From Arthrobacter sp. MYb229 (GTDB lineage Bacteria > Actinomycetota > Actinomycetes > Actinomycetales > Micrococcaceae): a stretch of 64,000 nt of DNA. The notes beneath the pieces were generated by a model. It ran no database searches. It saw only the letters and a program-made list of their open reading frames with translations, and was not told where the DNA came from. The stretch covers positions 868,001 to 932,000 of the forward strand of contig NZ_PCPS01000002.1 in assembly GCF_002975405.1 (NCBI RefSeq), given 5' to 3'. This document shows positions 1 through 64,000 of the stretch, piece by piece (position 1 is the first letter of the stretch; each line of letters opens with the position of its first letter). The position numbers and the translations under genes are program-made.

Positions 1-1829
1 CGGGACGCACCGCAGCACTGGCCTTGGCCGTGACCATGACAATCGGAACCGGCGCTCAGGCAGCCGCAGCGCCACCGGCATCCGCAGATGTGCCGAACTC
101 CTTGCCGACGGCGAAGCTCACCGTCCAATCCGCCAAATCGGCAACAATCAAGCGCACCACGGCAAACCTGCGGTTGCGCGAACGGGCCACAACCTCCTCA
201 GCCACGTTGCTGGTGATCCCGATGGGCACCAAAGTCAGCGTGCTGGCGACCAGCCATGGTTGGAACAAGATCAAGTACGGCGGGAAAACCGGGTGGTCCG
301 CTGGCTCATACCTGGAAAAAGACTCGTCCACCACGGATTCCAAGGGCGGTTCGGTGCGCTATACGACGGCGAACCTCAACCTGCGCACCGGGGCCGGGAC
401 CGGCTACCGTTCGCTCGGTGTGATCCCCAAGGGGGAGAAGGTCACGGTTTCGAAGACGTCCAGGGGATGGGCCAAGGTGACCTCGTCAAAGGGGACCGGT
501 TGGTCCAGCGCCAGCTACCTGACCTCGAAGGGTTCTTCGTCGAAGCCGAGCATCCCGAAAACGGAATCTTCGGAGGGCTCGCGCTATACGACCGCCAACT
601 TGAATCTGCGCACCGGGGCCGGAACCGGCTACCGCTCGCTTGGGGTGATCCCGGAGGGCGAAAAGGTCAATGTCCTGCGCACCTCGGGCAACTGGGCCCA
701 GGTCTCGTCCTCGAAGGGGACCGGTTGGGTCAGCCGGACCTACCTGGGCGGTGGCGCCTCCAATTCCGGACCAGAGACCCCGCCCACCGCCAAAAAGTCA
801 GCGTACACCACGGCAAACCTGAACGTGCGCTCCGGGGCCGGAACCAACCACCGTTCGCTCGGCGTGATCCCCAAGGGCGAGAAGGTCACTATCCACACGA
901 CCTCCAGCGGCTGGTCGAAGGTAAGCTCCTCTCAAGGCACCGGTTGGGCCAGCAGCGCGTATTTGTCCACGAGCGCCAAGAGCGACAGCCAGCCCAAGGA
1001 TGACGACGACAGCGTCCGCCCTATCGGGGGCAGCACCCAGTGGACCACCGCGAACCTCAACCTGCGCAGTGGGGCCGGCACCAGCCATCGTTCGCTCGGC
1101 GTGATCCCGAAGGGGGAAAAGCTCACCGTCCACCTGACTACGGCGGGCTGGTCGAAGGTGACCTCCTCGGAGGGGACCGGCTACGTCAGCGCCGACTACC
1201 TGAGCGACGAAAAACCGTCCAGCGCGCAATACCGCTGGACAACCGGCAGCTTGCATCTGCGCACCGGCCCGGGGACCAATTATGCAAGCAAGGGAATTCT
1301 CCCGGCCTATGGGCGAGTGCAGCTGATCAGCGCGCAGAACGGCTGGGCCAAGGTGACCAGCGGCGTCGGCACCGGATACGTCAGCTCCCGCTACTTGAGC
1401 ACCGCCGAGCTGCACCCGGTGCGCAGCGATACCCAAGGGGTCATCAAGCAGCTGCGGCAGCTGTTCGCCGGTGACTTCACCTCGCTGGGCACGGTGCGTC
1501 CCGGATCCGTTGGCCACAGCTCCGGCAAAGCCGTGGACGCGATGATCGGCAATTACCACAGCGCCGCCGGAATCGCCGCCGGAGACCGCATTTCCCAGTT
1601 CCTGCTGGACAACCGCAAGCAGCTGGGAGTCCACTACCTGATCTGGCAGGACAAGATCTGGCTATCTGAGGCGAAGGGCTGGGAGCCGTACTCGACCTCT
1701 GGCAAGTACGGCACCCAGTTCACCGACAACTGGAATGACACCACCCGGCATATGGACCACGTCCACGTGGAAACCTACGGCGATTCCGCCACCGGAGGCG
1801 CTCTGGATTACAGCGCGCTGAACGGCTAG
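1..1829 (+). CDS. SH3-repeat secreted protein with ARB_07466-like C-terminal domain (5' end cut by window)
   Basis: The frame is open to the window edge. Residues encoded from base 3 (GRTAALALAVTM) read as the hydrophobic core of a signal peptide ending near AQA, so the true start lies upstream; TTG at 24 is only an internal codon. Six bacterial SH3 repeats follow (pattern TTANLNLR..AG...R.LGVIPKGEKV, then W.KV....GTGW.S..YL), joined by Ser/Lys-rich linkers. The last 140 residues form a compact domain with HSSGKAVD and DHVHVE, the paired His/Asp-containing motifs of the ARB_07466-like domain, which resembles M15-type D,D-peptidases. The likely role is binding and possibly cutting cell-wall peptides outside the cell. 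It is a paralogue of the protein at 12358-14520. Catalysis is inferred, not shown. Confidence 0.85.
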   Translation, partial: GRTAALALAVTMTIGTGAQAAAAPPASADVPNSLPTAKLTVQSAKSATIKRTTANLRLRERATTSSATLLVIPMGTKVSVLATSHGWNKIKYGGKTGWSAGSYLEKDSSTTDSKGGSVRYTTANLNLRTGAGTGYRSLGVIPKGEKVTVSKTSRGWAKVTSSKGTGWSSASYLTSKGSSSKPSIPKTESSEGSRYTTANLNLRTGAGTGYRSLGVIPEGEKVNVLRTSGNWAQVSSSKGTGWVSRTYLGGGASNSGPETPPTAKKSAYTTANLNVRSGAGTNHRSLGVIPKGEKVTIHTTSSGWSKVSSSQGTGWASSAYLSTSAKSDSQPKDDDDSVRPIGGSTQWTTANLNLRSGAGTSHRSLGVIPKGEKLTVHLTTAGWSKVTSSEGTGYVSADYLSDEKPSSAQYRWTTGSLHLRTGPGTNYASKGILPAYGRVQLISAQNGWAKVTSGVGTGYVSSRYLSTAELHPVRSDTQGVIKQLRQLFAGDFTSLGTVRPGSVGHSSGKAVDAMIGNYHSAAGIAAGDRISQFLLDNRKQLGVHYLIWQDKIWLSEAKGWEPYSTSGKYGTQFTDNWNDTTRHMDHVHVETYGDSATGGALDYSALNG

Positions 1830-1837
1830 GCAAGTAG

Positions 1838-1880
1838 AGGGCTGCGGATCCTGTCCCCTGAGGGCAGGGCCGCAGCCCTT
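1838..1880 (+). terminator. Rho-independent-type hairpin after SH3-repeat gene
   Basis: Perfect 10-bp arms AGGGCTGCGG (1838-1847) and CCGCAGCCCT (1870-1879), nine bases after the stop codon. The T tract is short, so it may be a pause/stability hairpin as much as a strong terminator. Confidence 0.6.
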
Positions 1881-2206
1881 GCGTTTCCCTGCAGGGGTAT
1901 TGTGTCTCACCGCACGCGCAAGGACAGACTCTGCTGCGCTTCAGCCGCGGAATACGGCATGTTGGATCTCCACCGAGATCCTGTATTTCTTATTGCTTCG
2001 AGGAATGGAATGACCTGAAGCGATCATCCGGAAAAAGCGCCAATCGGTAAATCAGCAGTCCGGGCTCCGACCGGTGCCTGGCATGGGCGCTCTTAGCCGG
2101 GCGCAGCAATGGTAGTTGATAGCTGCCCGCGGTTACCTATCCAGCCATGACGGTGCCGCAGCGCTCAGCCCTTGTTATCCTCGGCCCAACGGTGTCATTC
2201 TGAGGT
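1881..2206. other. Intergenic region without a recognisable gene
   Basis: About 330 bases between the hairpin and the arylsulfotransferase gene. I see no convincing coding frame, repeat or RNA gene. It presumably contains the promoter of the gene at 2207, but I cannot place a clear -35/-10 pair. Confidence 0.5.
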
Positions 2207-3769
2207 ATGGGTGCGAACATCACTTGGTATCAACCTCGCCGCCGCCGGGCGTCGGCTGCAGCCATCGTGGCGGCGCTCGCCGTGCTGCTCTCCGGCTGTG
2301 CTCCCACCGAAGGGGCCGAGGACTACCCCGTGCCGCATCACAGCTTCGTCAGTCGCCCGGATCTGACGCCGCCGAAATTGGCAACTTCGCACGGCGAAAC
2401 CGCGGCCGCGAAGCACGGGGGAATGACCGAGTATATTTTCTTGACCCCCGGCTACGAGACCGGCATTCCCTCATCCGGGGCGATGATCTTCGACGCCCAA
2501 GGCGAACTTGTCTGGATGGAACCGATCGACCCGGAGGACCCTAAGGACAACTATTTTGACCTTCGCCCGCAGGAATACCGCGGCGAAACGGTATTGACGG
2601 TCTATCAGGGCACCAGAGACGGAGGCCGCGGCAATGGCGAGATCCTCGTCCTCAACGCCGCCTACGAACAGATTGCCAGTGTCACCACCGGCGGTTCTCT
2701 AGGTCCGGGCAAAGCAGATTTCCACGACTCGACCATCACCGCAGCCGGCACCATGCTGATCGCTTCCTATGTGCCCACCCCGGCCGATCTGTCTGCCGTG
2801 GGAGGCCCGGAGGATGGAAACATCGAAGATGCGGTGATCCAAGAGGTCGACATTGCCAGCGGCGAGGTGATCTTCGAATGGAGCGCGCTGGATCATGTTC
2901 CGCTGACGCAGACGATGCTGGATTTCGACTCCGAACGGGCCGCGCAGACGGAGGACGAGGACGAACTGGGCACCGCGGAAAAGCCTTTTGACTACTTCCA
3001 CATTAATTCGATAACAGAAGACCACGACGGCGCAATTCTCGTCTCGGCCCGGCATACTTCTGCGGTCTACCGGCTGGACCGCACCACCGGGGAGGTGGCC
3101 TGGACGTTGGGTGGATCGGCCAGCGACTTCGATCTCGATGAGGATGCCGTGTTCGCCTGGCAGCATGACGCGCAGCGAGCACCCGACGGGACGCTGACGC
3201 TGCTGGACAACCACGCCAAAGGAGATGAGAGCGAACGGTCCTCCCGGGGGCTGCGGCTGTCACTGGACGAGCGGGCAATGACCGCCTCGGTGGTCACCGA
3301 GTATGCTCCGCCGCAGGAACGGGCGGCCGGCAGCATGGCCAACGCCCAAGAACTGGCCAACGGCAACATGCTCATCGGCTGGGGCTCGCAGTCCTATTTC
3401 TCGGAATACAACCATGATGGTGAATTGCTCTACGATATCTGCCATGGCGATGCCTGCTACCCGGAAGGATTCTCTGGGGGAGGCACCAGCTACCGGGCGT
3501 ACAAGGCTGCGTGGCACGGGCAACCATCGACCGACCCGCAGCTCACGCTCCGGGATCGCACCGCATACGTCTCCTGGAACGGTGCCACCGAGGTCGCGCA
3601 ATGGCGCCTGCTAACCGGGGACGACGCGGCAACCGCAAGCGAACAGGCCACCGTCGAACGGGAGTCCTTTGAAACAGCCATCCCGTTGCCCGGCGATGCA
3701 CGGTACGTCGTTGTTGAAGCCTTGGACGGCAACGGTGAGGTGCTTGGCAGCGCAATGCACCAGGAGTAA
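2207..3769 (+). CDS. Arylsulfotransferase (ASST)-family lipoprotein
   Basis: The 520-residue product starts with an Arg-rich n-region, a hydrophobic stretch and the lipobox LLSGC (Cys about residue 31), so it should be a surface lipoprotein. The body has the repeated blade-like motifs of the arylsulfotransferase_2 family: DFHDSTIT, FDYFHINSI, GAILVSARHTSAVYRLDRTTG, and FAWQHDAQ followed by LLDN. Characterised ASST enzymes transfer sulfate between phenols using an active-site His; which His does this here is not certain. Many actinobacterial members have no known substrate. The start follows GAGG by only two bases, so the ribosome site is weak. No operon partner: the flanking genes are separated by gaps. 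Confidence 0.8.
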   Translation: MGANITWYQPRRRRASAAAIVAALAVLLSGCAPTEGAEDYPVPHHSFVSRPDLTPPKLATSHGETAAAKHGGMTEYIFLTPGYETGIPSSGAMIFDAQGELVWMEPIDPEDPKDNYFDLRPQEYRGETVLTVYQGTRDGGRGNGEILVLNAAYEQIASVTTGGSLGPGKADFHDSTITAAGTMLIASYVPTPADLSAVGGPEDGNIEDAVIQEVDIASGEVIFEWSALDHVPLTQTMLDFDSERAAQTEDEDELGTAEKPFDYFHINSITEDHDGAILVSARHTSAVYRLDRTTGEVAWTLGGSASDFDLDEDAVFAWQHDAQRAPDGTLTLLDNHAKGDESERSSRGLRLSLDERAMTASVVTEYAPPQERAAGSMANAQELANGNMLIGWGSQSYFSEYNHDGELLYDICHGDACYPEGFSGGGTSYRAYKAAWHGQPSTDPQLTLRDRTAYVSWNGATEVAQWRLLTGDDAATASEQATVERESFETAIPLPGDARYVVVEALDGNGEVLGSAMHQE

Positions 3770-3789
3770 GCGACTGGCAGGTAGGCCGG

Positions 3790-3960
3790 TGTGGATTTCG
3801 ACAGCTCGGCTCGTCGGGTTAGCTCGCTGACTCCGACACAAGTGGCCGCTGCATCGCCGAAGGCCCGGAGCAAGGCCATGGCCTTGTCTTCGGCGGTGCG
3901 TGCATCGCGGGATTCCGGATCCTGGGAAGTCAAACATGAAGTGGGCCGATCTGCATGCAA
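3790..3960 (-). pseudogene. Remnant of an IclR-type regulator (N-terminal HTH only)
   Basis: On the minus strand this stretch encodes about 57 residues with the typical start of an IclR-family HTH: KAMALLRAF, then VGVSELTRRAELSKST. In intact regulators the recognition helix continues after SKST, but here the similarity stops at about 3790, where the 3' flank of the ASST gene begins, and no ligand-binding domain is present. There is also no good ATG/GTG in this frame. I read it as the left-over 5' end of a deleted gene. The match is by eye. Confidence 0.5.
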
Positions 3961-4017
3961 TTCATTGCCTGAAATCGGCGGAATCCACCATTACCGGATT
4001 CGGCGATCTAACCGCGG

Positions 4018-4062
4018 CGGGGATCCGACATGCATCCCCCAAGATTGCATGTCGGATCCCCG
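4018..4062. terminator. Perfect 17-bp inverted repeat, likely terminator for the leftward protease module
   Basis: Arms 4018-4034 and 4046-4062 are exact reverse complements (outer part CGGGGATCCGACATGCA), with an 11-base spacer. It lies 25 bases beyond the stop of the leftward subtilase at 4087. There is no clear T run, so the terminator role is an inference from position; a protein-binding palindrome is possible. Confidence 0.55.
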
Positions 4063-4086
4063 ATTTCCGCCCCCAGCGGCGCCGGC

Positions 4087-6198
4087 TCAGCGCACCACGA
4101 TGGTGATCGCCTTGCTGGTCCGATCGACGGTGATCTGGTCCCCGCCGGCTCCATTGAGCGCAGGCAGCGCCGCGGGCTCGGCGTTCGGCACCGGCTCGAC
4201 CGGGCTATCCGCGCCAGCGTCCGCACCTTCTACCGGTGGCACGGTCTCGCTCACGCCCTGTGCTTCGTCCAGGACGCCGGCACCGGCGTCGGCCGGCTCC
4301 TGGGCCCCGAGCGGATGCAGCGGTGCACCCGGCCGCCAGAAGGTGTAGCCCCAGTTCGCCGACCACTTATAGGACCACCGCGAGCGGTTCCCGTTGGCCC
4401 GCAGCAGCACGTTCGTGAAGCGCACGTCGTGCCCGCTGCGCGCCAGCATCACCGGGCCGGGATTGCCCGCGAAGCTGAACTGGTCCAGTACGGATCCGTT
4501 CGGAGCGTGCGAGCGGAAGGTCAGTCCGTTCAGCCGCACCGTGTTGATGCCCGGGTTGTAGAGCCGGATGTTGGCGCGGATATAGGTGTCGCGGCCGGAG
4601 CCGAGGAAGACCGGGGTGACCTGGATCGAGTACCAGATCCGGGAAGCGGCCTCGAGCGCCTTGCGGGCGTCGATCCGGCCGAACCCGAAATGCTGGTCCC
4701 GGCCCCCGGAACCCAGGTCCCGCGCCGTCAGCTTGATGATGTCCTCGACCTCCCAGGAGCGCAGCGCCGGATCGACGGCAAGGATCAGCGCCATCAGTCC
4801 CGCGACATGCGGTGTCGCCGAGGAGGTGCCGTTGAACGTGTTCACATAGTTGCCGCCGGAGTAGCCGCCGGATCCCATGATGTCGGTGGTCGGGATCTTG
4901 ACCCCGGGCGCCACCACGTCGACCTGCGGGCCGTAGTTCGAGCCCCACCAGGTCTCGCCGTCGAGGCTGGTCTTGCTCTTGCGCTGGTCCCACTGGTTGC
5001 TGGCCCCGACCGCGAGGAAGCCGCGGATCGAGGGGGAGAGGCGGGCCGGGTAGCCGACCCCGAGAATGTCGCCGTTGCCGGTGGCCGCCGCGATCGGGGT
5101 GCCCCGGCCGCCGCGCCCGGTGGCCTGGGCGTAGCGGAACGCGTTGGTCACCACGGTGCTGGTGGGGCTGCCCCACGAGTTGGACAGCACATCGGCCCCG
5201 AGGTCGACCGCCTTGCGGACGCCGGCGGCGATGATGGCGTCGGTGGTGGACCAGAAGCCGTTGCCGATGCCGTAGGCGATGCGGATGTGCCGCACCCGGC
5301 TGTTCGGCGCGACACCGGCAATGCCGCGCCCGTTGTGGGCGGTGGCCGCGACGATCCCGGCGCAGGCCACCCCGTGGCCATCGGCCGACCTGGGGGCCGG
5401 GTTCGGGTCGTTGAAGCGCGCGTCGTAGCCCGGGGCCAGGACGTAGTCCTCGTGCGCGTTGCCGCCCTCGTCGATGACCGCCACCGAGATGGCGGAGCTG
5501 CCGCGGGTGATGTCCCAGGCCTCGGGGCAGCGGATCTTCCTGATGCCCCACTGCGCCGGCAGCAGCGGGTCGTTGGGCGTGAACGCCGGGCCGGTGCCGT
5601 TCGGCTCGGCCGTTTCCACGAGCTCCTCCAGGGTGCTGGTCAGCCGCGGGGCGATCCGCACGAAGTTCGGCACGGCGTACTCCACGCCCTCCTGCTCGTG
5701 CAGCTCGTTGGCGATGGCCAGCGCGGAGTCCGGCGCGCGGGTGGTGCGCAGCAGGTAAGCGCCGGGCTCCGGGTAGTCCTCCCGGACGGTCTGAAGATGG
5801 TGCTTTTTGATGAGCTTCGCCGCGGCGTCGGCGCCGGGCTCGAACTTGGCGATGAGCTCGCCCTGGTCGATCAGCGCGCTCGGCGCGTCTTCGCCGTCCC
5901 CGGCCTGCGCGGCCACCGGCTCGTAGATGTCCACTGCCCCGGCCTCCGCGGCGGCTTGCGCCCCGGCTGGCCGCGCGAGCGGCGCGTCCTCGACGCGCAT
6001 GACCACGAGGTTCTGGTCGGTGACCCGCAGCAACTGGACCGGGTGCTGCGGGTCGTGGGATGCCGCCGCGGCGCGGGCGTTCATGGCCTCGGCCTGATCC
6101 GCGTCTGCATGGATGGCGACGAAGTTCGGTGATGCGGCCAGCGGAACCCGCTCGCCGTCGGCGTAGTAGTAGGCCTGCGCCTCATTGTTCTCTGACAT
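4087..6198 (-). CDS. S8 (subtilisin-like) serine peptidase, cytoplasmic, module protease 1
   Basis: 703 residues from ATG 6198, chosen because AGGAG stands seven bases upstream; the frame runs 28 codons further but has no better site. There is no signal peptide. The N-terminal ~200 residues (beginning AYYYADGERVPL) look like a long regulatory/pro region. The subtilase core holds the triad: Asp in AVIDEGG (~242), His in DGHGVACAG (~275), Ser in NGTSSATPHVAG (~458), with the oxyanion-hole Asn in SNSWG. The ~150 residues after the core form an extra beta-rich domain, and the tail is acidic. The gene is separated from the CHAT gene by 105 bp that hold a candidate promoter shared with the other subtilase of the module. 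I infer an intracellular protease acting with the CHAT protein. Confidence 0.88.
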   Translation of the reverse strand: MSENNEAQAYYYADGERVPLAASPNFVAIHADADQAEAMNARAAAASHDPQHPVQLLRVTDQNLVVMRVEDAPLARPAGAQAAAEAGAVDIYEPVAAQAGDGEDAPSALIDQGELIAKFEPGADAAAKLIKKHHLQTVREDYPEPGAYLLRTTRAPDSALAIANELHEQEGVEYAVPNFVRIAPRLTSTLEELVETAEPNGTGPAFTPNDPLLPAQWGIRKIRCPEAWDITRGSSAISVAVIDEGGNAHEDYVLAPGYDARFNDPNPAPRSADGHGVACAGIVAATAHNGRGIAGVAPNSRVRHIRIAYGIGNGFWSTTDAIIAAGVRKAVDLGADVLSNSWGSPTSTVVTNAFRYAQATGRGGRGTPIAAATGNGDILGVGYPARLSPSIRGFLAVGASNQWDQRKSKTSLDGETWWGSNYGPQVDVVAPGVKIPTTDIMGSGGYSGGNYVNTFNGTSSATPHVAGLMALILAVDPALRSWEVEDIIKLTARDLGSGGRDQHFGFGRIDARKALEAASRIWYSIQVTPVFLGSGRDTYIRANIRLYNPGINTVRLNGLTFRSHAPNGSVLDQFSFAGNPGPVMLARSGHDVRFTNVLLRANGNRSRWSYKWSANWGYTFWRPGAPLHPLGAQEPADAGAGVLDEAQGVSETVPPVEGADAGADSPVEPVPNAEPAALPALNGAGGDQITVDRTSKAITIVVR

Positions 6199-6252
6199 TG
6201 GATTGCTCCTGGAGCCGATAACGGATGCGGCGCCCCTTTGCGCCGCACCCCC

Positions 6253-6280
6253 TAGGAGCGCCGGCGGCGGCCGGTGATAC
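6253..6280 (-). promoter_or_regulatory. Candidate ECF-sigma promoter of module protease 1
   Basis: Read on the minus strand: GTATCACCG (6280-6272), 13 bases, CTCCTA (6258-6253). The same two blocks with the same 13-base spacing occur upstream of the other subtilase (11391-11364). Block order and a distance of about 16 bases between hexamers fit a -35/-10 pair. A 7-bp hairpin (6227-6246) would lie near the 5' end of the transcript. The promoter role is inferred from conservation within the locus. Confidence 0.6.
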
Positions 6281-6303
6281 ACCGCCGCGCAAAAAGTTTC
6301 CGC

Positions 6304-8796
6304 TCAGCTGCCCGGGCCGGCCCGCCAGTCGGAACCGAACCAGGCGAAGCTGCGCTCCAGCGGCCCGTCGCAGGCCGCGGCGAGCGCCGCGGGCCCCTCC
6401 TGCCCGGAGGCGAGCCGGCGGTGCAGGCCTGCCATGGTCCGCTCGGCCAGGGCGTCGGGGATGTCGGTCAGCGGCGCCACGACGGCGCCCACCCCCATGG
6501 CGAGCAGGCTCGAGGTCAGGCCCAGCGCCTCGTCCCCGGGGCGCAGCCGCCCCCGCCCGGCGCTGCAGGCGGAGAGCACCACCAGCGAGGCGCGGATCGG
6601 CACTTGCTCCAGCTCGTGGGCGAACAGCGAACCGCCGTGCAACCGCAGCGAGGAGAAGAGCGGGCTGTCTTCCCGGTGCTGCCCGTGGGCGGCGATGTGG
6701 ACGACGTCGTAGGCGGCCAGGGCGGCTTTGAGCGCGGCCGGTTCGGCGGGGACCGGCCGGGCGCCGGCCCAGCAGCCGGCCACCGCCGCGCATTCGGTTT
6801 CGGCCAGCGCCAGCCCGGGACCGGCAATCACGGCCACGCTGGGTGGGCCGGCAAGCCTGACGCCGCCGGCAGCCCAAGCCGCAACCGAGCGGCTCAGCGT
6901 GAAACCGCGGTGCCGCAGCCGCGGCAGCATGCCCCAGGGCAGCCTGGCCAGCTCCCCGCTGGGGATGATCACCAGCGGGGCGTTGCCGAGGTCCTCGGGC
7001 AGCACCAGTTGCTCGAGCCGTTGCAGCGCGGCGTTCAGCGAGGAGCGCACCGCGCGGGACAGTGGGCCCGCCGGCGCGTTGCCGGCCGCCGCGGTGTCGG
7101 CCAGGGCGGCGGCGATCAGGTCGGAAACCTCTGCCCGCCCGGCCAGCGGCAGCAACCGCGCCGGAGCGCCAGGTGCCAGCTGCACCAGATGCAGTGCGTC
7201 CGCGGACCAGAAGTAGCTGAGCACGCCCACCGCTGACAGCTCGGCACGGCCCACCGGCCCGGGCAGGCCTTCCGGTTCATGGGTGCGGTGGGTCCAGTGG
7301 TGCTCGCGCAGCTGCCTTTCGATTCTGCCGGCCGCGACGCGCAGGGCACCTGCCGGACCCGGTGCGGCGGTGCGCAGCTCTTCGCGCAGCCGGCGCAGCG
7401 TGGCGAACAGGGCGGCGGCCGCGTCGTCTGCGGGCGGCAGGACGGAGGGCACCTCGGCGAGCGCCGCCCGCCAGCGTTCGGTGGCCCGCAAGGCGGCCCA
7501 GCCGTCGCCGCTGGCAGCCACCCGCTCTAGATCGGAGCGCATGATGGGGGCCAGATGGACCGCGACGGCGGTACGCAGATCCAGGCTTGCCATGCCGGCC
7601 CGGGCGGCGGCGGTATCCCGCGCCGCGGCACGCAGCAGGCGGCCGCGCCGCGCCGGGTCCGTGGTGGTGCAGAGCCCTGCGAGGATGGCCAGCAGGCGCG
7701 TGGAAAGGTAGGGGGAAGCACGCATGCGGCGCAGGCCGCGCAGGGCCTGCGGATCGCCGAGCTCCGGCTCGGGTCCCTCCGCGGCGGCGATCAGCTGCAG
7801 GGCGGCGGCCCGATCCGCGAGCCAGGGCCGTCCGGTGGCTCGGGCGTCGGCGGCCAGGGCCGCGCCCTGCGCCGCAAGCTGCGCTTTCCCGGGCCCGGAG
7901 CCCAGGACCAGCGCTTCGAGCCGTGCGGCCCGGGCCTCCTGGGTGCGGGCCGTTTCGCCGCGCCCCGCGGCCTGCGCCAGGACCTCCTCGGCGAGGCGGA
8001 CCGCCTGGCCGGGGTCTCCGGCGAGCGCGGCGCAGCGGGCCTGGTCCAGCCGGGCTTCGGCCCATTCTTCGGCCAGCCCGGCCAGCTGCAGCTCGACCAC
8101 GGCCTGCTCGAAGAGCTCGGTGGCCTCCTCGATGAGCCCGGCCTCCAGCAGCACGCGCGCGCGGTCGTGGCGCGCGACGGAACGGTCCACCTCGACCTCG
8201 AGCCCGTCGGCTTGTGCCATGAGCTGCAGGGCCGCTGGCAGATCCCCGCGCAGATACTCGACGAATCCCAGGTTGTGCAGCGCCATGAACCGGTAGGCCG
8301 GCAGGTCCTTGCCCAGCTCCGCCGCCGCGCGCAGGTCCGCGGCGGCCTCGGCCAGGGCGCCGGTCTGCGAACCGATGGTGCCCTTGTTCAGCAGCAGCCG
8401 CACGCGGTCATCGAGCGGGAGCCGTGTTGCGTACTTCACCGCGGGCCGCAGCTGTTCCAGCGCCTCCTCGAAGTTTCCGGCTCTGGCGTGGAGCACCCCG
8501 GCCTGGATGCGGGCGAGCGCCACGAGATTGTCGTCTGCGGCGGTGGCGGCTTCCTGCAATACCGCCTCGATCTGCGCCAGCGCCGCGGGAAGCCCGCGCG
8601 CATCGCAGATCAGCCAGGATTCGGTGAGCCGGATCCGCTGATCGAGGTCCATGCGCTCGGGCCGGGGCAGCGCGGCCAGGTGCCGGCGGGCGGTGCCCAG
8701 CAGCGCGCCTGCCTCGGGCAGCCGGTACGCAGCGATGGCCGCCCGGGCGCCCCGGTAGGCTTCGGTTGCCGGCGACAGGTGGTCCTCAAGCGGCAT
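6304..8796 (-). CDS. TPR-CHAT caspase-like protease
   Basis: 830 residues. The first ~450 are an all-helical array of Ala/Leu-rich TPR-type repeats (such as ALARIQAGVLHARAGNFEEAL). The C-terminal ~300 residues are a CHAT domain (caspase HetF associated with TPRs), with the catalytic His in VHIAAHGQH (~704) and Cys in VVLSACSAGRG (~744), and the following GDEALGLTSSLLAMGVGAVV helix region typical of the family. No signal peptide or membrane segment. CHAT proteins are clan CD cysteine peptidases; known cases such as Craspase are activated through partner proteins and cut specific targets. The start lies 2 bp after the stop of the preceding 160-residue gene, so translation is probably coupled. 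Likely targets are the neighbouring subtilases or the small protein; this is inference. Confidence 0.9.
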   Translation of the reverse strand: MPLEDHLSPATEAYRGARAAIAAYRLPEAGALLGTARRHLAALPRPERMDLDQRIRLTESWLICDARGLPAALAQIEAVLQEAATAADDNLVALARIQAGVLHARAGNFEEALEQLRPAVKYATRLPLDDRVRLLLNKGTIGSQTGALAEAAADLRAAAELGKDLPAYRFMALHNLGFVEYLRGDLPAALQLMAQADGLEVEVDRSVARHDRARVLLEAGLIEEATELFEQAVVELQLAGLAEEWAEARLDQARCAALAGDPGQAVRLAEEVLAQAAGRGETARTQEARAARLEALVLGSGPGKAQLAAQGAALAADARATGRPWLADRAAALQLIAAAEGPEPELGDPQALRGLRRMRASPYLSTRLLAILAGLCTTTDPARRGRLLRAAARDTAAARAGMASLDLRTAVAVHLAPIMRSDLERVAASGDGWAALRATERWRAALAEVPSVLPPADDAAAALFATLRRLREELRTAAPGPAGALRVAAGRIERQLREHHWTHRTHEPEGLPGPVGRAELSAVGVLSYFWSADALHLVQLAPGAPARLLPLAGRAEVSDLIAAALADTAAAGNAPAGPLSRAVRSSLNAALQRLEQLVLPEDLGNAPLVIIPSGELARLPWGMLPRLRHRGFTLSRSVAAWAAGGVRLAGPPSVAVIAGPGLALAETECAAVAGCWAGARPVPAEPAALKAALAAYDVVHIAAHGQHREDSPLFSSLRLHGGSLFAHELEQVPIRASLVVLSACSAGRGRLRPGDEALGLTSSLLAMGVGAVVAPLTDIPDALAERTMAGLHRRLASGQEGPAALAAACDGPLERSFAWFGSDWRAGPGS

Positions 8797-8798
8797 AA

Positions 8799-9281
8799 CT
8801 AGAACTCGATGACTGGTGTCAGCACCGGCTTCGCCTCCGGGTCCGCGGGCCGCAGCAGGAACCGGATCGGCCCGTGCGGGATCGAGCGCCAGAGCAGCCG
8901 GCCGTTCACATCCGAGGTTGCCCAGTGCGCGGTGTTGCCCGCGTAGAGCGCCACGTCGAGCCCGCCGCCGGTCACCCAGCCATCCACGCGCAGCGACCCG
9001 TCCGGCTCCGGCGCGGTGGACACCATCAGCTGCAAGGCCGAGCTGGTGAAGGTGACCGAGTCGGTGGCACTGGTTTCGGCGGCGCGCAGCGCCGGAGCCT
9101 GGCCTTCCAGCAATGTGGCAAGCTCCGCATTGAGGGTGGCCAGGGAGAGCGCAAAGAGCACCGTGTCGTCCAGCGTGGGCGGCGGCGGGTCCAAGGTGTC
9201 ATAGATCGCCGCGAGCTGCTCCAGGATCGCGGTATCCAGCCCGTCCAGGGGCCGCTGGTGCGGCTCGAATTGCTCGTTCAT
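8799..9281 (-). CDS. Small protein coupled to the sigma factor; candidate anti-sigma factor or adaptor
   Basis: 160 residues from ATG 9281, which overlaps the sigma-factor stop as ATGA; a TTG 12 bases upstream is less likely. The N-terminal half is acidic and helical (LDDTVLFALSLATLNAELATLL). The C-terminal half looks like a small beta-sandwich of the carboxypeptidase-regulatory type (DGSLRVDGWVTGGG, then DVNGRLLWRSIPHGPIRFLLRP). There is no transmembrane helix and no zinc-binding HxxxCxxC motif, so it is not a classic ZAS anti-sigma factor. Its place between sigma factor and CHAT protease makes it the natural candidate to hold the sigma factor or to be the CHAT substrate. I know of no established function. 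Confidence 0.7.
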   Translation of the reverse strand: MNEQFEPHQRPLDGLDTAILEQLAAIYDTLDPPPPTLDDTVLFALSLATLNAELATLLEGQAPALRAAETSATDSVTFTSSALQLMVSTAPEPDGSLRVDGWVTGGGLDVALYAGNTAHWATSDVNGRLLWRSIPHGPIRFLLRPADPEAKPVLTPVIEF

Positions 9282-9865
9282 TGGGTGCTCCAAGCCGGGT
9301 CGGCGGTCAGGTAGGTGCGCAGGGTGTCCAGGCAGCGCCCGCGGGTGGGGCCGATGGACCCGACCGGGATGCCCAGCGCCGCGGAGAGGGCGGCGTAGTC
9401 CGGCGCTCCGCCGCGGCTGATGACGCGCAGGATGGCCTGGCAGCGCGGCGTCAGCCGGGAAAAGTGCGCCCAGAGCGTGCGCCGGGCCTCATCGCGCAGC
9501 AGCGCCTCGACCGGACCTGGCATGGGACCGGGGCCGAGGTCTGCTGCACCGGGTTCCGGGTTCTCCCAGGGTTGGGTGCGCCCGCGTTCGCGGGCCACGC
9601 GCCAGGCCTCGCGCCGCACCGTGGTGCCCAGCCAGGCGAGCACGGTTTGCGGGTCCCGGATGGTCTCCGCCCGATCCACCAGCCGCAGCCAGGCGGTCTG
9701 GACCACATCCTCGGCGTCGGCGCGCTCGAGCCGGCAGCTGCGCGCCAGATGCCACAGCGTGGGATTCAGCAGCCGCACCAGCTCTTCGAGCAGTTCGCGC
9801 CGGCCGCCGCGGAACTCTTCGAAGAGGGTTGCGGCCCGATCGACGAGGTCAGTATCCCCGGTCAT
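9278..9865 (-). CDS. ECF-like RNA polymerase sigma factor of the protease module
   Basis: 195 residues from ATG 9865, which overlaps the stop of the upstream subtilase as ATGA; upstream codons of the frame are Arg-rich and look non-coding. Region 2 is seen around residues 20-85 (DAEDVVQTAWLRLVDR, TVLAWLGTTVRREAWRVAR) and region 4 around 130-185 (LTPRCQAILRVIS, YAALSAALGIPVGSIGPTRGRCLDTLR), with no region 1 or 3. It should direct RNA polymerase to a small set of promoters. Two identical promoter-like elements in front of both subtilase genes are the obvious targets, giving positive autoregulation. It is coupled to the 160-residue protein downstream. Confidence 0.9.
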   Translation of the reverse strand: MTGDTDLVDRAATLFEEFRGGRRELLEELVRLLNPTLWHLARSCRLERADAEDVVQTAWLRLVDRAETIRDPQTVLAWLGTTVRREAWRVARERGRTQPWENPEPGAADLGPGPMPGPVEALLRDEARRTLWAHFSRLTPRCQAILRVISRGGAPDYAALSAALGIPVGSIGPTRGRCLDTLRTYLTADPAWSTQ

Positions 9866-11331
9866 GGCCGTTTCCAGCCCAGCGTGGTTCCCAGTGCCGT
9901 CCATCCGCGTTCCAGGCGTTCGGCCAGCCCGGTGGCGGCGGTCTCGGCCAGGGCGCGGGCGAGCTCGGCGGCGAGCACCGGGGCGGAGAAGGAGGTGCCG
10001 CTCCACACCCCGAAGCCGCCGGTGAAGTCATCTGGGTCCAGCGTGGCGCGCGGCAGCCCGGAATTCTGCAGGGCGGCGATCATCTGCCGGTCCCCGCCAA
10101 GGTGCGTGGGCATCGTGGAGACCAGCGCCGCGCCGGGGCGGTGGCAGCTGACCCATGGCCCGGCGTTGCTGAAGTAGGCGACGCTGCCGTCCGGGTTCAG
10201 CGCGCCGACCGAGCACAACGGAAGCAGCCCGGCGGCGGCAGGTCCGGCGGCGAAGCCTGCCGGGTACATCGGGGCGGTCGTGGAGTTATTGCCGGCCGAG
10301 GCGACGACCAGCACGCCGAGGCGGCCGAAGTCCTCGAGCAGCGTGCGCAGCGGGGCATCGGCAAGCCGGTCCGCCGGGGCCTCGTGGTAGTAGCCGAGCG
10401 AGAGGCTGAGCACGTCGATGAGCTCCGCCTGGTCTCCGGACGCAAGGGCGGAGAGCTGGCCGGTGCGCAGCGACTGGAGCGTGGCGATCAGGCAGGATTC
10501 GGAAACCACGCCGTCGTCGGCCATGACCGGGATGCCCAGGATGCGGGCCTCGGGGCAGCGTTGGCGGATGAGCCCGGCGATGAACGTCCCGTGGCCGGCG
10601 AAGGGCGGCAGCGTGCCGTCCAGCGGGTTGCGCACCGGTTCGGGGACCGCGCAGCCCGGTACCGTCCCGTGCCGCCCCAGCAGCTGCCCGTCGACGTGGA
10701 CCTCTGCGGTCGCGGTGGCCGGGTCCTGGAACCAGGGATGCTGCTCCAGGCCGGTGTCCGGCACGACCACCACGGGCGCGCGCTTGGTGCGCGGGCGGCC
10801 GTCGAGCGGGTCCGGCAGCACCACCGACACCGGGGTCCGACCGCCCATCCCCGGTGCTCCGTAGCTGGTGGCCGGCGCCCCGGCGACGCCAGCGTAATAA
10901 GGCACGCCCGCATAGTAGGGCACCCCGGCGTAGTACGGGGTGGCGACCAGCGCGTGGTCCAGGGCCACCCCGTCAGCGGCCCCCGCCCGGCGCAGCCGCC
11001 TCAGCAGCTGCCAGGCGTCGACATCCTCCGGGTCGCCATGCAGCACCAGCCGGCTGACCGGCGGTGCGAGCTTCACCGGGGCCTGTTCCCGGCCGGGCTC
11101 GATGCCCAGCGGCGTGGCCTCCACCTTGATCCCCAGCTCACCGGCCACCTTGTTGATGGCTGCGAGGCGGCCGGCGATCGTGCTCGGCTCCGCTAGGAGC
11201 AGCAGGGAATTGGCCACATAGGCGGTCGCACCGCCGGAATGCGGCACCACCGTGCGAAAGTTCCAGGCCGCTGCGACCAGCGGGTCAAGGTGGGGGAAGG
11301 GATTGCTGGCGACGGTCAAGTGCTCGGTCAT
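9862..11331 (-). CDS. S8 (subtilisin-like) serine peptidase, module protease 2
   Basis: 489 residues from ATG 11331, with GAGAGGA about seven bases upstream. No signal peptide. The triad is visible: Asp in VVVPDTGLE (~192), His in FAGHGTFIAG (~247), Ser in WSGTSFSAP (~447), and the oxyanion-hole Asn in ASAGNNST. A short Tyr/Pro/Gly repeat (YYAGVPYYAGVPYYAG) lies between the N-terminal ~160-residue pro-like region and the core and may be a flexible, cleavable linker. First gene of the leftward operon, joined to the sigma factor by ATGA. A promoter-like element shared with module protease 1 lies 33 bases upstream of the start. Likely intracellular; substrates unknown. Confidence 0.88.
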   Translation of the reverse strand: MTEHLTVASNPFPHLDPLVAAAWNFRTVVPHSGGATAYVANSLLLLAEPSTIAGRLAAINKVAGELGIKVEATPLGIEPGREQAPVKLAPPVSRLVLHGDPEDVDAWQLLRRLRRAGAADGVALDHALVATPYYAGVPYYAGVPYYAGVAGAPATSYGAPGMGGRTPVSVVLPDPLDGRPRTKRAPVVVVPDTGLEQHPWFQDPATATAEVHVDGQLLGRHGTVPGCAVPEPVRNPLDGTLPPFAGHGTFIAGLIRQRCPEARILGIPVMADDGVVSESCLIATLQSLRTGQLSALASGDQAELIDVLSLSLGYYHEAPADRLADAPLRTLLEDFGRLGVLVVASAGNNSTTAPMYPAGFAAGPAAAGLLPLCSVGALNPDGSVAYFSNAGPWVSCHRPGAALVSTMPTHLGGDRQMIAALQNSGLPRATLDPDDFTGGFGVWSGTSFSAPVLAAELARALAETAATGLAERLERGWTALGTTLGWKRP

Positions 11332-11363
11332 GATGGTCCTCTCAAGGTCGAGTTCTTGAGACT

Positions 11364-11391
11364 TAGGAGGGATGAGGCTCCGCGGTGATAC
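11364..11391 (-). promoter_or_regulatory. Candidate ECF-sigma promoter of the subtilase-sigma-CHAT operon
   Basis: Minus strand: GTATCACCG (11391-11383), 13 bases, CTCCTA (11369-11364). It is identical in both blocks and in spacing to 6280-6253. The intervening 13 bases and the flanks differ, so the conservation is specific to the two blocks. Predicted transcription would begin about 25 bases before the start codon. Confidence 0.62.
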
Positions 11392-11548
11392 ATCAATGCT
11401 GGAACAGAATTTTCGGCACCATTCCAATATGCCTGCATCCTACGCCGGATCCGGGTTCCGCGCACCGCTGGAGCGCCTGCTCAAGGCGCAGCCCCGGCCC
11501 ATGCAATGGGCTAGCGGAGCAGGGCAGGGGCGCCGCACATAGAATGAA

Positions 11549-12205
11549 GTGGTGAGCGAGCAAACTGAACGAGAACTTTTCGAATTAGTGCAACCCATCA
11601 TCTTGCGGATCGATAAGGAAGATCCGTCTACCGAGGATGAAGGGATCTCGGCGGTGGCCCGGGCCGCGGTCATTGCCTACCTGCAGAATCCGCAGAACCC
11701 GGAATGGCAGACCTGGGCTAGCCAGGCCTTCGCGAAATCGGTGCGCCGCGCGAATCCGAAGATGTTCGCCAAGGTCTTGGAAATGTTCCCCGAACAGATG
11801 ATCAGCGAGGTGGGCAAGGCCCAAGCCGTCGGGTTGCCACCGCTTCCCGCCACGGACTTGCCCAAGCTGATCGCCAAGCTGCAGGTCTCCGGAACCGAGC
11901 TGCCAAAAAGCGACGAGGCGCTGGTCGCCTCGGTGAACATCGTGCTGAACAAGTCCTTGGACATGTCTACGGGTAAAGCCGCCGCGCAAGCAGCCCATGC
12001 GCTCTTCGCCTGGCTGACCGAGGCACGGCCAACCATCATCGAAGGTTGGCTCAAAGTCCACGCGCCGGTTGGCATCAAGCAGCTGCCGCGCAACGAGTTT
12101 GATCGGCTCTCCGCTCAAGCGTCCGGTCCGGTGATCCAGGACGCCGGGCGAACCGAAATTGAACCCGGCTCGACCACCGCATTTGTTCTCTGCGCTGAGT
12201 CGTAG
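11549..12205 (+). CDS. Peptidyl-tRNA hydrolase 2 (PTH2)-family protein
   Basis: 218 residues; GTG GTG at the start leaves a one-codon ambiguity, and there is no strong ribosome site. The C-terminal half has the PTH2 signatures: MSTGKAAAQAAHAL, where PTH2 has the GK.AAQ.aHA helix, and VIQDAGRTEIEPGSTTAFVL, the conserved DAGRTQI.PGS strand. The first ~110 residues are not part of the catalytic fold and are helical. PTH2 cleaves peptidyl-tRNA and recycles tRNA; it is usual in archaea and eukaryotes, while bacteria normally rely on Pth. Members of this extended type occur in actinobacteria. Whether this one still acts on peptidyl-tRNA is not known. Confidence 0.8.
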   Translation: MVSEQTERELFELVQPIILRIDKEDPSTEDEGISAVARAAVIAYLQNPQNPEWQTWASQAFAKSVRRANPKMFAKVLEMFPEQMISEVGKAQAVGLPPLPATDLPKLIAKLQVSGTELPKSDEALVASVNIVLNKSLDMSTGKAAAQAAHALFAWLTEARPTIIEGWLKVHAPVGIKQLPRNEFDRLSAQASGPVIQDAGRTEIEPGSTTAFVLCAES

Positions 12206-12357
12206 AGCTCAGCTTTAGCTCGGGTATCCGCGAGCCTCATTTGTGTGTCATGATTCTTTTTGGCGGTAACAGTCATGTCACCACAGCGGATGGCTGTTCA
12301 CTTTCGTGAGCCACTGAGGATCGGCAGAAATGCCTTGTCACGAAGGTAAATAATTTC

Positions 12358-14520
12358 ATGCATGCCAACCGTGTACTGAGTCTTGCGCTCGCAGCGGTAT
12401 TAACCGTGGGGCTGGGAATGCCGGCTGCCGCTTCAGCGCAGATTCGACCGGAATCCGCGGTGGAAATTTCCGCGGTGAAAGCGAAGATCTCCAAGAAGAC
12501 CACGGCGAATTTGATTCTGCGGAAAACCGCGTCAAGCACATCCGCCGCGCAGCTGGTGATTCCGAAAAATACCACGCTATCGGTGATCCGGAGCAGCTCC
12601 GGATGGGACCAAGTAAGTTTTGCGAAGAGGACCGGATGGGTCTCATCAAAATACCTGACCACGGTTGGGGTTCCCAGCGAGTCCAAGCCCAAGGCAAGCG
12701 TTTATCGCTACCTGAAGTCTTTCCAGCCCCTGCGTCAGAAGGCCTCTGCCGCAGCGCCTTCGCTGACCGGTGTGATCCGTAAAACCAAGGTTCAACGACT
12801 CGGGTCTTCGGGAGCTTGGACACGCATTAAGGCCGGACGCACGATCGGGTTCGTACCGACCAACCAGCTTTCCACGTCCCTTCCGGCCGCAGTGCATCGG
12901 TACACGAAGTCCGCGCAAACGGTCTACAAATCAGCTTCCACGAAGGCATCCACCGTCACCCGTGTCGGGGCCGGTGCAAAGCTCGAATGGTTGCGCACCT
13001 CGGGAAGCTGGGCTTATGTCTCCGCGTCCGGTGCCAGGGGATGGATATCCGCAAAGCAGCTATCCAGCACGAAGCCAAGGGTCGATAAGCTCATTGGGAA
13101 TCGGTGGATGATCACTCATACCGTGGTGCGCCAGGGCAACTGGAACAAGGCCAAATCCTTGGGGATGATCAAGGCCGGCGACAAGGTCGGCCTCTACCTG
13201 AGCAAGGGGTCTTGGTCCAAGGTGCAGACAACGCGCGGGACCGGTTGGGTGCCCACCAGCAGCCTCGTGAGCAGTTATTACAAGCCCCATTCCGCCGCAT
13301 CCCGCTGGACCGTGAAGCAGACGGCACTGCGCTCGGGCAACGCTGGATCGAGCCGGCGGCTAGGCACCGTGGCCAAAAACGAAAAGGTGTCCCTGCATGG
13401 CACCTCCAACGGTTGGTCCCGAATCAAATCATCCAAGGGTACCGGCTGGGTGGCCACCCGGGACCTGACCGCGAGCAAGCCCGTCGGCAACGTCCTCAAA
13501 GGCCATCGTTGGACGGTGCAATCCGTGGCGGTGCGCGCCAGCGCTTCGGCAAAAGCCAAATCCTCTGGCACCATCCGTGCCGGGCAGAAGGTTGGGTTCT
13601 ACACCGCCAGCGGCTCGTGGTCCAAGGTGAAAACCTCCCGAGGCACCGGCTGGATAGCATCCAGCGCGCTGGTCAACAGCGCCTACAAACCGCTGAACAG
13701 GCTCAAACGCTGGACTACAAGCAACGTGCACTTGCGCGCTGGCTACTCCAGGGCGCACCAGTCCCTGGGGGTGATCACCTTGCACCAGCCGGTCACCGCA
13801 CACGGAAGCGCCAACGGCTGGACGCGGGTGAGCACCTCCGAAGGCATCGGGTGGATCAGCTCCGGCTACCTCTCGGCTGCCGAGCCCACGAAGCCTGCGC
13901 CCGACAAGCAGCAGAGCAACAGCTACCGATGGACAACAGCCAACGTCAACCTACGGGCTGGCGCCGGGGTCCACCACCGGGGCAAAGGCGTCGTTCCTTC
14001 GGGCGAGAAGGTCACATATTTGACGTCCAGCACTGGCTGGACGAAGGTGAAAACTTCCAGAGGCAGCGGATGGATCAAAGAAAGCTACCTATCCCGGCGG
14101 GCCCCGGCGGCCCTCCAACCGGATGCGCGACGCGTCATGAAGGCAATCGACGGCCGATTCCGCGACACGGTCAGCGGCATCCACACGATTCGCAGCGGCT
14201 CGGCCGGGCATAGCGCAGGCAAAGCAGTGGACTTGATGATCCGGGACTACAAGAACAAGCGCCGGATCGCTGAAGGCGATGAGCTGGCCCAGTTCCTGAT
14301 CGACAACCGCGCTCAACTGGGTATCTATTACCTCATTTGGCAGGACCGGATTTGGCTTCCGACGACAGGCTGGACTGCGTACTCCGGGTCCGGCAAGTAC
14401 GGAAACCAGTTCTCGAATAACTGGAACGACACCACCCTGCATTTGGACCACATCCACGTCGAGGTCTACGGGGATTCGGGCACCGACGGCAGGCTGGATC
14501 TCAGCGCGCTGCGACGCTGA
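12358..14520 (+). CDS. SH3-repeat secreted protein with ARB_07466-like C-terminal domain
   Basis: 720 residues. A signal peptide spans about residues 1-28 (MHANRVLSLALAAVLTVGLG, cleavage near ASA). Eight SH3-type repeats follow, of which repeats 2-3 are the most divergent and 8 the closest to those of the paralogue at 1-1829. The last ~140 residues repeat the domain seen there, with HSAGKAVD and LDHIHVE plus the conserved YYLIWQD and NNWNDTT. The repeats should bind the cell wall and the terminal domain may cut peptides. The two paralogues bracket the protease module and the ASST gene. Base composition and style match the neighbours. Confidence 0.87.
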   Translation: MHANRVLSLALAAVLTVGLGMPAAASAQIRPESAVEISAVKAKISKKTTANLILRKTASSTSAAQLVIPKNTTLSVIRSSSGWDQVSFAKRTGWVSSKYLTTVGVPSESKPKASVYRYLKSFQPLRQKASAAAPSLTGVIRKTKVQRLGSSGAWTRIKAGRTIGFVPTNQLSTSLPAAVHRYTKSAQTVYKSASTKASTVTRVGAGAKLEWLRTSGSWAYVSASGARGWISAKQLSSTKPRVDKLIGNRWMITHTVVRQGNWNKAKSLGMIKAGDKVGLYLSKGSWSKVQTTRGTGWVPTSSLVSSYYKPHSAASRWTVKQTALRSGNAGSSRRLGTVAKNEKVSLHGTSNGWSRIKSSKGTGWVATRDLTASKPVGNVLKGHRWTVQSVAVRASASAKAKSSGTIRAGQKVGFYTASGSWSKVKTSRGTGWIASSALVNSAYKPLNRLKRWTTSNVHLRAGYSRAHQSLGVITLHQPVTAHGSANGWTRVSTSEGIGWISSGYLSAAEPTKPAPDKQQSNSYRWTTANVNLRAGAGVHHRGKGVVPSGEKVTYLTSSTGWTKVKTSRGSGWIKESYLSRRAPAALQPDARRVMKAIDGRFRDTVSGIHTIRSGSAGHSAGKAVDLMIRDYKNKRRIAEGDELAQFLIDNRAQLGIYYLIWQDRIWLPTTGWTAYSGSGKYGNQFSNNWNDTTLHLDHIHVEVYGDSGTDGRLDLSALRR

Positions 14521-14605
14521 GCGTGAAAGCTGCTCCGCCGGAGGGGCTCGCGGCATTGCCGCCGAGGGCCCCAAAAGTGCCGCGAGGAGCCAACCCAAGG
14601 AGGGT

Positions 14606-14623
14606 AGTCCGAAATCTCGGACT
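14606..14623. promoter_or_regulatory. hut operator 1 (upstream of hutG)
   Basis: Palindrome AGTCCGAAATCTCGGACT, 54 bases before hutG. Closely similar 18-bp palindromes stand upstream of hutH (32325-32342) and hutU (39953-39970). Shared form: (A/T)GTCYGRWATYTCRGAC(A/T). Probably the site of the IclR-family regulator encoded at 39964-40752. Confidence 0.65.
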
Positions 14624-14676
14624 GGCAACGGTGGCAGGCCTAGTGCGCGCCGGCATGCATCTGGTCTGCTGGTGAG

Positions 14677-15657
14677 ATGGACAAATATGTGCACAATCCG
14701 GAAATTCAGGTAGACCGACCAGCCGCAGGCTGGAGCGGTCGCATCGATGGGACCGGCAAGCAGCACCTGCGCTGGCATCAGCACGTCGCCACCGGGCCCT
14801 CCGGGATGCCCGCACCGCAGGCAGGTGGCCGACCGGTGGCCCTCCTCGGCTTCGCCTCGGATGCAGGAGTGCTGCGAAACCAGGGAAGAATCGGCGCAGC
14901 CAAAGGGCCAGCCGCCCTGCGTGCCGCGCTCAGCTCGCTTGCCATCCATGAATCGCGCATGGTGTGCGACGCCGGTGACATCGTGGTGGTCGGCGACGAG
15001 CTTGAGGCAGGCCAGCGGCGACTAGCCCAGAGCGTGAGCCAGCTGCTCAAGTCCGGGATGCTTCCCGTAGTCCTCGGGGGCGGGCATGAGACGGCCTACG
15101 GATCCTTCGGCGGCCTTTTTGATCGGCTTCAGCACCAGCCGGATGCCCGCATCGGAATTCTCAATCTTGATGCGCACTTCGACCTGCGCAGCGCACCACG
15201 GCGAAGCAGCGGGACACCGTTCAAGGACATAGCCAACGATATGCACGCCGCCGGACGAGAATTCAACTATGCGGTTCTTGGCATCAGCCAGCCGAATAAC
15301 ACGCGGCTGCTATTCGAAGAGGCAAAGGCCCTCGGCGTCACGTATCTGCTCGACGAGCAATGCGGGGCAGGATCTTTGGGGCAGGTCGCCGAGTTCGTAG
15401 ATCTTTTCCTGCAGGGCATCGATCAGCTGTATCTGACGATCGATCTCGACGTCTTGCCCGCCGCGGTTGCGCCCGGGGTGAGCGCGCCAGCAGCCTATGG
15501 GGTTCCGCTAGAGGTAATCCATGCGGTCTGCCGGCAAGTTGCACAAAGCGGAAAGCTTGCCCTGGTCGATGTGGTCGAACTTAACCCGCGCTTTGATCTG
15601 GACGGACGTACCGCGCGCACCGCAGCGCGGCTGATCAACACGCTGGCAGGGGTCTAG
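14677..15657 (+). CDS. hutG: Formimidoylglutamase (histidine degradation)
   Basis: 326 residues of the arginase/ureohydrolase fold. The metal-binding motifs are present: GGGHETA (His), NLDAHFDLR (Asp, His, Asp) and TIDLDVL (two Asp), which hold the Mn pair. HutG hydrolyses N-formimidoyl-L-glutamate to glutamate and formamide, the last step of one branch of histidine catabolism; hutH and hutU are also in the window, 16 and 24 kb away, under what looks like the same operator. The N-terminal ~35 residues are longer than in most family members, but ATG 14677 (after GGTGAG) is the best start seen. The arginase family includes guanidinobutyrase and agmatinase; context favours HutG. Confidence 0.85.
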   Translation: MDKYVHNPEIQVDRPAAGWSGRIDGTGKQHLRWHQHVATGPSGMPAPQAGGRPVALLGFASDAGVLRNQGRIGAAKGPAALRAALSSLAIHESRMVCDAGDIVVVGDELEAGQRRLAQSVSQLLKSGMLPVVLGGGHETAYGSFGGLFDRLQHQPDARIGILNLDAHFDLRSAPRRSSGTPFKDIANDMHAAGREFNYAVLGISQPNNTRLLFEEAKALGVTYLLDEQCGAGSLGQVAEFVDLFLQGIDQLYLTIDLDVLPAAVAPGVSAPAAYGVPLEVIHAVCRQVAQSGKLALVDVVELNPRFDLDGRTARTAARLINTLAGV

Positions 15658-15694
15658 CAACCACATATATTTCACAATAATTGCGTCACCAAAT

Positions 15695-15724
15695 TTGAAT
15701 GTTTGACCCCTCAAACATTATGCT
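15695..15724 (+). promoter_or_regulatory. Metal-transporter promoter with palindromic operator in the spacer
   Basis: TTGAAT (15695-15700), 18 bases, TATGCT (15719-15724) form a good -35/-10 pair. AATGTTTGA-CCCC-TCAAACATT (15698-15719), a perfect 9-bp inverted repeat, fills the spacer. Such placement is what a DtxR/MntR-type repressor would need to block RNA polymerase, and one is encoded by the convergent gene at 18362-19039. Confidence 0.65.
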
Positions 15725-15761
15725 GTGTGCAAGCGGATTTTTCGTGGCGATCAAATGTGAA

Positions 15762-16730
15762 ATGGTGTGGGCAACGGTGCAAACAGCGCAAAGTAGACGA
15801 CATGGGTCGCGGCTTCTGCGCGCCCTGACCCTGACCTGCGCTTTAGCGCTGGTGCTCGGCGGATGCGGTGCGTCCAAGGAGCCGGAAGTGAAGCCCGCGC
15901 AGGACGGCCGTCCGGTGGTGCTGACGACTTTCACGGTCCTTGCGGACATCGCAGAAAATGTTGCCGGCGAACATCTGCGCGTGGAATCGGTGACAAAGCT
16001 GGGGGCCGAAATCCATGGCTACGAACCAACCCCGGACGACCTGCGACGTGCCTCCCACGCGGATCTGATCCTCGACAACGGGCTGAATCTGGAAGCCTGG
16101 TTCGAGCAATTTGTCCACGACAATCCGGCACCGCACCTGACGGTCAGCGACGGGGTGGAGGTCATCTCCATCGCCGAAGATGCCGGTATCGGCAAACCCA
16201 ACCCGCATGCCTGGATGAGTCCGCTGAATGTCAAGATCTATGTGGACCATATGGTCCAAGGCTTCAGCGAACTCGATCCCGAGCACGCGGCGGACTTTGC
16301 CGCAAATGGCGAAATCTATAAGAACAAGCTGCAAGCGGTCCAGGACCAGCTAGCGGCAGACCTCGCCCAAGTGCCGGAGCGGCAACGCGTGCTCGTCTCC
16401 TGTGAAGGGGCCTTCAGCTATTTGGCCCGCGATGCCGGACTGCGCGAAAAATATCTCTGGGCGGTCAACGCCGAATCCATGGCCACCCCGCGCAAGGTCG
16501 CGGCAGCCATCGACTACATTCGCGAGCACGAGGTTCCCGCGGTCTTCTGCGAATCGACGGTCTCCGACTCCGCCATGCAGCGCGTGGTCGAATCCACCGA
16601 CGCCGCGTATGGCGGAACGCTCTTCGTGGATTCCCTCTCCGAGCCCAACGGTCCGGTGCCCAGCTATCTGGACCTCATCACCCATGACGCGCAAACCATC
16701 GCCCGTGCCCTCCGAGGAGAACTCAAATGA
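15762..16730 (+). CDS. Metal (Mn/Zn/Fe) ABC transporter substrate-binding lipoprotein
   Basis: 322 residues from ATG 15762. Upstream in-frame starts (15699, 15720) overlap the operator or the -10 box, so they are unlikely. Lipobox LVLGGC gives a membrane-anchored binding protein. The cluster A-1/ZnuA fold is recognised by HGYEPTPDDLRRASHADLI (metal-binding His), NPHAWMSPLN (His), the Glu in SCEGAFSYLARD and Asp in LFVDSLSE. This set of two His, Glu and Asp is the usual Mn/Fe-type site. First gene of a three-gene operon with ATGA overlaps, next to a DtxR-type regulator, so manganese is the most likely substrate; zinc or iron cannot be excluded. Confidence 0.9.
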   Translation: MVWATVQTAQSRRHGSRLLRALTLTCALALVLGGCGASKEPEVKPAQDGRPVVLTTFTVLADIAENVAGEHLRVESVTKLGAEIHGYEPTPDDLRRASHADLILDNGLNLEAWFEQFVHDNPAPHLTVSDGVEVISIAEDAGIGKPNPHAWMSPLNVKIYVDHMVQGFSELDPEHAADFAANGEIYKNKLQAVQDQLAADLAQVPERQRVLVSCEGAFSYLARDAGLREKYLWAVNAESMATPRKVAAAIDYIREHEVPAVFCESTVSDSAMQRVVESTDAAYGGTLFVDSLSEPNGPVPSYLDLITHDAQTIARALRGELK

Positions 16731-17467
16731 CACTTGCAATCGACGTTGACGCAGCGACGGTTCACTATGGAACGGTCCTCGCCCTCGATAAGGCCTCGGT
16801 GCAATTGGAGCGCGGATCCGTCTGCGGATTGGTCGGCATGAACGGTTCCGGAAAATCTACGCTATTCAAAACCATTATGGGGTTGCTCAAGCCCGATACC
16901 GGCAAGGTGCTGGTCAACGGGTCCAGCCCGCTGCAGGCGCGGAAATCCGGGGCTATCGGCTACGTCCCGCAGAATGAGGCGGTCGACTGGGACTTCCCGA
17001 TCTCGGTGCGCGAGGTCGTGATGACCGGACGCTACGGGCATATGGGCTTCACCAGGCGTCCGAAAAAGGCGGACCAGATCGCGGTGGACGCCGCGCTCGA
17101 ACGCGTGGACCTGGCCGAGCATGCGGGACGGCAAATCGGGCAATTGTCCGGCGGGCAAAAGAAGCGCGCCTTCGTGGCCCGCTGCATTGCCCAGGAATCA
17201 AACATCATGCTCCTGGATGAACCATTCGCCGGAGTGGATAAGCGCAGCGAAGCGACAATCACCAAGCTCTTGCGCGAGGTGGCGGACCAGGGCGGAAGCG
17301 TGCTGATCTCAACCCATGACCTGCACGCCTTGCCGACCTTGGCGGACCAAGCGATCCTCTTGATGCGCAAGGTCTTGATGCAAGGAGACCCGCAATTGGT
17401 CTTGCAACCTGAAAATCTTGCCATGGCCTTTGGCCTGGATCCGATGAACCGAGGCGGCGCAGCATGA
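16727..17467 (+). CDS. Metal ABC transporter ATP-binding protein
   Basis: 246 residues. Start overlaps the previous stop (ATGA). Contains Walker A GMNGSGKST (~38-46), Q-loop PQNEAVDWDFP with the VDWDFP wording typical of Mn/Zn importers, signature LSGGQKKRAFVAR (~141), Walker B IMLLDEPFAG and the switch His in ISTHDL. It powers uptake by the adjacent permease and binding protein. Also overlaps the permease gene by ATGA, so all three products are made together. Confidence 0.93.
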   Translation: MTLAIDVDAATVHYGTVLALDKASVQLERGSVCGLVGMNGSGKSTLFKTIMGLLKPDTGKVLVNGSSPLQARKSGAIGYVPQNEAVDWDFPISVREVVMTGRYGHMGFTRRPKKADQIAVDAALERVDLAEHAGRQIGQLSGGQKKRAFVARCIAQESNIMLLDEPFAGVDKRSEATITKLLREVADQGGSVLISTHDLHALPTLADQAILLMRKVLMQGDPQLVLQPENLAMAFGLDPMNRGGAA

Positions 17468-18342
17468 ATCTGATCGAGTTATTAGCCGAACCGCTGAGCT
17501 ACACCTTCATGGTGCGAGCGCTCGCCGTCACGGTCATCGCGGCGATCCTGTGCGCGGTGCTCTCCTGCTGGCTGGTGCTGATCGGCTGGTCGCTGATGGG
17601 AGATGCGGTCTCCCATGCGGTGTTGCCCGGGGTTGTGCTCGCTTACATTGTCGGCGCGCCCTTCGCTTTGGGGGCCCTGGTCTTCGGCTTCCTAGCCGTG
17701 GCGCTGATCGGGGGAGTCCGGGACACCTCCCGGCTGAAGGAAGACGCGGCCATCGGCATCGTCTTCACCACGCTCTTTTCCTTCGGCCTGGTGCTGATCT
17801 CGGTCACCCCGAGCCATCTGGATTTGAACCACATCATCTTCGGGAATCTGCTGGGAGTCTCGGCCGCAGATCTCTGGCAGGTCATCATCCTTGGGGCCGT
17901 GACCTTCCTGATTCTGGTCTTGAAGCGCAAGGACTTCACCTTGTACGCCTTCGACTCGACCCACGCGCACGCGCTGGGGATGAATCCGCGGTTGATCGGG
18001 GCGGTGCTCCTGGGCCTGCTCGCCATGACCTCGGTGGTGGCCCTGCAGGCAGTGGGGGTCATCCTGGTGGTGGCGATGCTGATCATCCCCGGGGCCAGCG
18101 CCTATCTGCTGACCAACAGCTTCGGCAAGATGCTGATCATCGCTCCGGGCCTTGCCGCGTTGGCTGGGATCATCGGAGTGTACGTCAGCTACTACGTGGA
18201 TGCTTCAACCGGTGGCATGGTGGTGCTCTCGCAGGGCGCGATCTTCGTCTTGGTCTACCTGTTCAGCCCGCGGCAGGGACTGGTGGCGCACCGGCTCATG
18301 TTGCTGCGCCGCCGCAAAACCTTGGAAGCCGCCGCCAAATAG
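17464..18342 (+). CDS. Metal ABC transporter permease
   Basis: 292 residues with about eight hydrophobic segments, ABC-3 family (MntC/ZnuB type), recognised by SWLVLIGWSLMGDAVSHAVLPG near the N-terminus and ALQAVGVILVVAMLIIPGASAYLL in the second half. It forms the membrane channel for the metal ion. Last gene of the operon; only 19 bp separate it from the convergent DtxR-family gene. Confidence 0.93.
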   Translation: MNLIELLAEPLSYTFMVRALAVTVIAAILCAVLSCWLVLIGWSLMGDAVSHAVLPGVVLAYIVGAPFALGALVFGFLAVALIGGVRDTSRLKEDAAIGIVFTTLFSFGLVLISVTPSHLDLNHIIFGNLLGVSAADLWQVIILGAVTFLILVLKRKDFTLYAFDSTHAHALGMNPRLIGAVLLGLLAMTSVVALQAVGVILVVAMLIIPGASAYLLTNSFGKMLIIAPGLAALAGIIGVYVSYYVDASTGGMVVLSQGAIFVLVYLFSPRQGLVAHRLMLLRRRKTLEAAAK

Positions 18343-18361
18343 CGGCGCATTCGGCGACGGA

Positions 18362-19039
18362 TCAGGGCAGGGAAGAAACCCAGACCGATTCGGTGGCCCG
18401 GGTGCCGAGCCGGATCACCGAGTCGCTGCCGTTCGCCGAGACCTCCAAGGTATCGGAAAACGGGGCGCCGGTGGCGATGGTTAGCCGCGCGCCGACCGTG
18501 ATGCCGTTCTCGGAGAAATACTGCAAAAGTTCGGAATCCGAGTCGGAGATCCGCTCCACCGTCACCTTTTGCCCCGGCTGCGCTTCGGCGAGCAGGATTG
18601 CGACCGGAGTGGAGACCGCGCCCTCCGCGGTGGGAATCGGATCCCCATGCGGATCACGGGTCGGGTGCCCGAGCAGCTCGTCGATGCGCTGAATCATGAA
18701 TTCCGAAACCGCATGTTCAAGTTGCTCGGCCTCATCGTGGACCTGGTCCCAGCGGTAGCCGAGCATCTGCACCAGGAAAGTCTCGATCAACCGGTGCCGG
18801 CGCACCATGGTGACGGCGTATTCACGGCCGCGCGCGGTCAGCGAGACCGCGCCATAGGGCGCGTGGTCCAATAAGCCTTGCTGACGCAGCTTGGCCATGG
18901 CACCGGATACCGTGGACAGCTTCACCCCGGCCTTCTCGGCGATGACGGTTGGGGTCACCGGCTCATCAGACCATTCATTCAGACTGAAAATGATCTTGAG
19001 ATAATTCTGCGCACTATCCGAAAGCTGAGTTACCGACAC
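18362..19039 (-). CDS. DtxR/MntR-family metal-dependent repressor
   Basis: 225 residues from GTG 19039; the frame continues upstream, but that stretch lacks family similarity. It has an N-terminal winged HTH (NYLKIIFSLNEW, VIAEKAGVKLSTVSGAMAKLRQQGLL), a dimerisation/metal-binding part (RRHRLIETFLVQMLGYRWDQVHDEAEQLEHAVS, whose His/Glu/Cys-position residues bind Mn or Fe), and a C-terminal FeoA/SH3-like domain (~150-225). In this family, metal-loaded protein binds palindromes and represses uptake genes. Convergent with the ABC operon, whose promoter contains a suitable 22-bp palindrome. I infer a manganese repressor. Confidence 0.88.
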   Translation of the reverse strand: MSVTQLSDSAQNYLKIIFSLNEWSDEPVTPTVIAEKAGVKLSTVSGAMAKLRQQGLLDHAPYGAVSLTARGREYAVTMVRRHRLIETFLVQMLGYRWDQVHDEAEQLEHAVSEFMIQRIDELLGHPTRDPHGDPIPTAEGAVSTPVAILLAEAQPGQKVTVERISDSDSELLQYFSENGITVGARLTIATGAPFSDTLEVSANGSDSVIRLGTRATESVWVSSLP

Positions 19040-19207
19040 GCTTTCATCATAGTCAACTGCGCGCACCGGGCGCAGGGGAGCCGCCGATCCGGCGGAATAA
19101 ATCTGAGTTTTTCGGTGACCAATTCGTGCTTCCTTCGAAACTTGCTGGTCGCGGGCGGGTCCCCGGCGTGCGCCGGGTTTGCTCATGTGGATGACGCAGG
19201 GCCGGCC

Positions 19208-19213
19208 TTGACT
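19208..19213 (+). promoter_or_regulatory. Possible -35 element of the ribose operon
   Basis: TTGACT stands 25-30 bases ahead of the rbsR operator. A clear -10 partner is not obvious (AAGACT at 17-base spacing is poor), so this is a weak call. Confidence 0.3.
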
Positions 19214-19237
19214 AGAAATCTTTCGTAGGGAAGACTG

Positions 19238-19265
19238 TGTAATCGATTCCATGGAATCGATTACA
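19238..19265. promoter_or_regulatory. LacI-type operator of the ribose operon
   Basis: A 28-bp perfect palindrome centred on CCATGG; each half reads TGTAATCGATTCC. It has the central-CG-rich, symmetric form of LacI-family sites and lies 26 bases before the start chosen for the LacI-type regulator, so autoregulation of the whole operon is expected. Confidence 0.75.
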
Positions 19266-19291
19266 TGAGTAAGCAAGGGAGCTTATCGGCC

Positions 19292-20341
19292 ATGAATGCG
19301 GTCACCATCAAGGACGTCGCCAGCGCAGCAGGTGTATCTGTTGCCACCGCCTCGCGCGTCCTCTCCGGTCACCCGGCCACCTCTCCGGCCTCCCGCTCCA
19401 AGGTCGAGGCAGCAGCCAGCGAGCTGGGCTTCATGCCCAACGCGCAAGCCCGCTCCCTGCGCTCCACTAAAACGGACTCCATCGCCTTGCTCATCTCCGA
19501 TGTGCGCAACCCCTACTTCTCCGACTTGGCGCACTCTGTGGAACAGCATGCGCGGGCCGCGGGCCTGATGACCTTCATGGGCAACGCCAACGAAGACTCC
19601 ACCCAGCAAGACGACTTCCTGGCAACCATGCTTTCGCGCCGCGTGGACGGGCTGATCATCGTCCCGCAAGGCCTGGACGAAGAAGCCGATGCGCCCAGCT
19701 TGATGATGCACCGTGTCCTTTCCAGCGGCATCCCCACGGTCTTCGTGGACCGCGCGCTGCGCGGAAGCAGCGTCCCGGCAATCACCACGGACAGCACCGA
19801 GGCGGTCCACCAAGCGGTAGCCACGCTCAAGGATCTGGGCCACACCAAGATCGCGTTCATCGGCGGGCCGAAGCACGCTTCCACCGCGCTGGAACGCTAC
19901 AGCTCCTTCAAGTCGGCGCTTGCCGCGAACGGCCTGCAGCACGACGAAGCGCTGCACTTCGTCGGCGACTTCAAGCCCGCCTCCGGTGCCGAGGCGGCGC
20001 GCTGGCTGCTGAACCACGGCGCCAAGCCAAGCGCCGTGATCATCGCCGACGCGCCGATGGCCATCGGCGCGCTCACCGTCTGGCGCGAAGCGGGCCTCCG
20101 CGTGGGCGCCGAGCTGTCGGTGATCACCTTCGATGAGGTCGACGCGATGCTGCTGCATGACCCGCCGATCGCCACGATCAGCCACGATCTGGGGCTTATG
20201 GGAAAGCTCGCGGTCGCCTCCCTGACCGCGGTCATGCAGGGCGAGAACCCGGCACCCCACGAGCTGCAAAGCAAATTTACCGCGCGCGCCTCGGTGGCCG
20301 CTCAAGCAACACCAGTGATGGAAGGAAAGCCACGCCCATGA
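19292..20341 (+). CDS. rbsR: LacI-family transcriptional regulator of ribose use
   Basis: 349 residues from ATG 19292, preceded by AAGGGAG; an ATG at 19265 lies inside the operator and is rejected. The N-terminal HTH reads VTIKDVASAAGVSVATASRVLSG (LacI type), followed by the hinge region and a periplasmic-binding-protein-like sugar domain (LRSTKTDSIALLISDVRNPYF). It should repress the operon in the absence of ribose or ribose 5-phosphate. Joined to rbsA by ATGA, an arrangement in which repressor and transporter are made together. Confidence 0.87.
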   Translation: MNAVTIKDVASAAGVSVATASRVLSGHPATSPASRSKVEAAASELGFMPNAQARSLRSTKTDSIALLISDVRNPYFSDLAHSVEQHARAAGLMTFMGNANEDSTQQDDFLATMLSRRVDGLIIVPQGLDEEADAPSLMMHRVLSSGIPTVFVDRALRGSSVPAITTDSTEAVHQAVATLKDLGHTKIAFIGGPKHASTALERYSSFKSALAANGLQHDEALHFVGDFKPASGAEAARWLLNHGAKPSAVIIADAPMAIGALTVWREAGLRVGAELSVITFDEVDAMLLHDPPIATISHDLGLMGKLAVASLTAVMQGENPAPHELQSKFTARASVAAQATPVMEGKPRP

Positions 20342-21852
20342 GTAATGACGCTCTACTGGTCCTGGACCGGGTCTGCAAATCGTTCGGCCCCGTCCAAGTG
20401 ATCGACGAGGTCACCGTGGAGGTCCACGCCGGCAAGGTCTCGGTCCTGCTCGGCGAAAACGGCGCGGGCAAGTCCACCCTGATCAAGATGATCGCCGGAG
20501 TGCACACCGCGGACTCCGGGCGCATCCTGATGGACGGCAAGGAAGTGAAGATCCCGGATACCAAGGCCTCCGAGGCCCTGGGCATCGCCACCATCCACCA
20601 GGAACTGAACCTGGTGCCTTCGATGAGCATCGCCGAGAACATCACTCTGGGCCGAGTGCCGCGCCGCTTTGGCATCATCAACCGCCGCGAGATGCGCCGC
20701 ATCGCCCGCGAGGCTCTGGACCAGCTGGGGTTGAACCTCGATGTGAACACCCCGGTGGGGGACCTCGGCCTGGCCGAGCAGCAGCTGGTGGAGATCGCCA
20801 AGGCACTGTCCCTGGACGCCCGCGTGCTGATTCTCGACGAGCCGACCGCGGCGCTGACCAACGCGGAAATCGCAGGCCTCTTCGAGGTAGTGAACCAGCT
20901 CAAGGCCAAGGGCGTGGGCATGGTGTTCATCAGCCACCACCTGGATGAGATCGCCGAGATCGGCGACTTCGTCAACGTGCTGCGCGACGGCAAATTCATT
21001 GCCACCGTGCCCGCGGACACCGACGAGAGCGAACTGGTGCGCCTGATGGTCGGCCGCGATATCGACGCCCAGTTCCCGCGCCAGGCAACCGTTCCCGGGG
21101 ACACCGCGCTGCTGAGCGTGGAAAATCTGTCCCTCGGCGCGCTGGAGAACATCTCGCTGTCGGTCCGCCCCGGCGAGGTCGTCGCCCTGGCCGGGTTGAT
21201 GGGAGCCGGGCGCACCGAACTGATCCGCGCGATCGCCGGCGCGGACAAGTACTCTTCGGGAACCGTGAAGATCGCCGGCAAAAAACTGCCGAGCAACGAC
21301 GTCGCGGCAGCCACCCGCGCGGGCCTGGGCCATGTGCCCGAGGACCGCAAAACCCAGGGGCTGGTGCTGGACGCCTCGGTAGCCGAGAACATCGGCTACG
21401 CCACGATGGCGGCCACCGCCAAGGGCGGGCTGGTGGACCGCAAGGGCCAGCGGGCGCGCGCCGAGTCCGTCGCCGTCCGGCTGCGCATCCGCATGGGAAA
21501 TATCGACCAGCCGATCCGCTCGCTCTCCGGTGGCAACCAGCAGAAGGCGGTGTTCGGACGCTGGTTCTCCGCCGGCGCGAAGGTGCTGCTGCTCGATGAG
21601 CCAACCCGCGGCGTGGACGTCGGGGCAAAGGTGGAGATCTACGAACTGATCAATGAGATCACCGCCTCCGGGGGCTGCGTGCTGATGGCCTCCAGCGAAC
21701 TGCCCGAAGTGCTGGGCATGTCCGACCGCGTCCTGGTGATGAGCCAGGGGCGCATCGCCGGGGAACTAGCCACCGAACAAGCCACTCAAGACAGCATCAT
21801 GGCCTTGGCCGTGAGCAATGTGCACCGCGAAGATGAAATGGGAAAGAAGTAA
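20338..21852 (+). CDS. rbsA: Ribose ABC transporter ATP-binding protein
   Basis: 504 residues with two ABC domains, as in RbsA. The first has an intact Walker A (GENGAGKST, ~40), signature LAEQQLVEIAKAL and Walker B VLILDEPTAAL. The second has the degenerate GLMGAGRTE in place of Walker A, which is normal for the family, plus LSGGNQQKAVFGRW and LLLDEPTRGVDVGAK. It energises import of ribose by RbsC with RbsB. TAATG overlap with rbsC. Confidence 0.93.
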   Translation: MSNDALLVLDRVCKSFGPVQVIDEVTVEVHAGKVSVLLGENGAGKSTLIKMIAGVHTADSGRILMDGKEVKIPDTKASEALGIATIHQELNLVPSMSIAENITLGRVPRRFGIINRREMRRIAREALDQLGLNLDVNTPVGDLGLAEQQLVEIAKALSLDARVLILDEPTAALTNAEIAGLFEVVNQLKAKGVGMVFISHHLDEIAEIGDFVNVLRDGKFIATVPADTDESELVRLMVGRDIDAQFPRQATVPGDTALLSVENLSLGALENISLSVRPGEVVALAGLMGAGRTELIRAIAGADKYSSGTVKIAGKKLPSNDVAAATRAGLGHVPEDRKTQGLVLDASVAENIGYATMAATAKGGLVDRKGQRARAESVAVRLRIRMGNIDQPIRSLSGGNQQKAVFGRWFSAGAKVLLLDEPTRGVDVGAKVEIYELINEITASGGCVLMASSELPEVLGMSDRVLVMSQGRIAGELATEQATQDSIMALAVSNVHREDEMGKK

Positions 21853-22820
21853 TGAGCAGCGTAGCCACCACCCCCAAGAAGGGCTTTGACTTCAAGGCAT
21901 TCCTTGCCAACAACGGTGCCCTAGTCGGCCTGGTTGTTCTTTGCCTTGCCATGTTCATCGCGACCCCGCGCTTCTTGACCGGGCCGAACTTGATGAACAT
22001 CGGCATCCAGGTCTCCACCATCGCGGTGATGGCCTTCGGCATGACCTTCGTGATCGTCGCGGCCGGCATCGACCTGTCCGTCGGCTCCATCGCCGCGATC
22101 TCGGCGATGACCTCCTCCTACTGGGTGACCACCGCCGGACTGCCCGACGGGCTGTCGATTATCGTCGGCCTGGCCATCGGCGGACTGTGCGGGTGGGTCA
22201 CCGGGGCGATGAGCGCCTTCGGCAAGCTGCCCACCTTCATCGCTTCGCTGGCGATGCTCACCATCGTGCGCGGGTTGACCTTGGTCATCTCCGACGGACG
22301 GCCGATCGCCACCGGCGACGCGGTGTCCTGGCTGGGCGGGGACCTGGGCTTCATGCCGGTGCCGATCCTGATCCTGATCGTCTCGGGCCTGGTCGCGGCG
22401 TTCGTGCTGAACCGCACCATCATCGGCAAAAACGCCTTCGCCGTGGGCGGCAACACCGAAGCCGCCCGGCTCTCCGGAATCCCGGTCAAGCGCGTGCTGG
22501 TCACCGTCTTCGTCATCTCCGGCATCTTCGCCGCGCTCTCGGGCATGATCCTGGCCGGACGCCTGGATTCGGCGCAGCCGACCCTCGCCAGCGGCTACGA
22601 GCTGGATGCGATCGCCGCGGTAGTCATCGGCGGCGCCTCGCTGTCCGGCGGCGTCGGACGCATCTCCGGCACGCTGATCGGCGCGCTGGTCCTGGCGGTC
22701 ATCCGCAACGGCCTGAACCTGCTCTCGGTCTCCGCTTTCTGGCAGCAGGTCGTCATCGGCCTGGTCATCGCGATCGCCGTGGGCTTCGACGTGCTGCGCC
22801 GCAAGAACGTGCGCCACTAA
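21852..22820 (+). CDS. rbsC: Ribose ABC transporter permease
   Basis: 322 residues and roughly eight to ten hydrophobic segments, branched-chain/monosaccharide permease family. Typical words: VAAGIDLSVGSI and GNTEAARLSGIPVKRV (the cytoplasmic loop that contacts the ATPase) and GGASLSGGVGRISGTLIGAL. The start codon shares its A with the rbsA stop. Membrane channel of the ribose importer. Confidence 0.93.
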   Translation: MSSVATTPKKGFDFKAFLANNGALVGLVVLCLAMFIATPRFLTGPNLMNIGIQVSTIAVMAFGMTFVIVAAGIDLSVGSIAAISAMTSSYWVTTAGLPDGLSIIVGLAIGGLCGWVTGAMSAFGKLPTFIASLAMLTIVRGLTLVISDGRPIATGDAVSWLGGDLGFMPVPILILIVSGLVAAFVLNRTIIGKNAFAVGGNTEAARLSGIPVKRVLVTVFVISGIFAALSGMILAGRLDSAQPTLASGYELDAIAAVVIGGASLSGGVGRISGTLIGALVLAVIRNGLNLLSVSAFWQQVVIGLVIAIAVGFDVLRRKNVRH

Positions 22821-22867
22821 GACTTTTATTGATCAACCACCCAACATTTAGTTCAAAGGAGAACCCG

Positions 22868-23806
22868 ATGAAGCACATCGTACGCAAGACCACCGTCCTG
22901 ACCCTGGGACTAGCCCTCGTACTCGGCGCCAGCGCCTGTGGCCGCGGCGAAGCGGCCGCCGAGGGCGGCAAGGCGACCCTGGCCGTATCGACCCTGAACA
23001 ACCCATTCTTCGTAGACCTGCGTGACGGCGCAGAAGCCGAGGCCCAGGCGCAGGGCATCGAGCTGTCGGTGGTCGACGCGCAGAACGACTCGGCCAGCCA
23101 GGCGAACCAGCTGGCCACCGCCGCCACCGACGGCAGCGCCGGGGTCATCATCAACGCAGTGGACACCGAAACCGCGGAAGCCGGTCTGGCTCCGGTAGTC
23201 GCGGCCGAGCTTCCGATCGTCGCCGTTGACCGCTCGGTGGGAGAGACCAAGGTCGCTTCCTTCGTCGCCTCGGACAATGTCGCCGGCGGCGAGCAGGCGG
23301 CCAAGGCACTGGCGGAAGCCCTCGACGGCAAGGGCAAAATCATCATCCTTGAGGGTGTGCCAGGGGCTTCGGCAACCAACGAGCGCGGCGAAGGCTTCAC
23401 CAAGGGCCTGAAGGAATTCGCAGATATCGAGGTCGTTTCCAGCCAGACCGCCAACTTCGACCGTGCCGAGGCACTGGACGTGGTCACCAACCTGATGCAG
23501 TCCAACCCGGACGCCGCCGGCGTGCTGGCCATGAACGACGAAATGGCCCTCGGAGCCATCCAGGCGCTGGGCGACAAGGCCGGCGAGGACGTCAAGGTTG
23601 TCGGCTTCGATGGCACCGAGGACGGCTTCAAGGCAGTCGAGGCAGGAACCCTCGTTGCCACCATCGCGCAGAACCCAGCCGAGCTGGGCAAGCAGTCGGT
23701 GCAGATCCTGGCCAAGGCCATGAAGGACGAAGCCGTCGAAGAGACCGTTCAGGTCGCGGTAGACACCGTTGACACCGAAAACGTCGCCGAGTACGCCACC
23801 AAGTAA
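22868..23806 (+). CDS. rbsB: Ribose-binding lipoprotein
   Basis: 312 residues from ATG 22868, with AAAGGAG eight bases upstream. Signal peptide with lipobox LGASAC. The rest is a two-lobe periplasmic-binding-protein fold: TLNNPFFVDLRDGAEAEA, VDAQNDSASQANQL, VDRSVGETKVASFVASDNVAGG, and GFDGTEDGFKAVEAGTLVATIAQ. It captures ribose outside the membrane and delivers it to RbsC. A 47-bp gap after rbsC with its own strong ribosome site allows higher expression. Confidence 0.93.
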   Translation: MKHIVRKTTVLTLGLALVLGASACGRGEAAAEGGKATLAVSTLNNPFFVDLRDGAEAEAQAQGIELSVVDAQNDSASQANQLATAATDGSAGVIINAVDTETAEAGLAPVVAAELPIVAVDRSVGETKVASFVASDNVAGGEQAAKALAEALDGKGKIIILEGVPGASATNERGEGFTKGLKEFADIEVVSSQTANFDRAEALDVVTNLMQSNPDAAGVLAMNDEMALGAIQALGDKAGEDVKVVGFDGTEDGFKAVEAGTLVATIAQNPAELGKQSVQILAKAMKDEAVEETVQVAVDTVDTENVAEYATK

Positions 23807-23870
23807 TTCCAGGCAGCACCCCTTTCGTCGGTCGAGAGCCAATGCGGCTACAACAAGCTAAGGAAAAATC

Positions 23871-24794
23871 ATGAAGGACAACGTACAAGTCACCATCGTT
23901 GGATCGAGCAATGTGGACATCACCGCACTGATGAACCGCCTGCCCGGCCCCGGTGAGACCGTGTTGGCCGATTCCTACCAGCTCTCGCCCGGCGGCAAAG
24001 GGGCCAACCAGGCGCTGGCCGCTGCGCTGGCCGGCGCCGCCACCGAATTCATCGGCGCCGTTGGCAACGACTCCCACGCCGAAATCGCTCTGGGGCAGCT
24101 CGAAGAGGCCGGGGTGAAGCTGGATCGCGTGGCCCGCGCCAGCGAGCCCACCGGTGTGGCGATCATCCAGGTGGATGCGGCCGCGGAGAATTCCATCGCG
24201 GTGGTTTCCGGAGCCAACTCGACGGTGACCGCGGACACGGTCAGCGCGGCCGGCGAGTTGCACGGGATCCTGGTGCTGCAGGGCGAGATCCCTGCCTCCG
24301 GCATCAAGGCAGCCATGGATTCGGCCACCGACCGGGTTGTGCTCAACCTGGCGCCGGTGATCGAACTGGACCGCGAGTACCTGCTGAAGGCCAACCCGCT
24401 GGTGGTCAACGAGCATGAGGCCGAAGCCGTGCTGCAGCAGCTGAACCCGCACCCTGCCCGCCGCTTCGACAGCAAATATGAGCGCCTCGCCGGAATGCTG
24501 GTTGATGAGGGCATCGCCAGCGTGGTCATCACGCTCGGTGCCAACGGTTGCCTGGTCGCCGACCGGGTCCCAATAGAAAACGGCGGAGTCCAAGTTCGCG
24601 TGCTGCCAGCGGTCAAGGTCAAGGCCGTGGACACAACCGGTGCCGGCGACGCCTTTACCGGTGCGCTGGCCGCCCGCTTGGCCAACGGTGATAGCTTGGC
24701 TCAAGCCGCAGAATTTGCGGGCAAGTTCGCAGCCCTGACCGTGCAGGCGCACGGTGCCCAGGCCTCCTACCCGCGTTCGCTAGAGAACCTCTAA
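23871..24794 (+). CDS. rbsK: Ribokinase
   Basis: 307 residues, PfkB family. N-terminal SSNVDITALMNRLPGPGETVL and GGKGANQALAAA form the ribose-binding part; C-terminal DTTGAGDAFTGALA holds the catalytic Asp and anion hole; VVNEHEAEAVL is the usual NxxE region. It phosphorylates ribose to ribose 5-phosphate after import. AAGGAAAAATC precedes the start. Between rbsB and rbsD in one operon. Confidence 0.92.
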   Translation: MKDNVQVTIVGSSNVDITALMNRLPGPGETVLADSYQLSPGGKGANQALAAALAGAATEFIGAVGNDSHAEIALGQLEEAGVKLDRVARASEPTGVAIIQVDAAAENSIAVVSGANSTVTADTVSAAGELHGILVLQGEIPASGIKAAMDSATDRVVLNLAPVIELDREYLLKANPLVVNEHEAEAVLQQLNPHPARRFDSKYERLAGMLVDEGIASVVITLGANGCLVADRVPIENGGVQVRVLPAVKVKAVDTTGAGDAFTGALAARLANGDSLAQAAEFAGKFAALTVQAHGAQASYPRSLENL

Positions 24795-24826
24795 GACCAT
24801 TTCGAGCAAGACCTAAGGAAGCCTTC

Positions 24827-25210
24827 GTGCTGAAATCCGAAATCCTCAACGCCCCGCTGCTTGGCGCACTGGCCAAGTGCGGGCACACCGACACCGTGGT
24901 GATCGCCGATTGCGGCCTGCCGATTCCGGAAGGTCCGGTGGTCATCGATCTGGCGCTGACTCCGGGTCTGCTCAGCTTCGAGCAGGTGCTTCAGGTGCTG
25001 AGCCGCAACATGGTGATTGAGCAAAGCACCCTGGCTGCAGAGGCCGAGGGCGGGGTGGTCCAGGAACTGTGCGTGTCGCGGGGGCTCGAGCCGGGGTTCA
25101 TCTCCCATGAGGAGCTGAAAGCCGCATTGCCCCAGGCCAAGATCGTTGTGCGCACCGGGGAAGCGACCCCCTACGCAAACGTGATTCTGCACTGCGGCGT
25201 GGCTTTCTGA
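24827..25210 (+). CDS. rbsD: D-ribose pyranase
   Basis: 127 residues from GTG 24827, with AAGGAAG upstream. RbsD family signatures: LNAPLLGALAKCGHTDTVVIADCGLPIP (catalytic His and Asp) and VVRTGEATPYANVILHCGVAF at the C-terminus. It interconverts pyranose and furanose forms of ribose so that RbsK receives the form it uses. Last gene of the ribose operon. Confidence 0.93.
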   Translation: MLKSEILNAPLLGALAKCGHTDTVVIADCGLPIPEGPVVIDLALTPGLLSFEQVLQVLSRNMVIEQSTLAAEAEGGVVQELCVSRGLEPGFISHEELKAALPQAKIVVRTGEATPYANVILHCGVAF

Positions 25211-25226
25211 TCGACCAGCTTCCAGT

Positions 25227-25256
25227 CGGTGCCAACAGCCTGCCGGCACCGGCTTT
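25227..25256 (+). terminator. Hairpin at the end of the ribose operon
   Basis: Arms CGGTGCC (25227-25233) and GGCACCG (25245-25251) followed by GCTTT. Short but correctly placed, 17 bases after the rbsD stop. A further small palindrome, TGTCTG-C-CAGACA, lies at 25259-25271. Confidence 0.5.
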
Positions 25257-25500
25257 GCTGTCTGCCAGACAGAGAAATGCATTGGAACATCAACTGATCG
25301 GCAGTCCACTGCAAACCTAATTCGCGTGCACCCGGTAGCTCAGTAAGGGGATATGTGCTTGGTTCTCTTCTGGTGGGTTAGTCGAGACGAGCTGCTGTTG
25401 ACGGGAGCTTGGATTAGCATCGCGCACAGCGCTTCACTCGCAAGCGCACCGGAATGAGCATGGTGTTAGCGTCATGCCGATCTTTTATGGAGGATAGCCA

Positions 25501-25692
25501 ATGAAGATAGCTTTTTATGCAGCATTTGCTGCTATGGCGATCGGCGCGGCAACTGTGATCCTGACCGTGCCAGCACTATTCCATGAACCTAGCCAGTTGC
25601 AAGCAGGCTTGGTAATTTGGGCGGGAATAATATTCTTGGCTGGGCTTACCATCGTGAAGCTGCTGAAGTACGTGGCCACGAACGAAGCTTGA
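25501..25692 (+). CDS. Small membrane protein, unknown
   Basis: 63 residues with two hydrophobic helices (about 4-24 and 38-57) and a short polar loop between them; the start has a strong GGAGGATAGCC ribosome site. I do not recognise the family. About 290 bases upstream back to rbsD hold only the hairpins noted and probably the promoter of this gene. The good start signal and amphipathic layout make it a likely real gene. Confidence 0.65.
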   Translation: MKIAFYAAFAAMAIGAATVILTVPALFHEPSQLQAGLVIWAGIIFLAGLTIVKLLKYVATNEA

Positions 25693-25793
25693 TGCTTCTG
25701 TTCCCAGATTCTGACAGGGCTTCCTCATGTTTGCCGGCTACGCGGGGGAAGCCCAGATAGTTGTTTCACAAGCTGGTCCCTAGAATTGGCCTC

Positions 25794-26603
25794 ATGAGGC
25801 AACGCAAGATGGCAGGACGACACGGTGAGGTTTTTTCCCTTATTGCGCCCGAAGCCGGGCTCTTGCTCGGCGCCGGACGGGCGATCCTGCTGCAACTCGC
25901 CCACCCGCAGATTGGCTTGGCCATCGCCAAGCATTCTGATTTTGCTTCGAATCCGCTCGGCCGGTTGATCCATACCCTTGGCTATATTTACGCGCTGAGC
26001 AACGGGACCCCAGAACAGCAAAGAACCATCATCGACTACGTGAACACCGCGCATCAACCGGTACACGGTACGCGAAACCCCGATCGGGAAACTCCGGCCT
26101 ACTCGGCGATGGACCCAAAATTGCAGATGTGGGTTGCCGCAACCCTCTATGACTCGGCACGGGTTATCGCCGCCGAAATCCTCCCCATGGCTGAATCCAG
26201 CGACAACGAGAACCTGTACCGGCAGTACGCCGCTCTGGGTGATGCTCTGCAAATGCCGGCTCACTTCTGGCCGGACAGCCTTGGCGAATTTGATGAGTAT
26301 TTCGACCGAACCCTCAACACGCTGAGCGTCACTCCACAGACTCGTCGCCTGGCCGATGAACTCTTTTTGGGTAGCAACGCCCCGTGGTGGATCCGCATTG
26401 GACTGCCCTTGATGCGCGATGTGACCATCGCCCAGCTTCCACCCACGGTGCGCGAACAATTCGGCTACGAGCTTTCCGCGAAGGCCGCCAAACGCAACGC
26501 GCGAGCCATCTCCTTCGTGCGGTTGGCCACGCGGATATTGCCCAAATTTATCAGGCACGCGCCAATGCGATGGATGCTACGTCATGTGGACCGGATGGGC
26601 TAG
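25794..26603 (+). CDS. MpaB/rubber oxygenase-like protein (DUF2236)
   Basis: 269 residues from ATG 25794; TTG 25761 is the alternative and neither has a strong ribosome site. DUF2236 features: LLLGAGRAILLQLAHPQIGLAIAKHSDF near the N-terminus with the family His, DPKLQMWVAATLYDS in the middle and the basic C-terminal helix. The family includes latex-clearing protein-type heme b oxygenases and the fungal MpaB; most bacterial members have no known substrate. It converges on the DUF6328 gene with a 4-bp tail overlap. Confidence 0.75.
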   Translation: MRQRKMAGRHGEVFSLIAPEAGLLLGAGRAILLQLAHPQIGLAIAKHSDFASNPLGRLIHTLGYIYALSNGTPEQQRTIIDYVNTAHQPVHGTRNPDRETPAYSAMDPKLQMWVAATLYDSARVIAAEILPMAESSDNENLYRQYAALGDALQMPAHFWPDSLGEFDEYFDRTLNTLSVTPQTRRLADELFLGSNAPWWIRIGLPLMRDVTIAQLPPTVREQFGYELSAKAAKRNARAISFVRLATRILPKFIRHAPMRWMLRHVDRMG

Positions 26604-27097
26604 CCGCCGGTCTTTGCTTGGCCAACATCTTGGAGTCTGCCTGGAAACAGGATGCGTGGCAAGGCAAGCAGCAAGAACAACGTCACCAGGATCAACGAGC
26701 CACCGATCCAAGCACCGGTTTCCCAGCCGAAGAATACCTGCAACACGAACCAGACGCAGCCAGAGACAAGCAATCCCACCCCGATACCCACGATTTTTAG
26801 CACGATATGGCCAAGGTTTACCGTTTTTTCCTTCAGCCGCTGGCCAAAGAAAAAGCGGTGAACGGCCACGGGGGTAATCAGTAGCAGGATCAGCAGGGTC
26901 GCAGCGACCAGCAAGACGACGTAAACAATTTCATCCTTGTGGGTGAGCACTTCAAATCTCGCCTGGAAAGGCAGGACCACCAAAAAAGCTGCCAGAATCT
27001 GCAGACCTGTCTGCATCACGCGCATTTCCTGGAGCAATTCGTTCCATTGGCGATGCGGGGCACCATCGCTGGTATCTGGATGGGAACGCTTATTCAT
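26600..27097 (-). CDS. DUF6328-family membrane protein
   Basis: 165 residues from ATG 27097 with GAGGAG upstream (a GTG three bases earlier is possible). Family wording RQWNELLQEMRVMQTGLQILAAFLVVLPFQARF, then four hydrophobic segments in all (about 33-50, 60-82, 100-120, 128-150). Function unknown; common in actinobacteria. Tail-to-tail with the MpaB-like gene. Confidence 0.75.
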   Translation of the reverse strand: MNKRSHPDTSDGAPHRQWNELLQEMRVMQTGLQILAAFLVVLPFQARFEVLTHKDEIVYVVLLVAATLLILLLITPVAVHRFFFGQRLKEKTVNLGHIVLKIVGIGVGLLVSGCVWFVLQVFFGWETGAWIGGSLILVTLFLLLALPRILFPGRLQDVGQAKTGG

Positions 27098-27262
27098 CAC
27101 AGCTCTCCTCGATCAGAAGGCGACCGCCAGCGGAACAGGTTCGCCAGCTGAGGCTACGCCAATTTTCTTGAAACTAGACAAGACGTCGGGTTGCAGACTT
27201 TCCAAACTGTCGGCCTTCATGGGTAATTTGAGTATCCCAGTAGGAAAACTATAAGGGAGGTC

Positions 27263-27631
27263 ATGATGAAACTCGAGAACGAAGCACGCATTCAGCCAGA
27301 TATCTGGACCATGCCTGACAAAGGACTCTCGTGGTGCGACTGCGGCGCGGCGCATGAACTCAGCGCCGACATTGTGTACGGATTCGCCGAAGTGCTCAGG
27401 CTGGATACACGTGGGGCGATGACGCACCCCCAGCTGGTTGAACTCACCATGGAGGTATGGAACTTTGAAGCGGTTTGTCGTTTCTTCCACCTCGCCTTGA
27501 ACGAAGCGACACAATTTATCCACGGCACCGTAGCTGAGGAATATCCGTTCGCCGAAGGGATCGATATCGTCGGATACTTCTCGAAAACCTGGCAAGGCTG
27601 CCCGGCGGCAGAGTGCCGTGGCGATGACTAG
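27263..27631 (+). CDS. Hypothetical protein
   Basis: 122 residues with a clear GGGAGG ribosome site and two consecutive ATG codons. Soluble, acidic, with Cys residues in WCDCGAAHE and GCPAAEC, which could bind a metal, and Trp/Phe-rich segments in the middle. No family recognised. Flanked by divergent and unrelated genes. Confidence 0.6.
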   Translation: MMKLENEARIQPDIWTMPDKGLSWCDCGAAHELSADIVYGFAEVLRLDTRGAMTHPQLVELTMEVWNFEAVCRFFHLALNEATQFIHGTVAEEYPFAEGIDIVGYFSKTWQGCPAAECRGDD

Positions 27632-27731
27632 CCAGAGCGACCGGACAGGTTCGGGTAACTAGCGTTCACAAGAGCCAATCGCACGGCGTGGAAATTGGGC
27701 GGTGAGGCTCGCGGCGCATACTGTGGGGAAG

Positions 27732-30197
27732 ATGAAGAGTATTGCACCGAGCCAGGCGGCGGCAAACCATGACGGATACATCCATGTGCGCGGCGCAAAC
27801 GAGAATAACTTGGATAACGTGGAAGTGCGGATACCGCGCGACGCGATTGTGGCTTTCACCGGGGTCTCCGGCTCAGGAAAGTCTTCCTTGGCCTTTGGCA
27901 CAATTTTCGCCGAATCCCAGCGGCGCTTCCTCGAATCTGTAGCGCCCTATGCGCGCCGATTGATCGCCCAAGGCCATGCCCCGAAGGTTGAATTCATCTC
28001 TGGTCTGCCGCCGGCGGTCGCCTTGCAGCAGCGTCGGGGGACCGCCAGCTCCCGGTCCAGCGTCGGGACGCTGACCACGTTGTCCAACTCGGTGCGGATG
28101 CTCTACTCACGTGCCGGGGATTACCCGCAAGGAGCGGCCCGGCTCGATTCGGATGCCTTCTCCACGAATACCGCTGTCGGCGCATGCCAACAATGCCATG
28201 GAGTGGGCACGGTGCACTCGGTCAGCGAGCAGTCGCTGGTTCCCGAACCATCGCTGAGCATCCGGGACGGCGCGATTGCCGCCTGGCCGGGAGCCTGGCA
28301 GGGTAAAAACCTGCGCGATATCACCACCCACCTCGGCCACGACATTGACGTTGCCTTCGGCAGCTTGCCGAAGGAAACGCGTGACTGGCTGCTCTTCACC
28401 GAGGAGCAACCGGTGGTCGAGGTGACCCCCGAAAGAGATCGTGTAGCAAAACCATATAAGGGACGGTTCTGGAGCGCCGAACGCTATGTGCGCCATACCG
28501 TGGCGACCTCCAAGAGCGAGAATTTACGCGCCAAGGCGTTGGCCTTCATGCATTCGCAACCCTGCGCCGAGTGCTCCGGGACGGGGTTCCGCCGCGACTC
28601 GCTTCGGGTGAAGTTCGCCGAGCTGGACATTGCCGAATTCAACGCGCGCTCGTTGCAATCCTTGGCTGAGCTCTTGCGCCCCTTCGCGACCGTGACCGGT
28701 GGCGAGGCCCAAGCCGATGTGGTGAGCATGATCAGCACCGACCTGCTCGCCAGAATCGAAGTGCTCCTAGAACTCGGGCTGGGGTACCTGAGCCTAGACC
28801 GCAGTACTCCAACCCTTTCACCGGGGGAGATGCAGCGGCTACGCATTGCCACGCAGCTGCGTGCCGGATTATTTGGCGTCATCTATGTGCTGGACGAACC
28901 CTCGGCGGGGCTGCATCCGGCCGATGTGCAACCGCTGATCGAGGTGCTTTCCGCCTTGAAGGACGAGGGTAATTCGGTGTTCGTGGTGGAACACAATATG
29001 GATGTAGTCACCCGCGCCGAGTGGATCGTTGATGTGGGACCCGGGGCGGGCAGCGGTGGTGGCCAGGTGCTTTATAGCGGGGAGGTCGCCGGTCTGGCTC
29101 AGGTCGAAAAGTCGGTGACTCGCCGGTTCTTGGACGCTTCTCCGGCACCGGCGCGCAACCTGCGCAACGCCACCGACTGGCTGGAACTGCGCGGGGTGAA
29201 CCTGCACAACCTGGTGGATGTCGACGCGAAATTCCCCTTGGGTGTTTTCTGCGCGGTGACCGGTGTATCAGGTTCGGGAAAATCCAGTCTGGTCTCCGGG
29301 GCGCTGGCCCAAGGCGCGGGCGGTTCGACCGTACCAGCCCAAGATGAACCCGAAGATGCACCGGTGCAGGCTGTCATCAAGGAAGTGACCGGGGCGGGTC
29401 AGATCAATCGGGTGGTGCTGATGGATCAGAAACCCATCGGACGTACCCCGCGTTCCAACGTGGCCACGTATACCGGCCTGTTCGACGCGGTCCGCAAGAC
29501 CTTCGCCGACCAGCCACTGGCGCGTGAACGCAGTTACGGGGCAGGCCGGTTTTCCTTCAACGTCGCCGGCGGCCGCTGCGAGAACTGTCTGGGCGAGGGC
29601 TTCTTGGAGATCGAGTTGCTCTTCCTTCCCGGCACCTATGGACCATGTCCGCAGTGCCAGGGAACCCGGTACAACGAACAGACCTTGGAGGTCGAATACC
29701 AAGGGAAGAACATTGCGCAGGTGTTGGAGCTGAGCGTTGCTCAGGCAGAGGAATTCCTGGCCGGAATTCCGGCCGCGGCCCGTGCGCTGGCGACTTTGCG
29801 GGAGGTCGGGTTGGGCTACCTGTCATTGGGACAGCCGGCCACCGAAATGTCTGGTGGTGAGGCCCAGCGGATCAAGCTGGCCACCGAACTGCAACGCCAG
29901 CGCCGTGGTCATACCCTGTATCTGCTGGACGAGCCGACCACCGGGTTGCACCCTGCCGACGTGCAGCTGTTGGTGGCGCAACTGCACCAGCTGGTGGACC
30001 AAGGACATACCGTGATCGTGGTGGAACACCATATGGATGTCGTCGCAGCCAGCGATTGGGTGATCGATTTGGGGCCAGCCGGAGGGGACGGAGGCGGACG
30101 AATTATCGCCGCGGGAACACCGCACCAGGTGGCGCAGAACCAGGCCAGCCGGACCGCGCAATTCCTCGCACTTCGGCTGGCCGGAGACGACAGCTAA
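27732..30197 (+). CDS. UvrA-like ABC ATPase (non-canonical excinuclease subunit A)
   Basis: 821 residues, shorter than housekeeping UvrA (about 950). It has both ATPase halves: Walker A GVSGSGKSSLAFG (~55) and GVSGSGKSSLVSG (~520); Walker B YVLDEPSAGLHPAD and YLLDEPTTGLHPAD. Zinc-finger cysteines are present in CQQCHGVGTV, CAECSGTG, CENCLGEG and CPQCQGTR. The first signature reads LSPGEMQR instead of LSGGE. Such short UvrA paralogues are associated with resistance to DNA-binding drugs (DrrC-like) or DNA damage. Start set at ATG 27732; GTG at 27702 is the alternative. Not in an operon. Confidence 0.85.
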   Translation: MKSIAPSQAAANHDGYIHVRGANENNLDNVEVRIPRDAIVAFTGVSGSGKSSLAFGTIFAESQRRFLESVAPYARRLIAQGHAPKVEFISGLPPAVALQQRRGTASSRSSVGTLTTLSNSVRMLYSRAGDYPQGAARLDSDAFSTNTAVGACQQCHGVGTVHSVSEQSLVPEPSLSIRDGAIAAWPGAWQGKNLRDITTHLGHDIDVAFGSLPKETRDWLLFTEEQPVVEVTPERDRVAKPYKGRFWSAERYVRHTVATSKSENLRAKALAFMHSQPCAECSGTGFRRDSLRVKFAELDIAEFNARSLQSLAELLRPFATVTGGEAQADVVSMISTDLLARIEVLLELGLGYLSLDRSTPTLSPGEMQRLRIATQLRAGLFGVIYVLDEPSAGLHPADVQPLIEVLSALKDEGNSVFVVEHNMDVVTRAEWIVDVGPGAGSGGGQVLYSGEVAGLAQVEKSVTRRFLDASPAPARNLRNATDWLELRGVNLHNLVDVDAKFPLGVFCAVTGVSGSGKSSLVSGALAQGAGGSTVPAQDEPEDAPVQAVIKEVTGAGQINRVVLMDQKPIGRTPRSNVATYTGLFDAVRKTFADQPLARERSYGAGRFSFNVAGGRCENCLGEGFLEIELLFLPGTYGPCPQCQGTRYNEQTLEVEYQGKNIAQVLELSVAQAEEFLAGIPAAARALATLREVGLGYLSLGQPATEMSGGEAQRIKLATELQRQRRGHTLYLLDEPTTGLHPADVQLLVAQLHQLVDQGHTVIVVEHHMDVVAASDWVIDLGPAGGDGGGRIIAAGTPHQVAQNQASRTAQFLALRLAGDDS

Positions 30198-30620
30198 CTA
30201 GTTGCCGCGAAGCTGCGCGTACGGCGGACTCTGCACGCCATCGGCAATTGCTTCGGCTGGGTCATCACCGAGATGAATCATCTTGTTTTGACCATCCACG
30301 TGGACCACGCTTGGCACGTAGGCGCGGGCCTCGGCGTCCTGCATCTGCGCGTAGCTGATGATGATCACCAGGTCTCCCGGATGAACTAGGTGGGCGGCGG
30401 CACCGTTGATGCCGATCACGCCGCTGCCTGGCTCGCCGGCAATGGTGTAGGTTTCCAGACGTGCCCCATTGGTGACATCCACGATGCTGACTAGTTCGCC
30501 CGGCAGGATATCCGAGGCCGCAAGCAGTTCGGAATCGATGGTGATCGAGCCGACGTAGTGCAGGTCGGCCTGGGTGACGGTCGCCCGATGGATTTTGGAC
30601 TTAAACATGGTGCGTTGCAT
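30198..30620 (-). CDS. panD: Aspartate 1-decarboxylase
   Basis: 140 residues, starting [20 protein letters not shown]. Self-cleavage occurs at the Gly-Ser bond in YVGSITID, which gives the pyruvoyl group; the conserved NGAAAHL is also present. It makes beta-alanine for pantothenate and CoA. It follows hutH on the same strand after a strong hairpin, with only 27 bases between hairpin and start codon, so its own promoter must lie in or before the end of hutH, or it depends on read-through. No panB/panC nearby. Confidence 0.93.
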
Positions 30621-30646
30621 GGAACGAGTTCCCAATCTAAAAGAAG

Positions 30647-30682
30647 GTTTGCCGTGCCAGTTTACTACCCGGCACGGCAAAC
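30647..30682 (-). terminator. Hairpin between hutH and panD
   Basis: Perfect 12-bp arms GTTTGCCGTGCC (30647-30658) and GGCACGGCAAAC (30671-30682), 11 bases past the hutH stop; read leftward it is followed by TTCTTTTAGA. It should end most hutH transcripts, or attenuate expression of panD. Confidence 0.65.
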
Positions 30683-30692
30683 TTCCTGTGGG

Positions 30693-32237
30693 CTATCGTC
30701 CCTGTGCGCGATGCAAGGCCTCAAGTACCGTTCCGTCGGCTACCAATCCGTAGGCCGCTTCGAGCTCTGCGGAGAGGAACCGATCCTCGCCGGGGCCGGC
30801 AACTTTGGTGCGCAAAACGTCGTGCACGGCTCCGGTGACCGGTGCCGGGGTCAGCGGCTGGCGCAGGTCCAAGGCCCGCGCGGCAACCACTAATTCGATG
30901 CTCAGCACTCGGCGCAGATTGTCTACCGCGGTGCGCAGCTTGCGGGCCGCGTGCCAACCCAAAGACACGTGGTCTTCCTGCATGGCAGAAGACGGAATCG
31001 AATCAACGCTCGCTGGCACAGCCAATCGCTTATTCTCCGCAACCAGTCCGGCCTGCGTGTACTGTGCGATCATCATGCCCGAATCAACTCCGGGATCATC
31101 GGCGAGGAATGCTGGCAAGTCCCGCGAACGTGCCGGATCAAGCATTCGGTCGGTGCGGCGTTCGGCGATGGACCCTAGATCGGCCACGGCGATTGCCAGG
31201 AAATCCAATACGTAGGCAACCGGGGCACCGTGGAAGTTTCCGTTGGAAGAAACCTCACCGGTTGACAGCACCACCGGATTGTCGATGGCGGCGGCCAATT
31301 CGCGGGTGGCGACCATGCGGGCGTGGGTGATGGTGTCGCGAACGGCCCCGGTGACTTGCGGAGAGCAGCGCAACGAATAGGCGTCCTGCACCCGGCCATC
31401 GCCCTCGCGGTGCGAGGCGACCAGCTCGGAGCCGTCCAGCGCGGCGAACATGTTGGCGGCGCTCACTGCCTGGCCGGGGTGCGGCCGCAATGGTTCGTGG
31501 AGTTCGGGGCGGTACACCTGATCGGTGCCGAACTGGGCCTCGACGCTCATCGCAGCGCTGAGATCGGCAATGTCAGCCAAATCTTCCAGATCGGCCAATG
31601 CCATCAGCAACATGCCCAACATTCCGTCGGTGCCGTTGACCAGCGCAAGACCTTCCTTTTCTGCAAGCTCCAAAGGCGTAATGCCCGCTTCTGCAAGGAG
31701 TTCGGGAACCGGACGGATCACTCCATGCTTATCGGTGGCCTCACCTTCACCCATCAACACCAGCGCACAGTGCGACAGCGGTGCGAGATCACCGGAGCAA
31801 CCCAGCGAACCGTATTCGCGCACCAGCGGTGTGATCCCGGCATTAAGCAGCGCCACCATGGTCTCTAGAACTATCGGGCGCACACCGGTGTGGCCGCTCG
31901 CCAGGGTTTTGGCGCGTAAGAACATCAAGGCACGAACCACTTCACGTTCCACCGGTGCACCCATGCCAGCAGCGTGCGAGCGAATCAGCGAGCGCTGCAG
32001 CTTGGCGCGGTCTTCCGGAGCGATGTGCCGGGTGGCCAATGCACCAAAGCCCGTGGAAATCCCGTATACCGGAGTTTCGGATGCAGCCAACGCATCGATA
32101 TGTGCGCGAACCTCGGCCAATTTCTCGCTGACTTCAGCTGAAATATCAACGTGGATATCCTGACGAGCCACGCGCAATACATCCTGTGCGGTGGCGTTCG
32201 ATAGGCGAAGCGTCACCGAAGGTTGGTTGGAATTCAT
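30693..32237 (-). CDS. hutH: Histidine ammonia-lyase
   Basis: 514 residues from ATG 32237 (GGAAGAG upstream). Converts histidine to urocanate and ammonia, the first step of the hut pathway. The self-made MIO cofactor normally comes from Ala-Ser-Gly; here the loop reads GSLGCSGDLAPL, so Cys replaces Ala. Other family marks are present: the N-terminal YGISTGFG with the catalytic Tyr, and QEDHVSLGW near the C-terminus. An 18-bp hut operator lies upstream at 32325. Divergent from the Orn/Lys/Arg decarboxylase. Confidence 0.92.
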   Translation of the reverse strand: MNSNQPSVTLRLSNATAQDVLRVARQDIHVDISAEVSEKLAEVRAHIDALAASETPVYGISTGFGALATRHIAPEDRAKLQRSLIRSHAAGMGAPVEREVVRALMFLRAKTLASGHTGVRPIVLETMVALLNAGITPLVREYGSLGCSGDLAPLSHCALVLMGEGEATDKHGVIRPVPELLAEAGITPLELAEKEGLALVNGTDGMLGMLLMALADLEDLADIADLSAAMSVEAQFGTDQVYRPELHEPLRPHPGQAVSAANMFAALDGSELVASHREGDGRVQDAYSLRCSPQVTGAVRDTITHARMVATRELAAAIDNPVVLSTGEVSSNGNFHGAPVAYVLDFLAIAVADLGSIAERRTDRMLDPARSRDLPAFLADDPGVDSGMMIAQYTQAGLVAENKRLAVPASVDSIPSSAMQEDHVSLGWHAARKLRTAVDNLRRVLSIELVVAARALDLRQPLTPAPVTGAVHDVLRTKVAGPGEDRFLSAELEAAYGLVADGTVLEALHRAQGR

Positions 32238-32324
32238 TGAAGCTCTTCCGTTCGTTCGTGAAGTTGTCTCTGCCATCTATTCTTCGCCAGATACCTCACA
32301 GATTCTCGTACTCTGGTGCTCATC

Positions 32325-32342
32325 TGTCTGGTATCTCGGACA
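32325..32342. promoter_or_regulatory. hut operator 2 (upstream of hutH)
   Basis: TGTCTGGTATCTCGGACA, 88 bases before hutH. Matches the palindromes at hutG and hutU. A weaker related stretch (CCAGATACCTCACAGA, about 32287-32302) might be a second contact site. Confidence 0.62.
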
Positions 32343-32473
32343 TAGCGGCGAAGCGGATTCTAGATTTATAAATTTCAAAAATGTTCACCTCGTTGTCGCA
32401 AATCAATTCCCTAATTTCGCATATTTCATTCTGTGGCAGAAAGCGTGAGTGATAGTTACGAGAATTTCGCGAA

Positions 32474-32501
32474 TTGACTTCATGAATACCAAAACTATGT
32501 T
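32474..32501 (+). promoter_or_regulatory. Promoter of the Orn/Lys/Arg decarboxylase gene
   Basis: TTGACT (32474-32479), 16 bases, TATGTT (32496-32501), in an AT-rich stretch 100-130 bases ahead of the coding start. Good consensus fit for a housekeeping-type promoter. Confidence 0.55.
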
Positions 32502-32604
32502 GAAGTTGACGTAAGCTCTGGAGACCAAAGCACAAAGACGTGACATGGCTTTGTTAACAAACCGGTTAACGATGCAACGAAGAACGAGCGAAGGACCGGC
32601 AACC

Positions 32605-35361
32605 GTGAGCGCAAGGTTGACCACAATGAAGAATCAAGTAACAGCAACACCAGAAAGCGCTTGGCGAAAGCGCAAGGATGCATGGGAGCACCTGGGATAT
32701 GTACTTGGCGAGATCATTCGCGGTATCGACGACAAGGTCTCCGGCGAGCAGCATGAGCACGAGGCTACGCAACTACTGAGCCTCCTTTCTGCCATTGAAC
32801 CCTACTGGGCCACGCCGGGCTTAGACTACTTCAACGAAGTTGAAACGTTGATGCACGAAGGCCACTTCCGTGATGCGCTGAGCAAGGTATATCTGGCGAA
32901 TCAGTCCTTCCGGACGCAGACCCAATACATCGACGGCGAAAGCAACGACAGCGACGCGGAGGAAGCCGAGGCTGCTGCCCAAAGCAACGAGCTGGGCGGT
33001 GGTGAACCACGAGCAATCCATCGGAAGTTCGTCCCCAAGGTCGAAATTCTGTTGGTGGACAATGGTCCATCCGATGAGATTGAGCGATTCAAGATCGAGA
33101 TGCTCGAACAGCGTCAGCGAACCGATTCATTCAACTACAGCTTCGTTGTCGTGCCCAGCGTCGAGGACGCGCTGGCCGCGATTGTCATCAACCCGACCAT
33201 TCAGGCGGTTGTACTCACCGCCCGCTTCGAATTGGACACTCGGCGCCGGCTGAGCTCCACCCTAGGAAAGTACGTGTCACGGCATACAGCCGGACACTTT
33301 TCCACGGCAAGGCAAATCGACCGGATCTTGGATTTGGAAGAGATCATCGATCTGCTCCGCCCAGAGATCCCGGTCTACCTGATCGCCGGCGTTGCACTTG
33401 AATCTATCGCGCACGAGATTACCGGTCGCTTCAAGCGCATCTTCTCACGCAACGACGGCATGGATCTGCATCTGTCGATCATCGCCGAGGTGCTCGAACG
33501 CTACAACACTCCGTTCTTCCACGCGCTACAAAAGTACGCCAAACGCCCCGGCGGGGTATTCCACGCGATGCCGATTTCTCGCGGCGGGTCGGTGCAGAAC
33601 TCGCCATGGGCACGAGACTTGGTGGACTTCTACGGGAAGAACCTGCTGTTGGCCGAAACCTCTGCCACTTCCGGAGGATTGGATTCCCTCTTGGATCCGC
33701 AGAGCTCCATCAAGGAAGCCCACGAGCTGGCGGCCCGCGCCTTCAACAGCCACCGCACCTACTTCGTCACCAACGGCACTTCCACCGCGAACAAGATCGT
33801 TCACCAGTCGATCCTTGCGCCCGGTGACATCGTGCTAGTTGACCGCAACTGCCATAAATCACACCATTACTCCCTGGTGCTCGCCGGTGCAAGCGTCAGC
33901 TACCTGGAGGCCTACCCGCTGAACGAGCACTCCATGTATGGTGCCGTATCGCTGGAAGAAATCAAGGGACGGCTGTTGCAGTTGCGCCGCGAAGGCCTGC
34001 TGCACAAGGTCAAAATGCTCACATTGACCAACTGCACCTTCGACGGGATTATTTACGATCCGCGTCGCGTGATGGAAGAGTGTTTGGCCATCAAGCCAGA
34101 TCTGGTCTTCCTATGGGATGAAGCGTGGTTCGCTTTCGCCGGATTCCATCCTGTCTACCGTCAACGCACCGGTATGTCTGCGGCCCAACGCATGCAAACG
34201 GCGTTTGAGACATCTGAATATCGTGAGCGTTTTGCCGCGCAGCGTACCGAACTGCCCGAACCAGGAACGCTGGATGACCCGGCAAACGATGATGCCTGGC
34301 TGAAGACGCGACTGCTCGCCGATCCTGCCAAGACCCGCCTGCGCGTGTATTCGACACAGTCCACGCATAAGACGCTGACCTCACTGCGCCAAGGGTCAAT
34401 GATTCACATTCACGATCAAGATTTCGCAGAACGTAACCGCAATACGTTCCGCGAGGCCTATATGACGCACACCTCGACCTCGCCGAACTATCAGATCCTC
34501 GCCTCGCTTGATATCGGGCGGCGCCAGGCTGAGTTGGAGGGCTATGCGTTGGTGCAGCGCCAGGTTGACTTGGCTCAATCGATCGTCCGGGCGATGTCAC
34601 GCAATAAGCTGCTCAGCAAGTACTTCCAGGTACTCGATACGAGGGACCTGATCCCGCACCAATACCGTTGCAGCGACACCGGCAACCCAGTTCGTGACGG
34701 GTTGGAAGTTTGGGACAGGTCTTGGTCTGAAGATGAATTCGTCGTTGACCCATCAAGATTGACCCTGGACATCAGCCGCACAGGAGTGGATGGAGACACC
34801 TTCAAGCACACCTATCTGATGGACGGTCATGCAATTCAGGTCAACAAGACCAGCCGCACCTCGGTCCTGTTGATGACCAACATCGGCACTAACCGTTCGG
34901 CGGTGGCCCACCTGATTGAGGTGCTGGTCAAGATCGCCGAAGAGCTGGAGCATAAACGCCGATTGGATGGCCGGGCGCTAGCGGACGGGAAAAAGGTTCC
35001 GCCGACGCAGATCCCAATGCCAGATTTCAGCTATTTCGCCGAGGAGTTCAGCGGCGGCGGTGGCAGCGGCGATATGCGTTCGGCCTACTATCTGACCTAT
35101 AAGGATCCGGCTACGCACTTCATTTTCTCACCAGAGATTCGTCAAAAAATTCAAAGTGGCGAACAGGTAGTCTCGGCGGCGTTCGTTACTCCATATCCTC
35201 CAGGATTCCCGGTATTAGTTCCGGGGCAGGTCGTGTCGACGGAGATCCTCGATTACATGGATGTGCTCGATACCCGAGAAATCCACGGATACCACCGTGA
35301 CTACGGGTACCAGGTCTTTACCCGTGAAGCATTGGCCGAGGTGGCAGCGAAGAAGTCTTGA
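32605..35361 (+). CDS. Orn/Lys/Arg decarboxylase (PLP, fold type I, large form)
   Basis: 918 residues from GTG 32605 (GAAGGA nine bases upstream); ATG 32545 and ATG 32626 are alternatives. Residues ~135-280 are the receiver-like wing domain of acid-inducible decarboxylases. The PLP domain follows: TYFVTNGTSTANKIVHQSIL, DRNCHKSHHYSLVL, FLWDEAWFAFAGFHP (Asp to the PLP ring N) and STQSTHKTLTSLRQGSMIH with the Schiff-base Lys. It decarboxylates a basic amino acid to a polyamine precursor or diamine (lysine, ornithine or arginine; not decidable here). It stands divergent to hutH and has its own promoter and a strong terminator. No antiporter gene beside it. Confidence 0.85.
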   Translation: MSARLTTMKNQVTATPESAWRKRKDAWEHLGYVLGEIIRGIDDKVSGEQHEHEATQLLSLLSAIEPYWATPGLDYFNEVETLMHEGHFRDALSKVYLANQSFRTQTQYIDGESNDSDAEEAEAAAQSNELGGGEPRAIHRKFVPKVEILLVDNGPSDEIERFKIEMLEQRQRTDSFNYSFVVVPSVEDALAAIVINPTIQAVVLTARFELDTRRRLSSTLGKYVSRHTAGHFSTARQIDRILDLEEIIDLLRPEIPVYLIAGVALESIAHEITGRFKRIFSRNDGMDLHLSIIAEVLERYNTPFFHALQKYAKRPGGVFHAMPISRGGSVQNSPWARDLVDFYGKNLLLAETSATSGGLDSLLDPQSSIKEAHELAARAFNSHRTYFVTNGTSTANKIVHQSILAPGDIVLVDRNCHKSHHYSLVLAGASVSYLEAYPLNEHSMYGAVSLEEIKGRLLQLRREGLLHKVKMLTLTNCTFDGIIYDPRRVMEECLAIKPDLVFLWDEAWFAFAGFHPVYRQRTGMSAAQRMQTAFETSEYRERFAAQRTELPEPGTLDDPANDDAWLKTRLLADPAKTRLRVYSTQSTHKTLTSLRQGSMIHIHDQDFAERNRNTFREAYMTHTSTSPNYQILASLDIGRRQAELEGYALVQRQVDLAQSIVRAMSRNKLLSKYFQVLDTRDLIPHQYRCSDTGNPVRDGLEVWDRSWSEDEFVVDPSRLTLDISRTGVDGDTFKHTYLMDGHAIQVNKTSRTSVLLMTNIGTNRSAVAHLIEVLVKIAEELEHKRRLDGRALADGKKVPPTQIPMPDFSYFAEEFSGGGGSGDMRSAYYLTYKDPATHFIFSPEIRQKIQSGEQVVSAAFVTPYPPGFPVLVPGQVVSTEILDYMDVLDTREIHGYHRDYGYQVFTREALAEVAAKKS

Positions 35362-35371
35362 TTCTTCGTAT

Positions 35372-35401
35372 GGGCAGGAATCTCAGCTGAGATTCCTGCC
35401 C
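35372..35401 (+). terminator. Perfect palindrome after the decarboxylase
   Basis: Thirty bases, fully self-complementary about the central AGCT (half: GGGCAGGAATCTCAG), ten bases after the stop codon. Hairpin terminator by position; no long T run follows. Confidence 0.6.
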
Positions 35402-35596
35402 AAACGTTTAGCCCATCGCCGTACATGCAGCTCTTCGAAGCTGGCACTGACAACTGTGAAATTAGTCAGAGGGACGTGTGAGTAATTGGTCTGAGCTGGC
35501 TTCATTGACGCGTTGCGGGTAGCGTCCGTAATGAGGGCTCGGCCCCGATGGCTGAGTCAGATGCACGGTAACTTCACTGTAAAAGGAGAAGGATCT

Positions 35597-36106
35597 ATGA
35601 CAAAAACCAAGAACACACCGGCAAGCAAAACCTCGAAGGAGAACGCTGAAGGTGGTTTCGTTGCCACCGCTGCCCTCGGAGATGCCTTGCAGTCCGTGTT
35701 GGTGCAACTGCTGGACTTGCAGCTTGTTGGCAAGCAGATCCATTGGAATGTTATCGGCCCGAACTTCCGCGACCTGCACCAGAACCTCGATGAGATCGTG
35801 GATATCGCTCGCCGCGGCTCGGATGAAATTGCAGAGCGTATGCGCGCTATGCACATCACTCCGGATGGCCTGGCCGGCACCATAGGTAAATACAGCGAAC
35901 TCGAGCAACCAAACAACGGAGAGATTCTGACGACCAAGGCCGTGGATATGGTGGTCAAAGCCCTGCAGAACACCGTCGGAGTCATCCGAGACGTACATGA
36001 CGCAGTCGATGAGGAAGACCCGACCAGCGCTGACATCCTGCACGGGTACATTGCTGGCCTTGAACAACAGGCGTGGTTCATTAGCGCCGAAAATCGCACA
36101 CCATAG
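35597..36106 (+). CDS. dps: Dps-family ferritin-like DNA-protection protein
   Basis: 169 residues from ATG 35597 behind GGAGAAGGA. Dps signature: LVGKQIHWNVIGPNFRDLHQ (ferroxidase His and Asp) with DEIAERM (Glu) and a Lys-rich N-terminal tail (TKTKNTPASKTSKE) of the type that binds DNA. Forms 12-subunit shells that oxidise and store iron and shield DNA in stress. Opens a run of small stress-type genes (36280-37955). Confidence 0.92.
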   Translation: MTKTKNTPASKTSKENAEGGFVATAALGDALQSVLVQLLDLQLVGKQIHWNVIGPNFRDLHQNLDEIVDIARRGSDEIAERMRAMHITPDGLAGTIGKYSELEQPNNGEILTTKAVDMVVKALQNTVGVIRDVHDAVDEEDPTSADILHGYIAGLEQQAWFISAENRTP

Positions 36107-36121
36107 CATCACTGATTTAGG

Positions 36122-36152
36122 GGGAGCCGAGGCAATTGTTGCGTCGGCTCCC
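36122..36152 (+). terminator. Terminator hairpin after dps
   Basis: Arms GGGAGCCGA (36122-36130) and TCGGCTCCC (36144-36152), followed by TCGCGGTTTTC, 16 bases after the dps stop. Confidence 0.65.
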
Positions 36153-36279
36153 TCGCGGTTTTCGGGTGCCGATCGGAAACTCGAAATACCCCTAGAATCT
36201 GCAGCGCGAAGAGCCTACCGTTGAAGATAGACGGGGTGTTCTCGCAACGTCTACACGTCAATTGAGAGGCGATTCATCT

Positions 36280-36549
36280 ATGGCTATGGACAACGGTTCA
36301 AACCCAATTAAGGACGAAGAACTCTACGAGAAATTGCGGGAAGAAGGGAACTCCAAGCAAAAGTCTGCGCGCATTGCCAATGCCGCCGCCCGGGACGGCC
36401 GATCGACCGTCGGGGAACGCGGAGGCGAGTCTGGCAATTACGAGGACTGGACGGTCGAAGAGCTCAAACGCCGGTCGAAAGAGATCGGTCTGACGGACTA
36501 CTCCGACAAACGAAAGGCCGATTTGATCCAGGCCCTTCGAAACTCCTAG
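36280..36549 (+). CDS. DUF7218/Rho-N-like small protein
   Basis: 89 residues from ATG 36280 (GAGAGG upstream; ATG 36286 possible). Charged N-terminal part (KDEELYEKLREEGNSKQKSARIANAAA) resembles the DUF7218 domain often annotated as plasmid-stabilisation-like, and the C-terminal 40 residues (WTVEELKRRSKEIGLTDYSDKRKADLIQAL) look like a Rho-N/SAP-type nucleic-acid-binding helix-loop-helix. Function unknown; often found with stress genes. Followed 20 bp later by the next small gene. Confidence 0.7.
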   Translation: MAMDNGSNPIKDEELYEKLREEGNSKQKSARIANAAARDGRSTVGERGGESGNYEDWTVEELKRRSKEIGLTDYSDKRKADLIQALRNS

Positions 36550-36569
36550 TGAACTAAGGACGTCGCGTC

Positions 36570-36722
36570 ATGAGTAACGACGGCATCATCGAAGACCAGT
36601 CCGAGCCGATTGAAGGAGAGGAACTCAAGGAGCAGTATGTTGCCCGTCGAGGTCCGATTCACCACCCGTCGGTCGAGGAGCTAGAGAAAGACGCCAACGA
36701 CGATAGATTCGACGCCGGTTAA
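36570..36722 (+). CDS. Very small acidic protein
   Basis: 50 residues, MSNDGIIEDQSEPIEGEE... to DDRFDAG. AAGGA stands nine bases before the ATG, and the spacing to the gene before (20 bp) suggests one transcript. Very acidic and hydrophilic, probably unstructured. Too short for confident family assignment. Confidence 0.5.
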   Translation: MSNDGIIEDQSEPIEGEELKEQYVARRGPIHHPSVEELEKDANDDRFDAG

Positions 36723-36865
36723 TTCAGCTCCGGTAGCTGATGGATCTGTGTGAACCCTCGTTGGAACGTCTTTTCGGGAGTATCGTAGTAAGTAGTGGCC
36801 GTGTTCGGATGGCATGGCTGCTTGACCATTTAATGGTCGAAAACTCACCCGGAAGGGACCAAAAT

Positions 36866-36931
36866 ATGGGAGTTCAAAACAACGACGGTGACTAGGTCAT
36901 CGACGTAATTCGCGAGTCTCATCGTGAATTA
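36866..36931 (+). pseudogene. Remnant of a hemerythrin-like (HHE) gene with an early stop
   Basis: ATG 36866 has a good GAAGGGA site. The frame reads MGVQNNDGD, TAG (36893-36895), then VIDVIRESHREL. Joined across the stop this matches the usual start of actinobacterial HHE proteins (GDVIDVI..DHRE, with the first iron-ligand His in SHRE). After REL the similarity ends, and the downstream frame does not continue the four-helix bundle. I interpret it as a broken, deleted gene; a real nine-residue peptide is the alternative. Confidence 0.42.
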
Positions 36932-37050
36932 ACGATATTCACGTCGAGGCCTTTTCGCTTCGCAGGCGGAGCCATTCTTGCTGCACCGCCAACCCAATGG
37001 AAGATAGCCGATTCTATGCCGGGAATACCGGTAAGAACAGGAGAGACGCC

Positions 37051-37305
37051 ATGTCGACAATTCACGGAGCGTCCAGACCGCACAGTAAACATTTGGGTTT
37101 GGGACTAGCCGCGGGCGGTGCCCTGCTTGCAGCCATGTTCTTAGCCATCATATTTTGGGTTCCCATGGGACTCATTCCCAGCATGAATCCCATGTGGATC
37201 GTTGTCGCATGGGGCGCGATGCTCATGTGTTGGGGTGTTTTCCGGTTGATTGCCGGGCCCAGCAGCCTAGACCATCTTAACGGCGGTACCAGCGCAGGCT
37301 CTTAG
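37051..37305 (+). CDS. Small membrane protein
   Basis: 84 residues from ATG 37051 with AGGAGAGACGCC upstream; the frame extends 18 codons further without a better site. Two hydrophobic helices (about 17-40 and 48-68). No family recognised. A long perfect hairpin follows. Confidence 0.6.
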   Translation: MSTIHGASRPHSKHLGLGLAAGGALLAAMFLAIIFWVPMGLIPSMNPMWIVVAWGAMLMCWGVFRLIAGPSSLDHLNGGTSAGS

Positions 37306-37360
37306 CCTAGGAGCCGGTGTTTTCTGCCCAGAGCCGGAACACAAGCGCACAGCTTAGAAA

Positions 37361-37409
37361 AACGAAGCCACTGTGCCACTTCAAATCGAAGTGGCACAGT
37401 GGCTTCGTT
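37361..37409. terminator. Long perfect hairpin, probably a two-way terminator
   Basis: 22-bp exact arms (37361-37382 and 37388-37409) around the loop AAATC, with A-rich bases before and TTAAA after, so it can work in both directions for the membrane-protein gene and the leftward gene ending at 37548. Confidence 0.75.
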
Positions 37410-37547
37410 AAACCGCAGGCAGGCAATCTGCGTGCCTTGCCACGCCGTAGTGGAAGTATCGGTTGCTTCTATTCCTACTACTGGGCGTTGCCCCTTGAGG
37501 CTTCACCAGCCGATGAGCGTTCAAACTAGTCGCAGATCATTGCGATT

Positions 37548-37955
37548 CTAGTTTCCGAATTGGTTGTGTTCACCATCTTCGCTGTCGAAATCATTGCCAC
37601 GGTTGACTGATTCTGTTGAACCGAACTCATTTTCTTCGTTGGCGCCGCCGCTGTAGGATTCCTGGCCGGATTCTTGGTTGCTGTTGCTGCCGTAGGATTC
37701 CTGGCCGGATTCTTGGTTGCTGTTGCTGCCGTAGGATTCCTGGCCGGACTCTTGGCCGCTACCGCCGCCGTAGGATGACTGTCCACCGTCGTTACCGAAA
37801 TCATTGCCTTCGTTAGCACTGTTCTCGGAATAGGTCTGGCTTTCGTCGTTGCCACTGCTATTCTCATAGCCGCTTTGAGAGTCGGAGTGGCTGGTGCCCT
37901 CAGCATTGTTGTTGTCGAAGTTCCCGAACTGCTCACTTGAATCGTGCTCGGACGT
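37548..37955 (-). CDS. Low-complexity Gly/Ser/Asn/Gln/Glu protein with apparent ACG start codon
   Basis: A 136-codon minus-strand frame encodes a hydrophilic protein with repeated QESGQESYGSNSN units and an acidic end (GEHNQFGN). The expected start position holds ACG (37955-37953) followed by SEHDSSEQFGN; a perfect AAGGAGG lies five bases upstream. No ATG, GTG or TTG exists in this frame before an upstream stop. So the gene either starts on ACG, has lost its start by an ATG-to-ACG change, or has a sequencing error there. The unit repeat of 13 residues corresponds to 39-bp DNA repeats. Such disordered hydrophilic proteins are often stress-induced; function here unknown. Confidence 0.5.
   Translation of the reverse strand, partial: TSEHDSSEQFGNFDNNNAEGTSHSDSQSGYENSSGNDESQTYSENSANEGNDFGNDGGQSSYGGGSGQESGQESYGSNSNQESGQESYGSNSNQESGQESYSGGANEENEFGSTESVNRGNDFDSEDGEHNQFGN
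37654..37754. repeat. 39-bp tandem repeat (two full copies and a partial third)
   Basis: Identical copies at 37654-37692 and 37693-37731, then a partial, slightly changed copy to about 37754. The period is 13 codons, and it encodes QESYGSNSNQESG on the minus strand, so the repeat can change copy number without breaking the frame. Confidence 0.85.
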
Positions 37956-38122
37956 GGAGTCCTCCTTGATCGTGGTTCCTGACGAGTCCCACGCTATGGC
38001 CCCACATTCGCAGTGCCCAAGGTATGTGCAAGTTCTAACCGTGAAATGCTATGTAACGGTCAGGTAACGCTCACCTTTGTTTCGAATTGCCTAACGGAAC
38101 GGCAAATTTCCCATGAACAATA

Positions 38123-38172
38123 GAGAGCCACGAGAACTTTCAACATTAGCGCTGAAGATCCCCGTGGCTCTC
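38123..38172 (-). terminator. Hairpin after hutU
   Basis: Arms GAGAGCCACG (38123-38132) and CGTGGCTCTC (38163-38172), separated by 30 bases, 19 bases after the hutU stop. The loop is long for an intrinsic terminator. Confidence 0.45.
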
Positions 38173-38191
38173 GAAAACAAACTATATATTG

Positions 38192-39862
<1,671 letters not shown>

Positions 39863-39952
39863 GATGGGCTCCTTTGGCAGCAGCGGAAGTAACTTTCTAC
39901 CTTCCATCATTGGCCAAAGTGGGCTAGGAGGGTACGCCCTAGCAGAGGGTGG

Positions 39953-39970
39953 TGTCCGGAATTTCAGACT
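39953..39970. promoter_or_regulatory. hut operator 3 (upstream of hutU)
   Basis: TGTCCGGAATTTCAGACT, overlapping the last codons and stop of the regulator gene and 91 bases before hutU. Same 18-bp palindromic form as the hutG and hutH sites. Confidence 0.62.
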
Positions 39971-40752
39971 GGGCGTACCGGAGCGAGGCGTCGCCCATGC
40001 ACCCGGCTGGTCAGCTGCCCGGCGGTTTGCCTAATCTGTTCGAGCAACGGATCCCAACGTTCCTCGGGGACCCGATCACCGAGGAACGTCACCGCAACCG
40101 CGGCTACCGGCCAACCATTCGCATCCTGTATTTCCACGGCAAGGGAATGGAAGTCCGCCGTGACATCCCCGCGTTCTACGGCGAACCCGCGTTTTGTTGT
40201 CTGGTCCAGCTCGCGGCGTAGCTGCTGATAGGAATTGATCCCGCTATCTTGCGCGCGGTTGCTGAAACTTGATGTGCCCGGGTACAGCGCACGAACCTGC
40301 GACTTCGGCAGGGCAGCCAGAATCGCGCGGCCCGAGGCGGTCAAATGCGAAGGCAGGCGCACACCGACGTCGGTGACCAGCGAGGGGCGACCCTTGGCGC
40401 GTTCCTCTACGATATAGAGCACATCAGGCCCGTGGAGCACTGCCAGGTGGGCGCTTTCGCCTACCTTGTCCACGAGTTGCGCAATCAGCGGTGCTCCGAA
40501 CCTAGCCAGAGGTTCCTGTCTGGTGTAGGCACTGGAGAGCTCGAAGGACGATACCCCCAAACCGTAGGCCTTCTCCTCGGGGTAATGGGCGATAAAACCT
40601 TGTTCGAGCATCACATTCAGCAGCTGGTACACACTGGATCTGGGCAGCTCCAGCAGCTTGGCGATCATTGCCGCCGGGGTCGGCGACTTCCGGCTTGCGA
40701 GTAATCGCAAGACACGGAGCGTATTTTCCGCTGCCGGAACCTTGCTGCCCAT
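39964..40752 (-). CDS. IclR-family regulator, probable repressor of histidine use
   Basis: 262 residues. N-terminal winged HTH ([15 protein letters not shown], then [23 protein letters not shown]) and a C-terminal IclR effector domain ([60 protein letters not shown]-like region). It stands directly upstream of hutU on the same strand, and the shared 18-bp palindromes before hutU, hutH and hutG are its likely sites. The effector is probably urocanate or histidine, as in other Hut regulators; inferred. Confidence 0.85.
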
Positions 40753-40828
40753 GAGTGACCCCTTAGTCGAAAACGCTTATCTGCTAGGGAACTCTAGCAA
40801 GTCTCTGAGCAAAGAAGCGTTTTCTTCC

Positions 40829-41743
40829 CTAGGAAATTTGGTCTTGAAAAGACTCGTTGAGCTGTTCAAGCCTTGGCGGGTTGGCCCCGGAAACCAGTAC
40901 TGTCAGCTCCGAACAACGAGTCGCCTGAGTCAGCGCAGACTCCAATTCTTTCTGGTCCAGAGCTCCACCCTTCGTGGTGAGCGCCTGCGCCAACGAGCTA
41001 TTGAGCAGCCCATGAAGCAAGCCAGACATGAAAGCGTCGCCTGCGCCGATTGAGTCCACGACCTTCACCGCACGGGAATGGACCAGTACCTCGGTGTTCT
41101 TCGTGCGGGCGGTGGCGCCGCGAGCCCCGAAGGTCATGATGGCAAGCTTGGCGCCGCGTTCCAGAATATGATCCAAGATTCGCTGGCAGTCCCAACCGGG
41201 GTAGAGCCACAAGGCATCGTCATCGCTGAGCTTGACCACATGGGACAGGCTCATCAGTTTTTCTACCTGCTTCAGCGCAGCGGCGCGCTTGGGAATCAGC
41301 TGCGGGCGCAGATTTGGGTCATAGCTGCGCAATTGCGTTGCCGGAGAGCCTTGGAATGCTTCCAATACTTTCTCGCATCCCGGTGCCAGCCATCCGGCGA
41401 TAGAACCTGAATGCAGGAGTTGCGCCTCGGAACTTGGAACGCCGCTTGGAAGTTCCCAGGACAAATCGAATTCATAGCTCGCGTCGCCAACTCCGTCGAC
41501 GGAAACTGTGGCGGTGTTCGTGGGCCGCTGCGCGACGCTGCCGGCCGCGAGCGCTACACCGGAATCTTCGAGGTGCGCGGCGATCAACTTGCCGTACGCA
41601 TCTTCGCCTAGCTCTGTATGCAATGTGACCTGATGGCCCAAGCGTCCTAGACCCACCGCGACATTCATCGGGGAGCCACCTGGATGAGCCACGTCATCAA
41701 CGATATCGGCTAGAGCTTCGCCAACCACCTGTATCTGTGCCAT
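40829..41743 (-). CDS. PfkB-family carbohydrate kinase, probable fructokinase
   Basis: 304 residues. GEALADIVDDVAHPGGSPMNVAVGLGRLG is typical of fructokinases, and SIGAGDAFMSGLLHGLL carries the catalytic Asp. Phosphorylates a hexose; fructose is the best guess by wording, but other sugars are possible. Separate from the IclR gene by 76 bp, so its link with hut is doubtful. Confidence 0.8.
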   Translation of the reverse strand: MAQIQVVGEALADIVDDVAHPGGSPMNVAVGLGRLGHQVTLHTELGEDAYGKLIAAHLEDSGVALAAGSVAQRPTNTATVSVDGVGDASYEFDLSWELPSGVPSSEAQLLHSGSIAGWLAPGCEKVLEAFQGSPATQLRSYDPNLRPQLIPKRAAALKQVEKLMSLSHVVKLSDDDALWLYPGWDCQRILDHILERGAKLAIMTFGARGATARTKNTEVLVHSRAVKVVDSIGAGDAFMSGLLHGLLNSSLAQALTTKGGALDQKELESALTQATRCSELTVLVSGANPPRLEQLNESFQDQIS

Positions 41744-41790
41744 GACTCGATACTACGGAAATTCACTTAAATAGCCATTTCCGGGGCGTG

Positions 41791-41815
41791 GGTTCGGCGC
41801 TTATTGCGCGGAACC
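41791..41815. other. Hairpin in the kinase-HemD gap
   Basis: GGTTCGGCGC-TTATT-GCGCGGAACC, one mismatch in the arms. The rest of the 240-base gap (41744-41985) holds the terminator at 41937-41980 and the probable kinase promoter; I see no gene. Confidence 0.4.
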
Positions 41816-41936
41816 TCACAAATGCAATGCAGGACCGTGGGAAATCGGTGAGCTAATTCGCGCTGGGCAACCAGGAACCACCGCCGTCGTGAGTCGCCTT
41901 CGGCACCGTGGCCCTGAACCGGCGGGGCAGGAAGTC

Positions 41937-41980
41937 CCGGCCCGCTGAATCCTGAACGTTTCCGGGATTCAGCAGGCCGG
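41937..41980 (-). terminator. Terminator of the tetrapyrrole operon
   Basis: Inner arms GCTGAATCC (41944-41952) and GGATTCAGC (41965-41973) extend, after one mismatch, by six more pairs (41937-41942 with 41975-41980). Six bases after the stop of the HemD-like gene. Confidence 0.65.
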
Positions 41981-41985
41981 CGGAC

Positions 41986-43107
41986 TCAATAGCGCGCGGC
42001 CTCGACATTCAGCCGGTAGCCGCGCTTGATAACGGTGGTGATCAGGTCCGGGTGCGGGAGCGTGCGCCGCAGCCGGCTGAGCGTCATGTCCAGCGCGTGC
42101 TTCGAAGACACCGTGGGCAGCACAGCGCCGAGCTCGTCGCGCGAGACGACCGACCCTCCGGCCTCCAGCAGGCAGCGCAGGATCTCGGTCTGTGCCGGGG
42201 TGAGCTCGCAGCGCTCATCGTTCAGGCTCAATGTGCGTCCCCGAAGTTCGCATTCCCCGAAGACCGTCGGCGCGCTGAGCGTGCCCAGCGCGCCCAGATG
42301 CTCGACCAGTTGCAGAATCATCGCGCCCATGCGGTGGCGTTCGGGAACCAACGCGCCGTGCACACCGGAGGACTGCAGCGGGGCCGCCGTCACCGGGCCC
42401 ACCGTTGCCACCGCCACTCGTTCGTTCAGCGAGCGAATCAGCGCCTGGTAGCGATTGCGCGTGCGGGCCGCGGCGAACAGCGCATGCACGCTCGGCGCGC
42501 TGGTGAAGGTGATCGCGTCGAAATGCGCGGCGCAGATTCCTTCGACCAGAAGCGAAAGGTGCTGGTCAGAGCTGGTGTCCAGCCAGCGGTACGGCTCGAC
42601 CTTCAAAACCCGCGACGCGCCCAGATCCCGCAGCGACTGGGCGAGCCCATGGTCGCTGTCCGCATGCAACTGCACCGCCACGGTTTGCCCCGCGATCGAA
42701 GGCCCCAGCAGCGGAAGCAGCCCGGCGGTGGTGCCGTCCTGGGCGACACCGGCGGCGTGGAATCCCAGGGCGCGCACCGCACCGTGGGCCTTCGCACCGC
42801 GAACGTAGAGCTTCGCCGCCTTCATGGACTGGCACAACTGGTGGCCGAGACCAGCGGCCTCGGCCGAATCGAACCAGCGCCGCAGCCCATAGGCGGTGGA
42901 AATGATGGCCGCTTCCGGGCGCAACTCGATCAGCTTCCTGGTCTGCTCCACGAGCAGCGCCTCGTCGTCCAGCGGTGCGAGCTTCAGCAACGGTGCGTGC
43001 GTGACCTCGGCGCCGCGGCGCTCCAGCGCTTCGATGAGTTCGGCCGAACGCCGGTCGCTGGTCACCGCGATCCTGAAACCAGACAATGGCAGAGCCAGCG
43101 CGCTCAT
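41986..43107 (-). CDS. Uroporphyrinogen-III synthase-like protein fused to a winged-HTH domain
   Basis: 373 residues from ATG 43107, overlapping the cobA stop as ATGA. Residues ~8-265 are the HemD fold (FRIAVTSDRRSAELIEALERRGAEV, then FDAITFTSAPSVHALFAAA and VAVATVGPVTAAPL). The last ~95 residues are an OmpR/PhoB-type DNA-binding domain (CELTPAQTEILRCLLEAGGSVVSRDEL, HALDMTLSRLRRTL, ITTVIKRGYRL). Such fusions occur in actinobacteria and are linked to nitrite/sulfite assimilation, where the HemD part may sense a tetrapyrrole rather than make one. Whether it still catalyses ring closure is not clear. Confidence 0.85.
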   Translation of the reverse strand: MSALALPLSGFRIAVTSDRRSAELIEALERRGAEVTHAPLLKLAPLDDEALLVEQTRKLIELRPEAAIISTAYGLRRWFDSAEAAGLGHQLCQSMKAAKLYVRGAKAHGAVRALGFHAAGVAQDGTTAGLLPLLGPSIAGQTVAVQLHADSDHGLAQSLRDLGASRVLKVEPYRWLDTSSDQHLSLLVEGICAAHFDAITFTSAPSVHALFAAARTRNRYQALIRSLNERVAVATVGPVTAAPLQSSGVHGALVPERHRMGAMILQLVEHLGALGTLSAPTVFGECELRGRTLSLNDERCELTPAQTEILRCLLEAGGSVVSRDELGAVLPTVSSKHALDMTLSRLRRTLPHPDLITTVIKRGYRLNVEAARY

Positions 43108-44117
43108 GCGATGGCCCCAAAATTTGCCATTTCCTCGGCCAGCAGCCGCTGCGGCAAGGCCGTCACCTCGCCGATGACGATCACCGCCGGATTCGCGCAA
43201 CCGCGCGCCCGGGAGGTCGCCGTCAGGGTCGCCAGCGTTGCAAAGGTGGTGCGTTGGTCGCCGGTGGTCCCGGATTCGACGATTGCACAGGGCATGGTGG
43301 CTGCCATGCCCTGGCGCAGCAGGCCGGAAGCGGTGCTTTCCAGGGTTCCCATGCCCATCAGGATGATGATGGTGCCGCCCAGCCCGGTGAGCTGCTCCAG
43401 TTGCTGGCTTTCCAGCGGGTCGTGGCCCGAAATGACCGAGAATACCCGGTTCACACCGCGTGCCGTGACCGGAATGCCGGCGGCCGCGGGAACCGTGATG
43501 CAGGAACTGAGTCCGGGCACCACGCTGATGGCGATGCCTGCCTTGGAGGCCGCGGCCATCTCTTCGAATCCGCGGCCAAATACGAATGGGTCTCCGCCTT
43601 TGAGCCGAACCACATTTGAACCGGCCTTGGCGGCGGTCAGCATCTGCTCTTCGATCTGGGATTGGCTGACCTTGTGGTGCCCGGGCTGCTTGCCAACATC
43701 CACGATCACCGCCTGCGGGGCGAGCTTCCGCACGAGATCGCCGGGGCCCAACCGGTCAACGAAGACCATGTCGGCGTCGGCTAAGGCGCTGACCGCTCGC
43801 ACGGTCAGCAGATCAAGTGCGCCGGGGCCACCACCGACCAGGGTGATTAGGCCGGAGCCGGCGGCCGGTTGGCGCGTCAAGACCGGCAGTCCCCGCCGCT
43901 GGGCCGCTTCGCGCAGCGGCTGGAAGCGCTGGGGCAAGGCATCGCAGATGACCAGCAGGTTCGCGGTTTCGAGCGCCACGAGTCCACCTTCCGGGGTATC
44001 CGCGGAAAGTACCTGCGCCCCCTGCGCGATGAAATGCTCCGCTGCCCCGCGTGCACCCCTCAGCCCGCCGGCGAGCAGCAGCGTGCAACCCTTGACCTCG
44101 AACGCTGTGCCGTTCAT
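43104..44117 (-). CDS. cobA: Uroporphyrinogen-III C-methyltransferase (siroheme synthesis)
   Basis: 337 residues from ATG 44117. The C-terminal ~245 residues are a SUMT: ITLVGGGPGALDLLTVRAVSAL (SAM loop), VFVDRLG, VRLKGGDPFVFGRG, VVPGLSSCITVPAAAGIPVTARG. The first ~85 residues keep a Rossmann-like start (CTLLLAGGLRGARGAAEHF) resembling the Met8/CysG dehydrogenase part but much shortened. It methylates uroporphyrinogen III twice to precorrin-2 for siroheme, the cofactor of nitrite and sulfite reductases. Coupled by ATGA both to the short gene before it and to the HemD-like gene after it. Confidence 0.9.
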   Translation of the reverse strand: MNGTAFEVKGCTLLLAGGLRGARGAAEHFIAQGAQVLSADTPEGGLVALETANLLVICDALPQRFQPLREAAQRRGLPVLTRQPAAGSGLITLVGGGPGALDLLTVRAVSALADADMVFVDRLGPGDLVRKLAPQAVIVDVGKQPGHHKVSQSQIEEQMLTAAKAGSNVVRLKGGDPFVFGRGFEEMAAASKAGIAISVVPGLSSCITVPAAAGIPVTARGVNRVFSVISGHDPLESQQLEQLTGLGGTIIILMGMGTLESTASGLLRQGMAATMPCAIVESGTTGDQRTTFATLATLTATSRARGCANPAVIVIGEVTALPQRLLAEEMANFGAIA

Positions 44118-44278
44118 CGGATCGACTCCGCCGCGAGTTCGCAAGCCGTGTGGTCGGCGCCGAATAAGCCTGCTTGTCCAACAAAAACCTTTTTTCCGCT
44201 CGCCGCTTCGGTGATGCGGTGAGCGGGCAAGCAGTCGCCGGCAGTATGGGTCGTTTGATCATTTGAACGGTTTGACAT
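44114..44278 (-). CDS. 54-residue protein coupled to cobA
   Basis: ATG 44278 with GGAG ten bases upstream; the frame runs 54 codons (MSNRSNDQTTHTAGDCLPAH... to ELAAESIR) and ends TGA inside the cobA start (ATGA). Two Cys residues and several His. Not recognised. The exact coupling on the operon's leading position supports a real translated gene or a leader that sets cobA translation. Confidence 0.5.
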   Translation of the reverse strand: MSNRSNDQTTHTAGDCLPAHRITEAASGKKVFVGQAGLFGADHTACELAAESIR

Positions 44279-44528
44279 GGGAAGTCAGCTCCACTTGATT
44301 CTCGATGGCTCGATGCTGACAACACTATCGAGGAACCTTTGCCCCGAAATTTCCCATTTGTTTCCATAGGAATAATTCATACATAAACTCGACGAGAACT
44401 ACGGGGGTCGTGTTTGCGCCGCCGCGCAATGAAGCCTGGCCGTGGCCAATGCCGGTGAAACGAGATTTACCTGGGCGCAACAGAACCGTGCGATCGGCCG
44501 TAACAGGCGCTTCGTAGACTGCAACCAC

Positions 44529-44548
44529 AGGCTCGTGACAACGAGCCT
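44529..44548. promoter_or_regulatory. Palindrome upstream of the cbiX leader
   Basis: AGGCTCGT-GACA-ACGAGCCT, perfect 8-bp arms, 23 bases before the leader start. Could be a repressor site or a 5'-UTR hairpin. The 290-base gap 44279-44571 between the divergent siroheme genes must contain both promoters; I see no other clear signal. Confidence 0.4.
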
Positions 44549-44571
44549 CGAAACTACCGAAGGGAAGAATC

Positions 44572-44622
44572 ATGGGCCTACTCATTGCCCGCGAAATGCC
44601 GGAGCCCGGTCAGCCCGCATGA
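44572..44622 (+). CDS. 16-residue reading frame coupled to the chelatase gene
   Basis: ATG 44572 preceded by GAAGGGAAG; encodes MGLLIAREMPEPGQPA and stops with TGA inside the chelatase start (ATGA at 44619-44622). It has a better ribosome site than the chelatase, which probably depends on it. Could be a leader peptide or the eroded start of an upstream gene. Confidence 0.45.
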   Translation: MGLLIAREMPEPGQPA

Positions 44623-45341
44623 GCGGGGGATCAACAACCGAACCGCGAACCGAGTCCCTGGTGGCCGTCTCGCACGGCACCAGCGATCCGGCAGGCCAAC
44701 GGGCGATCAACTCCTTGGTGGAGGAAATCCGCCGGGCGGCCTCAGTGGCCGTGCACCAGTCATTCGTCGACGTCCAAGAGCCCCGGGCAAGTACGCTGCT
44801 CCTCGGGCTGCCGGACGAAGAGCAGCACGCGGTCCTCGTGCCGCTGCTGCTTTCGCGGGGTGTGCACGTGGATCAAGATCTCACCGAGGCGGCGGCGCTT
44901 CGGCCCAATACTCGCATTGCACCGGCCCTCGGCCCGCACCCGTCGCTCGCTCTGGTTATCGAGCACCGACTCGTGCAGGCCGGATGGCGGCGCGGCGAAC
45001 CTGTCATCCTCGCCGGTGCGGGGACACGGCTGGCCCAGGGCGTGCATGACTGCCAACAGGTTGCCAACCTGCTGGCCGGCCTGCTGGGGGTGCAGGTTAC
45101 CGCCGCCTTCGTGGCCGCGGCGACCCCGTCGCTGGGGGAAGCGGTCGCCGCGGCCCGGGCGGCGAGCCCGCAACACCGCGTGGTCGTGGCCAGTTACCTG
45201 TTGGCGCCCGGCTACTTTCAGTCCCTGATCGAGCGCTGCGGCGCAGATCTGGTCAGCGATCCATTGCTTGCCCCGGACGCTGAGGTGCCCGCAGAATTGG
45301 TGAACCTCGTATTGCATCGCTTCCTGGCGGCGTTATCCTAG
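44619..45341 (+). CDS. CbiX/SirB-type sirohydrochlorin chelatase
   Basis: 240 residues from ATG 44619. Family marks: VAVSHGTSDPAGQRAIN with the active-site His, HAVLVPLLLSRGVHVDQDL, and RVVVASYLLAPGYFQSLI in the second half, giving two half-domains. It inserts iron (siroheme) or cobalt into sirohydrochlorin. With the divergent cobA/HemD-like operon it supplies siroheme; iron is the more likely metal because no cobalamin genes are present. Confidence 0.85.
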   Translation: MSGGSTTEPRTESLVAVSHGTSDPAGQRAINSLVEEIRRAASVAVHQSFVDVQEPRASTLLLGLPDEEQHAVLVPLLLSRGVHVDQDLTEAAALRPNTRIAPALGPHPSLALVIEHRLVQAGWRRGEPVILAGAGTRLAQGVHDCQQVANLLAGLLGVQVTAAFVAAATPSLGEAVAAARAASPQHRVVVASYLLAPGYFQSLIERCGADLVSDPLLAPDAEVPAELVNLVLHRFLAALS

Positions 45342-45397
45342 GCCCGGACCAACCTTCAGCACTTGCCGGCAAGGGCCAAGAACGGCACAGTGTAAAC

Positions 45398-46066
45398 ATG
45401 CAGTCGCTTTTCGATGACGGCGCCTTCGAGCGTCGGCCCCATACCGTGCGCGCGGGCGCGGTCCATCTGCCCAGCTGGCTAACCCGCGAGCAGCAGGACT
45501 GGATGACCGAACGCTTCCTGGATTGGGGCAATGGACCGGTCCCGCCGCATTCCACGCTGGTCAATGGACACCCGATGAAGGTCAAGACGGTATGCCTGGG
45601 CTGGCATTGGGGAAACTACACCTACACGCGCACCGCCGAAGACCTCAACGGCCAGCCGGTGCCACCGATGCCCGATTGGCTGGCGTCACTGGGACGGCGC
45701 GCGGTGCTGGAAACGACCGGGGACGGAGCAAAAGCCGCGGGCTACAACCCCGATGTGGCGATCATCAATTACTACCCGCCGGGCTCGACCATGGGCATGC
45801 ACCAAGACGCCGAAGAGAAAATCAACGCACCGATCGTCTCGCTGTCCATTGGCGAGAGCGCGAACTTCCGCTTGGGCAACAACGAGACGCGCACCAAGCC
45901 CTACCAAGATGTGCGTCTGGCTTCCGGAGACTTGTTCGTCTTCGAGGGTCCCGCCCGGTGGGCCTTCCATGCGGTGACGAAGATCTATCCGGGTACGGCT
46001 CCGGCCGGCTGGTCGCTGGGCAGCGGCCGGATCAACATCACGCTGCGTGAGACGGGGATGGGCTAG
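45398..46066 (+). CDS. alkB: AlkB-family Fe(II)/2-oxoglutarate dioxygenase (DNA repair)
   Basis: 222 residues. Iron ligands are visible in MGMHQDAEE (His, Asp) and WAFHAVTKI (His); the 2-oxoglutarate-binding Arg stands in RINITLRETG; NYYPPGSTMGMH is the usual lead-in. Removes alkyl lesions such as 1-methyladenine from DNA or RNA oxidatively. Ends four bases before the convergent gene. Confidence 0.92.
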   Translation: MQSLFDDGAFERRPHTVRAGAVHLPSWLTREQQDWMTERFLDWGNGPVPPHSTLVNGHPMKVKTVCLGWHWGNYTYTRTAEDLNGQPVPPMPDWLASLGRRAVLETTGDGAKAAGYNPDVAIINYYPPGSTMGMHQDAEEKINAPIVSLSIGESANFRLGNNETRTKPYQDVRLASGDLFVFEGPARWAFHAVTKIYPGTAPAGWSLGSGRINITLRETGMG

Positions 46067-46070
46067 GCCG

Positions 46071-47015
46071 CTATTCGGAGGCCAGATCGAGGGTGGCAAT
46101 GACCGCCCGGTGGTCGGAATCTCCCACCGCCAACGTGTCCGAGGAGCCGGTATCGAGGCCGCGAACCAGCACGTGGTCGATGCCCAACATGGGCATCGGA
46201 CGGTTCGGCCAGGTCATCCCGAACCCCCAGCCCTCATGCGGCACCTTGTTGAGCTGCTCCGAGACCGGCGAGAAATGGCGGTCGGCATTGGTCGCATTAA
46301 AATCGCCCAAGGCAATAATTTTCGCGCTCCGATCGGCGGCGAGCGTGCGTCCAAGATTGCTTAGCATCAGGTCGCGTTCCGCATGCTCCAGGGGCCGGGC
46401 CGAAGCCACGTGGACCGCGTACACCGTCACATCCCCGGCGTCGGTTCGAACGCGCAGCTTCACCGCCCGGGACCAACCCAACCCAAGGTCCAGCGGCTCT
46501 TCGTCGAGGATCGGATACTTGCTGTAGACCCCCACGGTTCCCACGGTGTACTGGTGCGGGTGGGTTTCTTCCAGCAGTGCAGCGACTTCCTGGGCCTGTC
46601 CTTCACCCAGTTCCTGCAGGCTTATCAGATCTGCGCCCGTGGCGAGGAGACCCTGTGCGGAGCTGTGCGCCCCGTCTTCGTGCACATTCTGCGTGGCGAC
46701 AATAAATTTGGCGGCCGGTTCGGGGGCATTGGCCGGCAGGAACGCCGCGCCAAAGATCCACGACCAAGCCACCAACGGAAGCAGGAGCACCAAAAAAGAG
46801 ATGCGGCCACGCGCCGCCAGCGCCCAGCAGAACAACAAGGGCACGCCGAGGCCTAGCCAGGGAGCCAAATTGTCCAGAAACAGTCCGAGCCCACCGCGTT
46901 CGGGGAAGCTGCGGTGGGCAACTAGCACTATGGTCAGTGCCAATGACAAAAGAACTATCAATAACCGGGCGGCCATCCGGCCGGCGGTGAGGCGTTTATG
47001 AGCTGCATGGGACAT
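46071..47015 (-). CDS. Membrane-anchored endonuclease/exonuclease/phosphatase-fold protein
   Basis: 314 residues from ATG 47015. Three hydrophobic segments in the first ~95 residues, then the EEP domain: VATQNVHEDG, DLISLQELGEGQ (catalytic Glu), VYAVHVAS, IALGDFNATNADRHF (Asp, Asn) and LGIDHVLVRG with DSDHRAV (catalytic Asp-His). The active site lies outside the membrane by topology. Could be a phospholipase, nuclease or phosphatase; not decidable. The coding start faces the divergent MFS gene. Confidence 0.82.
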   Translation of the reverse strand: MSHAAHKRLTAGRMAARLLIVLLSLALTIVLVAHRSFPERGGLGLFLDNLAPWLGLGVPLLFCWALAARGRISFLVLLLPLVAWSWIFGAAFLPANAPEPAAKFIVATQNVHEDGAHSSAQGLLATGADLISLQELGEGQAQEVAALLEETHPHQYTVGTVGVYSKYPILDEEPLDLGLGWSRAVKLRVRTDAGDVTVYAVHVASARPLEHAERDLMLSNLGRTLAADRSAKIIALGDFNATNADRHFSPVSEQLNKVPHEGWGFGMTWPNRPMPMLGIDHVLVRGLDTGSSDTLAVGDSDHRAVIATLDLASE

Positions 47016-47185
47016 GAGAATTCCACAGTGCCACATGTTCCTCGCCCAGCCGTGGATTGAGCGTGGAATACCCGCGCCGCGTTCTCTGTTGGGTACCCGA
47101 GAGGTATTGTCATTACGATTGATACGGGCGCCAACGTAGCCGTGCCATGAACACACCCGAATCGCAGCAAAGTAAGAGGCCCCCA

Positions 47186-48430
47186 ATGAACCGTTTAGCG
47201 CCCCCGCGGTATTTAGAAGGCAGGACACTGCTCTTCGCAATTATTGCCCTAGGCATGGGTGGCTTTGGCATCGGTGTGACCGAGTTCGCCATGATGGGCC
47301 TGCTCCAGGAAGGCGCTGAGGACCTGAACGTCACGAATTCCCAGATGGGGCTCGTGATCAGCACCTACGCGATCGGCGTGGTTGTCGGTGCGCCGCTGTT
47401 GACCGCGGTCGCCGCAAAAATCCCGAAAAAGCGTGCGGTGCAGCTACTGATCCTGCTCTTTGCCGTGGCAAATCTTTCCTCATTCTTCGCTCCGGATTAC
47501 GGAACCATGCTGTTCACCCGGTTCCTTTCCGGACTGCCGCACGGGGCCTACTTCGGGTTGGCAGGTGTGCTGGCAGGTAATTTGGTGCCCGGCAGCATGC
47601 GTGGGCGAGCCATCGCGTGGGTAATGCTGGGCCTGTCGGTGGCAAACGTCGGCGGTGTCCCCTTGGTGACCTTGCTGGGCCAGGAAGTCGGATGGCGTTC
47701 GATGTTCCTTGTGGTCACCGCGGTGGGGCTGCTCACCTTTGCCTTGATCACTATTTTCGTCCCACTGCGCAGGGCCGAAGCGGGAGCAAGTATGCGCCGC
47801 GAACTTTCGGCGCTTAAAAGCCTGCAAGTCTGGTTGGCCATGGCAACCGGCATCGTAGGCTTCGGTGGGTTCTTCGCGGTCTACTCCTATATTTCTCCAA
47901 CCCTCACCGACGAAACCGGGCTGGATATTGTGCTGGTTCCACTGGCCCTGGCGCTCTACGGGGTGGGCATGGTGGTCGGCTCGTTGATCGGAGGACGGCT
48001 GGCCGACTGGTCGGTGTTCGGAGCGATCAAGCTGGCCAGTGTGCTCATGGTTATCAGCATGCTGGTGTTTGCCGCCGTTGCCTCGTGGGTGATCCCAACA
48101 CTCATCATGGTGTTCGTCCTGGGCAGCGTCGGTTCGCTGCTGATCCCGAGCCTGCAGACGCTGCTGATGGATTCGGCCCCACATGCGCAGTCGTTGGCTG
48201 CGTCGCTGAACCACTCGGCGCTCAACGTGGCCAATGCCCTCGGCGCTGCGCTCGGCGCGATCGTGATCAGCGCGGGCCTGGGCTACCGTGCGCCGTCGGT
48301 GGTCGGGGCCGGACTTGCGGCCTTGGGCTTATTGATCGCGTGGATTACCCAGCTCCGAGCCCAAAAGCTTGGCCTGGTTATCGGCGCGGCAGCGGTTCTC
48401 GAGCGGGTCGACGCGCCGGAACAACACTAA
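47186..48430 (+). CDS. MFS transporter, DHA1 family (drug/sugar efflux type)
   Basis: 414 residues from ATG 47186, chosen for AAGAGG upstream; ATG 47147 lacks a site. Twelve hydrophobic helices; GIGVTEFAMMGLLQEGAEDLNVTNSQMG and the motif A region RFLSGLPHGAYFGLAGVLAGNL are typical of AraJ/YdhP-like DHA1 exporters. Substrate unknown. Ends before a two-way terminator. Confidence 0.85.
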   Translation: MNRLAPPRYLEGRTLLFAIIALGMGGFGIGVTEFAMMGLLQEGAEDLNVTNSQMGLVISTYAIGVVVGAPLLTAVAAKIPKKRAVQLLILLFAVANLSSFFAPDYGTMLFTRFLSGLPHGAYFGLAGVLAGNLVPGSMRGRAIAWVMLGLSVANVGGVPLVTLLGQEVGWRSMFLVVTAVGLLTFALITIFVPLRRAEAGASMRRELSALKSLQVWLAMATGIVGFGGFFAVYSYISPTLTDETGLDIVLVPLALALYGVGMVVGSLIGGRLADWSVFGAIKLASVLMVISMLVFAAVASWVIPTLIMVFVLGSVGSLLIPSLQTLLMDSAPHAQSLAASLNHSALNVANALGAALGAIVISAGLGYRAPSVVGAGLAALGLLIAWITQLRAQKLGLVIGAAAVLERVDAPEQH

Positions 48431-48448
48431 ACAACAAATGCAACTAGG

Positions 48449-48485
48449 TGCGGGGCGTGGATCCATTGGATCCACGCCCCGCACT
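48449..48485. terminator. Two-way terminator between MFS and VOC genes
   Basis: Perfect 17-bp arms (48449-48465 and 48469-48485; outer part GTGCGGGGCGTGGATCC) with loop ATT, between convergent genes. Confidence 0.8.
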
Positions 48486-48497
48486 CATCTGTACTGG

Positions 48498-48932
48498 TTA
48501 GCCCTCTTGGCTTCCTACGGCACCGATATTGAACATCCAACACACCCCGAACTTGTCGGTCAGCATTCCGAACGAGTCACCCCACGGGGCCTTGGCCAGC
48601 GGTTCATCGATGCGCGAACCGTCGGAAAGCTTCTCCCACCAGGCGGTGAGCTTCGCTTCATCTGCGGGGTCGGTGGCATCGTTGCTCAGGGCAATGGTGC
48701 CGTTTCCGGTCACATTCATTTCCGGCATGGCATCGGAACCCATCAGGTGCAGTCCGCGATCGACGAATAAGGAAGAGTGCATGATCAGGTCGGCGGTGGC
48801 GGGATTGCCGTCATCCATTCCTTCTTTGAATGTCATGGCGGAGTATTCTCCGCCGAAAACGGAGTGGTAGTACTCCATTGCCTCGCGGGCGACGCCGCCA
48901 AATTGCAGATAAGGGGTCATAGCAACGGACAT
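48498..48932 (-). CDS. VOC-family (PhnB/glyoxalase-like) protein
   Basis: 144 residues from ATG 48932 (AAAGG upstream). Words typical of the PhnB-like group: MTPYLQFGGVAREAMEYYHSVFGG, ADLIMHSSLF, LHLMGSD and KFGVCWMFNIG. Beta-alpha-beta-beta-beta fold dimer with a metal site in many members; role unknown. Confidence 0.85.
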   Translation of the reverse strand: MSVAMTPYLQFGGVAREAMEYYHSVFGGEYSAMTFKEGMDDGNPATADLIMHSSLFVDRGLHLMGSDAMPEMNVTGNGTIALSNDATDPADEAKLTAWWEKLSDGSRIDEPLAKAPWGDSFGMLTDKFGVCWMFNIGAVGSQEG

Positions 48933-49125
48933 TGGGAAGTTACCTTTCGCCGAAGTTCGTAGGACTGATCCGTCCACGAGGCACATTCTTCCACCGGAAC
49001 TCGAGGATGGGAAGAGGCGCTGTGATTAGCCTCTCGGAATCCCGATTGGTATTTATCTGCAGGCTCCGGTAGAGTTATATCTCGGTTCGGAGGTCCAAAA
49101 GATCGCAAGAACTAAACCTTCATCT

Positions 49126-49198
49126 GGGGGTATGGCGCAGTTGGTAGCGCGTCTGCATGGCATGCAGAAGGTCAGGGGTTCGAATCCCCTTACCTCCA
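49126..49198 (+). tRNA. tRNA-Ala (anticodon GGC)
   Basis: Full cloverleaf: acceptor GGGGGTA pairs with TACCTCC (one G-T), D arm GCGC...GCGC, anticodon stem TCTGC/GCAGA with loop ATGGCAT, T arm with GGTTCGAATCC. No encoded CCA. Its 3' end is repeated at 50148-50162. Confidence 0.95.
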
Positions 49199-49201
49199 CA
49201 G
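49187..49201 (+). repeat. att-like direct repeat, copy in tRNA 3' end
   Basis: CCCTTACCTCCACAG covers the end of the tRNA and three bases beyond. Exact second copy 961 bp downstream. Repeats of a tRNA 3' end are the usual mark of integration by a tyrosine recombinase. Confidence 0.7.
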
Positions 49202-49204
49202 TGT

Positions 49205-49252
49205 AATGTCTCGGGACATCGGTAGAACGATGTCCCGAGACATTAGTCTTTT
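49205..49252. terminator. Hairpin just after the tRNA, probably from the inserted element
   Basis: Perfect 17-bp arms 49205-49221 and 49228-49244 around GTAGAA, then AGTCTTTT. Acts as terminator for the tRNA and for the leftward transposase, or is part of the IS end. Confidence 0.7.
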
Positions 49253-49257
49253 AACTG

Positions 49258-50160
49258 TCACCTATTCAGGCGAGAAATTGCTTTTTGGTAGTTCTTCGAT
49301 GGATCGATTTTGAAGTACCTGATGATTTCTCCGGTTTTTCTGTTGATGACGGTTACGTCCCGATCATCAATGAGCATCCGGACCGGAACGCCTGAATAGG
49401 TGCGTCCCATTCCGAGGTGGCGAAGCTGCCCTCCGTAACGTAGCGTCAGCTTTCCGTCCTTGTCCACGGTGTCTGTTCTGATGCGCCGTTCGTCCTTTGG
49501 AAGCGGTTTCGGAACGGCTTTCGCTGTTGCCGTGTAGCGCAGATATGGTGGTTTCCTCCCCGCTGCTTTGTGTGGCCTTTCCATGTTGTAGACGTGCTTG
49601 AATTCCTCAAGTTGCTCGTTGAGTTGGGCGACGGTTTTGGCCCGTGGTTGGGCATTGAGCCAGAGCTTGAGCGTGCGATGGAATCGTTCAATCTTGCCCT
49701 GGGTTTGAGGGTGGTTCGGTGAGCCGTTGATCTGCTTGATGTCCCATTCCTGGAGCAGCTTCTCGAACTGGTTCTTCGCTGGTTCATCTCCGTTGATCTT
49801 GCCGGTGAAGCGGGTGGTGAAAACCAGTCCGTTATCGGTCAATGAGGACTGTGGTCGGCCGTGTTCCTCGCAGGCTTGGGTGAACTGTTTTGCTACGTGG
49901 TGCCCAGTCACGCGCCGGTATGCGCGGATGCTGATGAGGAATCTGGAGTGGTCATCGATGTAGTCCAGGATTTCGGTGTCGCTGCCGTCGGCCAGTCTCC
50001 AGTGGGTGAAATCCGATTGCCACATTTCGTTGGGGAGCGCGGCTTCGAAGCGGATCAGGGAGCTTTTCGGGCGTTTTTGGGGTTGGTCGGTGACGTGGTT
50101 GGCTTGGCGCAGAATGCGGTGGACGGTGGATTTTGAGGGTGCCGACACCCTTACCTCCAC
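49258..50160 (-). pseudogene. IS481-type transposase, 5'-truncated
   Basis: About 295 IS-derived residues remain. The DDE core is complete by eye: MWQSDFTHW (D), SLTDNGLVF (D), QTQGKIERFHRTLK (E). The N-terminal helix-turn-helix part of some 80-100 residues is missing. The reading frame begins inside the tRNA-derived repeat (MEVRV) and enters transposase sequence at SAPSKSTVHRIL. Full-length relatives have about 390 residues. It is unlikely to be active. Confidence 0.82.
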
Positions 50161-50162
50161 AG
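50148..50162 (+). repeat. att-like direct repeat, distal copy
   Basis: Exact copy of CCCTTACCTCCACAG; the base before it differs from the tRNA (A instead of C), marking the end of identity. Confidence 0.7.
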
Positions 50163-50165
50163 ATT

Positions 50166-50208
50166 AAAATCCCGGTATCACTTGCATAAAGTGATACCGG
50201 GATTTTTT
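50166..50208 (+). terminator. Strong terminator, probably the original tRNA terminator
   Basis: Perfect 17-bp arms 50166-50182 and 50190-50206 with loop TGCATAA, ending in TTTTTT. Lies directly after the distal tRNA-end copy, as it would after the tRNA before the insertion. Confidence 0.85.
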
Positions 50209-50280
50209 CGCTTAAACTTCTGCGACCCTTTACCGAATTCCGCTGGGGCCAGCCGAAGGAACTCGGGACGCGCCGGGCGC

Positions 50281-50880
50281 CTAGCCGTGCTGCGGGCTCG
50301 GGTCGCCGATATGGCCCTCGGCGCTGGCGTCCAGCACGCGGGCAACAAAAGCCGCGTACTCGCCCATGTAGTGCTTCAGGAAGTCGGCCGTCGAATGATT
50401 GTGCACATTGCCCTCGGCATCGAAGTCTTCTTGGTTGAATGCCAGATAGACCTCGGGGGAGTTCAGTTGCGGGGAGTCGAGGAAGCTGAGCACGCCGCGC
50501 ATCGAGGACTGCATCACCGCGGTGCCGATGGCGCCCATTGAGGCTCCGACCAGTCCGCTGGGCTTGCGGGCGAATGAGTTGGTGCCCCACGGTCGCGAAC
50601 CCCAGTCGATCGCATTTTTCAGCGCACCGGGAATCGAGCGATTGTATTCGGGGGAGATGAACAACAACCCGTCCGAAGCTTCGATGGCGCGTTTGAGTTC
50701 GGTACCGACGGAAGGGTAGTCCTCGTCGTAATCGTAGCTGTAGAGCGGCAGGTCCTTGATCGGGATTTCGGTGAATTTCAGATTCTCCGGGGCCAGCTTG
50801 ATCAGGGCCTTGGACAACGTGCGGTTGATGGAATTCGTGGCTAGCGAACCGACAAAATAGCCGATGCTGTACTGTCTCAT
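50281..50880 (-). CDS. NADPH-dependent FMN reductase / quinone reductase
   Basis: 199 residues, flavodoxin-like fold. GYFVGSLATNSINRTLSKALIKL (phosphate loop for FMN), PLYSYDYDED, and LFISPEYNRSIPGALKNAIDW (the SPEYN motif of the family). Reduces FMN, quinones or azo dyes with NADPH. No operon partner. Confidence 0.9.
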   Translation of the reverse strand: MRQYSIGYFVGSLATNSINRTLSKALIKLAPENLKFTEIPIKDLPLYSYDYDEDYPSVGTELKRAIEASDGLLFISPEYNRSIPGALKNAIDWGSRPWGTNSFARKPSGLVGASMGAIGTAVMQSSMRGVLSFLDSPQLNSPEVYLAFNQEDFDAEGNVHNHSTADFLKHYMGEYAAFVARVLDASAEGHIGDPSPQHG

Positions 50881-51018
50881 GTCCCCAGTTCACCACCGTC
50901 GCCGGCATCCGTCCAGAGATTTCCGAACAGGAAAATTGCCGCGCATAATTGCCTCGAGGCGCAACGGAATGACGCACGCCGAGAGCCTGCGTCATTCTAT
51001 TGCGCCTCAGGTCAGCGA

Positions 51019-51285
51019 CTACTGCAAGGGATCTTTCGGGTTGGGCAGCCGATAAACTCTTTCATCATCCACCGACTGCACGCCTTCGACTTGCTGCAGC
51101 TGGGCGCGCAGTTCCTCGTCGCCGTGGCCGATCACCTGGCCTAGCGTGCCAAGCACCTTGTTGATCCGCAGCCCGGAGGCTTCCAGCGAACTGACCACCT
51201 GATCGATCCGCGCGGTATAGGTCGCGGTCACGGTCACGATATAGGTGTGCGAGGACGTCACCCGATCGTCCGATGATTCGCTCAT
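51019..51285 (-). CDS. Free-standing I9-like subtilase propeptide/inhibitor
   Basis: 88 residues from ATG 51285, 13 bp after the stop of the subtilase gene. Pattern of an inhibitor I9 domain: YIVTVTATYTARIDQVVSSLEASGLRINKVL, then LRAQLQQVEGVQSVDDERVYRL, giving the beta-alpha-beta-beta-alpha-beta ferredoxin-like order. As a separate cytoplasmic protein it would act as inhibitor or folding helper in trans of the protease made just before it. Confidence 0.68.
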   Translation of the reverse strand: MSESSDDRVTSSHTYIVTVTATYTARIDQVVSSLEASGLRINKVLGTLGQVIGHGDEELRAQLQQVEGVQSVDDERVYRLPNPKDPLQ

Positions 51286-51298
51286 GATCTCCCTGCCC

Positions 51299-52495
51299 CT
51301 AAGCTTCGGCCGGTGGCGGAGCTTGGGTGAGGCCTGAGCCAACGTCCACGGAGAACAGCTCCAAACGCTGGGCCTCTTGCACGAGCTCGGCCCACAACTC
51401 ACGCGCCCGGAAGCCGGTGGCCTCGGCTAGTAACGCCGCGATGCCGGCCACATGCGGGGTGGCCATGGAGGTGCCGCTGATGGTGTTGTATCGTTCGGCC
51501 CCCGGCCAAGAGGAATAGACGGCTACACCCGGACCGGAAATATCCACCTGGCCGCCACGGCCGGGCAGCGTGCGGGCGGAGAAGTCGGCTATATTCAGCG
51601 TGTTATCCAGCGCGCCGACCGCCATCACGTAGGGGCTGTTGGCCGGTGCCCCGACGAACCCTGCGTTCCCCTGGGAGCGTTGGGCGTTGTTGCCCGCCGC
51701 GGCGATGATCAGCGAACCGAGTTCCAATGCCCGGCGTCCGGCGGTCACATAGGGCGGGTGCACTTGCTGCACATCGGCCCCCAGCGACATGGAGATCACC
51801 TGGCATTCGTTTTCCAGGGCCCAGTCGATACCGGCCAGGATGGTTGCGTCAGACCCGGAGCCGTCGGCGCCAAGCACCTTGCCCGCGTAGATATCCGCCC
51901 CGGAGGCCACCCCGTAGCCGCGGCCGTCAGCCAGGGTGCGTGGGCCGCAGGAAGAACCGATGCAATGGGTGCCATGTCCGTGGCCATCTTGGGCGTCCTC
52001 GCCCGGGACGAAGGATTTGGACACCACCGTGCGTCCGGCGAAGTCGGGGTGGGCTAGGTCGAAGCCGGTGTCCAGCACCGCTACCTTGATGCCGGCGCCG
52101 GTGAATTTGGAGTCGACCGCGGCTACCGCCTGCAAGCCCCAGGTTGCCTGATCGGTGTCGTTGAATGAATCGGTGGGCTGCGCGGTGGGCTCTGCCGACA
52201 GGGCGTGGTACACCATCTCGGGAACGACGCGGGTTGGCATACTCCGGCTGGCGCAACGCGCCTGGAACTCGTTGAGATGCTCCGCGGCGCTGCTGACCAC
52301 GGCGATGCCGAGCCGCGGGAAGTATTCGGTCAGGCCATAACCTTCGGACTCGAGAATCTGCGGGACATCCTCGGAAAGGGCGCGGATCCCAACGCTTTCG
52401 GTTTCGGTTTGTTCGGCCGAGTCGAAGACCAGCACGTAGCGGCCAGGAATAGGGGTAGCGCTAGAACGGAGAAAGGGAACCTCTGGGGTGAACAT
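51299..52495 (-). CDS. S8 serine peptidase, cytoplasmic, paired with inhibitor
   Basis: 398 residues without signal peptide. N-terminal ~95 residues resemble a prodomain (RYVLVFDSAEQTE). The triad is intact: Asp in AVLDTGFD (~144), His in GHGTHCIG (~174), Ser in SGTSMATPHVAG (~343), oxyanion Asn in AAAGNN. Closer to classic subtilisin/ISP than the two module proteases at 4-11 kb and lacks their promoter element. Intracellular subtilisins act in protein turnover; the trans inhibitor next to it would keep it in check. Confidence 0.88.
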   Translation of the reverse strand: MFTPEVPFLRSSATPIPGRYVLVFDSAEQTETESVGIRALSEDVPQILESEGYGLTEYFPRLGIAVVSSAAEHLNEFQARCASRSMPTRVVPEMVYHALSAEPTAQPTDSFNDTDQATWGLQAVAAVDSKFTGAGIKVAVLDTGFDLAHPDFAGRTVVSKSFVPGEDAQDGHGHGTHCIGSSCGPRTLADGRGYGVASGADIYAGKVLGADGSGSDATILAGIDWALENECQVISMSLGADVQQVHPPYVTAGRRALELGSLIIAAAGNNAQRSQGNAGFVGAPANSPYVMAVGALDNTLNIADFSARTLPGRGGQVDISGPGVAVYSSWPGAERYNTISGTSMATPHVAGIAALLAEATGFRARELWAELVQEAQRLELFSVDVGSGLTQAPPPAEA

Positions 52496-53065
52496 GGTCG
52501 ACTCCTTCAGAACAAGTCAGCTTCCAGCTCCGCGCCGCCAGGTGAATTCATCCGCTGCCGAAGCTGTGGTTACCTAGCACTGTACCGGGCTTGGTATGCG
52601 CGTCACCACGATTTGGCAAGGAAACTTTTCGCTCTGCGCACTGCGCAGGCGGAACTGCCCGAAGTGCTAGTGAATTGCGTTCGGGTAGCGGCCGAGTCGG
52701 AGATGAATGAATATTTCGCCCCAAATCGTGCCGCGCAGATGAGATGAATTTTCTCTCAATAACTTGACGTCAGGATTTGCGGACCACGCGCTGGGAATCC
52801 GTGGAAAACTGCGGCCATTCCTGTGCGGGCGCTTCGCTAGAATCATTCGTCGTCTCGGCAAACGCACTAGTCAAGTTCTGATCAATGGTCAACTGAACGA
52901 GATTTTGATTATTTTTCGCCTGCGCGTGTAGCGCAGAGCAAAGCTGCTGCTCATGGCGCCGAAGACACATGGAAGAAGGGACTAATTTTCCCGCTGCCAC
53001 TTGTATCTTAGTCCGCGACGCATAAGGGTGTTAAACCATAGGGCAATACTCGCAGCAAAGGATAA
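52496..53065. other. Long intergenic region, possible small minus-strand gene
   Basis: 570 bases before the BCCT gene. One minus-strand frame (52770-52970, about 66 residues, MCLRRHEQQLCSALHAQAK...) has protein-like composition but no ribosome site, so I do not call it a gene. No repeat or RNA is evident. The stretch should hold the promoters of the flanking divergent genes. Confidence 0.4.
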
Positions 53066-54955
53066 ATGACGATGACGCGAAATATAGACGAGGTCGAACC
53101 TCCCGAGAGCCCGGATGAATTCGGTGCGGATGAGACCATTTCGGACTCCCCGCATACCGCGCCGATCCCGGTGCATATGCACATTGCCGAAAACGACACC
53201 GACGAACAGATCACCGCCAAGCTGCGCCGCCAAGGCGTGCGTTTGGGCAAGGGCGGGATCGCACCAGCGGTCTTCTGGCCGTCATTGATAGTGATCCTGG
53301 CCGTGGCGCTTTTCGCCATTGCGCTGCCGGATACGGCAAGCAGCACCTTCAACGCGGTCCAGAACTGGATCGTGGCGAACCTGGGCTGGTACTACATGCT
53401 GATCATCGGCGGGTTCGTGGCATTGGTGATCGTGATCGGCTTCTCGAAGCTGGGCCGGATCACGCTGGGCAATGACGGGGAGAAGCCGGAATTCGGGCTG
53501 TTCAGCTGGTTCGCGATGCTCTTCGCCGCCGGCATGGGCATCGGCCTGGTCTTCTATGGCGTGGGCGAACCGCTGATGTACGCCACCGTTGACCCGAAGC
53601 CCGGATGGGAAGGCACCGAAGGGGAACTGGCGGGCCTTGCCATGGCGCAGACCTTCATCCACTGGGGCCTGCATCCCTGGGCCATCTACGCGGTCATCGG
53701 ATTGGCCCTGGCCTACGCGATCCACCGCCGTGGCCGTCCGGTCTCCATCCGCTGGGCACTGGAACCGGTGCTCGGGGACCGGGTCAAGGGCTGGCTGGGC
53801 GATGTGATCGACGTGCTGGCCATCTTCGGCACGGTCTTTGGCATCGCGACCTCGCTGGGCCTGGGCGTGCAGCAGATCAGCTCGGGACTGCAGTCCATCG
53901 GGCTGGTGGATTCGGTGGACAACACGCTGCTGGTCATCCTCATCGTCGTGATCACCTTCCTGGCCACCATGAGCGTGGTCAGCGGCCTGGGCGCAGGCAT
54001 TAAGTGGCTGTCGAATATCAACCTGTCCATGGCCGGCCTGCTGATGATCAGCGTGCTGCTGCTGGGCCCGACCCTGTTCCTGTTCCAGAACTTCGTGCAG
54101 TCCCTGGGCGTGTACCTGGCCAACTGGATGAACATGACCTTCGACGTCGGCGCCTTCCAGCAGAGCGAGGCAGCGCAGACCTGGTTCTCCAGCTGGACGG
54201 TCTTCTACTGGGGCTGGTGGATTGCTTGGGCCCCGTTCGTGGGCATCTTCATCGCCCGCATTTCGCGTGGGCGCACCGTGCGCCAATTCGTCTTGGGCGT
54301 GCTGCTGGTGCCGACCATCGTCGGTTTCCTCTGGTTCTCCGTGATGGGCGGCGCCGGGCTGTACCGCCAGTTCTTCGGCGCCGGGGACATGGTCCAGGAC
54401 GGCGCGGTTTCCGCCGAAGGCTCGCTGTTCCAGGTCCTCGGTGCCCTGCCGATGGGAACGATCCTCTCGGTCATGGCGATCATCCTGGTCGCGATCTTCT
54501 TCATCACCTCCTCGGACTCCGGCTCGCTGGTGGTGGATATGCTCGCCTCGGGCGGGCACCCGAACCCGCCAACTTGGTCCCGCGTGCTGTGGGCGGTGCT
54601 CGAAGGCTTGCTGGCTGCTGCGCTGCTGATGGCCGGCGGGCTCCAGGCGCTGCAGGCCGGTTCGCTGGCCACGGCACTGCCATTCAGCATCATCATGATC
54701 CTGATGGCCGTGGCTACCGTCAAGGGCCTGCGCCACGAGAGCAAGACGCTGGATATCATCGAGGCCAAGATCCGGCTCGAGCGGGTCACCGAGCTCGTCT
54801 CCGACGAGCTGTGGGGCACCCTGGATGACCAGCCGGAACTGCGTCGTTACGTCGATGACCGCATCGACTACCGGGTGACGCGCTCGCGCGGAGTTTTCGG
54901 CCGACGCGATGAAGGCAGCGGCAAGGCCCCGCATAAAAGGGGAACCGAGCAGTAG
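53066..54955 (+). CDS. BCCT-family transporter, probable glycine betaine uptake
   Basis: 629 residues, AAAGGATAA before the start. Twelve helices with BCCT motifs: GMGIGLVFYGVGEPLMY (flexible helix with glycines of Na-coupled members), and WTVFYWGWWIAWAPFVGIFIARISRGRT with the aromatic betaine-binding residues. Long acidic N-tail and a charged C-tail, as in osmosensing BetP. Imports glycine betaine or similar quaternary amines with sodium. Confidence 0.9.
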   Translation: MTMTRNIDEVEPPESPDEFGADETISDSPHTAPIPVHMHIAENDTDEQITAKLRRQGVRLGKGGIAPAVFWPSLIVILAVALFAIALPDTASSTFNAVQNWIVANLGWYYMLIIGGFVALVIVIGFSKLGRITLGNDGEKPEFGLFSWFAMLFAAGMGIGLVFYGVGEPLMYATVDPKPGWEGTEGELAGLAMAQTFIHWGLHPWAIYAVIGLALAYAIHRRGRPVSIRWALEPVLGDRVKGWLGDVIDVLAIFGTVFGIATSLGLGVQQISSGLQSIGLVDSVDNTLLVILIVVITFLATMSVVSGLGAGIKWLSNINLSMAGLLMISVLLLGPTLFLFQNFVQSLGVYLANWMNMTFDVGAFQQSEAAQTWFSSWTVFYWGWWIAWAPFVGIFIARISRGRTVRQFVLGVLLVPTIVGFLWFSVMGGAGLYRQFFGAGDMVQDGAVSAEGSLFQVLGALPMGTILSVMAIILVAIFFITSSDSGSLVVDMLASGGHPNPPTWSRVLWAVLEGLLAAALLMAGGLQALQAGSLATALPFSIIMILMAVATVKGLRHESKTLDIIEAKIRLERVTELVSDELWGTLDDQPELRRYVDDRIDYRVTRSRGVFGRRDEGSGKAPHKRGTEQ

Positions 54956-54984
54956 CAATGTCTCTCGGTAGGCCTTGAACGTCG

Positions 54985-55028
54985 GCTGGCGAGCTGACCG
55001 CACCAAGCGGTCCGCTCGCCAGCTTTTT
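54985..55028 (+). terminator. Strong terminator after BCCT gene
   Basis: Arms GCTGGCGAGC (54985-54994) and GCTCGCCAGC (55014-55023) followed by TTTTT. Confidence 0.85.
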
Positions 55029-55154
55029 CGTTGCCGGTAGCTGAACTGAGCGAACCTTGCCAATCGGGCCATTGAAGTGTGAGGATCGAAGAGACAAGCA
55101 CTATTCACTGCCCGCGGCGGCATCGCTGCGCCGGCAGAAGTTAAGGGGTGTTCG

Positions 55155-56369
55155 ATGAGCCAGGAATCAATCGTCATCGTTGGTGCGGGTCTTGCCGCGG
55201 CCAGCGCCGTGAAGGAACTGCGCAGCTTGGGGCACACCGGGGCGATCACCCTGATCGGCGAGGAGCAAGAACTGCCCTATGAGCGGCCGCCCTTGTCCAA
55301 GGGCTATCTCCAAGGCCAGGAGAAGCTCGAGGACTTCACGGTTAACACCGCGCAGTGGTATGCGGAAAACAACGTGGATCTGCGGCTCGGGGTGCGGGCC
55401 GAAAGCATTGACCGGCAGAACCAGTTGGTAGCGCTCAGCGACGGCGGCAGCGTTTCCTATGACCGGCTGGTCTTGGCCACCGGCGCCCGTCCGAACCTCG
55501 GCGGCGCGCATCCCTTCGAAGGCCATGACCTGCCCGGCGTGCACGTGCTGCGCACCGTGAAACAGGCACATGCACTGCGTGAATCGCTGGCCGAAGACAT
55601 CCAGCTGGCGGTGATCGGCTCGGGCTGGATCGGCATGGAGGCCGCCGCGAGCGCCCGGCACCGCGGGGCGCGGGTCACCGTGTACTCCCCGGACGAGGTC
55701 CCGCTGGGCAAGGTCTTCGGCGACCGCTTCGGACATCACCTGCTGGAGCTGCATCAGCGCAACGGGGTGGACGTGCGCACCGGCACCCAGGTCGAGTCGA
55801 TACAGGAAACCGACGGACGCCTCGAGGTAGTCAGCAGCGCCGGAACCAGCCGCGCCGACGTGGTGCTTCTGGCCATTGGCGCGGTCCCGAATATCGAATT
55901 GGCGCAGCAGGCGGGGTTGGAGACCGATCGCGGGGTGATCGTCGATGCCGCGCTGCGCAGCTCGGATCACAAGATCCTCGCCATCGGAGACATCGCGCAG
56001 GCTTTCAACAGCTCCCTGCGCCGGGCGCTGCGCGTGGAGCACTGGGACAATGCCATCCGCCAGGGCAAGCTCGCCGCCGCGACGCTGACCGGGCAAGAGG
56101 CAAACTACGATTGGGCCCCATACTTCTTCACCGACCAGTTCGATTTGGGCATGGAGTACGTCGGCTATGCGGCCCCGGAGGACACCACGGTGGTGCGCGG
56201 GGACACCGAATCGGGGGAGTTCATCGTTTTCTGGCTGGATGGCGGAAAGCTCACCGCGGCGATGAATGTGAACATCTGGGATGTGAACGAGACCTTGCGC
56301 GGGTTGCTTGGACGGAGCATCGCTCCGGAGCGGCTCACCGATCAGTCGGTGGAGCTGGGCGAGCTCTGA
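55155..56369 (+). CDS. FAD-dependent ferredoxin/putidaredoxin-type reductase
   Basis: 404 residues; AAGGGG ahead of the start. FAD-binding IVIVGAGLAAASAVKELR, NAD(P)-binding LAVIGSGWIGMEAAASARHRGARVTV, and ILAIGDIAQAF near the flavin; C-terminal reductase domain ends in the usual acidic tail. Transfers electrons from NAD(P)H to a ferredoxin or Rieske protein of an oxygenase. Such a reductase can serve demethylation of betaine-type compounds, but no oxygenase gene is adjacent. Its 3' end overlaps the convergent cupin gene by 28 bp. Confidence 0.88.
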   Translation: MSQESIVIVGAGLAAASAVKELRSLGHTGAITLIGEEQELPYERPPLSKGYLQGQEKLEDFTVNTAQWYAENNVDLRLGVRAESIDRQNQLVALSDGGSVSYDRLVLATGARPNLGGAHPFEGHDLPGVHVLRTVKQAHALRESLAEDIQLAVIGSGWIGMEAAASARHRGARVTVYSPDEVPLGKVFGDRFGHHLLELHQRNGVDVRTGTQVESIQETDGRLEVVSSAGTSRADVVLLAIGAVPNIELAQQAGLETDRGVIVDAALRSSDHKILAIGDIAQAFNSSLRRALRVEHWDNAIRQGKLAAATLTGQEANYDWAPYFFTDQFDLGMEYVGYAAPEDTTVVRGDTESGEFIVFWLDGGKLTAAMNVNIWDVNETLRGLLGRSIAPERLTDQSVELGEL

Positions 56370-56770
56370 GCCGCGCCGCGCAGTTGCTCCGCGCGGCGGT
56401 GCGACCCGTAGGGTGTCAGGTCGACGCTGCCCGGCGGGCCCCACACCACCAGCACCCGTAGCTCCGCGCTCCCGGTGTTCGTCAGGTCGTGCAGCTCGGC
56501 GGGCCCGGCGAGCACCGAGTCTCCGGAGCTCAGCTCATAGGTTCTTGCGCCCACGCGCATGCGGCCGGTCCCTTCCAGCACCTGGTAGAACTCGATCAGT
56601 TGCTCACCCTGGTCGTGCCGGTGGCGTCCCTCGAAGCCTCCGGGCGGGATCACCCAGGTTTGAATGGCAACCGGCAACCCGGTGTGCCCGCCGAAATGGT
56701 GGTGCATCAGCATTTCGCTGCCCTCGTGGAGCCGGTAGCCGAAGCCATGGGCGTCGCGTTTTTCCAGCAT
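56342..56770 (-). CDS. Cupin-domain protein
   Basis: 142 residues, one cupin barrel: metal ligands in GRHRHDQGEQLIEF (His, His, Glu) and ELHDLTNTG (His). Small-molecule binding or a metal enzyme; role unknown. 21 bp downstream of the IclR gene on the same strand, so probably co-transcribed with it. Confidence 0.85.
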   Translation of the reverse strand: MLEKRDAHGFGYRLHEGSEMLMHHHFGGHTGLPVAIQTWVIPPGGFEGRHRHDQGEQLIEFYQVLEGTGRMRVGARTYELSSGDSVLAGPAELHDLTNTGSAELRVLVVWGPPGSVDLTPYGSHRRAEQLRGAAQSSPSSTD

Positions 56771-56791
56771 CTTTCCTCCGTAGTGGTGGCG

Positions 56792-57613
56792 CTAGGCCAG
56801 CTGGCGGGTATATCCCATGCGCTGGCCGATTTGGCGTGCCGTGCGTACGCATGCCGCGATCAGTTCGTCTAGAATTTCGGGCGTGATTCGGAAGAACGGT
56901 GCCGCGATCAAGACGCTGGCAACTACCTCACCGCGATGATTGAATATCGGGGCCGCCACACCGACTTCCTCCTGCGAGGTTTCGCCGTAGTTCACCGCGT
57001 AGCCCCGGTTTCGTGCAACGCTGATTCGATCAAGGAATTGCTCCGCCGTAAGATCGCCCTGCAATACGATGCTGCCGTTCTCCAAGAGCTCCCGGGTACG
57101 TTCCGGGGTCTCATAGGCTAGAAACAGCTGAACCGTAGCGCTCAATGCGGTGTTGTAGCGGCTGCCCATCGCGGAGGTGTGCTTGACCGGTCGCGTGGAG
57201 GGTATCTGCTCCACCGACACCGATTCGTGGCCATCCCAGATATTGAGCACCGCGGTTTCCCGGACGTGCTCAGCGAGTTCCTTCAAAGGCAGATAAGCCG
57301 TCTGGCGCACGTCGAGATTTGCCAGGAGCGGGCCGGCAATGGCGATCAATCCCAATCCCAAGCGGAACTTCCGGGTGGGCTCGTCGCGTTCCACGATGCG
57401 TTCTTGAACCAGCGTGGCAAGAATTCGGGACACGCTGGATTTATGCAGGCCAACTTCCGCCGCAATCTCCGTCACGCCGACCAGCTGCCGTTCAACGGTG
57501 AAGCAACGCAAAACATCGATCACGTTGACGATCACCGATGCGCCACGGACTTCGGGGGTCCGCTCGTCCTCGACGTGTGGCGCGGCCGATCCTTCGTTCT
57601 CGAATGCAGTCAT
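56792..57613 (-). CDS. IclR-family regulator of the creatinine region
   Basis: 273 residues. HTH: VIVNVIDVLRCFTVERQLVGVTEIAAEVGLHKSSVSRILATLV (read in parts), effector domain with DGHESVSVEQIPS, HTSAMGSRYNTALSATVQLFLAY and EEVGVAAPIFNHRGEVVASVLIA. Lies between a cupin gene and the MHS transporter on the same strand. Candidate regulator of creatinine/creatine use; the FCD regulator at the window end is the other candidate. Confidence 0.87.
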   Translation of the reverse strand: MTAFENEGSAAPHVEDERTPEVRGASVIVNVIDVLRCFTVERQLVGVTEIAAEVGLHKSSVSRILATLVQERIVERDEPTRKFRLGLGLIAIAGPLLANLDVRQTAYLPLKELAEHVRETAVLNIWDGHESVSVEQIPSTRPVKHTSAMGSRYNTALSATVQLFLAYETPERTRELLENGSIVLQGDLTAEQFLDRISVARNRGYAVNYGETSQEEVGVAAPIFNHRGEVVASVLIAAPFFRITPEILDELIAACVRTARQIGQRMGYTRQLA

Positions 57614-57668
57614 GATTTCCTCAACCTGTACGTTCGGGTAATTGAGCTAATCCTAGCTGGCGGAGAAG

Positions 57669-59012
57669 CTACGCCAGCGGCTTCTTGCTCGTTTCGACGG
57701 AGAGTGCCACGGCAATCAGCGAGACCACCGCGGCGCCCATCAGGTACCAGCCCGGAGCCAAGACGCTGCCCGAGGAGGCGATGAGCAAGGTTGCGACGAA
57801 GGGCGCGGTACCGCCGAAGAGGGCATTGGAGAGGTTGAAGGAGACCGCGAACCCCGAGTAGCGTACGCGGGTCGGGAACATCTCGGCCAGGAAGCTGGGC
57901 AGGGTTCCGTCGTTCAGCGTCAGCATGGCGCCGAGCAGGACCTGGACCAGCAGGATCATGGCGAAGTTGCCGGACTCCAGCATCATGAACGCCGGAACCG
58001 TGAACAGCACGAACAGCACCGAAGCGGTGATCAGCACCCGGCGTCTGCCGAAGCGGTCCGAGAGCATGCCGGTGAGGAAGATGAATCCGATGTACGTGGC
58101 CAGGGCCACCGTCGTCGCGATATAGGCCGAGGTGCGGTCCAAGCCCAGCTCTTCGGACAGGTAGGTGGGCATGTAGCTGAGGATGACGTAGAAGCCCACG
58201 GCGTTGAGCAAGACCGCCCCGGAGGCCTGGAGAAGCTGGCGCCAGTGGTTGCGGAAGAGCGATGACACCGGAGTCTTGGAGGTATTCTCCTCCTTGGAGA
58301 GTTCCTGGAAGACGGGGGAGTCCTCGAGCTTGGTGCGGATGTAGCGGCCGATGAGGCCCATCGGCGCGGCGAGCAGGAACGGGATGCGCCACCCCCAGCT
58401 CTGCATCTGCGCCGGTTCCAGAAGTCCGGTGAGCAGGGCCGCCATCAGCGAACCGAGCAGCAGGCCCGCCGCGGTGCTTGCCGGCACCACCGCGGCATAC
58501 AGGCCGCGGCGATTGGCTGGGGCGTATTCGACGAGGAACGCCGAGGCCCCGGCGTACTCCCCGGAGGCGGAGAAGCCTTGCACCAGGCGAAGCGCGAGCA
58601 GCAGCAAAGGTGCGCCGATGCCGATGCTGGCGTAGCCCGGCAGCAGTGCGATGGCGAAGGTCGCTCCGGACATCAACAGGATCGACCAGCTCAGTGCCTC
58701 GCGGCGCCCCACGCGGTCACCGATGTGGCCCCAGACGAAGCCACCCAGCGGGCGGACCAAAAATGAGATCGCGAACAGCCCGAAGGTCAGCAGCAATGCC
58801 GTTTGGGGAGCTGATTCGGGGAAGAATACCGCGGCAATGGTCACGGCGAGATATCCGTAGGCCGCGTAGTCGAACCACTCCACGAAATTTCCGATGAAGC
58901 TGGCGGCAACCACCTTGCGGCGGGTCTGCGGGTCAACGGAAGGTGATGCCGGGCCGTTATCGGCAGCGAGCGCGGCTGCTGCGCCCGGTGGGTTGTTGTT
59001 GCTCTGGGTCAT
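57669..59012 (-). CDS. MFS transporter of the metabolite:H+ symporter (MHS) family
   Basis: 447 residues from ATG 59012; the frame extends upstream into a palindrome and is non-coding there. MHS wording: FIGNFVEWFDYAAYGYLA (helix 1), GGFVWGHIGDRVGRREAL, LVQGFSASGEYAGASAFLVEYAP. Twelve helices. Members import proline/betaine, dicarboxylates or related metabolites; the position beside creatinase suggests creatine, sarcosine or another product. Confidence 0.87.
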   Translation of the reverse strand: MTQSNNNPPGAAAALAADNGPASPSVDPQTRRKVVAASFIGNFVEWFDYAAYGYLAVTIAAVFFPESAPQTALLLTFGLFAISFLVRPLGGFVWGHIGDRVGRREALSWSILLMSGATFAIALLPGYASIGIGAPLLLLALRLVQGFSASGEYAGASAFLVEYAPANRRGLYAAVVPASTAAGLLLGSLMAALLTGLLEPAQMQSWGWRIPFLLAAPMGLIGRYIRTKLEDSPVFQELSKEENTSKTPVSSLFRNHWRQLLQASGAVLLNAVGFYVILSYMPTYLSEELGLDRTSAYIATTVALATYIGFIFLTGMLSDRFGRRRVLITASVLFVLFTVPAFMMLESGNFAMILLVQVLLGAMLTLNDGTLPSFLAEMFPTRVRYSGFAVSFNLSNALFGGTAPFVATLLIASSGSVLAPGWYLMGAAVVSLIAVALSVETSKKPLA

Positions 59013-59150
59013 GGGGAGATGCCTCTGCAAGGTGGCGGCGCCGGCCGCTTGGCTGCGATGCCGCGGGGATATCAGGTGGTGTCGGAACGCCGTTCGGAGC
59101 CCGATACTTGGCGCAGCGCCCGTGCATGCTGCGGGACTAGTGGTTAAGCG

Positions 59151-59183
59151 CCCGTGGTGTGGGGGTGGACCCCACACCACGGG
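59151..59183 (-). terminator. Hairpin after creatinase
   Basis: Perfect 14-bp arms CCCGTGGTGTGGGG (59151-59164) and CCCCACACCACGGG (59170-59183), loop GTGGA, 12 bases beyond the creatinase stop and before the MFS gene. Confidence 0.75.
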
Positions 59184-59195
59184 TTTCGACTGCCG

Positions 59196-60449
59196 CTAGG
59201 CGTCGATGATGTTGTTCTCCGGTCCGAAACCGAACTTGGTGATGTTCTCGGCTCCGCCATCGCCGACAACCAGAATGTCGTGCTCGCGGTAGCCGCCGGC
59301 ACCCGGCTCGCCGTCCATGACGGTGAGCATCGGTTCCATCGAGACAACCATGCCCGGCTCGAGCACCGTATCGATGTCCTCACGCAGCTCCAGGCCCGCT
59401 TCGCGGCCGTAGTAGTGCGAGAGTACGCCGAAGGAGTGGCCGTAGCCGAAGGTGCGGTTGGGCAGCAGGCCGTGGGAAATGTAGATCTCGTTCAGCTCCG
59501 CGGCGATGTCCTTGCAGACGGCTCCGGGCTTGATGAGCTCCAGTCCGCGCTTGTGCACCTCGACGTTGACGTTCCACAATTCCAGGGAGCGGGCATCCGG
59601 CTCGCCGAGGAACAGCGTGCGCTCCAGCGCGGTGTAGTAGCCGGAGGTCATCGGGAAGCAGTTCAGCGAGAGGATGTCCCCGCGCTCAAGCTTGCGGGTG
59701 GTGGCCCAGTTGTGGGCGCCGTCGGTGTTGATCCCGGACTGGAACCAGACCCAGGTATCGCGCACCTCGCGGTGCGGGAAGGTCTTGGCGATCTCGTGCA
59801 CCATCGCTTCGGTGCCGATCAATGCTACTTCGTATTCGCTGATGCCTTCGCGGATGGCGGCCTTGATCGCTTCGCCGCCCAGATCGCCGATGCGCGCACC
59901 GTGCTTGATGACTTCGATTTCCTCTGCGGACTTGATCATGCGCTGGCGCATGGCATCCTGCGAAACATCCACCAGCGTGGCACCACTGAAGGTGTCGGCG
60001 ATCTGCCGGCGGGTCAGCCCCGGCAGGGCGTCATCTTCCACGCCGATCCGGCTTGCCTTCACGCCGTCGCGCTTCAGTGCTTCCTGCAGGCCGTAGAAGA
60101 AGTTGTCGCGCTTCCAGTCGGTGTACACGATGTTCTCGCCGTAGCTGGTGCGCCAAGGCATGCCGGCATCGATGTTCGCCGTCACGGTGGTGGAGTTGTT
60201 CGCGGTGACCACCAACGCGTAGTTGCGGCCGAAGGTGGTGTACAGGAAGTCCGAATAGTACTTGATGCCGTGATAGCTGGTCAGGATGACCGCGTCCAGG
60301 GACTTTGCCGCCATGATTTGGCGCAGTCCGGCCAAGCGGAGCTCGAACTCCGTGTCCGAGAAGGTTAACTGCTGCTTGGTTCCGTTGTGCAGGGTCTTCA
60401 GGCGCGCCAGCTCGGAAACGTTGGTGGCAGTGTTTGCGGCGGTGGTCAT
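59196..60449 (-). CDS. Creatinase (creatine amidinohydrolase)
   Basis: 417 residues from ATG 60449 (AAGGAGCCAAC upstream), the family length. Pita-bread (M24) fold: N-domain with SYHGIKYYSDFLYTTFGR and TTVTANIDAGMPWR, typical of creatinases; C-domain with FGYGHSFGVLSHYYGREAG carrying the catalytic His and VVSMEPM with an active-site Glu. Splits creatine into sarcosine and urea. The metal ligands of true M24 peptidases are mostly replaced, as known for creatinase. Follows the BCCT and creatininase genes on the same strand, with its own operator-like element. Confidence 0.92.
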   Translation of the reverse strand: MTTAANTATNVSELARLKTLHNGTKQQLTFSDTEFELRLAGLRQIMAAKSLDAVILTSYHGIKYYSDFLYTTFGRNYALVVTANNSTTVTANIDAGMPWRTSYGENIVYTDWKRDNFFYGLQEALKRDGVKASRIGVEDDALPGLTRRQIADTFSGATLVDVSQDAMRQRMIKSAEEIEVIKHGARIGDLGGEAIKAAIREGISEYEVALIGTEAMVHEIAKTFPHREVRDTWVWFQSGINTDGAHNWATTRKLERGDILSLNCFPMTSGYYTALERTLFLGEPDARSLELWNVNVEVHKRGLELIKPGAVCKDIAAELNEIYISHGLLPNRTFGYGHSFGVLSHYYGREAGLELREDIDTVLEPGMVVSMEPMLTVMDGEPGAGGYREHDILVVGDGGAENITKFGFGPENNIIDA

Positions 60450-60546
60450 GGTGTTGGCTCCTTGTAAGAAATGAAGTGTCAAGGTAGGCCGGCCCAATCA
60501 GATGGATTGCGAGGATTCATGGGAATCGCCGGAGAAGAGTTTACGA

Positions 60547-60572
60547 GTTGCAATGAACGCAACGTCGTTGCA
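60547..60572. promoter_or_regulatory. Creatinine-regulon element 1 (upstream of creatinase)
   Basis: GTTGCAATGAAC directly followed by GCAACGTCGTTGCA; contains the perfect palindrome GCAACG-T-CGTTGC. Shares 20 of 26 positions, with no gap, with the element ahead of creatininase at 63354-63379. Located about 100 bases before the creatinase start. Confidence 0.65.
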
Positions 60573-60684
60573 AGAAGACTATGTGTGCCTTGGGTCACTG
60601 TCAAGAAGTATTTTGGAGACCCTGCGGACCCAAGTAAAAGAATTCGTGTGACTTGGAATGATCAATGTTTGCAGGGGAATGGAT

Positions 60685-60724
60685 GAAGGCCGCGAAGCTC
60701 AAAGTTTCGAGCTTCACGGCCTTC
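60685..60724 (-). terminator. Terminator after BCCT transporter
   Basis: 16-base arms 60685-60700 and 60709-60724 (GAAGGCCGCGAAGCTC against GAGCTTCACGGCCTTC), one mismatch, 23 bases after the BCCT stop. Suggests that creatinase is transcribed separately. Confidence 0.72.
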
Positions 60725-60747
60725 GTGGAGGTGTGGTTTGCGCAGTA

Positions 60748-62490
60748 CTAGCCCTGCTCGCCGTCCTGCGGCACCTTCTTGCGGATGGCGCCCTCCCCGT
60801 CTGGATCCGGGACGAAGACCAGACCTGGATCCGGATTATTGATGTCCTTCTCCAGTTGCCTGATCGCCTTGTCTCGTTTGAGCAGCCGGCGGATCAAATT
60901 GATGATCATCAAGATGATCACGAAGGAGAAGGGGAAGGCGCCGATAATCGTTCCTGTTTGCACGGTATCGACCACCGCCGTTCCACCCATGGTCAACAGC
61001 ACCGTCGTCACCGTAGCAACGGACAGCACCAAGACGACACGGAAGACCGGGCCGGATTTGTGCGGAGCCGAAACGAACTCGCTGAGCGCATAAATTCCGG
61101 AGTCCAACGAGGTGACGTAGTAGGTGGCAACCAGCACGGTGGCTACGACCAGCAAGACGGTTCCAACGATCGGTACCGAATCGAGCATCGCAAACAGGCC
61201 CGAGGAGGTATCGGCGGCCACGGCGTCGCTGATGCCGCGGTTGGATTGGTCGTCGTAGTAGATGGCGGCCGATCCGAGGATGGCTACCCAGACCATGACG
61301 ATCAGCGATGGAATGATAGTCACGCCGAGAACAAATTCGCGAATGGTCCGCCCGCGCGAGATCCTGGCGATGAAGCCGGCCACAAATGGTGAGAATGCTA
61401 TGACCCAGCACCAGATGAAGACCGTCCACCAGCCATTCCAGCTGTCCTTCCAGCTCTCCAAGGTGGTGGCAGCCAACCCCGAATCGGTCCAAAGGCTCAT
61501 AGTCGCGAAGTTCGTGAAGAAACTGCCAAAGGTCTGGGACATATTAGAGACGATGAACAGCGATGGGCCGAAGATCAGTACCGCGGCGATCAAGGCGATG
61601 CTCAAAATTGAATTGAGCCCGCTGATCCGGGCCATGCCCTTATTGATTCCGACGATGGCGGAGATCGAGGTGATGCCCGCAAAGATCAGGATGACCATCA
61701 GCCACATCATTGGGGTGGCGCTCAGCCCGGTGAATGAGGTGAGGCCGGAGGAGAATTGCATGGCCGCAAAGCCGAAGGAGGTGGCCAAGCCGAGAACCGT
61801 CGCGATAATAGCCAGCAGCTCGATAACGACGCCCGCCCCGCGGCGCGACCAGCGCGGCAGGATGTCAACCGTCGCCTCGCGAAAAGTCAAGGTCTTGCCG
61901 AGGTTGTGATGCGAGTAAGCCAAACACACTGCAACGGCGCAATACATCGCCCAGGCCGTCAGGCCCCAGTGGAAGTAGGTCCAGACGATGGCTCCCTCCT
62001 GGGCGCCATTCGGACCGGAGGGGATGACCGGATTCTCGTCGCGCAGCATGATTGGTTCGGCAACCGACCAGAAGATCAGCCCGATACCCTGCCCGCAGGC
62101 GAAGAGCATCGAGTACCAGGCGAACTTGCTGTGTTGCGGTTTCGCTAGCGGCCCGCCAAGGCGGATCTTGCCCACGCGGCTCATCGACAGCCAGATGCAA
62201 ACCACCACGGTGAACACGGAGTACAGGATGAACAGCCAGGTGAATTTTCCGGTCACGAAGGTACGCATTTCGGAAATCGCTGCGGAGGCGGACACTGGGT
62301 TGCCGAGCACCCAGATGATCACCGCAAGGATCAGCACCGGTGGGATTACACGGATCAGCAATCGATCTATGGGTGGAATATGCCGGCCCATGAATCGCGG
62401 AACCTCTACCTGTTCGCTCTCCTCCTCTCCTCGGCGCATGGCTTTGCCTGATTTTTTCCGGCCCTGGGACGTTGAATGATCCACCGACAT
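60748..62490 (-). CDS. BCCT-family transporter, probable creatinine/creatine uptake
   Basis: 580 residues, twelve helices. GQGIGLIFWSVAEPIM replaces the betaine-type GMGIG motif, as in carnitine/choline-like sodium-independent or exchange members; NGWWTVFIWCWVIAFSPFVAGFIARISRGRT is the conserved helix-8 region. One base separates its start from the creatininase stop, so translation is coupled. Context suggests it brings in creatinine or creatine. Confidence 0.88.
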   Translation of the reverse strand: MSVDHSTSQGRKKSGKAMRRGEEESEQVEVPRFMGRHIPPIDRLLIRVIPPVLILAVIIWVLGNPVSASAAISEMRTFVTGKFTWLFILYSVFTVVVCIWLSMSRVGKIRLGGPLAKPQHSKFAWYSMLFACGQGIGLIFWSVAEPIMLRDENPVIPSGPNGAQEGAIVWTYFHWGLTAWAMYCAVAVCLAYSHHNLGKTLTFREATVDILPRWSRRGAGVVIELLAIIATVLGLATSFGFAAMQFSSGLTSFTGLSATPMMWLMVILIFAGITSISAIVGINKGMARISGLNSILSIALIAAVLIFGPSLFIVSNMSQTFGSFFTNFATMSLWTDSGLAATTLESWKDSWNGWWTVFIWCWVIAFSPFVAGFIARISRGRTIREFVLGVTIIPSLIVMVWVAILGSAAIYYDDQSNRGISDAVAADTSSGLFAMLDSVPIVGTVLLVVATVLVATYYVTSLDSGIYALSEFVSAPHKSGPVFRVVLVLSVATVTTVLLTMGGTAVVDTVQTGTIIGAFPFSFVIILMIINLIRRLLKRDKAIRQLEKDINNPDPGLVFVPDPDGEGAIRKKVPQDGEQG

Positions 62491-62491
62491 A

Positions 62492-63286
62492 CTATTTCGT
62501 CTCCAGGCTTATGCCGCCGAGCAGCAATTCGTTCTCGAGGGCGTCGGCCACCTGTCTCGTGACGGTTTCGAAAAGCAGCCGCCCGCGCTCGGCGGTTGCT
62601 CCCTTAGCCGAAGAGAGGCAGCCGCTGTCCGGCGTCCGGGAGGGGTCTTCGGGAAAAATGTCGTAAGGGGTGAGCTTCGCCGGTGGATGGTCGACAACGC
62701 GATCCATGCTGACCAGTTCGGGGTGCAGCAGCAGCATTAGCGACGTTTCGAGGATGCCTCCATGTTCTATGTCCCAGCCGAGAAAACCGTCTGGAAAGAC
62801 CTTGGACAGGGTCTCTTCGTCGACGAAGTCCCAGTAGGAAAGCAGCATAGCTCGGGCGGCGGATCCGCCGTTGCGGGTCCTGGCCACCGCATTGTCCAAA
62901 CCCTCGTAGATGAATTGGTAGTTCTCAAAATGCCCATTGAGCACGACAACATTGTCGAACCCCTGGGCTATGAACGAACCGACAACATCTTCAACCATCT
63001 GGCTGAGCGTGCAGCCGCCGAGGCTGACGGTTCCCACGCGGTGGTTGCCGCCGCCGGAGCGCGGCTGTGATTTGTAGCCGTAGCAAAGTGCCGGAGCGAC
63101 CAATGCTCCGGTTTTTTCTGCCACGGCGCCGGCGATGGTGCGTGAGAGCAGTGCATCGACGCCTAGCGGCATGTGGGGTCCGTGCTGTTCGGTGGCTCCG
63201 GCTGGAATGACAATGGTGGATCCGGGGCGGGCTAAGTGCTCCGCGTAGGTTTGGGCATCAAGCTCTTCGATGAATACTGAGTGCAT
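62492..63286 (-). CDS. Creatininase (creatinine amidohydrolase)
   Basis: 264 residues from ATG 63286 (CCAGGAGATTTCC upstream), usual length. Metal site: Glu and His in ATEQHGPHMPLGVDALL with its Asp, and VLNGHFENYQF (His, Glu). Hydrolyses creatinine to creatine reversibly with Mn/Zn. First gene of the creatininase-BCCT pair; operator-like element 68 bases upstream. Confidence 0.9.
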   Translation of the reverse strand: MHSVFIEELDAQTYAEHLARPGSTIVIPAGATEQHGPHMPLGVDALLSRTIAGAVAEKTGALVAPALCYGYKSQPRSGGGNHRVGTVSLGGCTLSQMVEDVVGSFIAQGFDNVVVLNGHFENYQFIYEGLDNAVARTRNGGSAARAMLLSYWDFVDEETLSKVFPDGFLGWDIEHGGILETSLMLLLHPELVSMDRVVDHPPAKLTPYDIFPEDPSRTPDSGCLSSAKGATAERGRLLFETVTRQVADALENELLLGGISLETK

Positions 63287-63671
63287 GGAAATCTCCTGGC
63301 CCCAAGGGGGTGCCGAAGCGCCGCGGATGGGATTTGTTTTGGTTCGGAGTATGGTTGCAGTAAGCGCAACGCTGTTGCACTGCATCATTTCAGTGGCTCA
63401 GGTCACAGTCAAGCCCTGGTGAGAAATAATCTGGCGCACCGGATGCACGTTGAATCCGTGGTGATTGCTAGCCCGGAGGTGCCGCGGGCGAGGAGCGTCT
63501 CTAGGTGCCAGGGCGCGCGGAGGTTGCCGATTGGCCTCCTGGATAGGTAGGTAGCCGTCGGCAAACATGGGCGAATGCGGCGAAATGGGAAAGTTGGCTG
63601 CGTTGGAAATTCCGCTGGAGGTCGCGCGTAGGGGTGAGCGTTCGGCGACGCATGGGGGTGGATCGGGGGAG
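63287..63671. other. Region between creatininase and the FCD regulator
   Basis: 385 bases with the operator-like element at 63354-63379 and presumably the creatininase promoter. The remainder shows no clear gene, repeat or RNA. Confidence 0.5.
63354..63379. promoter_or_regulatory. Creatinine-regulon element 2 (upstream of creatininase)
   Basis: GTTGCAGTAAGC directly followed by GCAACGCTGTTGCA; inner palindrome GCAAC-GCT-GTTGC. Same 26-nt form as at 60547-60572. Confidence 0.65.
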
Positions 63672-64000
63672 CTACAGGACCGCGCGCACCGACGACTCAA
63701 AGTGCACGATGTGTTCCAACGCCAGTTCTTCGGCCGCATGAACGTCGCCGTCCAGAATGGCCTGGAGCAAATTGGCGTGTTCTGAAATGTGCTCATCCAC
63801 CGTGGGCAATCGGTCAAGGGTCATGCACCAGATGCGTGTGGCCAGGTTGTCCAGTCGAATGAGGGTTTCTTCGAGGTGGTGATTGCCGGCCGCGCGATAG
63901 ATCAGCCGGTGAACCTCCAGATCGTTCTCCATCAGCTCGCGGCGGGCATTGGTCGAGTTCAGTGCGCCGACCGCTCTGACGGTGTCCTCCATTTGGGCGC
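63672..64000 (-). CDS. GntR-family regulator, FCD effector domain (N-terminus outside window)
   Basis: The visible ~109 residues are the C-terminal all-helical FCD domain: RRELMENDLEVHRLIYRAAGNHHLEETL with Asp/His metal ligands, then DEHISEHANLLQAILDGDVHAAEELALEHI. The DNA-binding half lies beyond base 64000. FadR/FCD regulators control use of carboxylic and amino acids. It stands upstream of the creatininase operon on the same strand and is a second candidate for binding the 26-nt elements. Confidence 0.85.
   Translation of the reverse strand, partial: AQMEDTVRAVGALNSTNARRELMENDLEVHRLIYRAAGNHHLEETLIRLDNLATRIWCMTLDRLPTVDEHISEHANLLQAILDGDVHAAEELALEHIVHFESSVRAVL

What the first reader, a model, noticed from the sequence alone, without database searches (positions are those of the whole stretch)
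4087..11391. Self-regulated intracellular protease module: sigma factor + two subtilases + CHAT caspase-like protease + unknown 160-residue partner
Five leftward genes, three of them proteases of two unrelated classes, none exported, are tied to a dedicated ECF-like sigma factor by ATGA overlaps (11331 > 9862/9865 > 9278/9281 > 8799, then 2 bp to CHAT). Both subtilase genes carry the same promoter-like element. CHAT proteases in known systems cut partners on a signal, and the TPR half offers a sensor or docking surface. The layout suggests a feed-forward proteolytic cascade: the CHAT protease or a subtilase destroys an inhibitor of the sigma factor, and the sigma factor makes more protease. 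Possible outcomes are regulated cell death, phage defence or a stress/development switch. I know of CHAT and subtilase genes in conflict-system surveys, but not of this exact module being characterised.
Basis: partly seen in the sequence, partly recalled or inferred. Interest (0 to 1): 0.9.

Follow-up and report, generated by a model that had tools for sequence, protein, structure and literature searches.

The report
Self-amplifying protease circuit with repeat-tagged subtilase
A conserved bacterial gene set in which a dedicated sigma factor appears to switch on its own operon and two protease genes, one protease carrying exact short peptide repeats at its activation site; it is widespread in actinobacteria and I found no test of what it does.

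Summary
In detail: five leftward genes (subtilase SubB, ECF-like sigma, 160-aa protein, TPR-CHAT protease, subtilase SubA), intact active sites, no export signals. SubB-sigma-small-CHAT is an actinobacterial module: 129 of 151 distinct fetched loci hold all four. SubA is a rare addition. The review PMC8999054 already notes CHAT and subtilase genes around group ECF54 and proposes, untested, proteolytic control.

New here: (1) A promoter, TGTATCA-N16-CTC[CT]TA, precedes both subtilase genes; these are its only two perfect sites in the 4.0-Mb genome, with no one-mismatch site. Sigma-bearing loci have the core motif in 110 of 139, sigma-less loci in 2 of 12. The circuit looks closed and self-amplifying. 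(2) SubB models as a pro-subtilisin whose prodomain/catalytic junction carries tandem repeats (PYYAGV x3 here). 94 of 140 distinct SubB proteins have such arrays; units are lineage-specific and their codons randomised, so old and selected. (3) In relatives the same motif precedes other protease genes and, in some, APH or HopA1 genes.

Best reading: CHAT is triggered, removes an inhibitor (perhaps the small protein), sigma amplifies the proteases, as in type III-E CRISPR. Trigger, inhibitor and outcome are unproven.

The parts
11364..11392 (-). sigma-type promoter of the SubB-sigma-small-CHAT operon, TGTATCA-N16-CTCCTA
   Evidence: perfect match, one of two in the genome; conserved upstream of SubB in relatives
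9862..11331 (-). SubB: intracellular pro-subtilase with prodomain, junction repeats and intact catalytic site
   Evidence: Pfam S8; AF2 model pLDDT 91.2; best PDB matches include unprocessed pro-subtilisins
10885..10938 (-). three tandem PYYAGV units at the prodomain/catalytic junction of SubB (residues 132-149)
   Evidence: pLDDT below 50 at residues 134-150
9278..9865 (-). ECF-like sigma factor
   Evidence: TIGR02937 E 1.2e-13, over cut-off; Sigma70_r2
8799..9281 (-). small 160-aa protein: two N-terminal helices plus seven-strand beta sandwich; candidate sigma inhibitor or adaptor (inference)
   Evidence: no family match; AF2 pLDDT 89.8; 71 relatives aligned, window included
6304..8796 (-). 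TPR-CHAT cysteine protease, His704/Cys744
   Evidence: Pfam CHAT; conserved residues
6253..6281 (-). second copy of the promoter, TGTATCA-N16-CTCCTA, upstream of SubA
   Evidence: perfect match, the other of two in the genome; conserved upstream of SubA in relatives
4087..6198 (-). SubA: second subtilase, in a motif-bearing slot after CHAT that holds other genes in some relatives
   Evidence: Pfam S8 and Fervidolysin_NPro; slot contents

Best explanation
A self-contained, self-amplifying intracellular proteolysis circuit. Supported by sequence: the sigma factor recognises GATGTATCAG-N15-CTC(C/T)T-type promoters before its own operon and before SubA, and has no other perfect or one-mismatch site in this genome, so activation makes more sigma, more CHAT, more SubB zymogen and SubA. 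Supported by model: SubB has the pro-subtilisin architecture, with a repeat array at the junction where such zymogens are cut. Inferred: a signal read by the TPR half switches on CHAT; CHAT (or SubB) removes the protein that restrains sigma, most likely the small protein encoded directly after it; sigma then drives a burst of zymogen, which CHAT or the subtilase itself activates at the repeat junction. Inferred: the result is wide or targeted intracellular proteolysis (death, dormancy or a developmental/stress switch), with the output varied through the motif-bearing cargo slot.
For: Two perfect promoter sites in 4.0 Mb, both in the module, none with one mismatch. Core motif in 110 of 139 sigma-bearing against 2 of 12 sigma-less distinct loci (Fisher p 2.2e-5); 185 sites in 2.51 Mb of fetched loci against 7 in one Markov replica. 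Four-gene core in 129 of 151 distinct loci (summed from the order table). The 40 loci L184-L223, fetched through SubB hits (40 of 57 hits with E 1.4e-53 or better, own included), all hold CHAT (161 of 161 loci). The small gene follows sigma closely, 66 of 136 with a 4-nt overlap, the usual place of an anti-sigma gene (general knowledge). Pro-subtilisin fold. Precedent: Csx29 (TPR-CHAT) cleaves Csx30, inhibitor of the ECF factor CASP-sigma, whose motif lies in its own locus (PMC10028731, passages). Solved chains named 'CHAT domain protein', which I take from memory to be Csx29, match the CHAT part at E about 0.02.
Against: No binding, cleavage or expression data. The small protein has no detectable relation to a known anti-sigma factor or to any solved protein (no fold match at E 0.001; no sequence match below E 0.09). 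29 of 139 sigma-bearing loci lack the strict motif. In one search the sites with up to two mismatches (22) are fewer than for the reversed control pattern (113), so only the perfect sites carry weight. Across 26 genomes eight perfect sites lie outside the module, so the regulon may be wider in some relatives. The published guess for ECF54 runs the other way: proteases keep sigma inactive by degrading it (PMC8999054).
Confidence: 0.42

Rival explanations
1. Negative feedback: the CHAT protease and subtilases degrade sigma (or the small protein is an activator or adaptor), so the loop gives a short pulse or keeps the system off, as reviewed for ECF54.
For: Proposed in print for ECF54 from gene context (PMC8999054, passages). 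Proteases in the same sigma-driven operon could as well limit sigma as release it.
Against: A conserved separate small gene directly after sigma is not needed in this model; the tested TPR-CHAT/ECF precedent acts by destroying an inhibitor.
Confidence: 0.2
2. SubB is a precursor that releases several copies of a short lineage-specific peptide (a signal, inhibitor or cofactor) when its junction array is cut; the protease domain is the maturation enzyme.
For: 94 of 140 distinct SubB proteins have tandem units at the junction; 71 distinct units among 96 arrays; codons of the units are randomised (58% identical against 56% expected), so the copies are held by selection; the unit changes with lineage as peptide signals do.
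Against: No second copy of a unit was found in other ORFs of the fetched loci (0 hits, units of six or more residues); receptors and exporters were not searched for. 44 of 140 SubB proteins lack an array at the score 6 cut, 36 of them in loci with sigma. No cleavage signal separates units (by eye).
Confidence: 0.2
3. The array is a multivalent docking or condensing segment: aromatic residues at about six-residue spacing bind the TPR superhelix of CHAT or bring zymogens together so that they activate each other.
For: 92 of 96 units hold Y, F or W, 91 of them one or two; Gly, Tyr and Pro are the commonest residues and none holds Cys; the segment has pLDDT below 50 in the model; TPR folds bind short peptides (general knowledge).
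Against: Strict identity of whole units within a gene is more than stickers and spacers should need; co-variation with TPR surfaces was not tested.
Confidence: 0.2
4. Phage-defence module in which CHAT triggers suicide proteolysis.
For: Patchy in the own genus (1 of 18) and shared as one block with a relative whose flanks differ; SubA matches a PADLOC model named 'subtilase' at E 1.4e-17 and CHAT part of BovA at E 9.5e-5.
Against: Those matches may be general subtilase and CHAT homology, and no PADLOC system is met; about 22 loci keep the module at one ribosomal/RNA-polymerase-type site (genes recognised by eye), unlike a typical defence island.
Confidence: 0.15

Closest known systems
ECF54 sigma factor group and its gene context
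   Same: ECF sigma with CHAT and subtilase genes in its context, and a 'carboxypeptidase' protein that may be the small beta-sandwich protein (my inference; PMC8999054, passages)
   Different: The passages I saw give no promoter, repeats, cargo slot or inhibitor; group membership was not tested with the group's own model
Type III-E CRISPR CASP (Cas7-11/Csx29/Csx30/CASP-sigma)
   Same: TPR-CHAT protease, ECF sigma with sites in its own locus, a further protein between protease and sigma
   Different: No CRISPR effector among the proteins scanned; added subtilases; small protein without a match to a solved protein
Pro-subtilisins (e.g. pro-Tk-subtilisin, pro-subtilisin E)
   Same: Prodomain plus catalytic fold, junction at the processing site
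   Different: No secretion signal; tandem lineage-specific repeats in the junction
Class V lanthipeptide enzymes (relatives only)
   Same: APH-like kinase and HopA1-like lyase genes near each other (PMC9486802, passages)
   Different: LanC_like gene and a trypsin-like protein with a Cys/Thr-rich tail, no short precursor identified; none of these among the window proteins scanned

Membership tests
ECF54 sigma group | ECF sigma architecture | tested here: met
   TIGR02937 51.0 bits over cut-off 42.9, residues 26-187
ECF54 sigma group | CHAT and subtilase genes conserved in the context | tested here: met
   129 of 151 distinct loci hold all four genes; the loci were fetched through CHAT, SubB or small-protein hits, so this is conditional
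ECF54 sigma group | carboxypeptidase(-like) gene in the context | tested here: inconclusive
   small protein has a C-terminal beta sandwich but no Pfam or NCBIfam match
ECF54 sigma group | match to the group's own profile or model protein SFT86700.1 | not testable with these tools
   profile not at hand; the classification papers are not held
Type III-E CASP | TPR-CHAT protease with catalytic His and Cys | tested here: met
Type III-E CASP | ECF sigma with promoter sites in its own locus | tested here: met
   (motif only, no binding test)
Type III-E CASP | Cas7-11 effector and CRISPR array | not tested
   no cas-like family among the eight proteins scanned at 2.2-14.5 kb; no array search made
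Type III-E CASP | Csx30-like inhibitor | tested here: inconclusive
   small-protein profile has no PDB match below E 0.09; whether Csx30 is among the chains was not checked
Subtilase S8 zymogen | catalytic triad, oxyanion Asn, prodomain | tested here: met
   D 139, H 140, N 140, S 140 of 140 distinct SubB proteins; pro-subtilisin fold
Known anti-phage systems (PADLOC 2.0) | set of proteins that make up a listed system | tested here: not met
   six proteins scanned: SubA to a model named 'subtilase' E 1.4e-17 (281 of 391 positions), CHAT to BovA E 9.5e-5 (74 of 711 positions), sigma E 0.0066 and SubB E 0.01 to single models, small protein and PTH2 none
Class V lanthipeptide system | LanK/LanY-type genes at the window locus | tested here: not met
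   none among the eight proteins scanned at 2.2-14.5 kb; the rest of the window was not scanned; present in relatives

The most novel reading that the evidence does not exclude
SubB is a new kind of self-processing zymogen: a protease fused to a tandem array of exact, lineage-coded hexapeptides at its activation site, made under a closed sigma loop and released by a CHAT protease. The array is read as a unit, either as a multi-copy peptide product or as a lineage-specific key between protease partners. Related protein-tail arrays in relatives (PFTE, ACPTLAC on trypsin-like proteins) would make this a wider class in which proteases carry repeat or lanthipeptide-like tails.
Probability: 0.3. Interest if true: 0.87.

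Novelty: new variant of a known kind. Interest (0 to 1): 0.7.

Why it matters
It gives a widespread sigma/CHAT/subtilase context, uncharacterised in what I could read, a testable wiring diagram: named promoters, a two-site regulon, a candidate inhibitor, a zymogen with a strange junction, and a variable output slot. If CHAT releases sigma here, the logic shown for type III-E CRISPR would be a general bacterial caspase-like switch free of CRISPR. The codon-randomised identical repeats are hard to explain by known subtilase biology and open a new question about how proteases are activated or what peptides they release.

Tried and rejected
Tried and rejected: (1) The divergent PTH2 gene (11549-12205) as part of the module: it is in 18 of 18 genus genomes while CHAT is in 1 of 18, and no PTH2 relative was found in the 40 relative loci. 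(2) Five genes as the unit: SubA passed the strict score in 6 of 161 loci (L034 and L105 are one genome, so five distinct), with a more distant subtilase in the same slot in L111. (3) SubB repeats as lanthipeptide cores: weakened, not excluded. In the 8 loci with at least three of the four genes trypsin-like/APH/HopA1/LanC-like, 7 SubB units lack Ser, Thr and Cys; over the 15 loci with any of these genes and an array, 8 lack Ser and Thr and 7 have one (counted by me; no unit of 96 has Cys). (4) DNA slippage as the recent source of the repeats: codons are randomised. (5) The unit elsewhere in the locus as a partner: 0 hits. (6) Remote sigma targets: in 26 genomes with up to one mismatch there are 67 sites against 37 for the reversed pattern (summed by me); eight perfect sites lie outside the module, with a rough expectation of about three (my estimate, not a call); the genes after them are mixed; not used. 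(7) A gene in the Microbacteriaceae-type slot after CHAT: no clear ORF. (8) The one 'phage' hit (MT838002) is an unverified 7.5-kb faecal contig without annotation; not used.

Bias and dropped rows: 161 loci were cut to 151 by identical CHAT ends and 149 SubB loci to 140 by identical ends; L154 was dropped because its repeat lies away from the junction. Arrays were found by amino-acid identity, so the low count of amino-acid differences within them (20 pairs) is partly by construction; the randomised codons are the independent part. ORF calls in fetched loci are mechanical, so the cargo lists include false frames. The Pfam matches of the trypsin/Nal1-like and papain-like cargo proteins are below Pfam's cut-offs. 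The script stopped with an error after the results cited; the rest was redone.

Papers: PMC8999054, PMC10028731, PMC8195603 and PMC9486802 were seen as passages only. Casas-Pastor 2021 and Huang 2015 were not held. What I call not in print rests on the searches in an open-licence library.
Full report
What is there. SubB, sigma and the small gene are joined by ATGA overlaps, CHAT follows after 2 bp, and SubA starts at 6198, 105 bp after CHAT, with its own promoter in the gap. Families: two Peptidase_S8, one ECF-type sigma (TIGR02937 over cut-off), one TPR-CHAT; the small protein has no match in Pfam, NCBIfam or PADLOC. Catalytic residues are conserved: CHAT His and Cys in 41 of 41, SubB Asp in 139 and His, Asn and Ser in 140 of 140 distinct proteins. 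No protein has a hydrophobic N-terminal stretch.

Conservation. The small protein was found in 2 of 149 genomes of the own family, CHAT relatives in 115 of 296 genomes of the class (any match at E 0.001), and SubB relatives in 93 of 396 genomes of the order (weak generic subtilases included). With stretches taken from these I had 161 loci, 151 of them distinct. All four core genes are in 129 of 151 (summed from the order table). The commonest orders are SubB-sigma-small-CHAT (56) and sigma-small-SubB-CHAT (46); the window's five-gene order is in 5, one of them (L111) with a more distant subtilase in SubA's place. The loci were chosen by CHAT, SubB or small-protein hits, so joint presence is conditional on that; still, the 40 loci fetched through SubB hits all hold CHAT. 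Of all 161, 139 have the four genes, ten lack a nearby SubB, eight have CHAT and SubB only, two lack only sigma, and two have CHAT alone.

Distribution and mobility. In the own genus CHAT is in 1 of 18 genomes, the neighbour PTH2 in 18 of 18. In a relative without the module (L235), the sequences matching window 3932 and 11530 lie 396 bp apart, where the window has 7.6 kb. Paeniglutamicibacter quisquiliarum (L110) shares one block, window 4016-11455 at 83% identity, and no flank within the 18.5 kb held, which suggests that the five genes moved as a unit. By contrast about 22 loci hold the module beside genes that I recognised by eye as ribosomal protein and RNA polymerase genes (no family search), which points to long vertical descent there.

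Promoter and regulon. TGTATCA-N16-CTC(C/T)TA lies before SubB (11364-11392) and before SubA (6253-6281). In the 4.0-Mb genome these are the only perfect sites; none has one mismatch; with up to two mismatches there are 22 sites in all, against 113 for the reversed pattern, so the weaker sites carry no weight. Over the 161 loci the core motif occurs 185 times in 2.51 Mb against 7 in one Markov replica, 165 with spacer 16. It is in 110 of 139 sigma-bearing distinct loci and 2 of 12 without sigma (p 2.2e-5). 154 distinct N16 sites give GATGTATCAG-N15-CTC(C/T)T. Self-activation by this sigma is therefore well supported, though no binding was measured. In 26 genomes eight perfect sites lie outside the module; a wider regulon in some relatives is not excluded.

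SubB and its repeats. The model of SubB (pLDDT 91.2) is a pro-subtilisin; the best PDB matches include unprocessed pro-subtilisin E and pro-Tk-subtilisin. Between prodomain and catalytic Asp, residues 132-149 are PYYAGV three times. Of 140 distinct SubB proteins 94 have an array scoring 7 or more at this place, against 0 of 2,800 shuffles and 0 of 140 catalytic parts. Among 96 arrays counted at score 6 or more, the unit is 5-12 residues long (6 in 67), with 2-11 copies and 71 distinct units. Units turn over with distance: the same unit in 4 of 8 pairs at 80-90% catalytic identity, 28 of 53 at 70-80%, 18 of 82 at 60-70%, 3 of 304 at 50-60%, 0 of 2,916 at 40-50% and 3 of 1,193 at 30-40%. Within 94 genes, 2,090 neighbouring codon pairs keep the amino acid while 58% keep the codon, against 56% expected from codon usage. 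The copies are thus old, and selection holds them. A set of redundant cut sites would be expected to decay; this favours a function of the whole array (inference).

Small protein. The model has two N-terminal helices and a seven-strand beta sandwich (pLDDT 89.8). No fold match reaches E 0.001 and no sequence match is below E 0.09. Its gene follows sigma closely, 66 of 136 with a 4-nt overlap. It is my candidate for the inhibitor of sigma; this is inference.

Output slot. After CHAT, or divergently from the operon, some relatives carry other genes behind the same motif. Of 20 such proteins scanned, Pfam finds other subtilases (L111, L206), a CHAT-TCAD7 protein (L197), an AAA/LuxR-type regulator (L068), APH kinases (L126, L128, L179), HopA1 proteins (L132, L208), and, below its cut-offs, trypsin/Nal1-like (L138, L151) and papain-like (L050) proteins. 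Tessaracoccus and relatives have a protein of about 725 aa without Pfam match for the one scanned (L106). The trypsin-like, APH, HopA1 and LanC-like genes occur together in L138, L187 and L195, and three of the four in L141, L153, L179, L192 and L221 (LanC_like confirmed by Pfam in L187, L129 and L143). This recalls class V lanthipeptide dehydration by an APH-like kinase and a HopA1-like lyase (PMC9486802, passages). The window has none of these among the eight proteins scanned.

How it most likely works. Shown by sequence: closed sigma loop, zymogen architecture, conserved active sites, variable output. Inferred: signal to TPR-CHAT, removal of the small protein or another inhibitor, burst of sigma, activation of SubB at the array, proteolysis as output. 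The nearest tested example is type III-E CRISPR, where Csx29 cleaves Csx30 and relieves an ECF sigma (PMC10028731, passages). The review of ECF54 proposes that proteases keep sigma inactive (PMC8999054, passages); the sign of the feedback is open.

Verdict. The module family is known as a gene context; the promoter pair, closed regulon, codon-randomised junction repeats and cargo slot were not in what I could find (searches named in Tried and rejected). I rate it a new variant of a known kind, interest 0.7.

Noticed in passing
L187:8816-13481, also L138 and L195: Row of trypsin-like protein with Cys/Thr-rich tail, APH kinase, HopA1-like and LanC_like genes beside the module: looks like a lanthipeptide-type enzyme set that might act on the protein's own tail.
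   Followed up: partly
L136:4403-6376, L151:4157-6397, L179:2238-4586: Trypsin-like proteins whose C-terminal tails are tandem repeats (PFTE, ACPTLAC).
   Followed up: partly
L106, L116, L117, L122, L158, L160 after CHAT: Protein of about 725 aa containing AQAMGPTYAGG or VQAMGPTYAGG near its start, behind the sigma motif, no Pfam match for the one member scanned (L106).
   Followed up: partly
L117:15245-16978, L160:8672-10540: Caspase-domain (Peptidase_C14) proteins with peptidoglycan-binding domains a few kb from the module.
   Followed up: no
L126, L128, L136, L166 and about 18 more loci: Module nested among genes recognised by eye as ribosomal protein and RNA polymerase genes.
   Followed up: no
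window 2207-3769: Arylsulfotransferase-type (ASST) gene next to the module, found in 1 of 18 genus genomes, the own one.
   Followed up: partly
L299:6288: Perfect sigma-motif site upstream of a regulator-like gene and genes that resemble a contractile injection system tube (by eye).
   Followed up: no
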